A DNA stretch of 26,794 nucleotides, taken from the IMG/VR virus record IMGVR_UViG_3300048921_000314, positions 1 through 26,794 of that record; one strand, written 5' to 3'. The stretch comes from a virus. The notes under the pieces were generated by a model. It did no database searches. It saw only the letters and a list, made by a program, of their open reading frames with translations, and was not told where the DNA came from. Both the position numbers and the translations under genes were made by a program. How positions within the stretch are numbered: position 1 is the stretch's first letter; each line of letters starts with the position of its first letter. Positions 1 to 26,794 of the stretch are shown piece by piece.

Positions 1-683
1 GCGCTGATCTGGGCGCGCAGGTTGTCTTCGTCTTCCTCGGTAAGGTCCGGATCGTTGGTGTAGAAGATGTAGCCCGCGTGCGCGCCATTGCTGTAGTAGC
101 GCCGGCGGAACAGGGTCGCTGCTTCGTTGAGCAGCAGCGCCTGCAGGCCGCCCAGGTAGTCGGGCACGCCGTAGATGTTTTGTTCCACGTCGTAGTCCAG
201 GACGTGTTCGATTTCGTCCTGGTCGAAGTCCATGAACTTGTTGTCCCGCAGCAGCATCCTGAACCCGCCGTCGACCTTCACTCGCATGTTGATGGTCGGC
301 AGGTGCTGCATCTCCAGCACTTCACCGAAGGCGTTGGTATCGCGATAGAAGTACGCTTCACCAAACACCATGTAGTCGAGGCTGGCCCGGCCCATGGTCT
401 GTGTGCTGCAGCCCTCGGACGGGATGAATTCACGCAATAGCAGATTGCGTTTGAACTTGGGAATCGCGCCGTGGTGCGCGTTGGCGCGCAGCAGCTTGGC
501 CAGGCCCGCCCGCGACACCGGCGGCTTGTAGATCTCGCCGTCGTCGCTGAGAAACACCCCCAGGTACTCGCCGATGTTGCCGGACAGCACCTGTTCGGGT
601 TCCCCGAAGGTGAACGCCCGCATGGGCTGTGGCTGTCGCGCTTGTTGGCTGGCTTGGGGCTTTTTGTGTCGAGGCTTGGGCAT
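1..683 (-). CDS. Q: Phage portal protein, P2 gpQ-like (3' end outside window)
   Basis: Portal protein, the dodecameric ring at the capsid vertex through which DNA is packaged and to which the tail joins. The minus strand reads from an ATG at 683 through 227 codons to the window edge without a stop. Visible segments typical of P2-type portals include PVSRAGLAKLLRANAHHGAI near residues 48-67, FKRNLLLREF, then MGRASLDYMVFGEAYF and the VDGGFRMLLRDNKFMDF stretch. It lies directly downstream of the large terminase gene on the same strand, as Q follows P in P2. The first 84 codons are also read in another frame by the extended terminase reading frame. The 3' end, and whatever follows it, is outside the window. 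Family assignment is strong; the exact start is inferred from the ATG and the conserved N-terminus. Confidence 0.9.
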   Translation of the reverse strand, partial: MPKPRHKKPQASQQARQPQPMRAFTFGEPEQVLSGNIGEYLGVFLSDDGEIYKPPVSRAGLAKLLRANAHHGAIPKFKRNLLLREFIPSEGCSTQTMGRASLDYMVFGEAYFYRDTNAFGEVLEMQHLPTINMRVKVDGGFRMLLRDNKFMDFDQDEIEHVLDYDVEQNIYGVPDYLGGLQALLLNEAATLFRRRYYSNGAHAGYIFYTNDPDLTEEDEDNLRAQIS

Positions 684-2487
684 TGGTTCCGCTCGTGACG
701 TAGCGGCTACGGCGCCGCTTGTTGGTGTTGAGGGGTTCATTGAACAGGGCGTGCATGATCGACCAGGCAATATCGGCGTGACCGGTGGCGTCGGTGCGCG
801 AAGCGCTGTAGGTCACTTGGCCGCTGGTGGTGGTGCCGCGCTTGATGGTCAGGAACGCCTGGGCGATGTCGGTCCAGCCGGCGTCCCATTCGATGCGGCT
901 TCCCTGGATCGTGTCCTGGGCCTTGAGGACCAGCAGGTTTTTGGTCTCAAGGCTGTAATGGATCGGCGTGGCTTTCGGGTAAAAGTCGCGCACCAGGTCG
1001 AACACGCCATAGCCCACGCCGGTGATATCGATACCGATGTGCTGGACGTTGAAACGCTCGGTGAGCTTCTTGACCTGTGCGGCCTGATAGTTGAACGAAT
1101 GCCCCCGCCAGCTGTGCTTTTCCAGGATGCGGAATTTCGCCCCGGGTTCCAGCGGCGGGGCGACCACCACACACGTGGCGTCGTCGCGGGTCCGGCTCGG
1201 ATCGTAGCCAAGCCACACCGGGCTGTTGCCGAAAGGCCGGTCCAGTTCGGGGTTGTAGTCCTCCCACAACGACAGGTCGGAGTAGCAGCGCTCCAGGTCC
1301 TTGAGGCCGAATGCACTTTGGCTGCTGTCGATGAACTTGCAGTAAAACAGCTGCTGGAATTTGTCTTCGTCGTACTCCAGCTGCAGCTGCTCCAGGTCGA
1401 ACAGATCACAGCCGCCATCGATCGCATCCTGGATGGTGATGGTCTTGCGCCATTGGCCATCGGGGCACAGGGCGCCCTGGGTGTAGGACGCCTCGGTAGG
1501 CCAGGTACCGCCGGCTTTCTTGCCGCGTTTGCTGTTGCGGAATTCCTCGCCCGACCAGAACGGGTACGCCTGGTGCGACACCGCGCTGGGTGTCGAGAAG
1601 TAGGTTTTGCGCCACTTCTTGTGGGTGCCCATGGCGCTGGCCACGGTGCTGAGTTTTTCGAAGTCGCGGATCCAGAAGTACTCATCCACGTACACATGGC
1701 CATGGTAGCCCTGGGCGGTGCTGCTGTTGGTCGACAGGAAGCGCAGTTCGGCGCCGTTGCTGAGCGTGATCGGGTTGCCGGTCAGCTCGATGTCGAACCA
1801 CTGCTTGGCGAACTGGATGATGTAGCTGCGGAAAATCTCCGACTGCGAGCGGCTGGCCGACAGGAACACCTGGTTATCGCCAGTGAGTACCGCGTCCATG
1901 AACGCTTCGCCGGCGAAGTAGTAGGTCAGACCGACCTGGCGGCTTTTGAGGATGTTGCGGATCCGGCTCGTCAGCGGGTTTTGCTTGGCCGCGAACAGTT
2001 CCTGCTGATAGCGGTACATCTTGCTGATGAACTTATCCAGGAAGTCGACTTCGGTCAGCCCGCTGATGTCGTTCTTGGCCTTCTTTTCCTTCTTCCTGTC
2101 ACCGCCTTCGCCACGGCTGGAGCGTTCGCCACGCGAGCGTTTGCGTGGTTCCTGGAGCTCGCCCTGGTCGTCGCCGTTCGATGCCGCCACCGGTGCGGGC
2201 TTGGCCGCTTGTTTCAGCAGGCGTTCGCGAACGACGGTCAGTCGGTCCAGCTCGTTGAGGTCGTCTTTGGACAGGCTGCCAACTTTGTCCAGGAGCAGGG
2301 TGATCCGCCGGCCGACAGCGGTCAGCGGTTCTTCGTCCGAGAGCATGTCTTCCCATCCGCCCTGACGGATCCAGTAGTAGACGATTCGGATGTTGGGCAG
2401 GTTGAGCTGCGCCTGAATTTCCTTGGCCTTACAGCGGCGCAGAAACAAGCGTTTGGCGGCTTCTTTAACTTCGGTCGAGTAGTACAT
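430..2487 (-). CDS. P: Terminase large subunit (ATPase/nuclease), P2 gpP-like, with extended C-terminus
   Basis: Motor ATPase and nuclease that cuts concatemeric phage DNA and pumps it into the prohead through the portal. The N-terminus (about 1-50) is a helix-turn-helix-like segment. A Lys/Arg/Glu-rich linker (about 95-140) follows. The ATPase motif region reads LKSRQVGLTYYF near residues 183-194, with a Walker B-like VYVDEYFW further on. The nuclease part includes WLGYDPSRTRDDAT, HIGIDITGVGYG and ATGHADIAWSIMHALF. P2 gpP has about 590 residues; this frame has 685. The last roughly 84 codons run antiphase inside the portal gene and are Arg-rich without family character. The normal stop may therefore be lost, or the annotated end may be an artefact. 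The start is the first ATG, opposite the capsid operon. Confidence 0.9.
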   Translation of the reverse strand: MYYSTEVKEAAKRLFLRRCKAKEIQAQLNLPNIRIVYYWIRQGGWEDMLSDEEPLTAVGRRITLLLDKVGSLSKDDLNELDRLTVVRERLLKQAAKPAPVAASNGDDQGELQEPRKRSRGERSSRGEGGDRKKEKKAKNDISGLTEVDFLDKFISKMYRYQQELFAAKQNPLTSRIRNILKSRQVGLTYYFAGEAFMDAVLTGDNQVFLSASRSQSEIFRSYIIQFAKQWFDIELTGNPITLSNGAELRFLSTNSSTAQGYHGHVYVDEYFWIRDFEKLSTVASAMGTHKKWRKTYFSTPSAVSHQAYPFWSGEEFRNSKRGKKAGGTWPTEASYTQGALCPDGQWRKTITIQDAIDGGCDLFDLEQLQLEYDEDKFQQLFYCKFIDSSQSAFGLKDLERCYSDLSLWEDYNPELDRPFGNSPVWLGYDPSRTRDDATCVVVAPPLEPGAKFRILEKHSWRGHSFNYQAAQVKKLTERFNVQHIGIDITGVGYGVFDLVRDFYPKATPIHYSLETKNLLVLKAQDTIQGSRIEWDAGWTDIAQAFLTIKRGTTTSGQVTYSASRTDATGHADIAWSIMHALFNEPLNTNKRRRSRYVTSGTNAQASTQKAPSQPTSATATAHAGVHLRGTRTGAVRQHRRVPGGVSQRRRRDLQAAGVAGGPGQAAARQRAPRRDSQVQTQSAIA

Positions 2488-2648
2488 GGGCCGCAGTCTA
2501 TGCGGCGAAAACGCTAGAAACGCGGGGTTAAATTCCGTGATCCGCCTATATCGCGAATATAGGAGAAACGCGCATTTGAACCGTTTGTTTGAGGGCTGAC
2601 GGCTCCCTATCTTGGCGGCTCATTCAGCGATTGAGCGCAGTTAAACCC
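2488..2648. promoter_or_regulatory. Divergent late-gene promoter region
   Basis: This is the 161-nt space between the start of the terminase gene (leftward) and the start of the scaffold/protease gene (rightward). In P2-like phages this position holds the divergent late promoters that are switched on by an Ogr/Delta-type zinc-finger activator. Here the space contains a perfect 7+7 inverted repeat (listed separately) and AT-richer sequence than the flanking genes. I did not find a clear sigma-70 -35/-10 pair, which fits activator-dependent promoters but does not prove them. Confidence 0.5.
2545..2563. promoter_or_regulatory. Inverted repeat in the divergent late promoter region
   Basis: The arms CCTATAT and ATATAGG are perfect inverted copies separated by CGCGA. 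The dyad sits about 58 nt upstream of the terminase start on one side and about 86 nt upstream of the scaffold start on the other. It is a candidate binding site for the late activator or another dimeric regulator. It does not match the TGT-N12-ACA dyad known for P2 Ogr. Confidence 0.45.
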
Positions 2649-3569
2649 ATGCCCCGTTCCCTTGTTTCGTTCTGGAAACGTGTCGCCACCAGCGGAGCTA
2701 CCGTTGATGGGCGCGTAATCCTTCCCCAGGAACTGCGCGACATCGCTGAAACCTACAAACCGTCCTTCTACACGGCGGTGATCTGGTGCGACCACGAACG
2801 TTGGCCTGGCTCCCACGGCACCGTCTACGCGGTGCGTCTGGTGGAAGAAGCCGAAGACCTGGAGCCCGGCGAAGTGGCGTTGGAAGCGCAATTGAAGCCC
2901 AACGACCGCCTGCTGTATCTGAATGATCAGGGCCAGAAGCTGTTTAGCAGCATCGAAATTACCCCGGACTTCCGTGGTAAGGGCAAAGCCTACCTGACTG
3001 GTTTGGGCGTTACCGACCAGCCTGCCAGCGTGGGCACTCAGGAACTCTACTTCTCCCACAAGAACAACCGCGCCTCCTACTACGCCGCGTCGGTCGAACT
3101 CGGCCGCCTGCAGGACGACAGCCCAAACACCGCCGAAACCGGACTGATTGATGCCCTGACCGGCTTCTTCAAGCGTTTCGCTGCAGGTGCGCTGCCCACC
3201 GAAACCACTCCACCCCAAACAGAGAGCAAACCCCCAATGGATGAAGCTACAGCAACGGCTCTGACGGCCCTGGTGGCGCAGCTGCTGGTTGTCGCTGCCG
3301 GCCTTCAAGCCGTCATTGAGCCCGCCGCCGCAGATGCACCTGAGCCCGATCAGGACCTGATCGATGACGTCAGCACGGCCGTGGACGACATCGTGGCCAC
3401 CGCCGAGCAAGAGCGCGAATTCCGCCGCCAGAGCAAGGGCAACCAGTCCGTACTTGCCAAGCTGGATGAGCTGCAGAAGCAGTTCAGCGCCCTGCAGAAC
3501 AACTCCACCGGTCGCCAGTTGCCGCGCAATCCCGGCCCGGTAACCACCGTCAAAAAGCGGGTGCTCTGA
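2649..3569 (+). CDS. O: Capsid scaffolding protein / prohead serine protease, P2 gpO-like
   Basis: Internal scaffold for capsid assembly whose N-terminal serine protease domain cleaves itself, and in P2 also the capsid and portal proteins. The ATG at 2649 gives 306 residues (P2 gpO has 284) and begins MPRSLVSFWKRV. An upstream TTG in the same frame at 2589 is rejected because the family-like N-terminus starts at the ATG. By alignment from memory with P2 gpO (Asp19, His48, Ser107), the catalytic triad would be Asp20 (VDGR), His49 (CDHER) and Ser127 (PASVGT). All three residues are present. The C-terminal third is Ala/Glu/Gln-rich and predicted helical, as expected for the scaffold part. It is the first gene of the rightward capsid operon and ends 1 nt before the major capsid gene. 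Confidence 0.93.
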   Translation: MPRSLVSFWKRVATSGATVDGRVILPQELRDIAETYKPSFYTAVIWCDHERWPGSHGTVYAVRLVEEAEDLEPGEVALEAQLKPNDRLLYLNDQGQKLFSSIEITPDFRGKGKAYLTGLGVTDQPASVGTQELYFSHKNNRASYYAASVELGRLQDDSPNTAETGLIDALTGFFKRFAAGALPTETTPPQTESKPPMDEATATALTALVAQLLVVAAGLQAVIEPAAADAPEPDQDLIDDVSTAVDDIVATAEQEREFRRQSKGNQSVLAKLDELQKQFSALQNNSTGRQLPRNPGPVTTVKKRVL

Positions 3570-3570
3570 C

Positions 3571-4590
3571 ATGGCCTATTCACTGAGCGCCTTCGGCGCC
3601 CAAATGTTCGCGGAGCTACAACTCGCCATCGCGGAAAGCTATGGCGTCGACCTGGCTACCAAGATGTTCAGCGTCGACCCGACCATTGCCCAGGAGCTGA
3701 ACGACGCCATCACGGCTAAGTCGGACTTCCTGGAGCGGATCAACGTCATTCCGGTGACCGAGATCAAAGGCCAGAAGGTCTTCATTGGCGTGTCGGGTCC
3801 GGTCACAGGCCGCACCAACACCAAGACCACCGATCGCGAAGCCAAAGATGCGTCGTCGCTGGATCAGGACACCTACGAGCTGTCGTCGACCGAGTCTGAT
3901 GTTGGCCTGCCTTACGCCAAGATCGATGCCTGGGCCAAGTTCCCGGACTTCCATCAGCGTTACTCCGCAGCTGTGCAGAAACAGATCGCGCTGGACCGCA
4001 TCATGGTCGGCTTCCACGGCACCCATGCTGCCGTGCAGACCGACATCGAAAAATACCCGATGCTGCAGGACGTCAACAAAGGCTGGCTGCAACAGGCACG
4101 TGAACAGATCCCGGCCCAGGTACTCAAGGAAGGCAAGGTCGCCGGCAAAGTCACCCTCGGCGCCGGTGGCGACTATGCCAACCTCGATGCCCTGGTGCAC
4201 GACACCAAACAGCTGGTGGACGAACGTCTACGCGATGCCGGCGACCTGATCGCGATCATCGGTACCGACCTGCTGGCCGCCGACAAGGCCAAGCTGTATT
4301 CGAAGCAGGGCGACACCCCGACCGAAAAAGAGCGCATCGAAGAAGCCCAGGTAATCGCCACCTACGGCGGCCTGCCGAGCTTTAGCGTGCCGTTCTTCCC
4401 GGTCAACGGTGTGGTCGTCACCAGTTGGGACAACCTGTCGATTTACTTCCAGGACTCCAGCTGGCGCAAGCAGACCGTCGACAATCCAAAGCGCTCCCGC
4501 GTTGAGGACTACAACAGCCGCAATGAAGGTTATGTGATCGAGCAGCTGGAAAAGTTCGCCATGACCGAAAACGTGGAGCTTGTGGCGTGA
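3571..4590 (+). CDS. N: Major capsid protein, P2 gpN-like
   Basis: Precursor of the main shell protein, with an HK97-type fold. It has 339 residues (P2 gpN has 357) and starts MAYSLSAFGAQMFAELQ. Family-like landmarks include the INVIPVTEIKGQKV segment near residues 57-70, VGLPYAKIDAWAKFPDF, QIALDRIMVGFHGTHAA, and a C-terminal PFFPVNGVVVTSWDNLSIYFQ. The ATG lies one base after the scaffold stop codon. The gene ends with a 4-nt overlap onto the small terminase subunit start (GTGA), which suggests translational coupling. Function is secure from the family and its position between O- and M-like genes. Confidence 0.93.
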   Translation: MAYSLSAFGAQMFAELQLAIAESYGVDLATKMFSVDPTIAQELNDAITAKSDFLERINVIPVTEIKGQKVFIGVSGPVTGRTNTKTTDREAKDASSLDQDTYELSSTESDVGLPYAKIDAWAKFPDFHQRYSAAVQKQIALDRIMVGFHGTHAAVQTDIEKYPMLQDVNKGWLQQAREQIPAQVLKEGKVAGKVTLGAGGDYANLDALVHDTKQLVDERLRDAGDLIAIIGTDLLAADKAKLYSKQGDTPTEKERIEEAQVIATYGGLPSFSVPFFPVNGVVVTSWDNLSIYFQDSSWRKQTVDNPKRSRVEDYNSRNEGYVIEQLEKFAMTENVELVA

Positions 4591-5312
4591 GTCTGGCCCT
4601 TGCGCATAAGCGCCGCACTATCGCGCTGGGAGGCGCCGCCATTACGGCGGCTGCCGTCTCCGCAGCGCTTCCTTACTCGCCGGCGGAAGCCCTGAGCAGC
4701 CCCGCCAATGCACGCAAGCACCTGCTGCTGCAGGAAGCGGCATTGGACCAGGACTTGGCGCGCATCAGCGCGATCAATGGCCTGGCAGGACGCCAGGCAC
4801 TCAAGCGCGACGAGCTGCTGCCCAAGTACCAGGAATACGTGCAGCGCTATTGCGAGTCGGGGTTGGTCTTTCCCAATCGTGTCGCGGTGCAGGTGTTGGT
4901 CTGGCTGTTCGACACCGCCCAGTTCGAAGACGCCTTGGAGTTGGCCGACGTCCTGATCGAGCAGGGCCAGCAGATGCCGGAGCGCTTCAAGCGCCGCGAC
5001 ATCCAGACCTTTGTCGCTGACGCCGTGTGTGAGTGGGCCTACGCCGAATACAAAGCCAACCGCAGCCCAGAGCCTTACCTCTCCGACCTGCTGCCCCTGG
5101 TTGACGGTGAATGGCAACTGACGGAGCAGATCCCGAGCAAGTACCACAAGTTGATCGGTATGCGTGCCATGGAGGCCGGGAATTTTGAGGTCGCACTCAA
5201 GCACCTGGAGCGTTCAACGGAGCTGTACGCCCAGGCCGGCAACGACACCCGCATCGAAAAGGTCCGCAAGGCCCTGGCAAAACAAGCGGCCGCTACCCCG
5301 GCCACCGAATAA
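4587..5312 (+). CDS. M: Terminase small (endonuclease) subunit, P2 gpM-like
   Basis: Small terminase subunit that works with the large subunit to recognise and cut packaging sites. It has 241 residues (P2 gpM has 247). The start is a GTG overlapping the capsid stop by 4 nt. The N-terminus SLALAHKRRTIALGG is basic. The body contains LLQEAALDQDLARI, the family-like KRDELLPKYQEYVQRY, and a C-terminal region of helical repeats (FEVALKHLERSTELYAQAGNDTRIEKVRKAL). In P2-like phages the terminase genes are split across the divergent promoters as here: large subunit leftward and small subunit inside the capsid operon. Confidence 0.9.
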   Translation: MSLALAHKRRTIALGGAAITAAAVSAALPYSPAEALSSPANARKHLLLQEAALDQDLARISAINGLAGRQALKRDELLPKYQEYVQRYCESGLVFPNRVAVQVLVWLFDTAQFEDALELADVLIEQGQQMPERFKRRDIQTFVADAVCEWAYAEYKANRSPEPYLSDLLPLVDGEWQLTEQIPSKYHKLIGMRAMEAGNFEVALKHLERSTELYAQAGNDTRIEKVRKALAKQAAATPATE

Positions 5313-5408
5313 CCGACTACCCCCCCAGCGGGGACCTGTGGAAGTGAGCCGCCCATTTATGGACCGTCCCACTGAAAACAGGCTCCCCGCCCTATTTGAG
5401 CAGTCAGC

Positions 5409-5870
5409 ATGAGCTTTTCAGGTAAACCCACCACCCTTGTGGAACTGGCGATCGAGAATGACGGCTTTTGGCCGAACCTCGATGTGGCCGAGTTTCAGAA
5501 GGGCTATCGCCTGCCGGCGGAATACCTGGTGGAACTGCTGACGGCTGAATTGACCACGGCGATGACCGAGGTCAACAGCGACTTGGCCACGTGCAAAGCG
5601 CGTTGGCAGAACCAAGGTGTCACCACCTTGGAATCTGCTGACCCTATGGTGCTGCCCGAGCGCACATTTCAAGCAGCGACGTACAAACGCGCTGTTTACT
5701 GCAGGGCCAAAGCCAGCCTTTTGCCCCAGTTCGTGACCATCATCCGCCGCGACAGCGCGGAAAACCTGGGCAAGGAATTGCCCGATCGCCCGGAAACCTT
5801 CCTGGCATTCAGCCAACAGGCTGTGCGCTCGCTGCAGGGCCGTGGCCGCATCACGGCGGCGTTGCTATGA
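5409..5870 (+). CDS. L: Head completion/stabilisation protein, P2 gpL-like
   Basis: Head-tail connector protein that seals the filled head. It has 153 residues (P2 gpL has 169), with family-like landmarks LDVAEFQKGYRLP near residues 24-36, YKRAVYCRAKASLLPQF and the GRGRITAALL C-terminus. A 96-nt gap separates it from the small terminase subunit, the largest gap within the head operon; I see no gene or clear signal in it. It ends in an ATGA overlap with the tail completion gene. Confidence 0.88.
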   Translation: MSFSGKPTTLVELAIENDGFWPNLDVAEFQKGYRLPAEYLVELLTAELTTAMTEVNSDLATCKARWQNQGVTTLESADPMVLPERTFQAATYKRAVYCRAKASLLPQFVTIIRRDSAENLGKELPDRPETFLAFSQQAVRSLQGRGRITAALL

Positions 5871-6313
5871 ACAAGCTCCGCGCCCTGACCACCTACCTGA
5901 TCGGCTTGCACCTGGTGCTGCCCGAGCAGATCGACAGCTGGGCCGAGCAGGTCAACCTGGACCTGATCTGGAAAGACACCACCCAGGGCCTGCACATGGG
6001 CGATATGCGTTATCGCGCCGTAGTCGTGATCGAGCGATTCGCTGGCAACCCCGCCTTGTTGATGGCGCTCCTGGGCGGCTGGCTGGAAACCAACGATCCC
6101 GATAGGGACGACGACCTGCCGGCGCCGACGTTCGCCGTCGACCAGATCACCCCGGACGAAGCAGATCTGGAACTGAGCCTGGAGTTTGTCGAGGCGCAGC
6201 ACTTGACCGAAGACCCCAACGGCTTGGTCGAGGCGTTCGGCAAGAAGTGGGGCCTGGTCGACTTCGACCTGTGGGTTGCTGAGCAAGGCGAGGTCCGCGG
6301 CGGTGGCGCGTAG
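5867..6313 (+). CDS. R: Tail completion protein, P2 gpR-like
   Basis: Needed for finishing the tail and joining it to the head in P2. It has 148 residues and starts at an ATG overlapping the previous stop (ATGA). Landmarks are MNKLRALTTYLIGLHL at the N-terminus, VVVIERFAGNPALLMALLGGWLE in the middle, and the acidic TPDEADLELSLEFVEAQHL segment, all typical of the gpR family. Its last codons overlap the proposed GTG start of the next gene. Confidence 0.87.
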   Translation: MNKLRALTTYLIGLHLVLPEQIDSWAEQVNLDLIWKDTTQGLHMGDMRYRAVVVIERFAGNPALLMALLGGWLETNDPDRDDDLPAPTFAVDQITPDEADLELSLEFVEAQHLTEDPNGLVEAFGKKWGLVDFDLWVAEQGEVRGGGA

Positions 6314-6983
6314 CACTTTCGAGCTGGACGTACGGGGCCACCTGGGCGTTCGCGAGCAGCTGGCCCTGTTGAGTCTGCCCCCGCAGCTGCGCCGGCGTTT
6401 GCTCAACAACGTCACCAAGCGCGTGCGCACCATGAGCCGTAAGCGGATCCGCGAGCAGCGCAACCTGGACGGCTCGGCCTTCGATGCGCGCAAGGGCGAC
6501 GGCAAGGGCAAAAAGAAGATGGAAGCCGGCCTGGGCAAGTTGCTCCAGGTCACCAGCGTGAGCGCGGACTCCGCAACCCTGGGATGGCGTAACGGCCTGA
6601 CTGGCTGGGTCGCCGCGCAGCAACACCACGGCGCGACCGAGCGCCGAACTGCCGCGCAGATGCGCCGGTGGAACAAGGTGCCCGAGGGGCTGGCCGCGAC
6701 GGACAAACAGGCAAAACGTCTGCGCCGCTTGGGCTTCAAGGTTCGCCAGAAGGGCAAGAAGAGCCTTTCCCGGCCATCCGTGGCATGGATTCAAGAACAC
6801 GTGAACTACGCCAAGGCGGGCCTGCTGATACGCATCCTGTCCGACGAAAAGGCCGAGGGCAACGGCGCGCAAAGCTGGGAAATCACCCTGCCGAAACGCC
6901 AGTTCCTGGGCGTCAGTACCGACCGGGATACCAGCCTGCTGGTTAACCAGGTGCTGGCACAAATCCTGAACTCCCCCAAATAA
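6303..6983 (+). CDS. S: Virion morphogenesis / tail completion protein, P2 gpS-like
   Basis: Tail completion protein of the gpS family, acting with gpR on the tail's head-proximal end. The open frame reaches back to a TTG at 6276, but the GTG at 6303 is preferred. It has a GAGG about 10 nt upstream, gives an 11-nt overlap with gpR, and starts the protein at VARSTFELDVRG. That gives 226 residues. The basic region around RRRLLNNVTKRVRTMSRKRIREQ and the NYAKAGLLIRIL segment are family-like. The C-terminus (FLGVSTDRDTSLLVNQVLAQIL) is also typical. A short gap precedes the sheath gene. Confidence 0.8.
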   Translation: MARSTFELDVRGHLGVREQLALLSLPPQLRRRLLNNVTKRVRTMSRKRIREQRNLDGSAFDARKGDGKGKKKMEAGLGKLLQVTSVSADSATLGWRNGLTGWVAAQQHHGATERRTAAQMRRWNKVPEGLAATDKQAKRLRRLGFKVRQKGKKSLSRPSVAWIQEHVNYAKAGLLIRILSDEKAEGNGAQSWEITLPKRQFLGVSTDRDTSLLVNQVLAQILNSPK

Positions 6984-6994
6984 CGAGGCACTGC

Positions 6995-8110
6995 ATGGCA
7001 CTTGGCAAAGTCAGCGTTAACAATCTCAACCTCGGCCAGGGTGCCGTGACCGAGATCGAGCGCTATTTCCTGTTTATTGGTCCCGGCGCTAAGAGCGTCG
7101 GTAGCCTGATCGCCCTGAACACCGACAGTGACCTGGAAGCGGTCCTGGGCCAGCCCATCAGCGACCTGAAAAACCAAGTCGCGGCGGCCAAGGCCAATGG
7201 CGGCGACCGCTGGGCGTGTCTGGCGGCTCCAATTGCTGCCGATGGTGACTGGCTTGTCGCCCTGGAAAAGGCCCAGCAGCAGGGCTTTTCTGTGGAAGCC
7301 GTGGTGATCACCAAACCGGTGGCCGCTGCTGCTGAACTCTCGGCCATGCATGACGCCGCGATCGCCGTCAGCAATACCTACGGCCGTCGTGTGTTCGTGA
7401 TGGCCAGCACCGCTGGCATCACTGCAGAACAGACCTGGTCGGAATACCTGGCCCAGCAAAAGGCGATCACCAAAGACCTGGCTGCACCGCGTGTCCTGGT
7501 CGTGCCCCAGTTGCACGGCAATGACCAGGGCGTCCTGGCTGGGCGCCTGGCCAACGCTGCCGTCAGCATTGCTGACAGCCCGATGCGCGTGGCCAGCGGC
7601 GCCGTTTTGGCCTTGGGCAGCGTTCCCAAAGACAAAGACGGCCTGCCCCTGCCGTCGGCCGTGCGATCGGAACTCGACAAGGCGCGCTTCTCAGTCTCGC
7701 AAACCTACCCCGACTACCCGGGCGTGTTCTGGGGCGACGGCAACATGCTCGATGCGCCGGCAAGTGACTTCCAGGTGGTCGAGTACCTGCGGTTGGCCGA
7801 CAAGGCTGCTCGCCAGGTGCGCCCGCTGCTGATCCTGCGTGTTGCCGATCGACGCCTGAACAACACGGCCAACAGCATGGCGGCCGCTATCAGCGCCTTT
7901 ATGAAGCCGCTGCGCGTGATGGCCAAGTCCACGACCTTCGCCGGCCAGGTGTTCCCGGGTGAGATCGAATCCCCGAAAGACGGCGACATCCAGCTGGTCT
8001 GGCACACCAAAACCAAGGTGGAGGTGTACATCAAGATCAGGCCCCTCAATTGCCCGAAAGACCTCACGGCGAACATCGCCCTGGACCTTTCCAACGACGA
8101 TTCGGAGTAA
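6995..8110 (+). CDS. Contractile tail sheath protein, HP1/K139-type (DUF2586 family)
   Basis: Subunit of the contractile sheath around the tail tube. It has 371 residues, starting MALGKVSVNNLNLGQG. The sequence is of the DUF2586 type found in HP1/K139-like phages rather than the classic P2 FI sheath. Landmarks are FLFIGPGAKSVGSLIALNTD at residues 26-45, GGDRWACLAAPI, and a C-terminal VWHTKTKVEVYIKIRPLNCP segment consistent with the conserved core sheath domain. It is followed after 6 nt by the tube gene, as sheath and tube usually are. The family call is from recognition of the sequence; the sheath role is established for the family and supported by position. Confidence 0.85.
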   Translation: MALGKVSVNNLNLGQGAVTEIERYFLFIGPGAKSVGSLIALNTDSDLEAVLGQPISDLKNQVAAAKANGGDRWACLAAPIAADGDWLVALEKAQQQGFSVEAVVITKPVAAAAELSAMHDAAIAVSNTYGRRVFVMASTAGITAEQTWSEYLAQQKAITKDLAAPRVLVVPQLHGNDQGVLAGRLANAAVSIADSPMRVASGAVLALGSVPKDKDGLPLPSAVRSELDKARFSVSQTYPDYPGVFWGDGNMLDAPASDFQVVEYLRLADKAARQVRPLLILRVADRRLNNTANSMAAAISAFMKPLRVMAKSTTFAGQVFPGEIESPKDGDIQLVWHTKTKVEVYIKIRPLNCPKDLTANIALDLSNDDSE

Positions 8111-8116
8111 TCCCGT

Positions 8117-8566
8117 ATGTCCCGTATTGGCGGTAAAAACTTCGACATCAACCTGGGCGATCTGCAGATCCATGTTGAGAGCTGCACCCTGGACATCACC
8201 GATAACACCGCCGTGGCGCAATCCCGTGGTGTGCCCAATGGGCACGTCGACGGCGATGTGTCGTGCAGCGGTGAATTCGAATTCGACACCAGCAACTTCA
8301 ACCTACTGATCGAAGCCGCCCGTAGTGCCGGCAGCTTCCGCCAATTGGAACCGTTCGACTCGGTGTTCTTTGCCAAGGCCGGCGATGAAGAGCTGCGCAT
8401 TGAGGCCTTCGGCTGCAAGTTGAAGGTGTCCAGCCTGCTGAGTGTTGACCCCAAGGGCGGCGAGAAGTCCAAGCACAAGGTGCCTTTTGACGTTACCAGC
8501 CCGGACTTTATCCGCGTCAACGGCGTGCCGTACCTGGCTGCGGCCGAGATCGAGGGGTTGCGCTGA
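8117..8566 (+). CDS. Tail tube protein, HP1/K139-type (DUF2597 family)
   Basis: Subunit of the inner tail tube through which DNA passes. It has 149 residues, starting MSRIGGKNFDINLGDLQIHV, of the DUF2597 type that follows the DUF2586 sheath in HP1-like phages. The alternating hydrophobic pattern and acidic turns (EFEFDTSNFN, KAGDEELRIEAFG) fit a beta-rich tube subunit. The stop codon shares one base with the ATG of the zinc-finger gene that follows. Confidence 0.85.
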   Translation: MSRIGGKNFDINLGDLQIHVESCTLDITDNTAVAQSRGVPNGHVDGDVSCSGEFEFDTSNFNLLIEAARSAGSFRQLEPFDSVFFAKAGDEELRIEAFGCKLKVSSLLSVDPKGGEKSKHKVPFDVTSPDFIRVNGVPYLAAAEIEGLR

Positions 8567-8778
8567 TGGGCGATTGGCTCGACGACGCAAAGAAGATCGA
8601 GGAGTTGGAGCGCGAACGGTCGATTCTGGCCCAACTCGCCCGGCCACGGCCTGCGGGGCCCAGCCTGATCGACTGCATGGACTGCGACTACGAAATACCT
8701 GCAGCGCGCCGAGCGCTGGAAGGCATTACCCGTTGCGTCCCGTGCCAATCAGCTTTTGAGAAAGGACAGCGCCGATGA
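8566..8778 (+). CDS. DksA/TraR-family C4 zinc-finger protein
   Basis: Small (70-residue) TraR-like regulator. TraR-type proteins bind RNA polymerase in the secondary channel without needing ppGpp. The sequence shows an acidic/basic N-terminal helix (residues 1-27) followed by a four-cysteine zinc finger, C37-x2-C40 and C57-x2-C60. The N-terminal helix has several acidic residues, as family members need for action in the channel. It sits between the tail tube and the lysis cassette with 1- and 4-nt overlaps, the same place as in several P2-like phages. A role in shifting host transcription late in infection is inference. Confidence 0.85.
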   Translation: MGDWLDDAKKIEELERERSILAQLARPRPAGPSLIDCMDCDYEIPAARRALEGITRCVPCQSAFEKGQRR

Positions 8779-9071
8779 CCGCACGCGCCAAGCCCAAAGG
8801 CACCCTGGAAAGCCGCTACGCCGTGCTTGAGCACCGCGTCAGCGACCTGGAGTCACGCCATGAAACTGTGCCGACCCGTGTCACCCGGTTGGAAGGCGAA
8901 TTCGAACACATGGCGGTACAGCTCTCGGATTTGAACGATGGCCAGCGCGAGCTAACGGCCACCGTGTCCGACATCGGCACCAAGGTCACCCGCATGTTGG
9001 CGGTGCTGACCGTGCTGGGTGTGGTCGCGCAGATGGTCGGGCCGGCGCTGTTGCGGATCCTGTTCCCATGA
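8775..9071 (+). CDS. Putative holin or lysis-associated membrane protein
   Basis: A 98-residue protein with a long charged, coiled-coil-like N-terminal part (residues 10-70, heptad-like LEHRVSDLESRHE and LEGEFEHMAVQLSDL) and one hydrophobic segment near the C-terminus (about 72-97, MLAVLTVLGVVAQMVGPALL). This resembles XhlA-type lysis membrane proteins more than three-helix P2 gpY holins. It starts with an ATGA overlap on the zinc-finger gene and ends with another on the lysozyme gene, so it occupies the holin position. Function is inferred from topology and position. Confidence 0.65.
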   Translation: MTARAKPKGTLESRYAVLEHRVSDLESRHETVPTRVTRLEGEFEHMAVQLSDLNDGQRELTATVSDIGTKVTRMLAVLTVLGVVAQMVGPALLRILFP

Positions 9072-9601
9072 GCCTGCGCGGCAAGATCGCCGCCGGTGGC
9101 ATCACGCTCTGCAGCTCCGCATTGGTCGTGTTCTTGGGCACTTGGGAAGGTAACGGCCAGAACACCGTCTACGCGGACAAGTTGGCCCGTGGCCTGCCGA
9201 CCGTGTGCAAGGGCATCACCAGTTACACCAGTCCGTACCCGCTGATTGTGGGTGACTACTGGTCGCCGGCGCGCTGCGCCGAGGTGGAGCAGCTGGTGGT
9301 CGAGAAAGGCCAACTGGCCCTGGCTGACTGCCTGACCAATCCGGCGATCGGGCAGAAGACCTTCGACGCCCTGAGCAGCCATGGCCACAACTTCGGTACG
9401 CCCAGCACCTGCGCCAGTCGCGCCGTGGGCTTGATCAATGCCGGCAAGATCGCGGAAGGCTGTAAGGCCCTCGCCTGGGGCCCCGATGGCAAGAGCCCGG
9501 TGTGGTCGTCGGTCACCGATGCCCAGGGCCGCAAGCGCTTTGTACCGGGCCTGCACGCTCGCCGGCGCGCCGAAGCGGCCATGTGCGCGGAGGGCTTGTG
9601 A
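9068..9601 (+). CDS. Phage lysozyme (GH24-like, probable SAR endolysin)
   Basis: Muramidase that degrades peptidoglycan at lysis. It has 177 residues. The N-terminus (residues 7-25, IAAGGITLCSSALVVFLG) is a weakly hydrophobic Gly/Ala/Ser-rich segment like the signal-arrest-release anchors of R21- and P1-type endolysins, with Cys15 inside it. The putative catalytic Glu is Glu27 in TWEG. Downstream, YADKLARGLPTVCKGIT corresponds to the Asp and Thr region of the family (Asp37 and Thr45 or Thr51). The spacing between these positions is one to two residues longer than in T4 or R21. The C-terminus has FVPGLHARRRAEAAMC, matching the family's GLxxRRxAE motif. It lies between the holin-like gene and Rz. 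Confidence 0.8.
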   Translation: MSLRGKIAAGGITLCSSALVVFLGTWEGNGQNTVYADKLARGLPTVCKGITSYTSPYPLIVGDYWSPARCAEVEQLVVEKGQLALADCLTNPAIGQKTFDALSSHGHNFGTPSTCASRAVGLINAGKIAEGCKALAWGPDGKSPVWSSVTDAQGRKRFVPGLHARRRAEAAMCAEGL

Positions 9602-10056
9602 TGCTGCGCGAAATCCTGTTTCCGCTGCTGCTGTGCGTGGTCGCATTTATCGGCTTCGACATCCTGGAGGGGCAACGCGACACCGCCCGCCAGGAGCGTG
9701 ACAACGCCCTGTTCGAAGTGACGGGCCTGCGCGAAGCCGCCCGCATCAGCGGCGAAATGCTGGCCGACCGTGACGCGATCGATCTGAAACGAACCCTGGA
9801 GCTGGACCATGAACGCGCTTCAAACCTTGAGCTGCAGCGCGCTGTTGACGATCGCCGTCAGCGGCTGCGCGTCAATGCCACCTGCAGCGCCGCCGGCATC
9901 GAAAAAGCCAGCGCCGGCGGCGTGGCTGATGCAGGTACCGCCGAACTCGCAACAGACGCTCGACCGGATTATTTCACCCTCAGAGATCAACTTGCCCTCA
10001 GTAAGCAAATGATCCTGGGCCTGCAGGACTACGTGCACCAGGTGTGCCTGCGCTGA
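9601..10056 (+). CDS. Rz-like spanin, inner membrane subunit
   Basis: Inner-membrane spanin subunit that, with Rz1, fuses inner and outer membranes at the last step of lysis. The ATG shares a base with the lysozyme stop, giving 151 residues. It has one N-terminal membrane segment (residues 5-20, ILFPLLLCVVAFIGFD) and a long charged coiled-coil periplasmic part rich in Arg, Glu and Leu (QRDTARQERDNALFEV, RTLELDHERASNLELQ). An upstream in-frame start within the lysozyme gene is rejected. The outer-membrane subunit gene is nested inside it in the +1 frame. Confidence 0.82.
   Translation: MLREILFPLLLCVVAFIGFDILEGQRDTARQERDNALFEVTGLREAARISGEMLADRDAIDLKRTLELDHERASNLELQRAVDDRRQRLRVNATCSAAGIEKASAGGVADAGTAELATDARPDYFTLRDQLALSKQMILGLQDYVHQVCLR
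9809..10012 (+). CDS. Rz1-like spanin, outer membrane lipoprotein, nested in Rz
   Basis: A 67-residue lipoprotein encoded wholly inside Rz in a different frame, the classic embedded Rz/Rz1 arrangement. The signal peptide (MNALQTLSCSALLTIAVSGC) ends in a lipobox with the acylated Cys at residue 20. The mature part is short and Pro-rich (MPPAAPPASKKPAPAAW), as is usual for Rz1. The start ATG is at 9809. Confidence 0.85.
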   Translation: MNALQTLSCSALLTIAVSGCASMPPAAPPASKKPAPAAWLMQVPPNSQQTLDRIISPSEINLPSVSK

Positions 10057-10098
10057 CCCGAAACCCCTTTAAACCAACCACCACAACGGATACGAACA

Positions 10099-10392
10099 AT
10101 GAGCCAGACCCAAGCCCGCGAAATCACCCTCGAAGTAGGCGAAAAGGAATTCACCTTCACCCTGACGCCCCAGGACGTGACCAAGTACTTCAATGCCATG
10201 ACCGCCAACAACAAGGTCGCGCCGTCCTTCAACCTGCTGAGCAGCACTGTGTTGCCCGCTGAAAAGGCCGGTCTGCGCGAGGTGTTGGCCAACCCGGTGA
10301 TGACCATGCAAATCGCCGGCGCGCTCCTCGAGGAGTACGCGCCTGACGTCGAGATCATCGTAAAAAAGCCCTTGAGCACGCTGACCGCCTGA
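10099..10392 (+). CDS. E: Tail assembly chaperone, short (unshifted) form, P2 gpE-like
   Basis: Chaperone that binds the tape measure protein while the tail tube is built. The unshifted product has 97 residues, starting MSQTQAREITLEVGEKEF and ending VKKPLSTLTA. Position immediately before the tape measure gene, small size and the slippery site near the end identify it with P2 gpE and lambda gpG. Codon 88 onward reads GTA AAA AAG, which contains the -1 slippery heptamer. A start codon and modest AT-rich leader lie 42 nt after Rz. Confidence 0.85.
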   Translation: MSQTQAREITLEVGEKEFTFTLTPQDVTKYFNAMTANNKVAPSFNLLSSTVLPAEKAGLREVLANPVMTMQIAGALLEEYAPDVEIIVKKPLSTLTA

Positions 10393-10556
10393 CCGAAGAC
10401 GGCCTGGGCCAGTTGCTGGCCCTGACCAACCGTTGGTTACCTGGTGCCGAGCCCAGCATCGAGAACATGGGCACGGCCAAGTGGCTGGATGACGAATATT
10501 GGAAACGCATGGAATTTGCCGTCGCAAGCGGCATTGCCCGTGCGTTGAACGGATAG
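10099..10556 (+). CDS. Tail assembly chaperone, -1 frameshifted long form (P2 gpE+E'-like)
   Basis: Read as 10099-10368 joined to 10368-10556. After a -1 slip on A AAA AAG (10362-10368), the ribosome continues GCC CTT GAG CAC and reaches a TAG at 10554-10556, giving 152 residues (90 before and 62 after the slip). The extension reads ALEHADRLTEDGLGQLLALT and ends FAVASGIARALNG, which looks like real coding sequence and fills the gap before the tape measure ATG at 10564. In P2 and lambda the extension joins the chaperone to the tape measure and tube. The heptamer and open extension are seen directly; the shift itself is inferred. Confidence 0.82.
10362..10368 (+). promoter_or_regulatory. -1 ribosomal frameshift slippery site AAAAAAG
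   Basis: The heptamer A AAA AAG is in the correct phase (zero-frame codons GTA AAA AAG) for tandem slippage, a classic strong bacterial -1 site. A perfect 7-bp hairpin (GGGCCAG TTG CTGGCCC, 10406-10422) lies 37 nt downstream. That is further than the usual stimulatory distance, so its role is uncertain. Confidence 0.82.
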
Positions 10557-10563
10557 GAACCAC

Positions 10564-12549
10564 ATGGCCGATCGTAGCGCCCGCCTGGACTTCATCCTGG
10601 CCCTGACCGACAAGGTCACCGCGCCCCTGGGCAAGGTGAAGATGGGCTTTTCCGAGCTGACCGAGCAAAGCGAAAAGAACATCAAGACCATGGGCATGGG
10701 CCTGGCCGGTGTGACGGGCGCTTTTGTCGGCATCAACGAATCACTGCAGCCCGCGCTGGAGATGAACCGCGCCCTGGGCGAGGTCAAATCCCTGGGTGTG
10801 GCCGAAGATGCGCTGACGGCTTTGAATCAGAAGGCCCTGGATTTCTCGGTGAACTATGGCGAGAACGCCCGGGATTTTGTCGCGTCGGCCTACAGCATTG
10901 AGGGCGCCATCAAGGGCCTGACCGGCAGCCAGCTGGCCACCTTCACCAACACCAGCAACCTGTTGGCCAAGGCCACCAAATCCGACGCCGAGACCATGGG
11001 CGCCTACGTGGGCACCATGTACAACCTGTTCAAAGGCCAGGCTGACGCCATGGGCAAGGGCGAATGGGTTGAAAAGCTGGGTGGCCAGACCGCTTTGGCG
11101 GTGCAGCTGTTCCGCACCGACGGCGCCCAGCTCAAGGACGCCTTCAAGGAAGTGGGTTCTATCGCGACCGCTGCCGGCGTTGATATTGCCGAACAGTTCG
11201 CGGTGATCGGCTCGCTGAGCAGCACCATGGAAGGCGGTGACGCCGGCGGGCGTTACAAGGCGTTCTTCGAAAACCTGGGCGCAGCGTCCGAAAAAATGGG
11301 CCTGAAGTTCACCGACTCCAACGGCAAGGCGTTGCCCATGCTGCAGATCATGGACAAGCTGCAGGGCAAGCTGGGCGACCTGACCAGTGCGTCGGCCAGC
11401 GCCAAGCTGATGGAAGCGTTTGGCGGGGAGGGCGCGCAGGTGATCAGCTCCCTGGCCAAGGACACCGACCGCCTGCGCAACGGCATGGAAAAGCTGGGCA
11501 AGGTGCGCGGCCTTGAGGACGCGCAGAAAATGGCCATGGACATGGTCGACCCTTGGCAACAGTTCGGGGCGGCGGTCGAAGCGCTGCGCATCGCCTTTGG
11601 CCAGGCACTGATTCCGATCCTGACGCCGTTGATGGCCAAGCTGTCGGGCATCGCTGGCACCATGACCCGCTGGACTCAGATGTTCCCCAACATCACCCGG
11701 GTGATCGGCATCGTCACGCTGACGATCTTGGCGCTGATTGCCGTCATGTCCCTGCTGACCTTCGCCGTCGGCGCCGGCCGCATGGTTTGGCTTTCGATGG
11801 TGACGGTCTGGAAGGTTGTGCAACTGGTCAGCTTGCGGACCACGGCCGTATTCCTCCTGCAGAAGGCTTTCATGCTGGGCTACATCACCGTGGTCTACGG
11901 CCTGACTGCCGTTCTCGGCTTGCTGCGTGGCGTGATGCTGTTGTGGCAGGGCGCGATCTGGTTGGTCAACGCGGCGCTGCTGGCCAACCCGGTCGTGTGG
12001 ATCGTGATCGGGGTTATGGCCTTGGTCGCGGCGGTGATCGCCGCCGTTGTGTACTGGGACGAGTGGACGGCCGCGCTGATGAACAGCGAGGCGTTCAAGT
12101 GGGTCAGCGACCAGATCACCGCGTTGTCGGACTGGTTCGCGTCGATGGGTGGTTGGGCCGGGATGGCCAAGGCCGCGTGGGACGGGATCGTCGCGATCTT
12201 TCACACGGCAATCAACGGCCTGATCGAGATGCTGAACAAGATCCCCGGCGTCGACATTGAAACCCGCTTCGGCGCCATGCCCGAGGTGCCCGGTACCGAC
12301 ATTGGTGTCAACACCATGGACAGCGCTGCAGCCGCGCAGCGCGCCCAGCAGACCATCAATGCGGCCATTCCAAGCCTGTCACCGGCGCGCCCCAACGCCG
12401 TGCCTCAGGGCGGGCTGCTGACGAGCATCCAGAACAACAACAGCAGCCAGAGCAGGGGCATGCATGTGGAGAAAGTCGAGATCCATAACAGCAAGCCTAT
12501 GACCTCCCTGGAGATGGAAAACATGGTTGCCATGTCGGTGGGCGGATGA
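10564..12549 (+). CDS. T: Tail tape measure protein, P2 gpT-like
   Basis: Sets tail length and is ejected ahead of the DNA. It has 661 residues, shorter than P2 gpT (815), so a shorter tail is predicted. The N-terminus (MADRSARLDFILALTDKVTA) and the early helical part are typical of TP901-type tape measures (residues 40-330, Ala/Gly/Lys-rich). Hydrophobic membrane-like segments lie at about 380-404 and 437-499, and the C-terminus is a low-complexity tail (QNNNSSQSRGMHVEKVEIHN). The ATG is 8 nt after the frameshifted chaperone stop, with an AGGAA just upstream. It ends with an ATGA-type overlap on the next gene. Confidence 0.92.
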   Translation: MADRSARLDFILALTDKVTAPLGKVKMGFSELTEQSEKNIKTMGMGLAGVTGAFVGINESLQPALEMNRALGEVKSLGVAEDALTALNQKALDFSVNYGENARDFVASAYSIEGAIKGLTGSQLATFTNTSNLLAKATKSDAETMGAYVGTMYNLFKGQADAMGKGEWVEKLGGQTALAVQLFRTDGAQLKDAFKEVGSIATAAGVDIAEQFAVIGSLSSTMEGGDAGGRYKAFFENLGAASEKMGLKFTDSNGKALPMLQIMDKLQGKLGDLTSASASAKLMEAFGGEGAQVISSLAKDTDRLRNGMEKLGKVRGLEDAQKMAMDMVDPWQQFGAAVEALRIAFGQALIPILTPLMAKLSGIAGTMTRWTQMFPNITRVIGIVTLTILALIAVMSLLTFAVGAGRMVWLSMVTVWKVVQLVSLRTTAVFLLQKAFMLGYITVVYGLTAVLGLLRGVMLLWQGAIWLVNAALLANPVVWIVIGVMALVAAVIAAVVYWDEWTAALMNSEAFKWVSDQITALSDWFASMGGWAGMAKAAWDGIVAIFHTAINGLIEMLNKIPGVDIETRFGAMPEVPGTDIGVNTMDSAAAAQRAQQTINAAIPSLSPARPNAVPQGGLLTSIQNNNSSQSRGMHVEKVEIHNSKPMTSLEMENMVAMSVGG

Positions 12550-12863
12550 GCGAGTACATCGATCTTTTGATTGTTGGCAATGACCTGGTGCTGGATCCGT
12601 CGCGTCAGCCGCTGCTGATCGATGACCGGGCCAGCATTGCCCAGGACATCGCTCACATGATCCGCGATAGCGGCCTGTTGGTCACCCTGGTGGCCGAACG
12701 CGATCGGCTCAAGCAACGCGACTGCATCCAGCAACTGGAACTGCTGGTGGAGGCCGACGAGCGCCTGGTACCGGGTACGGCGCAGATCACCCAGCTGCAG
12801 CCAGGCCAGTACCTGGTCACGGCAACAACCCTGAAATTCGGCAATATCGAGGTGCCTTTATGA
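12546..12863 (+). CDS. DUF2590-family baseplate-region protein
   Basis: A 105-residue protein recognised as the DUF2590 type found in HP1/K139-like phages. It starts MSEYIDLLIVGNDLVLDPSR, followed by IAQDIAHMIRDSGLLVTLVAE. Its size, the position directly before baseplate J, and the pattern of a short beta region followed by a helical DI-HMIR segment suggest the gpW/gp25 baseplate wedge role, but this is inference. Overlaps of 4 nt at both ends tie it to the tape measure and J genes. Confidence 0.75.
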   Translation: MSEYIDLLIVGNDLVLDPSRQPLLIDDRASIAQDIAHMIRDSGLLVTLVAERDRLKQRDCIQQLELLVEADERLVPGTAQITQLQPGQYLVTATTLKFGNIEVPL

Positions 12864-14035
12864 GTGACGTAGATTTCAAGCAGGCGCTGGCCGACGCCGG
12901 CATTCCTACGACTGAGGCGGGGCTCCTGCAGGAGTGGGAAAAAGAGGTAGCCGCCCAGGGCAGCAAATTGAGCAACACCAGCGCCTATTCGCCGTTCTGG
13001 CGAGTGGTGCGCGCCCTGGTGACCAAGCCGGTGCTGTGGATCCTGGAATTTTTCGTGGCCACGGTGCTGCCCAACTTTTTCGTCAAGACTGCCGTAGACG
13101 CCTGGCTCGACATGCTGGCCTGGGCCGTCAACGTCGAGCGTAAGGGCGCGACCAAGGCTAAGGGCTTTTTGCTGTTCACCCGCGAAGCCGCCGGCGGCGC
13201 CCTGGAAGTACCGGCCGGAACGCTGGTGCAGTCCGCATCAATCAACGGCCATATCTACCAGGTGGTGACCACGGCGGTGGGTATCTTCGCTGATGGGTTG
13301 ATGCAGTTGCAGATCCCGGTCGAGGCGGTCGACACCGGCGCCGGTTTCAACCTGGCCCCGGGTTATTACGCGATCTTGCCGGTACCGGTACCGGGCATTG
13401 CCCAGGTGGTGAACACCGACGGCTGGTTGACTACACCTGGTGCAGATCCTGAGCCCAACGACGAGCTGCGTTTGCGCACCCGCAACCAGTTTTCAGCGGT
13501 CAACCAGTGGCACACCGATGCAGTGTACCGCGCCATGATTTCGGCCTTCCCGGGTGTGCGCCCGGATGGCGTGTATTTCCAACATGACGCGCCACGTGGT
13601 CCGGGCAGTGCAAACGCCTTTGTCCTGTTTGACGCGGACGTGCCGGCGGCGACGTACCTGGCGCAAATCAACGCGCATATCCGCGACCAGGGCAACCATG
13701 GCCACGGCGATGACCTGTTGGTGATGGTCATGCCTGAAACCCAGCACGCCATAAAGTTGGAGATCTGGCCGCGCTCGACATTGACAACCGAACAGCGCGC
13801 AACCCTCAAAGACAACGCGACGTTGTTCGTGCGTGCCGCGTTTCGTGACAGCACCGCCACGGACTTCCAGCCGACCCTGACCTATCCCCAGTCGCGGTTT
13901 TCATTCAGCCGATTAGGTGAAGAACTTCACCAGCAATTCGCCGGCATCGAGTCTCTGCGCTTTGCCACGGCCGACATCATCAGCGAGCTGAACATTCCAC
14001 GGATCCAGAGCCTGGAGGTGTTGTTGCGTGATTAA
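12860..14035 (+). CDS. J: Baseplate assembly protein J-like
   Basis: Baseplate wedge protein of the gpJ/gp47 family. It has 391 residues. Landmarks are EVPAGTLVQSASINGHIYQVVTTA near residues 113-136, the GAGFNLAPGYY segment, NDELRLRTRNQFSAVNQWHTDAVYR (ELR.R pattern of the family) and YFQHDAPRGPGSANAFVLF. P2 gpJ has 302 residues, so this is a longer relative. It ends overlapping the gpI-like gene by 8 nt, and the J-I order is conserved among P2- and Mu-type phages. Confidence 0.9.
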   Translation: MSDVDFKQALADAGIPTTEAGLLQEWEKEVAAQGSKLSNTSAYSPFWRVVRALVTKPVLWILEFFVATVLPNFFVKTAVDAWLDMLAWAVNVERKGATKAKGFLLFTREAAGGALEVPAGTLVQSASINGHIYQVVTTAVGIFADGLMQLQIPVEAVDTGAGFNLAPGYYAILPVPVPGIAQVVNTDGWLTTPGADPEPNDELRLRTRNQFSAVNQWHTDAVYRAMISAFPGVRPDGVYFQHDAPRGPGSANAFVLFDADVPAATYLAQINAHIRDQGNHGHGDDLLVMVMPETQHAIKLEIWPRSTLTTEQRATLKDNATLFVRAAFRDSTATDFQPTLTYPQSRFSFSRLGEELHQQFAGIESLRFATADIISELNIPRIQSLEVLLRD

Positions 14036-14552
14036 GATCAACTTGCCGTTCTGGCTCGATGGCGTCGAGCTGACCAAACTCAAGGCCGCCGCCCAATCCT
14101 GGTGGGAACGCGTCGAGGGCTGGTTGCGCTGGCCGCTTCTGCAGATGGACGCGGACACCTGCCACATTACCGTGCTTGACCTGTTGGCCTGGCAGCGCGA
14201 CATCACCCGTTTCAAGGGCGAACCCGAGGCCTTGTATCGCCTACGGGTCAAGTACGCCTTCATCAACGCCGTCGACGCCGGCAGCACCGCTGGGATGAAA
14301 CGCATCCTGGTGCGACTTGGCGTCGGCTATGTCGAGATTGAGGAACGCCAGGCGGGTCGGGATTGGGACGTGGTGCTGCTGCGTTTTTCAGACTCCCAGC
14401 TGTCGCAAAACCCCGAGTTGCTGCGCGTGCTGATCCAGCAGTACGGCCGCACCTGCAGACGCTACGACTTCTCGACCATCACCCCAATCGCGGTGGCCGC
14501 CGCCATCGTCCAGTTCAACGACGATCAGCAAACGCTGGTTGCCAGTCTGTAG
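14028..14552 (+). CDS. I: Baseplate/tail protein I-like
   Basis: Baseplate wedge component that normally forms a pair with gpJ. It has 174 residues with a GTG start inside the end of the J gene. Landmarks include LPFWLDGVELTKLKAAAQ, the Trp-rich SWWERVEGWLRWPLL, and CHITVLDLLAWQRDITRFKG followed by RLRVKYAFINAVDAGS, which resembles the LAWq..v and R..v..a pattern of the gpI family. An AGGAG immediately after its stop serves the fibre gene. Confidence 0.8.
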   Translation: MIKINLPFWLDGVELTKLKAAAQSWWERVEGWLRWPLLQMDADTCHITVLDLLAWQRDITRFKGEPEALYRLRVKYAFINAVDAGSTAGMKRILVRLGVGYVEIEERQAGRDWDVVLLRFSDSQLSQNPELLRVLIQQYGRTCRRYDFSTITPIAVAAAIVQFNDDQQTLVASL

Positions 14553-14560
14553 GAGCCTCC

Positions 14561-16132
14561 ATGGCTAGCCTTACCCTTGCAGGTGAAAACCTGATCGCCG
14601 CCAAACAAGCCGCCAGTGCGGGTTTGAAAGTATCTCGATTCATCTTTGCCAATATTCCAGGGCTGGACGCCAACGCCCCGGTAGATCGAGCCGCCGGTAA
14701 GCCTGCAGCGGCGCGCATTGTCTACACCCATACGATTGCGGCCGAGAACGCGGGGTACGTGAACCCTAACCAGGTCGTGTACAGCGCCCAGATCGGCTCG
14801 GATATTGGCGACTGGGACTTCAACTGGATCGGCCTGGAGACGGCGGAAAATGTGCTGTTTGCCGTGGCCTACGTGCCGCTCCAGCAAAAGCGCCGCAATA
14901 TTCCGCCACAGCAGGCAGGCAACAACCTCACGCGCAACTTCCTGGTGGTTTTCGACGGTGCCCAGGCGCTGACCGGCGTGACGATCAATGCCAGCACTTG
15001 GCAACACGATTTCACCGTCCGCCTGGCCGGCATCGATGAGCGCGAGCGCCAGGCCAATCGCGACATGTTCGGCCGGGCGTGCTTTTTCGGTAGCGCCCTG
15101 CAGGTGGAGAAGGTCGGGAATGTCTACCAGCTCAAACCGGGGACCGCCTATATCGAGGGCATCCGCCTGGAGCGTGCAGCTGTGCAATTTAGTGCACCAG
15201 GTGCATTTCCGACCTCGGTGTGGATCGACGTGGCGATGCAGCGCGAGCTGAGCGACATGGTTGCCAAGGCGACAATCGCCTATGGGGCAAACCGTCTGGA
15301 CTACACGGACAGCGCAGGCGTGAAGCATTACCAGGTGCTGCTCGCCGATCTGCCGAACGCGAACACCATCACCGACCGGCGGCCGGTGGAGCCGATCGGC
15401 GGGCCGCTGGTGCAGCATTTCGCTGCCCGGGTGGGTGACTATGACCAGCTTCGTGCACGCGCAACGACCAAGGAAGACGTCAAGTTAGACCAGATTCCCA
15501 ACGCCATCAGCGACGACCAGGACACCAACAGCAGCGTCATTCTTGCCACCACTAAAGCGGTGAAGGCTGCTACAGCGTTGATCTGGACCGGTATCGCCAA
15601 CATCGTGTCGGGAGTCACTGTGGTGGGAAAGGCCGCAAGGTGGGCCAACGCTCGAAAGATCACGCTGAACGGTGCAGTGCTGGGCAACGTGACACTCGAC
15701 GGATCAGGCGATGTAACGATAACCACCTCTGGAAGTCAGGCCACCGAGGCATTCGTTGGTAGTTCTAAAGTCGCCTCACAGGCCATGGCCAACGCAGGTG
15801 TCGACGACCTCAGTTTCATCACTCCCAAAAAGCTGCGTTGGGGCTTCGCGATCTTGTTGGCGACGAATGGCTACATCGTGTTCCCGACTTGGCTCGGCGG
15901 CTTGATCTTGCAATGGGGATCGGCATCTCCAGGGCCTACCACGCTCAGTTTTCCAATCGCTTTCCCTACGGTTTGTGCCGTTTTGGGGGGGACGGCGCAA
16001 GGCGACGGTAATTCTGCATCCACCAACACGGAATGGATGGTAATTGCCAATACTGTCTCGAATTCGCAGTTTCGCCTGCGCACTGGCACCGCGAATCTCG
16101 TGCCGGTCAAGTGGTACGCCATTGGCTATTAA
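14561..16132 (+). CDS. H: Tail fibre protein (P2 gpH-like N-terminus, distinct receptor-binding C-terminus)
   Basis: Adhesin that attaches to the baseplate and binds the host receptor. The ATG at 14561 has AGGAG 6 nt upstream and gives 523 residues; the frame reaching back to 14363 is rejected. The N-terminal 150 residues (SRFIFANIPGLD, QVVYSAQIGSDIGDWDFNWI, ATGFNLTRNF-like GNNLTRNFLVVFDG) match the DUF3751-type attachment domain. A middle repeat-poor stalk follows (residues 290-410). The C-terminal about 90 residues, from NGYIVFPTWLGGLILQWGS, resemble a knob-like tip ending VKWYAIGY, where host-range variation is expected. A chaperone gene follows directly. Confidence 0.9.
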   Translation: MASLTLAGENLIAAKQAASAGLKVSRFIFANIPGLDANAPVDRAAGKPAAARIVYTHTIAAENAGYVNPNQVVYSAQIGSDIGDWDFNWIGLETAENVLFAVAYVPLQQKRRNIPPQQAGNNLTRNFLVVFDGAQALTGVTINASTWQHDFTVRLAGIDERERQANRDMFGRACFFGSALQVEKVGNVYQLKPGTAYIEGIRLERAAVQFSAPGAFPTSVWIDVAMQRELSDMVAKATIAYGANRLDYTDSAGVKHYQVLLADLPNANTITDRRPVEPIGGPLVQHFAARVGDYDQLRARATTKEDVKLDQIPNAISDDQDTNSSVILATTKAVKAATALIWTGIANIVSGVTVVGKAARWANARKITLNGAVLGNVTLDGSGDVTITTSGSQATEAFVGSSKVASQAMANAGVDDLSFITPKKLRWGFAILLATNGYIVFPTWLGGLILQWGSASPGPTTLSFPIAFPTVCAVLGGTAQGDGNSASTNTEWMVIANTVSNSQFRLRTGTANLVPVKWYAIGY

Positions 16133-16141
16133 GGAGCAACG

Positions 16142-16693
16142 ATGATCTATTTTCACGCAGCTACCCGCGGCTTTCATCTTTCGCCTGTGCCTGACTCCCA
16201 GCCCATCACGAAAGAGGAGCATTTGGCATTGCTGGAAGGGCAGTCCAGCGGTCAGATGATTGGCGCCACGCAAGATGGCTTTCCGTTCTTGGCCGCTCCC
16301 GATCGGCCTACCCAACAACAGCGCTTGCAGGCTCTTCATCAGCAAAAAGTCGACTCGCTCAACCGGTCCTGTGAATCGGCAATCACCGGTGGTTTTTGGT
16401 CTGAGGCGCTTGGCGAGCAATATCAGTACGGCAGTCAGATGGAAGACCAGTTGAATCTGACGGGCGCAATTTTGGCGGGTGTAGACGCTTTGTATCCTTG
16501 CCGCGATGAGGCCGGCATCAAGGAATTTCGCGACCACAGTGCCGCTCAGATCCGCCAGGTGGGTGACGACTTCACTGCGTTCAAACTGCAGTTGCTGCAG
16601 AAGGCCAACCAGCTCAAGCAACAGCTAGACCAGGCCCTAGTAGATGTTGATCTGGCCAAACTGGAGCTGGTGACCTGGGAACATGCACTGTGA
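16142..16693 (+). CDS. Tail fibre assembly chaperone-like protein
   Basis: A 183-residue protein directly after the fibre gene, in the chaperone position. The N-terminus (MIYFHAATRGFHLSPVPDSQPITKEEHLALLEGQ) has the short SxxGFY-type start and the 'eeh..ll.gq..G' pattern of fibre assembly proteins. The C-terminal half (YGSQMEDQLNLTGAILAGVD, then IRQVGDDFTAFKLQLLQKAN) is a domain often fused to such chaperones and resembles DUF4376-type sequences. It has a GGAG ribosome site before the ATG. Role is inferred from family resemblance and position. Confidence 0.8.
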   Translation: MIYFHAATRGFHLSPVPDSQPITKEEHLALLEGQSSGQMIGATQDGFPFLAAPDRPTQQQRLQALHQQKVDSLNRSCESAITGGFWSEALGEQYQYGSQMEDQLNLTGAILAGVDALYPCRDEAGIKEFRDHSAAQIRQVGDDFTAFKLQLLQKANQLKQQLDQALVDVDLAKLELVTWEHAL

Positions 16694-17616
16694 CGGCGTG
16701 GGCACCGGTGACCATGCGCTGGCCCGATCAGTCCACACAATGGATGGGCCAACTGGCAGCGGCTCAGAACCTGGCCGGCGGCGAGCTGGCCAGCACGGCG
16801 AAACGCCTGGCGGGTTTGGACGGCATGACCACCACCAACCCGGGGCCAGTCGGGAACGCTGCCAAGGGCGCGATTGAGGCCGGCCGTGCGGCACTGGCTG
16901 GACAGATGGGCGAGGCGCCCGCGTGCCTGGCCGTGACACCGTTTCAAAGTGGTGTAGGGCAGGGCCGTGGCCACCAGCGTTTTCTGTCGGCGCCGAACTT
17001 GCTGCAGCAGCTGGCCGCCAAACTGGTCGACGCCAGCGATAGCGGCCGGCCCGCGGGCCCTCAATATGCGTTGTCGCTGATGTTCCTGGGCACGCGCCTG
17101 GATCAGTTTGCCGAGACCTTGGCGCGCTTCAATGCGCTGTTGCCGATCCCTGACCTGGTGCGCGCTGAACGTCGAGCGCGGAACTTGTCGCGGCTGGAGT
17201 CTGAAAAGTGGGAGATCCCCAGCGCCGGGCCTTTGCCGCGTTGGTCTGCGCTTCCCTTGGAGCGCTGCACGGTGGTCAAAGCGGCCAAGCAATCCATGGC
17301 CGGTCAGATCGCCGTCCTTGAGAGCTACGCGGCCGACAGCTCACCCCTGGGCGACCTGGCCGCGCTGGCCGGTCGCAAGGCTGCCCAGCAACAGGGCCGC
17401 GACAAACAGTTGAACGACCTGAAAGCCTTGCTGGCCGGCGGCAATGCCGATCACAGCATGCGTGCGCGGATACTGGGGCCAGGTGACAGCAGCGAGTTGC
17501 GCCGTGCTTTACTGGAAGGCGATGCACCTGGTCATGAATGGGTGCTGTGCGCTGGTGTATTGTTGGTGGGTTCGCGGGACGCTTTGAGCTTTGTTCGGGA
17601 GCTGGTCGGCCTATGA
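16690..17616 (+). CDS. Tail/baseplate protein of unknown role
   Basis: A 308-residue protein with a GTG start overlapping the previous stop by 4 nt. I recognise no catalytic motif. The first 100 residues are Ala/Gly-rich and low in charge (GELASTAKRLAGLDGM, GNAAKGAIEAGRAALAG), the middle is helical (LLQQLAAKLVDASD, LDQFAETLARFNALLPI), and the rest is Leu/Ala-rich. Its position just before the hub genes suggests a tail or baseplate assembly role, comparable to the large gene that precedes the hub in Mu-like phages. That comparison is position-based only. Confidence 0.6.
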   Translation: MTAWAPVTMRWPDQSTQWMGQLAAAQNLAGGELASTAKRLAGLDGMTTTNPGPVGNAAKGAIEAGRAALAGQMGEAPACLAVTPFQSGVGQGRGHQRFLSAPNLLQQLAAKLVDASDSGRPAGPQYALSLMFLGTRLDQFAETLARFNALLPIPDLVRAERRARNLSRLESEKWEIPSAGPLPRWSALPLERCTVVKAAKQSMAGQIAVLESYAADSSPLGDLAALAGRKAAQQQGRDKQLNDLKALLAGGNADHSMRARILGPGDSSELRRALLEGDAPGHEWVLCAGVLLVGSRDALSFVRELVGL

Positions 17617-18161
17617 CGCTTTTACTCGATGGCCAACAGATCCTGGGCAAGCGTCTTAAAATCACGGCCAACCTGCGTATTGAAAGCGACGACCTTTCGG
17701 GGCAGACCAGCAACAGCCAGACGGCACATAAGGGCTTCAAACCCAAAACTCTGGCCGTAAGCATGGCGGTTCCGTTCGTTGACGCGGTGCAACTGCGCGA
17801 CCTCATGCGCCTGGCCGAGGCCACGGCCGGCGGTGGTCAGCTCAAGATGTATCGGATCGTCAACGACACCGCCGCCGCGTTCGGGATCCGCGAAGTGCAA
17901 TTCAGCGACGGTGTGAGTGCGCGGGAAGACGACACCCTCAGTCAGTGGCTGGTGCAGTTCACGCTGTCAGAGAAACTGTCCAACCCCGAACGGGTAGAGA
18001 ACCGTCGCGCCGGCAACAGTGTCACGTCGCAATCCGGCCCGGGTTCGGCGGTCGGCGGCGCCGCTGCGGGTGGGGGCGACGGTACCGGCACGCCCGAGGA
18101 ACTGAGCGGCTTTGAACGGACCTTGAAAAAGGTCGATGACTGGCTGGCCCCGACACCATGA
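17613..18161 (+). CDS. Baseplate/tail-tube-junction protein, hypothetical
   Basis: A 182-residue protein. The start is the ATG at 17613, giving an ATGA overlap with the upstream gene; a longer upstream frame is rejected. The first 130 residues look beta-rich (MTLLLDGQQILGKRLKITANL, then AVSMAVPFVDAVQLRDLM) with a conserved-looking DTLSQWLVQFTLSEKLSNPERVE stretch. A Gly/Ala/Ser linker (about 137-160) leads to a short helical tail (LKKVDDWLAP). This layout suits a baseplate protein between tube and hub. I could not assign it to a named family with confidence. Confidence 0.55.
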   Translation: MTLLLDGQQILGKRLKITANLRIESDDLSGQTSNSQTAHKGFKPKTLAVSMAVPFVDAVQLRDLMRLAEATAGGGQLKMYRIVNDTAAAFGIREVQFSDGVSAREDDTLSQWLVQFTLSEKLSNPERVENRRAGNSVTSQSGPGSAVGGAAAGGGDGTGTPEELSGFERTLKKVDDWLAPTP

Positions 18162-18862
18162 AACTGCACAAGGTACTGACGATCGGCGGCACCCCGTACC
18201 CGCTGGTTAAGGATGAAGTTCGGCTGGACATCAAAAGCCCCGGCCGGGCGACCTTCACCATCCAGGCAGGCGCCGCAGTCAAAGGCCTGGTGATGCTCGA
18301 TGTCGGTTACAACGACGGCCCGCTGCAGCGCCACTTCATTGGCTTTGTTGAACGCTCTACGGCAATTAACAGCGTGCAGCAGATCCTGGTCTGCCGCGAA
18401 CTGGCGGCGATCCTGTCGCAGCCGATGCCGTTGAACCTGCGACACGTCGACGTGCAGGGCGTGCTGGCCGAGGTCAGCGACAAGACCGGCCTGCGTTTCC
18501 GGGTGCCGGATAAGGCCTACGCCAAGGTCAAGGCCCCGTTTTTCTACAGCCTGGCCGCCGGCTACCTGGCGATGGACAGCCTGGCCAGCGTATTCAGCAT
18601 CCCCGACTTTATCTGGCAGCAGCAGGGCGACGGCGAAGTGTTTGTGGGCAGTTGGGCCGACAGCTTCTTCGGGATCCGCCCGCCGCTGCAGCTGCCGGTC
18701 GAACTGTTCGACGGCTACCAGGGTAACCAAAGCGCACTGATCGCCGCCCTTCCAGGACTACGACCAGGTGCAACTATCAACCAGGGCGAGAGGATCACCA
18801 GCGTGACCCTTGCCGGCAACCAAATGGCGATCAAATGGACGACGCAATCCGTCGCAGTGTAG
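18158..18862 (+). CDS. D: Baseplate hub protein, P2 gpD-like
   Basis: Hub protein on the tail tube tip that carries the spike. It has 234 residues, shorter than P2 gpD (387). Beta-rich N-terminal sequence (VLTIGGTPYPLVKDEVRLDIKSP) fits the hub fold, followed by CRELAAILSQPMPLNLRHVDVQGVLAEVSDKTGLRFRVP, resembling the SVQDVL..ia...g segment of gpD/Mu gp44-type hubs. The start overlaps the preceding gene by 4 nt and the end overlaps the spike gene by 28 nt. Confidence 0.75.
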   Translation: MKLHKVLTIGGTPYPLVKDEVRLDIKSPGRATFTIQAGAAVKGLVMLDVGYNDGPLQRHFIGFVERSTAINSVQQILVCRELAAILSQPMPLNLRHVDVQGVLAEVSDKTGLRFRVPDKAYAKVKAPFFYSLAAGYLAMDSLASVFSIPDFIWQQQGDGEVFVGSWADSFFGIRPPLQLPVELFDGYQGNQSALIAALPGLRPGATINQGERITSVTLAGNQMAIKWTTQSVAV

Positions 18863-19812
18863 AGCGGCAATTCCCCGAACTCACCGGCGGCTACCACCTG
18901 CCACGTTTTGGCCGAGTGGTGGCCGTGCCAGATGCGCCGGCATCACCTGGTCTGTGCGACGACTTTCGGCCGCGCTTCGGCGTTGACGTGGAAGTGTTGC
19001 TGCCCGATGGCGAGCCAGATCCGGCGCTGCCGATCCTGACCGGCTTACCGCTGCCGGCACCGATGGGCGGGCAAGAGGCGGGCATGTTTGGCTTCCCGGA
19101 AGAGGGCACCACAGTGGTGGTCAGCTTTGCCTATGGTCTGCCACATAAGCCCTTTATCACACAGATCCTGCCCCACGGCCTGAGCCTGCCCCGGGTGCCG
19201 AAGGGGGACCAGGTGTGGCAGCACAGCGAGGCCTGCCAGCAGCGCGTTGACGCCGATGGCAACTGGCTGCGCCAAACCGACGGCAAGATCCAGGATAAGG
19301 CGATCGAACGGGAAGTGGAGGCGATGCAGAACACTGAGAGCTTCCAGAGCCACACCAGGACGGTGGATGATCATTCCACCGAGTCTGTGGGTGGGATCAA
19401 GAAGATTGAGGCGCTGGGCGCGCTCAAGCTACTTTCGGGCGGATCTGCGAGTTTGGTGGCGGTCGATGACCTGCACCAGGCGACCGGGCGCGACTTGAAC
19501 CTGGTGGTGGGGCAGAAGCACAACGCCACCGTGGGCGGGGATATGGAGGAAAGGATTCAAGGTTTACGTCTAAGCGTGGCGGGTATGAACCAGCAGTTGT
19601 TGGCGCCGAAGAATTGGATAGGGTCCGAAACTGTAAACCTGTTCCAAGTGGTGTGCGATATGCTCAACTTGCTGCAGACAATGAACACACAGCTTGCCGT
19701 CCACACTCACTTGCCTGGACCAGCACCTAATCCCGCAGATGCAGCCGCATTTTCAAGTCAAGCGATTGCAGCGACGACCCTTTTCATGAAATTAAAGCCT
19801 GTCACGATGTAG
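18835..19812 (+). CDS. V: Baseplate spike (cell-puncturing) protein, P2 gpV-like
   Basis: Trimeric spike at the tail tip that pierces the outer membrane. It has 325 residues. The N-terminal OB-fold-type part runs through HLPRFGRVVAVPD, CDDFRPRFGVDVEVLLPDGEPD and the GGQEAGMFGFPEEGTTVVVSF segment (the usual spike/VgrG pattern). The middle has repeats suited to a beta-helix (ALGALKLLSGGSASLVAVDD, RDLNLVVGQKHNATVGGDM). Near the C-terminus, AVHTHLPGP gives an HxH motif like the iron-binding apex of gpV-type spikes. The start is inside the hub gene's last codons. It is the last recognisable phage structural gene. Confidence 0.82.
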   Translation: MDDAIRRSVERQFPELTGGYHLPRFGRVVAVPDAPASPGLCDDFRPRFGVDVEVLLPDGEPDPALPILTGLPLPAPMGGQEAGMFGFPEEGTTVVVSFAYGLPHKPFITQILPHGLSLPRVPKGDQVWQHSEACQQRVDADGNWLRQTDGKIQDKAIEREVEAMQNTESFQSHTRTVDDHSTESVGGIKKIEALGALKLLSGGSASLVAVDDLHQATGRDLNLVVGQKHNATVGGDMEERIQGLRLSVAGMNQQLLAPKNWIGSETVNLFQVVCDMLNLLQTMNTQLAVHTHLPGPAPNPADAAAFSSQAIAATTLFMKLKPVTM

Positions 19813-19911
19813 GAGCGAGGACCATATACTTTCCCGCCTTAAAAGAAGTTTCGTCTCTCATGTTTGGTAGTATACGGAACCTACGCCACCTAGCCCGCTA
19901 AGGAGATGCAT

Positions 19912-21330
19912 ATGGAAATGTTCGGGGATGAGAATATAAATCTTGATAAGGATTATGAGTTTAGGGTGTCTGTTAAAGGCTCCGTTGGCAGTTTCTCGGC
20001 TGTTTTGAAGCTATTTCAAAATGAGATTAGTATAAGGATTAGTGGCGATCAAGTAGGACTGCGCATGTGGGGTGGCACTAAGTGGGAACTAGAATCTTTA
20101 GAGTGTGAAGGTATCGGTTGGTATTGCGTTTTGTTTGATCTGCACTGTATTAAAAGTGGAAGCTTTGCCATCGGTGACATGCTGGGCACTGCTATGCATT
20201 TTGAGGTCGAATACACTGCAAAGTATGCAGTAATAAGCCGGCAGAAAGTTGTAAATATGGATTTTCGTAGTATCCACCTGTATTCACCAAGTCTTGCTAA
20301 ATGGGTGGGTTACACAGAGAAGCAACAGGAGATAATTGAAGACCAAGTGAGCGGGTCGAGAGTCGGGCTCGTTTCGAATTTTGACTATTTTGATACAACT
20401 GAATTTTGTATGGTTGATGAGGACGGAGGTCAGATAGCTCTAAATTATAATATCAAAGCTAGCGCGTCTCCCTTCGAATTCGAAGTTGGAATTCGTTTTC
20501 CACTGTCTTTCAGTGTATTTAAAAATGGCCAAATACAACCTAAGGATAGCCTGGCACTGTATCAAAAATGCTACTCGCTGTTAAGCCTTCTTCATGGGCA
20601 AGAACTGGTTATGGATCGAATTGAGCTGTGGGAAGGCGATGTGAGAAATGGTGAGGCATTTATTTATTATCCAAAGCCAGAGCCATCTTCGAATGATTAT
20701 ATGTCATACAGTTGGTACCCCCTAGGGCATCAATTACGTTTCAATGACTTAGGCTTATCAGCCTTTCCGCTCGAATCAATAAGTAAATATTTCTCAGAAA
20801 GCTATGAGTTATCAGAAAAGTGGTCAAAATATTTGAAGTACAGGAGGATGAGTAATGTTGAAGAAAGATTTCTAGGGTACTTTAGGTTGCTTGAGTCATT
20901 GACTAAGACATCAAAGTCATTTTTGGACCCTGAGCTTTTGAGTCAGCAAGTTAAACGGGTCGAGAAGTTAATGGTCAAGATTTTCGGTGGTGGAAAGGAA
21001 GTCAAAAACTTTCTTCGCGGTATAGCTCGGTACAATAACTCTAAATATAACACTGAAAAATGCATGATTGATTTTTATAAAAAAATCCCAACAAAGGTTG
21101 TTGACGCTTGGTGTCTAAAGCAGGACGCTATTAAAGCGATCTGTAAGTTGCGAAACGATATCAGTCATGCGAATGATTATTTTGAAACTAATGAAGATTT
21201 TTTAGCTAAAATTGCTTTTGTTGAGTCTTTGCTGGTAGTGTCTTTACTTGAGACTGTAGGCGTGCCTATCTCAACATCTTCCAGTTTGATATACAGATTG
21301 CCAGGTGCACATAACTTAGTTGGTCAGTAG
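19912..21330 (+). CDS. HEPN-domain protein resembling ApeA abortive-infection proteins
   Basis: Candidate anti-phage protein. The ATG at 19912 is 6 nt after AAGGAG; an ATG at 19906 abuts that ribosome site and is less likely. It gives 472 residues. The N-terminal half is beta-rich, with IHLYSPSLAKWVGYTE near residues 122-137, reminiscent of ApeA N-terminal domains. The C-terminal half is helical, has VEERFLGYFRLLESL, and ends with the HEPN RNase motif RNDISH (Arg414-x4-His419) in KAICKLRNDISHAN. HEPN proteins with this motif often cut RNA when phage infection is sensed. It is far AT-richer than the tail genes upstream, a sign of recent transfer. Family membership by eye is good for HEPN, moderate for ApeA. 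Confidence 0.72.
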   Translation: MEMFGDENINLDKDYEFRVSVKGSVGSFSAVLKLFQNEISIRISGDQVGLRMWGGTKWELESLECEGIGWYCVLFDLHCIKSGSFAIGDMLGTAMHFEVEYTAKYAVISRQKVVNMDFRSIHLYSPSLAKWVGYTEKQQEIIEDQVSGSRVGLVSNFDYFDTTEFCMVDEDGGQIALNYNIKASASPFEFEVGIRFPLSFSVFKNGQIQPKDSLALYQKCYSLLSLLHGQELVMDRIELWEGDVRNGEAFIYYPKPEPSSNDYMSYSWYPLGHQLRFNDLGLSAFPLESISKYFSESYELSEKWSKYLKYRRMSNVEERFLGYFRLLESLTKTSKSFLDPELLSQQVKRVEKLMVKIFGGGKEVKNFLRGIARYNNSKYNTEKCMIDFYKKIPTKVVDAWCLKQDAIKAICKLRNDISHANDYFETNEDFLAKIAFVESLLVVSLLETVGVPISTSSSLIYRLPGAHNLVGQ

Positions 21331-21363
21331 ATTGTAATTAAACGCTAGCAGAGAAGAAGTGCA

Positions 21364-21390
21364 TGCATTTCCTGCATTTCCTGCATTTCC
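21364..21390. repeat. Short tandem repeat, three copies of TGCATTTCC
   Basis: Three perfect head-to-tail 9-nt units lie just after the HEPN gene stop. They are in an apparently non-coding gap and would encode HFL repeats if translated. No function is apparent, and the copy number could vary by slippage. Confidence 0.85.
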
Positions 21391-21393
21391 TGT

Positions 21394-21690
21394 TTACTCT
21401 AAACGACACCACCAAGACTGCGCATAAGCGCACCCATCAACATATTCAATGCCGCTCAGCACGAAACCGTTTGGGGCCATTCCGGACAAGTTCGCGTCGA
21501 GCAGTTGAGGCAGTGGGTCAGGCTCCAATGGCATCCCCTTCGATACCCTCGCTACATTTGAGCTCCGGCCAAGCTCGTTGCTTGTCGCGGGTGCTACAAG
21601 TACGTCACCCCTAATTGCCGGATAACACCTTCTTTCTTGTGGGGCCAAGGCCACACCCTTGCAGCGCATCGGGGTCACTAGCATGTGCAT
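21394..21690 (-). CDS. Small hypothetical protein, second gene of LexA-boxed operon
   Basis: The 98-residue form starts at the ATG at 21690, with GAGGGTGA just upstream; a GTG three codons earlier at 21699 is possible. The sequence MHMLVTPMRCKGVALAPQER is followed by an RGDVLVAPATSNELGRSSNV stretch that may be a small beta-barrel-like domain. The C-terminus ends YAQSWWCRLE. It begins only a few bases after the upstream gene's stop, so the two are an operon. Similar proteins seem familiar from Pseudomonas genomes, but I cannot name a function. Confidence 0.6.
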   Translation of the reverse strand: MHMLVTPMRCKGVALAPQERRCYPAIRGDVLVAPATSNELGRSSNVARVSKGMPLEPDPLPQLLDANLSGMAPNGFVLSGIEYVDGCAYAQSWWCRLE

Positions 21691-21702
21691 GATAGTCACC
21701 CT

Positions 21703-21945
21703 CTAGTAGTCGGTTGGTTCATCTAAGAGCGCCTCTACGGCGTACGCCAGCGCTCCATCTGCTTGCTCAAGTAGATCAGCGAGATCATCACGGCCAATCA
21801 GCTGTGCTCTATGCAGCGCGTATGCCCCGTCTATGAGCTTTTTATGGTGTGCTCCTGGGTGACGCAGCAAGGCCGCTTCATCTCGCAGAAGCTCTAACCA
21901 GGAAGAGGTCACCCTGTTCTCGGTGAAGTGACTTGCATTCGTCAT
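21703..21945 (-). CDS. Small hypothetical protein, first gene of LexA-boxed operon
   Basis: An 80-residue acidic, mostly helical protein starting MTNASHFTENRVTSSWLELL. It contains LRDEAALLRHPGAHHKKLIDGAYALHRAQLIGRDDLADLLEQADGAL in sequence order, a run with alternating helices and a possible DNA- or protein-binding surface. An AGAGG lies about 7 nt before the ATG. A strong LexA box sits about 31 bp upstream, so expression should rise under DNA damage. With prophage induction also tied to SOS, the pair could affect induction or survival; no function is claimed. Confidence 0.65.
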   Translation of the reverse strand: MTNASHFTENRVTSSWLELLRDEAALLRHPGAHHKKLIDGAYALHRAQLIGRDDLADLLEQADGALAYAVEALLDEPTDY

Positions 21946-21973
21946 TGCATCGCCTCTGCTCGCTTGTTACGGG

Positions 21974-21993
21974 CGCTGTATATGCAGACAGTA
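21974..21993 (-). promoter_or_regulatory. LexA (SOS) box upstream of the two-gene operon
   Basis: On the minus strand the site reads TACTGTCTGCATATACAGCG. It has both CTGT and ACAG half-sites with exactly 8 nt between them, matching the gamma-proteobacterial LexA consensus, with an AT-rich side. A TATACT just upstream could be the -10 element. The box lies about 31 bp before the first gene of the operon, so LexA would block that promoter. Confidence 0.78.
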
Positions 21994-22523
21994 TATTGCG
22001 CCGCCTGGCTCGCTAAGCGGTGATCCGACGAAGTGCAGCCCCGGCGGCAAACCAAATTTGTGGCAGCAAGAAAAAACTGTACGGAAAAGCACTTATCCCC
22101 CTCCCGCCGACGGGGTATGCGCCCTTTTTTTGTGCAAATCCAAGTGTAGTGAAAACGTACCCAATGCCCAGGCTGGCAGGACGGCGCTATAGATGATCGG
22201 CAATTTCACAGATTGTAAGATTTGGAAGAAATGTGCAGCGCGGCTGCACAGCAGTTCATCAAGCGGTTACAAACGGCACACCTCTGAATACCTTGGTTTC
22301 ATTGGGTCCGAGCTATTGAAAGGATTCGAATACGGGGTTTTTCGAAAACCTGAGCTATCCTTTTAGACTGAAATTGGCTGTGCTACTGGTAGCAGCTAAA
22401 TTGAGTTCAAGCCCCGTGCAAGCTGGGTTGGAAGGAATTCGGGCATTTCACAACATTGCCGACAGGGGCGTCGATGTTACTGACAGTCCACCTCAAAAAT
22501 TGTTTGCAAGGGAATGCTATTTT
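21994..22523. other. Gene-free stretch with small inverted repeats
   Basis: About 530 nt without a credible reading frame on either strand. It contains a perfect 8+8 palindrome (22232-22250), a smaller GGTTTT/AAAACC hairpin (22336-22350), and a run of seven T's (22125-22131) after GC-rich sequence that might be a weak terminator. It separates the LexA-boxed operon from the DUF5677-like gene. I see no RNA gene that I can name. Confidence 0.6.
22232..22250. repeat. Perfect inverted repeat TGTGCAGC-GCG-GCTGCACA
   Basis: Eight-base arms are exact inverted copies around a 3-nt centre. No T-run follows, so a terminator is unlikely; a regulator binding site or an RNA hairpin is possible. It lies about 275 bp downstream of the DUF5677-like gene's stop in that gene's direction. 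Confidence 0.6.
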
Positions 22524-23315
22524 TCAATAATTCTTCGGTAAAGCATCGAAATCGGTAAGGATCTTATTAAAATCATCATTGTATTGTTCGAATTTAAGTA
22601 CCTCTGCTACACCTATAAGGATCGGGTTCATAGCGTAGAGAGCGTAGAAGAGCGTCTTCGCGATTTCTGATGGTGGGCCAGCACCAATCTTGTACTCCCA
22701 GTAAGCCCTTTCTTCGTAGGCGTTGACATGATGTTCGAGAGAGGAAGCTGAAACGTGACTTGATTCATCCGAAAGACATTGGTAGGCGTAATACTGAAAT
22801 TCCAACGGGCTCATTGACGCTAATGTTTTTGGACTTATCAGGTCGAGTGATTTACTTAGACTTTCGATTGCTTCTTGTAGAGCCTTTCGCTCGCCCGGGG
22901 TCTTGGCGTGACCTTGATTTTGAAGTGTTTGGAATCGATTCCTACGACTTTTGAGATGGTCGTCTCTAAGCATTTGTATGTATTTTGACTGAGCAGAGGT
23001 GAGTGCGCCCACGCTGAAACTTACCTCAAGAAGAGATCGTGCCATGATTCGACCTTCGACGTGCATTCCTCTCTGTGCCATCAGGAGGGCGCCTTGGTAA
23101 ATCCCAGCAGCTCGAAGGAGTAAGCGAACAGCGATAGCCTCCGCAGACCATGAAGTGGCATGCACCTTGTCTAAGGCTTCTTGCATAATCCTCATAGTTA
23201 GCAGATTTGTAGATTTAGCCAAAGAAAACCAATCAGCATTAGCTTCTACAATCGCCTCACAAGCAGAATCAAGCTCACTGCCCAAAAAACCAGCGGGTGG
23301 TACTTTCCAGTTCAT
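22524..23315 (-). CDS. DUF5677-like protein
   Basis: A 263-residue helical protein, starting MNWKVPPAGFLGSELDSACE. It shows the pattern known for DUF5677: ARSLLEVSFSVGAL near residues 92-105 (R-x3-E), and YQCLSDESSHVSASSLEHHV later (a 'yr.LS...H' segment). These features suggest a HEPN-like all-helical fold, though no RX4-6H motif is evident. It has no signal peptide or membrane segment. It is transcribed leftward, in the same direction as the zinc-ribbon gene about 166 nt upstream, and a C10A7 homopolymer lies between them. Function is unknown; accessory island location suggests a defence or stress role. Confidence 0.68.
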   Translation of the reverse strand: MNWKVPPAGFLGSELDSACEAIVEANADWFSLAKSTNLLTMRIMQEALDKVHATSWSAEAIAVRLLLRAAGIYQGALLMAQRGMHVEGRIMARSLLEVSFSVGALTSAQSKYIQMLRDDHLKSRRNRFQTLQNQGHAKTPGERKALQEAIESLSKSLDLISPKTLASMSPLEFQYYAYQCLSDESSHVSASSLEHHVNAYEERAYWEYKIGAGPPSEIAKTLFYALYAMNPILIGVAEVLKFEQYNDDFNKILTDFDALPKNY

Positions 23316-23415
23316 AACACACTCACAATTGATCGAAATCGATAGCTGGGTGCAACATTCACTCAGAGCGCCTCTTCTTTGGAAATTACGATCGAGCCCA
23401 CCGGGGACAGCTTCG

Positions 23416-23432
23416 CCCCCCCCCCAAAAAAA
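23416..23432. repeat. Homopolymer tract C10-A7 upstream of the DUF5677-like gene
   Basis: Ten C followed by seven A on the plus strand (T7G10 on the coding strand of the flanking genes), in the 166-nt gap between two minus-strand genes. It lies about 100 bp before the start of the DUF5677-like gene. Such tracts change length easily, so variable promoter spacing is possible but not shown. Length in the read could also be imprecise. Confidence 0.8.
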
Positions 23433-23481
23433 TGACAGGATGAATAGTCGTAACTACCATTCGTATTCGGGCAGGTACTGA

Positions 23482-24360
23482 TCAAGTTTGCTTATCTTTT
23501 GGGGCGAGTAATCTAGAAATAGCGTGTGTTAGTTCTGCTTCATCCTTGAGTGCTTGTGACAAACGTTCCGACAGCTCCCCTAAAACAACCCGTACGCTAG
23601 CGGCATAACCGAGACAGTCTTCATCTGACATGTTATGGATTCCATCACTCAATGCGTTGTGTAGGAGCTTTAAAGGATTGTGGCCATTCACTAATAAGCT
23701 TTCAGGCATGGCGGGTTTTGCAATCTCTAATGCTTTTGTAAATTGAGTTTCTGCAATCGCCGTATCTAATATTGCTATGTTTTCTTTAGAGGCGCCGAGA
23801 CGTTCAAGAACCTTTATGATTTCTTTGAGGATTCTATTTTTTTGACTTTCAACTACTCGTCGATAATATACAAAAGCGCCAACTCCTAATCCTTGGTTTT
23901 CACACCTTCTTCCTTTCAAAAAGGTATCTCTGTCTGGTCCTATTAGTTTTAGTAGTCGTGCGGGTGTAGGCGGGCCAAATATTGGTGTCTCGCCAAATTT
24001 GTACAAGCTACCGAACTCGTCATCTTCGCTCCTGGTAGCCGTGACTGAATAAGTCTTTACAGATTTTTGGCAGTTCGCGCATCTATATTTTAAAAAAACG
24101 TCTTTGGATTCGTTAAAAGATAAATGTAAGTTAAAACCTGTAACGCAACGGAAAAAACGGACGCCATTACACGTCTCGTTTGAACAGTGAAGCTGGATCT
24201 CCGGAGTCTTCAGAAATTCCCCGCTTGGCGAATTCCCAACGCGTTTGGACATCATGAGGTCTGAAATGAGGATCAGTTGGTTCGGTGGGGACGATTCGAG
24301 GAATTCTGCAAATGTTTGCTTGTCTGGTTCAGCCACTGATTCTGGAGCATTGACGGTCAT
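23482..24360 (-). CDS. Zinc-ribbon protein with HEPN-like C-terminal region
   Basis: A 292-residue protein starting MTVNAPESVAEPDKQTFAEF. A zinc-ribbon-like module has Cys59-x4-Cys64 and Cys94-x2-Cys97, with Cys72 between. The C-terminal 140 residues are helical and contain LLHNALSDGIHNMSDEDCLGY, an 'LSxGIH' signature seen in HEPN-like or DUF4145-like proteins, without the Arg of the RX4-6H RNase motif. AT-rich base use again differs from the phage tail genes. It may form a unit with the DUF5677-like gene downstream. Function is unknown; nucleic acid binding through the ribbon is inference. Confidence 0.65.
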   Translation of the reverse strand: MTVNAPESVAEPDKQTFAEFLESSPPNQLILISDLMMSKRVGNSPSGEFLKTPEIQLHCSNETCNGVRFFRCVTGFNLHLSFNESKDVFLKYRCANCQKSVKTYSVTATRSEDDEFGSLYKFGETPIFGPPTPARLLKLIGPDRDTFLKGRRCENQGLGVGAFVYYRRVVESQKNRILKEIIKVLERLGASKENIAILDTAIAETQFTKALEIAKPAMPESLLVNGHNPLKLLHNALSDGIHNMSDEDCLGYAASVRVVLGELSERLSQALKDEAELTHAISRLLAPKDKQT

Positions 24361-24440
24361 TCGATATTCCCAACAGGAAAGGAAATTTGAATATCAAATT
24401 AACATCACTTTTCGTGGTTCTGTCTACCCCAGCATCTGCG

Positions 24441-24704
24441 TTAGCTATTCGTGCTTGCTACAGAGGCATAAAGCTCTTCTGCAGGAGGGATGGGTGAAGG
24501 GAGATAGGCAGAAAATTTTGTATATTTTGTGAGTCCTAGGGGCAACCCAGGGAAACAAAGCCAACCTTGGGGTTGGCTTTTGCGATGGTGGTGGACATGT
24601 CTAACCTCGGTATTGAATGACGCCGCCAGTCGGGCACGACAGGGCTGCGGACGGGCGCTTGCTGCGCCTCTGATCAAAAAGTGCGCAATTCTAGCGACGG
24701 GCAA
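24441..24704 (-). CDS. Doubtful small ORF, resembles recurrent prophage-associated ORFs of the Icd/Ash kind
   Basis: An 87-residue TTG-started frame reading ARPQPCRARLAASFNTEV and HVHHHRKSQPQGW. Similar strings are familiar from many Pseudomonas genomes as Icd/Ash-like or repetitive ORFs, but this is from memory. Reading further upstream in the same frame, an ATG at 24752 is followed by ten codons (MTQHSSHFPA) and a TAA before this segment. It may therefore be a broken gene or a repeat-derived frame. The hairpin at 24557-24581 lies inside it. Confidence 0.3.
   Translation of the reverse strand: MPVARIAHFLIRGAASARPQPCRARLAASFNTEVRHVHHHRKSQPQGWLCFPGLPLGLTKYTKFSAYLPSPIPPAEELYASVASTNS
24557..24581. 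terminator. Strong hairpin, probable rho-independent terminator
   Basis: Perfect 10-bp stem, AAAGCCAACC and GGTTGGCTTT, with a 4-nt TTGG loop. The stem ends in a run of T's on the plus strand, while the minus strand continues TTTGTTT, so it could work in either direction. It would end leftward transcription from the toxin-antitoxin region. Confidence 0.6.
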
Positions 24705-24713
24705 CGCACTTGA

Positions 24714-24748
24714 CCAGCTTTATGCGGGGAAATGCGACGAGTGCTGCG
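24714..24748. repeat. 35-bp imperfect direct repeat, copy A
   Basis: Matches copy B (25531-25565) at 32 of 35 positions; mismatches are at offsets 13, 21 and 28. It starts CCAGCTTTATGC and ends GTGCTGCG. The two copies flank the toxin-antitoxin block in the same orientation. On the minus strand both contain the same in-phase TAA after an SSxFPA-coding stretch. Confidence 0.75.
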
Positions 24749-24767
24749 TCATTCGATTCGCCAATCA

Positions 24768-25081
24768 CTACGCGAACAATTCCGCGTGACTCCCCAAGTC
24801 CACAAAGGTGATCAGGTCAGCCCGCGATTGTTCATAAATCATCAGAAAATCACCGCCGATATGGCACTCTCTGAAACCGTCCCAATTCCCGGTAAGCGCA
24901 TGGTCTCGATACTCGGCGGGTAGTTGTTCGCCTAAAAAAGCATCACCATCACCACCCGGACCTCATTCATATCCCGACGCCCGGCACGCTTGTAGCGTTC
25001 CCAGGACTTTTTAAACTCAGGCGTCTGCGCGCATTGCTTTGGCAGGTCAGCGCGCTTTTGTTTCTTCTCCTGTTTCGCCAT
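24768..25081 (-). pseudogene. YafQ/RelE-family mRNA-interferase toxin, frameshifted
   Basis: From the ATG at 25081 the frame gives 49 residues (MAKQEKKQKRADLPKQCAQT start, then PEFKKSWERYKRAG) and stops at a TAG (24932-24934) after CTT TTT. Adding one T to the T6 tract (A6 on plus, 24934-24939), or a -1 slip there, restores a 104-residue toxin. The restored part has the YafQ-type residues His61, His74, Asp78, His99 and Phe103 (DHALTG, ECHIGGD, GSHAELF). YafQ-type toxins cut mRNA on the ribosome. The start overlaps the antitoxin gene by 35 nt. It could be a true pseudogene, a read error, or a slippage-controlled gene. Confidence 0.8.
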
Positions 25082-25337
25082 CAGTGTCCCTTAGCATGTC
25101 GTCGATCGAGTCAAACTGGCGACGTATCGCATGCGCTTGTGCCATGGCACGAGCGGTCTTCTGCGAAGGAACCCGCACCTCAAATGGTATTCCCTGTGTT
25201 GTCACGACCTGGCGGAGGAAAAGACGCATGGCGTCACTGAGGCTAAGCCCACAGGCATTGAGCACAGCAGTGGCACGCTCCTTCAAATCCTCATCGATGC
25301 GGCATCGCACGTCAGTAGTCTTCAGTAATGCAGGCAT
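25047..25337 (-). CDS. DinJ/RelB-family antitoxin
   Basis: A 96-residue antitoxin starting MPALLKTTDVRCRIDEDLKE from the ATG at 25337, which has GGGAG about 8 nt upstream; the frame extends 6 codons further to a TTG, not preferred. The N-terminal 50 residues (CRIDEDLKERATAVLNACGLSLSDAMRLFLRQVV) form a ribbon-helix-helix DNA-binding domain of DinJ/RelB type. The C-terminus is charged and should wrap the toxin. It comes first in a two-gene operon with the YafQ-like toxin, overlapping by 35 nt. It probably represses its own promoter through the palindrome just upstream. Confidence 0.88.
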   Translation of the reverse strand: MPALLKTTDVRCRIDEDLKERATAVLNACGLSLSDAMRLFLRQVVTTQGIPFEVRVPSQKTARAMAQAHAIRRQFDSIDDMLRDTDGETGEETKAR

Positions 25338-25358
25338 ATCATGACTCCCTCTCAAAAT

Positions 25359-25379
25359 TGTAGCTACGTTGTGGCTACA
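25359..25379. promoter_or_regulatory. Palindromic operator upstream of the antitoxin
   Basis: TGTAGCTAC and GTGGCTACA are inverted copies with one mismatch around GTT. The site lies 21-42 bp upstream of the antitoxin start, where DinJ/RelB-type antitoxins usually bind to repress their own operon. Binding is inferred. Confidence 0.6.
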
Positions 25380-25530
25380 GTCAGAGTATGAGACAGCCCA
25401 TCAAATTTGATCAAACGCTTTTTGTTCCCAGCACGCCGCTATGCAACCCATGCGTCGGAAATCGCGGAGTCCGTAAAAAGCGAAAAACCTAGCGTTGGAA
25501 CTAAATGACGTCAATGCAGGCAAAAAGACT

Positions 25531-25565
25531 CCAGCTTTATGCAGGGAAATACGACGACTGCTGCG
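25531..25565. repeat. 35-bp imperfect direct repeat, copy B
   Basis: Second copy of the repeat at 24714-24748, 817 bp away in the same orientation, 140 bp upstream of kup's leader end. It reads CCAGCTTTATGC ... GACTGCTGCG with three differences. Together the copies bracket the toxin-antitoxin pair, and copy B is presumably the one nearer unaltered chromosome. Confidence 0.75.
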
Positions 25566-25631
25566 CTATGCTTCGCGCCGTTGCGCACGGGGAAAACCCT
25601 TGGGTCAATAAAACGTCTGTTACGAGAAGTA

Positions 25632-25669
25632 AAACAGCGCATGCTAGGGTCAGCTTAGACGCGCTGTTT
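25632..25669 (+). promoter_or_regulatory. Inverted repeat in the kup leader, with possible promoter
   Basis: AAACAGCGC and GCGCTGTTT are perfect 9-bp inverted copies separated by 20 nt. The spacer holds TGCTAGGGT, which could be an extended -10 element (TG-N-TAGGGT), so the repeat may overlap the kup promoter or form a leader hairpin. No good -35 is seen. The right arm ends 35 nt before the ATG. Confidence 0.4.
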
Positions 25670-25704
25670 ATAAGAGACCTCAGGTCAAAGGGCAGGAGTG
25701 GTTG

Positions 25705-26794
25705 ATGGGTCAGGCAAGTAGTCAGGCAGCAGGTGCCGAGCATTCCAACGCAAAGCCGATCGGCATGCTGGTGGCAGCGGTCGGGGTGGTTTACGGCGAT
25801 ATCGGTACCAGCCCGCTCTATACCCTCAAAGAGGTGTTCAACGGTGGTTATGGGGTGCAGGTCAACCATGACGGTGTGCTGGGGATCCTGGCGCTGATCT
25901 TCTGGTCGTTGATCTGGGTGGTGTCGATCAAGTACATGCTGTTCGTGCTGCGCGCCGATAACCAGGGCGAAGGCGGCATCATGGCCCTGACCGCGTTGGC
26001 GCGAAGGGCGGCGGGGGAGCGCAAGAAGTTGCGCAGTTTCCTCGTGGTGTGCGGCCTGTGCGGTGCGGCGCTGTTCTATGGCGACAGCATGATTACCCCG
26101 GCGATTTCGGTGCTGTCGGCCATTGAAGGCCTGGAACTTGCGTTCGACGGCCTGGAAAAATGGGTGGTGCCGATCGCCCTGGTGGTGCTGGTGGCGCTGT
26201 TCCTGATCCAGAAGCACGGTACCGACCGCATCGGCAAGTTGTTCGGGCCGGTGATGGTGACCTGGTTCCTGGTATTGGGTGCTCTCGGTGTGTATGGCAT
26301 TACCCTGCACCCTGAAGTGCTCAATGCCTTGAACCCGATGTGGGGCGTGCGTTTCTTCGAGGCCCACCCTGGCATTGGCGTGGCAATCCTCGGTGCGGTA
26401 GTGCTGGCGTTGACCGGTGCCGAGGCGCTGTATGCCGACATGGGCCACTTCGGCCGCAAGCCCATCGCCCGCGCCTGGTTCATCCTGGTGTTGCCGGCGC
26501 TGGTGCTCAACTATTTCGGCCAGGGCGCCATGCTGCTGGGCGACCCGGAAGCCGCACGCAACCCGTTCTACCTGTTGGCGCCGAGTTGGGCGCTGATCCC
26601 GCTGGTGGTGTTGTCCACCCTGGCCACGGTGATTGCGTCCCAGGCGGTGATCTCCGGTGCGTTCTCGTTGACGCGCCAGGCGATCCAGTTGGGTTATATC
26701 CCGCGTATGCATATCCAGCACACCTCAAGCGCCGAACAGGGCCAGATCTATATCGGTGCCGTGAACTGGTCGCTGATGGTCGGCGTGATCCTGC
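25705..26794 (+). CDS. kup: Low-affinity potassium transporter Kup (3' end outside window)
   Basis: Kup (TrkD) family potassium uptake permease of the inner membrane, a proton-coupled K+ importer. The ATG at 25705 has AGGAG 6 nt upstream and starts [20 protein letters not shown]. The family signature [19 protein letters not shown] follows in the first membrane segment, then the [20 protein letters not shown] loop, [20 protein letters not shown], and [20 protein letters not shown]. The frame stays open for 363 codons to the window edge; Kup is usually about 620-640 residues. Its codon use is host-like, so it marks the chromosome to the right of the prophage and cargo. Confidence 0.95.

Follow-up and report, generated by a model that had tools for sequence, protein, structure and literature searches.

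A divergent ApeA-type HEPN protein in a cargo slot behind the tail genes of a Pseudomonas P2-like prophage

We analysed a 26,794-nt stretch of viral DNA (IMG/VR virus record IMGVR_UViG_3300048921_000314; hereafter the window) and found that it encodes a protein with the two domains and the active-site residues of the ApeA family. At a probability of roughly 0.8, we read it as a stand-alone abortive-infection protein of the ApeA type, a putative defence RNase whose gene is lysogenic cargo of a Pseudomonas Peduoviridae prophage. The gene occupies a slot with fixed borders and highly variable cargo, in which diverged ApeA alleles recur. The gene itself is ordinary and the slot mildly interesting.

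An intact AT-rich gene follows the tail genes of a P2-like prophage

The initial annotation placed the gene in a P2-like prophage, an assignment that holds at the family level. The Peduoviridae phage UFJF_PfPro shares 92% protein identity with the window in the terminase, 83% in the capsid and 79% in the sheath, and the order of the head and tail genes matches both UFJF_PfPro and phi3 (Phitrevirus). At the position of the window's ApeA gene, UFJF_PfPro carries a glycosyltransferase gene. The right end of the window (25774-26794) resembles the host kup (potassium uptake) gene, and the record therefore passes the prophage end into the chromosome; judging from the sequence, the right end of the prophage probably lies between about 24.5 and 25.7 kb. 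Neither tRNA nor Rfam families were found in the window.

The features at the left side of the slot are as follows:
18835-19812, + strand: last tail gene, a baseplate/spike protein with a Phage_base_V domain (phrog_4011, 3.8e-140); left slot border
19900-19905, + strand: ribosome-binding site AAGGAG, read from the sequence, 6 nt 5′ of the ATG at 19912
19912-21330, + strand: ORF of the ApeA-type HEPN protein, 472 aa (PF18739, 5.9e-9; PF18862, 3.6e-8; AF2 pLDDT 83, pTM 0.81)

The ORF runs intact from its ATG (19912) to its stop codon (21330), and 99 bp separate its ATG from the spike stop codon. Among related prophages the spike protein is 66-92% identical, and its Phage_base_V match (6.5e-5) is slightly below the Pfam cut-off. 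GC content is ~0.63 in the tail genes versus ~0.40 at the ApeA-type gene, and GC at codon positions 1-3 is 0.66/0.43/0.71 in the spike gene and 0.46/0.34/0.39 in the ApeA-type gene, in agreement with the earlier description of an AT-rich gene directly behind the spike. A scan for a sigma-70-like promoter 5′ of the gene gave nothing above chance, and an alignment search 5′ of the ApeA alleles, where the upstream region is poorly conserved, yielded no shared promoter.

Both halves of the protein match ApeA domains

The domains were located by profile searches and structure models:
20122-20757, + strand: aa 71-282, stretch matching ApeA_NTD1, a beta-rich presumed sensor domain (Pfam; AF2 model)
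20872-21267, + strand: aa 321-452, all-helical HEPN_Apea domain (Pfam profile match; domain-only model)
21151-21168, + strand: aa 414-419, RNDISH, the presumed catalytic RxxxxH (R414, N415, H419; conserved in the alignment)

A Pfam profile search of the protein returned HEPN_Apea (PF18739) at residues 321-452 with 36.9 bits against a curated cut-off of 24.4 (E 5.9e-9), which upholds the HEPN RNase-type domain proposed initially. The RNDISH motif lies near the C-terminus, as had been noted, and on its own it carries little weight: shuffling the protein produces R[NDH]xxxH in 3% of cases and RxxxxH of any kind in 25%. Our alignment comprises 16 rows, 15 of which are full-length in the sense that they reach the RNDISH region, and R414, N415 and H419 are kept in all 15 of these, down to 23% identity. 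This conservation, together with the HEPN_Apea profile match, puts the motif well beyond chance. A further five residues (E317, L321, G322, R325 and E328) are invariant across all 16 rows. In HEPN domains, RxxxxH is the active-site centre of a metal-independent RNase, and its loss marks non-catalytic HEPN groups (PMC3710099).

Folded separately, the HEPN domain gave a model with pLDDT 89, the best structural neighbours of which are mostly HEPN proteins, including HEPN-MNT toxins (Z 5.9-6.5), HI0074 (5.7), Csm6 (4.8/4.1) and, weakly, HepS of the Salmonella Gifsy-1 prophage (PDB 9oij; 3.6). These Z values of 3.6-6.5 are below the level that is diagnostic for helical bundles, and a Foldseek search with the domain gave no E below 0.001. 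The structural neighbours are thus supportive of a HEPN fold and not decisive alone; it is the Pfam profile match, rather than the structure comparison, that carries the HEPN assignment.

The N-terminal half, which had seemed reminiscent of ApeA, does match the known domain. The Pfam search placed ApeA_NTD1 (PF18862) in the region of residues 1-260 that had been singled out initially; the match spans residues 71-282 with 33.7 bits against a curated cut-off of 25.5 (E 3.6e-8). The full-length AF2 model (pLDDT 83, pTM 0.81) is beta-rich up to residue 208, with helices within residues 126-146, and continues into a helix spanning 210-228 and, at 287-462, a helical C-terminal domain. ApeA_NTD1 was named in 2013 as a domain of ~300 aa, consisting mainly of beta strands and fused to the ApeA HEPN domain (PMC3710099). 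Because the match starts early in two relatives (residues 17-253 and 14-217), we assign the early residues of the window protein to ApeA_NTD1 as well. Residues 18-111 find their best structural neighbours in Hcp and phage tail-tube barrels, with Z up to 7.3; such values are usual for common folds, and we do not read the resemblance as homology.

Divergent relatives recur behind the same spike gene

From its sequence, we take the window protein to be a divergent member of the known ApeA family. Its identity to most relatives found is 23-37%. Three plasmid proteins of Vibrio and Shewanella align over nearly their full length at 27-32% identity, and all three combine HEPN_Apea with ApeA_NTD1, as the window protein does. 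An ApeA protein is said to have been tested by Gao et al. in 2020. An alignment-based search added relatives in nine bacterial and nine viral loci.

Other searches returned little. Single-sequence scans of genome and viral contigs gave no relatives, tblastn of 50,697 phage records gave no match to the window protein, and phmmer and profile searches of PDB sequences produced chance matches only (coatomer, homeobox). There was no match in NCBIfam or PHROGs, and no E below 0.001 in full-length Foldseek searches of PDB and BFVD. The window protein did not match the ApeA-labelled PADLOC models at E up to 1; its relatives reach PADLOC Cas13-ApeA at about 0.001-0.009, values read here from models without a cut-off.

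Among 399 sampled Pseudomonas genomes, ApeA_NTD1 is present in 19 and a direct relative of the window protein in four. In three of these four the gene lies directly behind the same spike gene; the fourth has no spike gene within the 1.5 kb flank. Seven further records (L007, L016, L017, L085, L087, L118 and L120) carry ApeA alleles behind the spike gene, with 30-87% identity to the window protein. The closest, L016 (87% protein identity), has the same start and the same frame up to the contig end. The spread of these alleles indicates that ApeA has been carried, exchanged or diversified repeatedly in this slot.

ApeA relatives also occur at a different place in P2-like prophages. Those of Yersinia alsatica (L014) and of a viral contig (L021), 26-27% identical, lie ~3 kb from a terminase gene, near the position of the E. 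coli P2 cos-proximal hotspot.

The gene lies in a cargo slot with fixed borders

In the window the slot spans 19813-22067, between the spike gene and a 185-bp element, and related records (L025-L104) allow the same region to be compared. Its right side contains:
21394-21699, - strand: conserved small ORF at the right of the slot, 101 aa (98 aa from an inner ATG), 74% identical in L038
21703-21945, - strand: second conserved small ORF, 80 aa (phrog_6137, 1.1e-18)
22068-22252, no strand assigned: conserved 185-bp non-coding element, right slot border (64 of 78 records)

One or the other of the two small ORFs is present in 40 of 84 records. The 185-bp element contains two hairpins, is roughly 70-80% conserved across most related prophages and is possibly an att or transcription-end region. 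A second AT-rich cargo pair lies to the right of the slot, encoding a DUF5677 protein (22524-23315, - strand) and a phrog_25239 protein (23482-24360, - strand); DUF5677 was found twice among the slot cargo representatives too.

An IMG/VR search with the spike protein retrieved 80 related prophage pieces. Borders were counted in 78 records that have 1 kb or more of sequence downstream, including the window and the loci found through ApeA. Both borders are present in 64 of them, and 56 of these 64 slots are occupied, meaning that the spike gene and the element enclose an ORF of 150 aa or longer. The initial idea of cargo at a fixed site behind the tail genes thus fits the wider set of prophages. 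Occupied slots have a mean GC of 0.46, versus 0.63 for the 3 kb upstream.

Clustering of the slot ORFs of 150 aa or more gave about 61 protein clusters, an approximate number given near-duplicate records, mechanically called ORFs and the truncation at 2.5 kb of records without flank ORFs. ApeA is one of the two largest clusters. Matching of 57 cargo representatives to PADLOC and Pfam identified PtuA, AriA/AbiL, a type II REase, PDC-S25/S31, RloB, SIR2, DndB, GmrSD, DUF4238 and HEPN_LA2681, in addition to non-defence cargo (a glycosyltransferase, an acyltransferase and a Y-family polymerase). Ten representatives were also scanned singly, and five had a PADLOC match with E below 0.001, some of them weak. 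Many of the ~61 clusters have no recognised family. The slot thus shares the general pattern of P2-family defence hotspots, in which a wide choice of cargo genes, rich in defence functions, alternates between fixed borders. A 575-aa cargo protein in L032 (2130-3857, - strand) has a weak internal Cas13-ApeA match (1.1e-4) and may be a further HEPN protein of different architecture.

Proposed function and alternative explanations

We infer the following mode of action for the ApeA-type protein. The HEPN domain at the C-terminus would form a metal-independent RNase that is held inactive, probably as a dimer in which two RxxxxH motifs face each other. The beta-rich ApeA_NTD1 would sense a product of the infecting phage and release the RNase, which would then cut cellular RNA, most likely tRNA, so that growth of the cell halts before the second phage can multiply. 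Cleavage of tRNA has been described for another phage-activated HEPN effector (PMC13405049). On this reading the gene lies at a fixed site, bounded by the last tail gene and the right end of the prophage, at which related phages exchange defence genes.

The HEPN domain has HEPN-MNT toxins among its nearest structural neighbours, a resemblance that would suit a lone HEPN toxin acting to stabilise the prophage or to restrict superinfection by phages of the same kind, as opposed to a broad anti-phage system. We find this unlikely: the gene lacks an antitoxin-like companion, the next genes being small conserved phage ORFs on the opposite strand, the HEPN domain is joined, as in ApeA, to a large beta-rich domain on its N-terminal side, and anti-phage families are present in the slot. 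Slightly less probable again is that the gene is cargo without any effect on defence in its present host, its HEPN domain either binding RNA without catalysis or staying silent in the lysogen. The lack of an above-chance signal in the promoter scan is consistent with such a passenger, but R, N and H are intact, the frame is open and the closest allele, in L016, retains its start and its frame to the contig end. The RxxxxH motif, loss of which is the mark of non-catalytic groups (PMC3710099), is moreover retained.

The initial annotation suggested that a distinct N-terminus may mark a new sensor domain, which would make this a new type of HEPN protein. The protein is indeed divergent, at 27-37% identity to most relatives, and its first 70 residues are outside the Pfam match. 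We nevertheless consider this reading very improbable, as ApeA_NTD1 is matched above its cut-off at residues 71-282, the relatives are matched from residues 17 and 14, and the domain had been described as mostly beta as early as 2013 (PMC3710099). An ApeA-type abortive-infection protein remains our preferred reading.

The literature searched contained no description of the ApeA trigger. The search for it could well begin with the diverged ApeA alleles that occur naturally at a single fixed site in Pseudomonas prophages, and the slot offers candidate defence genes in compact form. We also found no description of a slot on the tail/attR side, in a limited search whose negative outcome is not proof of novelty. 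As a tentative proposal, which we hold at somewhat below even odds, the tail/attR-side slot of phi3-like Pseudomonas prophages may be an undescribed anti-phage hotspot, many of its unannotated cargo genes may be new defence systems, and ApeA may have diversified there to at least five alleles as its beta-rich N-terminus follows a phage trigger that changes fast. On this proposal a tail protein could be the trigger or a mimic of it, given the tail-tube/Hcp-like neighbours of residues 18-111, a likeness that may reflect no more than a common arrangement.

Comparison with known systems

Likeness to ApeA was judged on Pfam domain architecture. The window protein has both ApeA domains (PF18739 and PF18862) in the same order, an RxxxxH motif with a polar residue after the R, a beta-rich N-terminal and a helical C-terminal part, and is likewise encoded by a single gene. 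It differs in its modest scores (37 and 34 bits) and in its setting, a cargo slot of Pseudomonas Peduoviridae. HepS of the Gifsy-1 prophage (PDB 9oij) offers another example of a prophage-borne HEPN domain, without a sequence match to the window protein.

In E. coli P2-like phages, an anti-phage hotspot lies beside cos, between gpA and the portal gene gpQ, and other hotspots occur in Vibrionaceae and Bacillus prophages (Rousset et al. 2022, PMC9122126). Defence genes have also been reported in P. syringae Peduoviridae (PMC13182921). The Pseudomonas slot does not share the cos-adjacent location between A and Q: the E. coli hotspot is cos-proximal, whereas the slot lies at the tail/attR side, away from the portal and terminase genes. 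Both are nonetheless fixed sites in P2-family prophages with variable cargo and many defence families, and DUF4238 and SIR2 are common to the two.

Follow-up and report, generated by a model that had tools for sequence, protein, structure and literature searches.

This locus raises the question of what two small genes are doing behind an SOS box in a Pseudomonas virus. The window, by which we mean the whole analyzed stretch of 26,794 nucleotides, is IMG/VR virus record IMGVR_UViG_3300048921_000314 (positions 1 to 26,794). SOS-controlled prophage operons are of a known kind; the two protein families encoded here carry no function in the libraries searched, and no published account of either family was found in the open-access literature. 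An earlier note on this DNA had proposed a LexA-controlled operon in a prophage setting, for which antirepressors, recombination modulators or toxins were named as possible products. The setting was borne out by late-gene content and by DNA relatives. The genes of this virus record run from a terminase, on the minus strand, through scaffold, major capsid, sheath, tape measure and baseplate, a P2/HP1-like gene set, and across 7.5 kb of late genes the named phages closest in DNA were Pseudomonas phage UFJF_PfPro (79% identity) and P. aeruginosa phages such as phi3 (70%). UFJF_PfPro and phi3 are Peduoviridae, and phi3 is a Phitrevirus. The window represents part of a Pseudomonas prophage of the P2 type (Phitrevirus-like). 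No account of UFJF_PfPro induction was found in the literature.

The two genes are small, tightly linked and on the minus strand, as previously described, with the start of the second now moved. Gene 1 (P0001; 21703..21945, from the ORF list and a profile search) encodes 80 residues from an ATG and is preceded by a ribosome-binding-like AGAGG at 21953..21957 on the same strand, read by eye. Gene 2 (P0002; 21394..21690, minus strand, from the ORF list, a profile search and relatives) encodes 98 residues from an ATG at 21690, whereas the listed ORF (21394-21699) gives 101 residues from a GTG. The ATG is the more likely start because an AGAGGG (21699..21704, minus strand, also read by eye and overlapping the gene 1 stop) lies 8 nt ahead of it, because relatives start at the same Met, and because the resulting 12-bp gap between the gene 1 stop and the gene 2 ATG is the commonest spacing in relatives (14/75). 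The GTG at 21699 is less likely since it sits on that ribosome-binding-like AGAGGG.

Upstream of gene 1 lies a perfect LexA box, CTGT-N8-ACAG, at 21976..21991 (entered without a strand, from the sequence and from conservation in relatives), which ends 30 bp before the gene 1 ATG on the minus strand and reads TACTGTCTGCATATACAG on that strand at 21993-21976. It is the sole perfect match in the window. Taken alone, the box is no more than chance would give: a window of this size should contain 0.36 perfect matches, and at least one occurred in 30 of 100 shuffles. When the upstream TA was included, none of 100 shuffles matched, the TA extension having been picked after the site was seen. A consensus promoter scan did not find a sigma-70 site. 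An ATATA ahead of the CTGT was kept in near relatives, which suggests a candidate −10 element, TATACT (21990..21995, minus strand), that would overlap the operator.

Conservation of the box was examined in two sets of relatives. The near set comprised 14 loci from genomes and 63 from virus contigs, giving 77 including the window after L009, which has no gene-2 ORF, was dropped; the distant set of 62 loci was reduced to 60 (L283 and L285 dropped) and drew on 40 stretches picked among the better-scoring distant places of a genus-level search. A box was counted if it lay within 150 bp upstream of the domain start of the first gene. Gene 1 was followed by gene 2 in 75 of 77 near loci, and a perfect box preceded the pair in 63 of the 71 loci counted (six of the 77 were left out for too little upstream DNA); the other 8 all had a one-mismatch box at the same place. 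Thus, homologous loci with a conserved LexA box, the check that had been proposed for this operon, do exist. The background in the near loci was 13 other perfect boxes in 593 kb, or 0.003 per 150 bp. Among the 60 distant gene-2 relatives, 41 had a perfect box at most 150 bp upstream, compared with about 0.003 per 150 bp in the rest of the DNA of these loci, and about nine more had a one-mismatch box 24 to 31 bp upstream, mostly ending CCAG. Gene order was looser in this set, with gene 1 following gene 2 in 21 loci, preceding it in 3, on the opposite strand in 1 and undetected in 35.

When the loci were aligned on the box, the core carried 1.88 bits per position in near relatives and 1.84 in distant ones, compared to 0.16 to 0.20 in the flanks (0.19 in the near left flank). 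Near loci are not all independent, since in some cases a single prophage is probably represented by both a genome and a virus record; 57 of 64 boxed near sequences were distinct, as were 41 distant ones. At the level of sequence comparison, it is conservation, not box rarity, that decides that the LexA box is real. LexA control of the gene pair is well supported by this footprint across relatives, strongly so for a conserved two-gene operon, and we infer LexA binding and induction at the box.

Next, the two proteins were characterized. P0002 matched phrog_5560 of PHROGs v4 (E 4.1e-36, residues 11-100 onto 1-89 of 90), and P0001 matched phrog_6137 (E 1.1e-18, residues 12-77 onto 5-70 of 76). 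Both families are annotated in PHROGs v4 as of unknown function, and neither entry gives regulation or context. The earlier statement that no domain is recognized therefore stood for Pfam and NCBIfam, in which neither protein matched a family at E up to 1, and gave way for PHROGs, in which both belong to families. Neither protein matched a toxin, antitoxin or defense family. The DinI domain was absent from both by Pfam and NCBIfam profiles, as were Peptidase_S24 and IMS domains (positive controls scored) and DUF1654 (for which the Pseudomonas putida protein PP_3901 scores 111 bits). Both genes are under purifying selection, with a median dN/dS of 0.154 for gene 1 (53 pairs) and 0.063 for gene 2 (55 pairs); only pairs with dS of 0.05 to 2 were used, out of up to 300 drawn.

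Structure prediction gave gene 1 as a helical bundle (mean pLDDT 86.7; helices at 3-20, 23-28, 30-46 and 52-75). Its net charge is −7, with −8 across residues 52-79, which takes in an acidic C-terminal helix (52-75), and its conserved acidic positions are D57, E60, D63 and E71. The gene 1 fold search was rejected as a clue to function: it returned generic helical bundles only (best Z 8.3), and a Z under about 13 means little for bundles. Gene 2 was modeled as an all-beta domain (mean pLDDT 86.8 in the best of five models, three of the five falling below 55) and has a conserved C-terminal motif, GFVLSGIEYVDGCAYAQSWWCR. Matches of this model to PH/Ran-binding folds were weak (best Z 6.0, rmsd 2.9 over 76 residues; best Foldseek E 0.059), there was no match in a viral structure library at E 0.001, and the PH/Ran-binding-like fold was set aside as evidence of function. 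As modeled, neither predicted fold points to a known function.

Within the phage, the pair occupies a variable slot past the last baseplate gene. This slot was surveyed in 80 loci fetched by the baseplate gene, 54 of which had at least 3 kb beyond it. Both genes were present in 29 of the 54, on the strand opposite the late genes and with the gene 2 start 0.7 to 2.8 kb beyond the baseplate gene. Other genes of the window lie around the pair. Adjoining it on the plus strand (19906-21330) is a gene for a 474-residue protein with ApeA N-terminal and Apea-like HEPN domains, likely anti-phage defense cargo, which gave weak HEPN-type matches only against PADLOC-DB. The same cargo region includes, on the minus strand, genes for a 263-residue DUF5677 protein (22524-23315) and a 292-residue phrog_25239 protein (23482-24360); a C-tract followed by an A-tract at about 23416-23431, between the DUF5677 gene and its neighbor, is possibly slippage-prone. 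Farther along the minus strand are a gene for a RelB-family antitoxin (25047-25355) and a 394-residue ORF without a Pfam, NCBIfam or PHROG match (25537-26721).

The reach of the gene-2 family was largely that of one bacterial family. Of 298 genomes sampled within one genus of Pseudomonas, 70 had a relative, which was also present in 23 of 198 drawn from the family and in 1 of 274 drawn class-wide, that one being the genome of the query itself. They also occurred in the Pseudomonas/Stutzerimonas phages PG1, vB_PstS-pAN and Medea1, in the Pf-type inovirus PfAC02b and in conjugative plasmids. In PfAC02b (L004), the relative has a perfect LexA box and lies between the phage repressor and a Gabija defense system. 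A DNA search of plasmids with the window region gave no match, nor did protein searches of phages and plasmids with P0001. The gene-2 family belongs to mobile elements of Pseudomonadaceae.

In the distant loci, gene 2 was often found beside DNA damage genes. The gene for HMCES (SRAP), an abasic-site protein, was no farther than about 2.5 kb from gene 2 in 17 of 60 loci, as a raw count. In 11 of the 60 it was divergent from gene 2 at a start-to-start distance of 93 to 137 bp, with a LexA box in between that was perfect in 10 of the 11 and had one mismatch in the other; two of these divergent copies (L203 and L231) were broken into pieces. In four further distant loci HMCES was codirectional and ahead of gene 2 with a 2-bp gap, and the upstream DNA of these four, up to 1.5 kb, contained no perfect LexA box. 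UmuD was nearby in 5 of 60. A P. cerasi plasmid has gene 2, an S24 peptidase gene (UmuD-like) and a gene-1-like gene in that order with HMCES (SRAP) divergent, and a P. syringae pv. actinidiae plasmid has the same layout by annotation. The conserved arrangement of HMCES, box and gene 2 provides a direct genetic handle.

The phage slot of the pair held a boxed UmuD-UmuC operon and no pair in four loci (L136, L137, L142 and L143), and in L142 SRAP was divergent from the same box as UmuD-UmuC. A survey of 78 new loci fetched with gene 1 yielded 6 in which gene 1 occurred without gene 2. In one (L392), UmuD and then UmuC came after gene 1, and the only box upstream had one mismatch. The remaining five (L363, L370, L375, L378 and L379) had, after gene 1, an ORF of 91 to 94 residues unrelated to gene 2, a third version of the SOS operon; the one such ORF tested had no significant Pfam match and no PHROG match, and in L378 an 83-residue phrog_36962 protein also follows. 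Among the near relatives of the window, HMCES was near the pair in 0 of 77 loci and UmuD in 1 of 77, so the link to repair rests mainly on distant homologues and on swapping within the slot.

Linkage to HMCES and UmuD/UmuC favors a modulator of recombination, repair or SOS. We put forward the pair as an SOS-induced accessory module that acts in DNA damage tolerance or SOS modulation, a reading for which we regard the chances as evenly divided and in which the biochemical role would follow from the company that the genes keep. The operon would be a LexA-repressed accessory unit in the cargo slot past the last baseplate gene, with LexA covering its promoter; DNA damage would lead to RecA-stimulated LexA cleavage and then to a short two-gene mRNA. 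The two small proteins, one acidic and helical and the other its beta-domain partner, would act in the damage tolerance or SOS machinery, where they would probably bind or modulate SOS proteins or damaged single-stranded DNA together with HMCES (SRAP) and UmuD/UmuC. A more specific version holds that both families are new parts of SOS lesion tolerance, with gene 2 working with HMCES at damaged single-stranded DNA, gene 1 serving as a RecA- or polymerase-facing manager, and the pair standing in for UmuDC in the same LexA-controlled slot. This version is tentative, and we think it possible rather than probable.

That pair and site are conserved together in many Pseudomonas viruses and plasmids, often beside DNA damage genes, indicates that they are probably a shared, undescribed part of a damage response. 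If the damage tolerance role is true, an undescribed means of influencing host survival, mutation or SOS output is common to a broad range of Pseudomonas phages, to an inovirus and to conjugative plasmids. P. aeruginosa lacks umuDC according to the available part of a review (PMC13114513), and mobile elements could therefore bring such functions into Pseudomonas.

An alternative is that the pair is a prophage induction switch, in which gene 2 (or gene 1) would be a LexA-controlled antirepressor of a noncleavable repressor and the other gene a DinI-like companion. Several features fit. The S24 peptidase domain was absent from 24 of 29 near-complete pair-positive phages. An HTH_3 match exceeded the cutoff in 31 of 35 records searched, the 29 among them, and most of the repressor candidates were short; no repressor was identified in the window itself. 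The box of the pair was the only perfect one in the genome of most pair-positive phages. The acidic C-terminal helix of gene 1 and the layout of a box with two small genes, in flipped order elsewhere and outside the immunity region, also agree, the latter matching the Gifsy/PSP3 operons as far as the available text of PMC3121763 describes them.

A cognate antirepressor should nevertheless track its repressor, and the pair tracked neither repressor identity nor repressor type. Across 28 of the 29 phages (L071 had no HTH match), the identity of the pair and that of the repressor candidate were weakly correlated (Spearman 0.14), and of the 40 phage-to-phage comparisons in which the gene pairs were most similar (80 to 96% identity), 33 involved repressor candidates that shared less than 50% identity, among them S24 types set against short ones. 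A further sample was selected without regard to the pair and comprised 32 near-complete phages fetched through the baseplate gene; S24 repressors occurred in 2 of the 15 phages with the pair and in 3 of the 17 without it (Fisher p = 1). The idea that the pair goes with phages that have no cleavable repressor was rejected, as an S24 repressor was missing from 13 of the 15 phages with the pair and from 14 of the 17 without it. Of the five S24-positive phages among the 29, one (G324, from L056) owed its match to a UmuD-like ORF; the other four have a cleavable S24 repressor, and all carry DUF1654, with a perfect box of its own upstream in 3 of 4. The presence of gene 2 on conjugative plasmids and in a Pf inovirus also argues against a switch of this kind. 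These results weaken the antirepressor option of the earlier note, in that near-identical pairs stand beside unrelated repressor candidates and presence of the pair is unrelated to a cleavable repressor. The lowering is not absolute, because antirepressors can act on other repressors, as reported for the Gifsy antirepressors on noncognate repressors in the available part of PMC3121763, and because, in some phages, the HTH protein compared may be something other than the immunity repressor. We regard the switch as rather unlikely, if still a serious competitor.

DUF1654 recurred as an SOS module located at the opposite end of the phage from the pair. In G313, G314, G334, G800 and G804 (the records behind L029, L030, L078, L143 and L161), the domain is preceded, at a distance of about 60 bp, by a perfect LexA box, and these phages also encode an S24 repressor.

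The accessory module that we propose could instead serve the phage and not repair. Gene 1 would then bind RecA or LexA, its acidic helix acting as a DNA mimic, or gene 2 would tune LexA, and the phage would set the duration of the host SOS response. The net charge of gene 1, concentrated in residues 52-79, its conserved acidic positions and the many element types that carry these genes under the same box agree with this proposal. Against it, neither protein matches DinI or another SOS protein family, and the structures matched by the helical model of gene 1 are generic bundles only. We consider such a host SOS modulator unlikely.

The genes are small, linked and SOS-controlled, and their cargo slot also contains an ApeA-like HEPN gene; they might likewise encode a toxin, a division inhibitor or another growth-halting pair unrelated to repair. 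No positive evidence for the toxin option was found among the families searched; the order of the genes flips and each occurs alone, unlike in a tight toxin-antitoxin pair, and the linkage is to damage tolerance genes. This explanation appears very improbable. Finally, it is hardly conceivable that the box arose by chance and that the ORFs lie outside LexA control, since the frequency of perfect boxes in shuffled windows is outweighed by a box kept at one position in all of those distinct near and distant sequences, with an information-rich core between low-information flanks.

How does the proposed damage tolerance module compare with known systems? Coliphage 186 is a P2-type phage, as are the carriers of the pair. 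In the available part of PMC3121763, the Gifsy prophages and coliphage 186 are described as having small noncleavable repressors and LexA-controlled antirepressors next to dinI-like genes, with GfoA/GftA (Gifsy) and Tum (186) as the named precedents. As far as that text extends, the dinI-antirepressor operon and Tum resemble our locus in having a LexA box ahead of small prophage genes outside the immunity region, in an order that varies between phages, and many carriers of the pair are without any S24 (cleavable) domain. In contrast, the pair matches neither DinI nor any other named family in sequence, shows no tracking of the repressor, and is found also on plasmids and in an inovirus, linked to HMCES and UmuD/UmuC. 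An acidic C-terminal helix marks DinI, for which DNA mimicry has been proposed. Gene 1 has a helix of this sort, the DinI domain itself being absent.

Another small gene that lies in a Pseudomonas prophage and directly follows a perfect SOS box is known from P. putida KT2440. This gene, PP_3901 (DUF1654), is controlled by LexA1/LexA2 and is needed for DNA damage induction of other prophage genes, according to the available part of PMC4595014. PP_3901 was rejected as a homologue of P0001 and P0002, as there was no pairwise similarity; it belongs to the DUF1654 family (E 1.7e-32, 111 bits), which is present alongside the pair in 4 of the 29 phages, namely the ones that have S24 repressors. By profile score, P0002 belongs to phrog_5560 and P0001 to phrog_6137.

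The closest parallels in gene neighborhood are with damage genes. SRAP/HMCES (YedK) adjoins SOS genes, prophages included, in the available part of PMC3765255; neither small family is named in that part, and in our distant relatives SRAP and gene 2 have a promoter region in common. The UmuD-UmuC (Pol V) operons of mobile elements differ in that P0001 and P0002 are neither UmuD nor UmuC by sequence, yet these operons follow a perfect LexA box in the same phage slot, and UmuD or UmuDC is found inside operons with gene 1 or gene 2.
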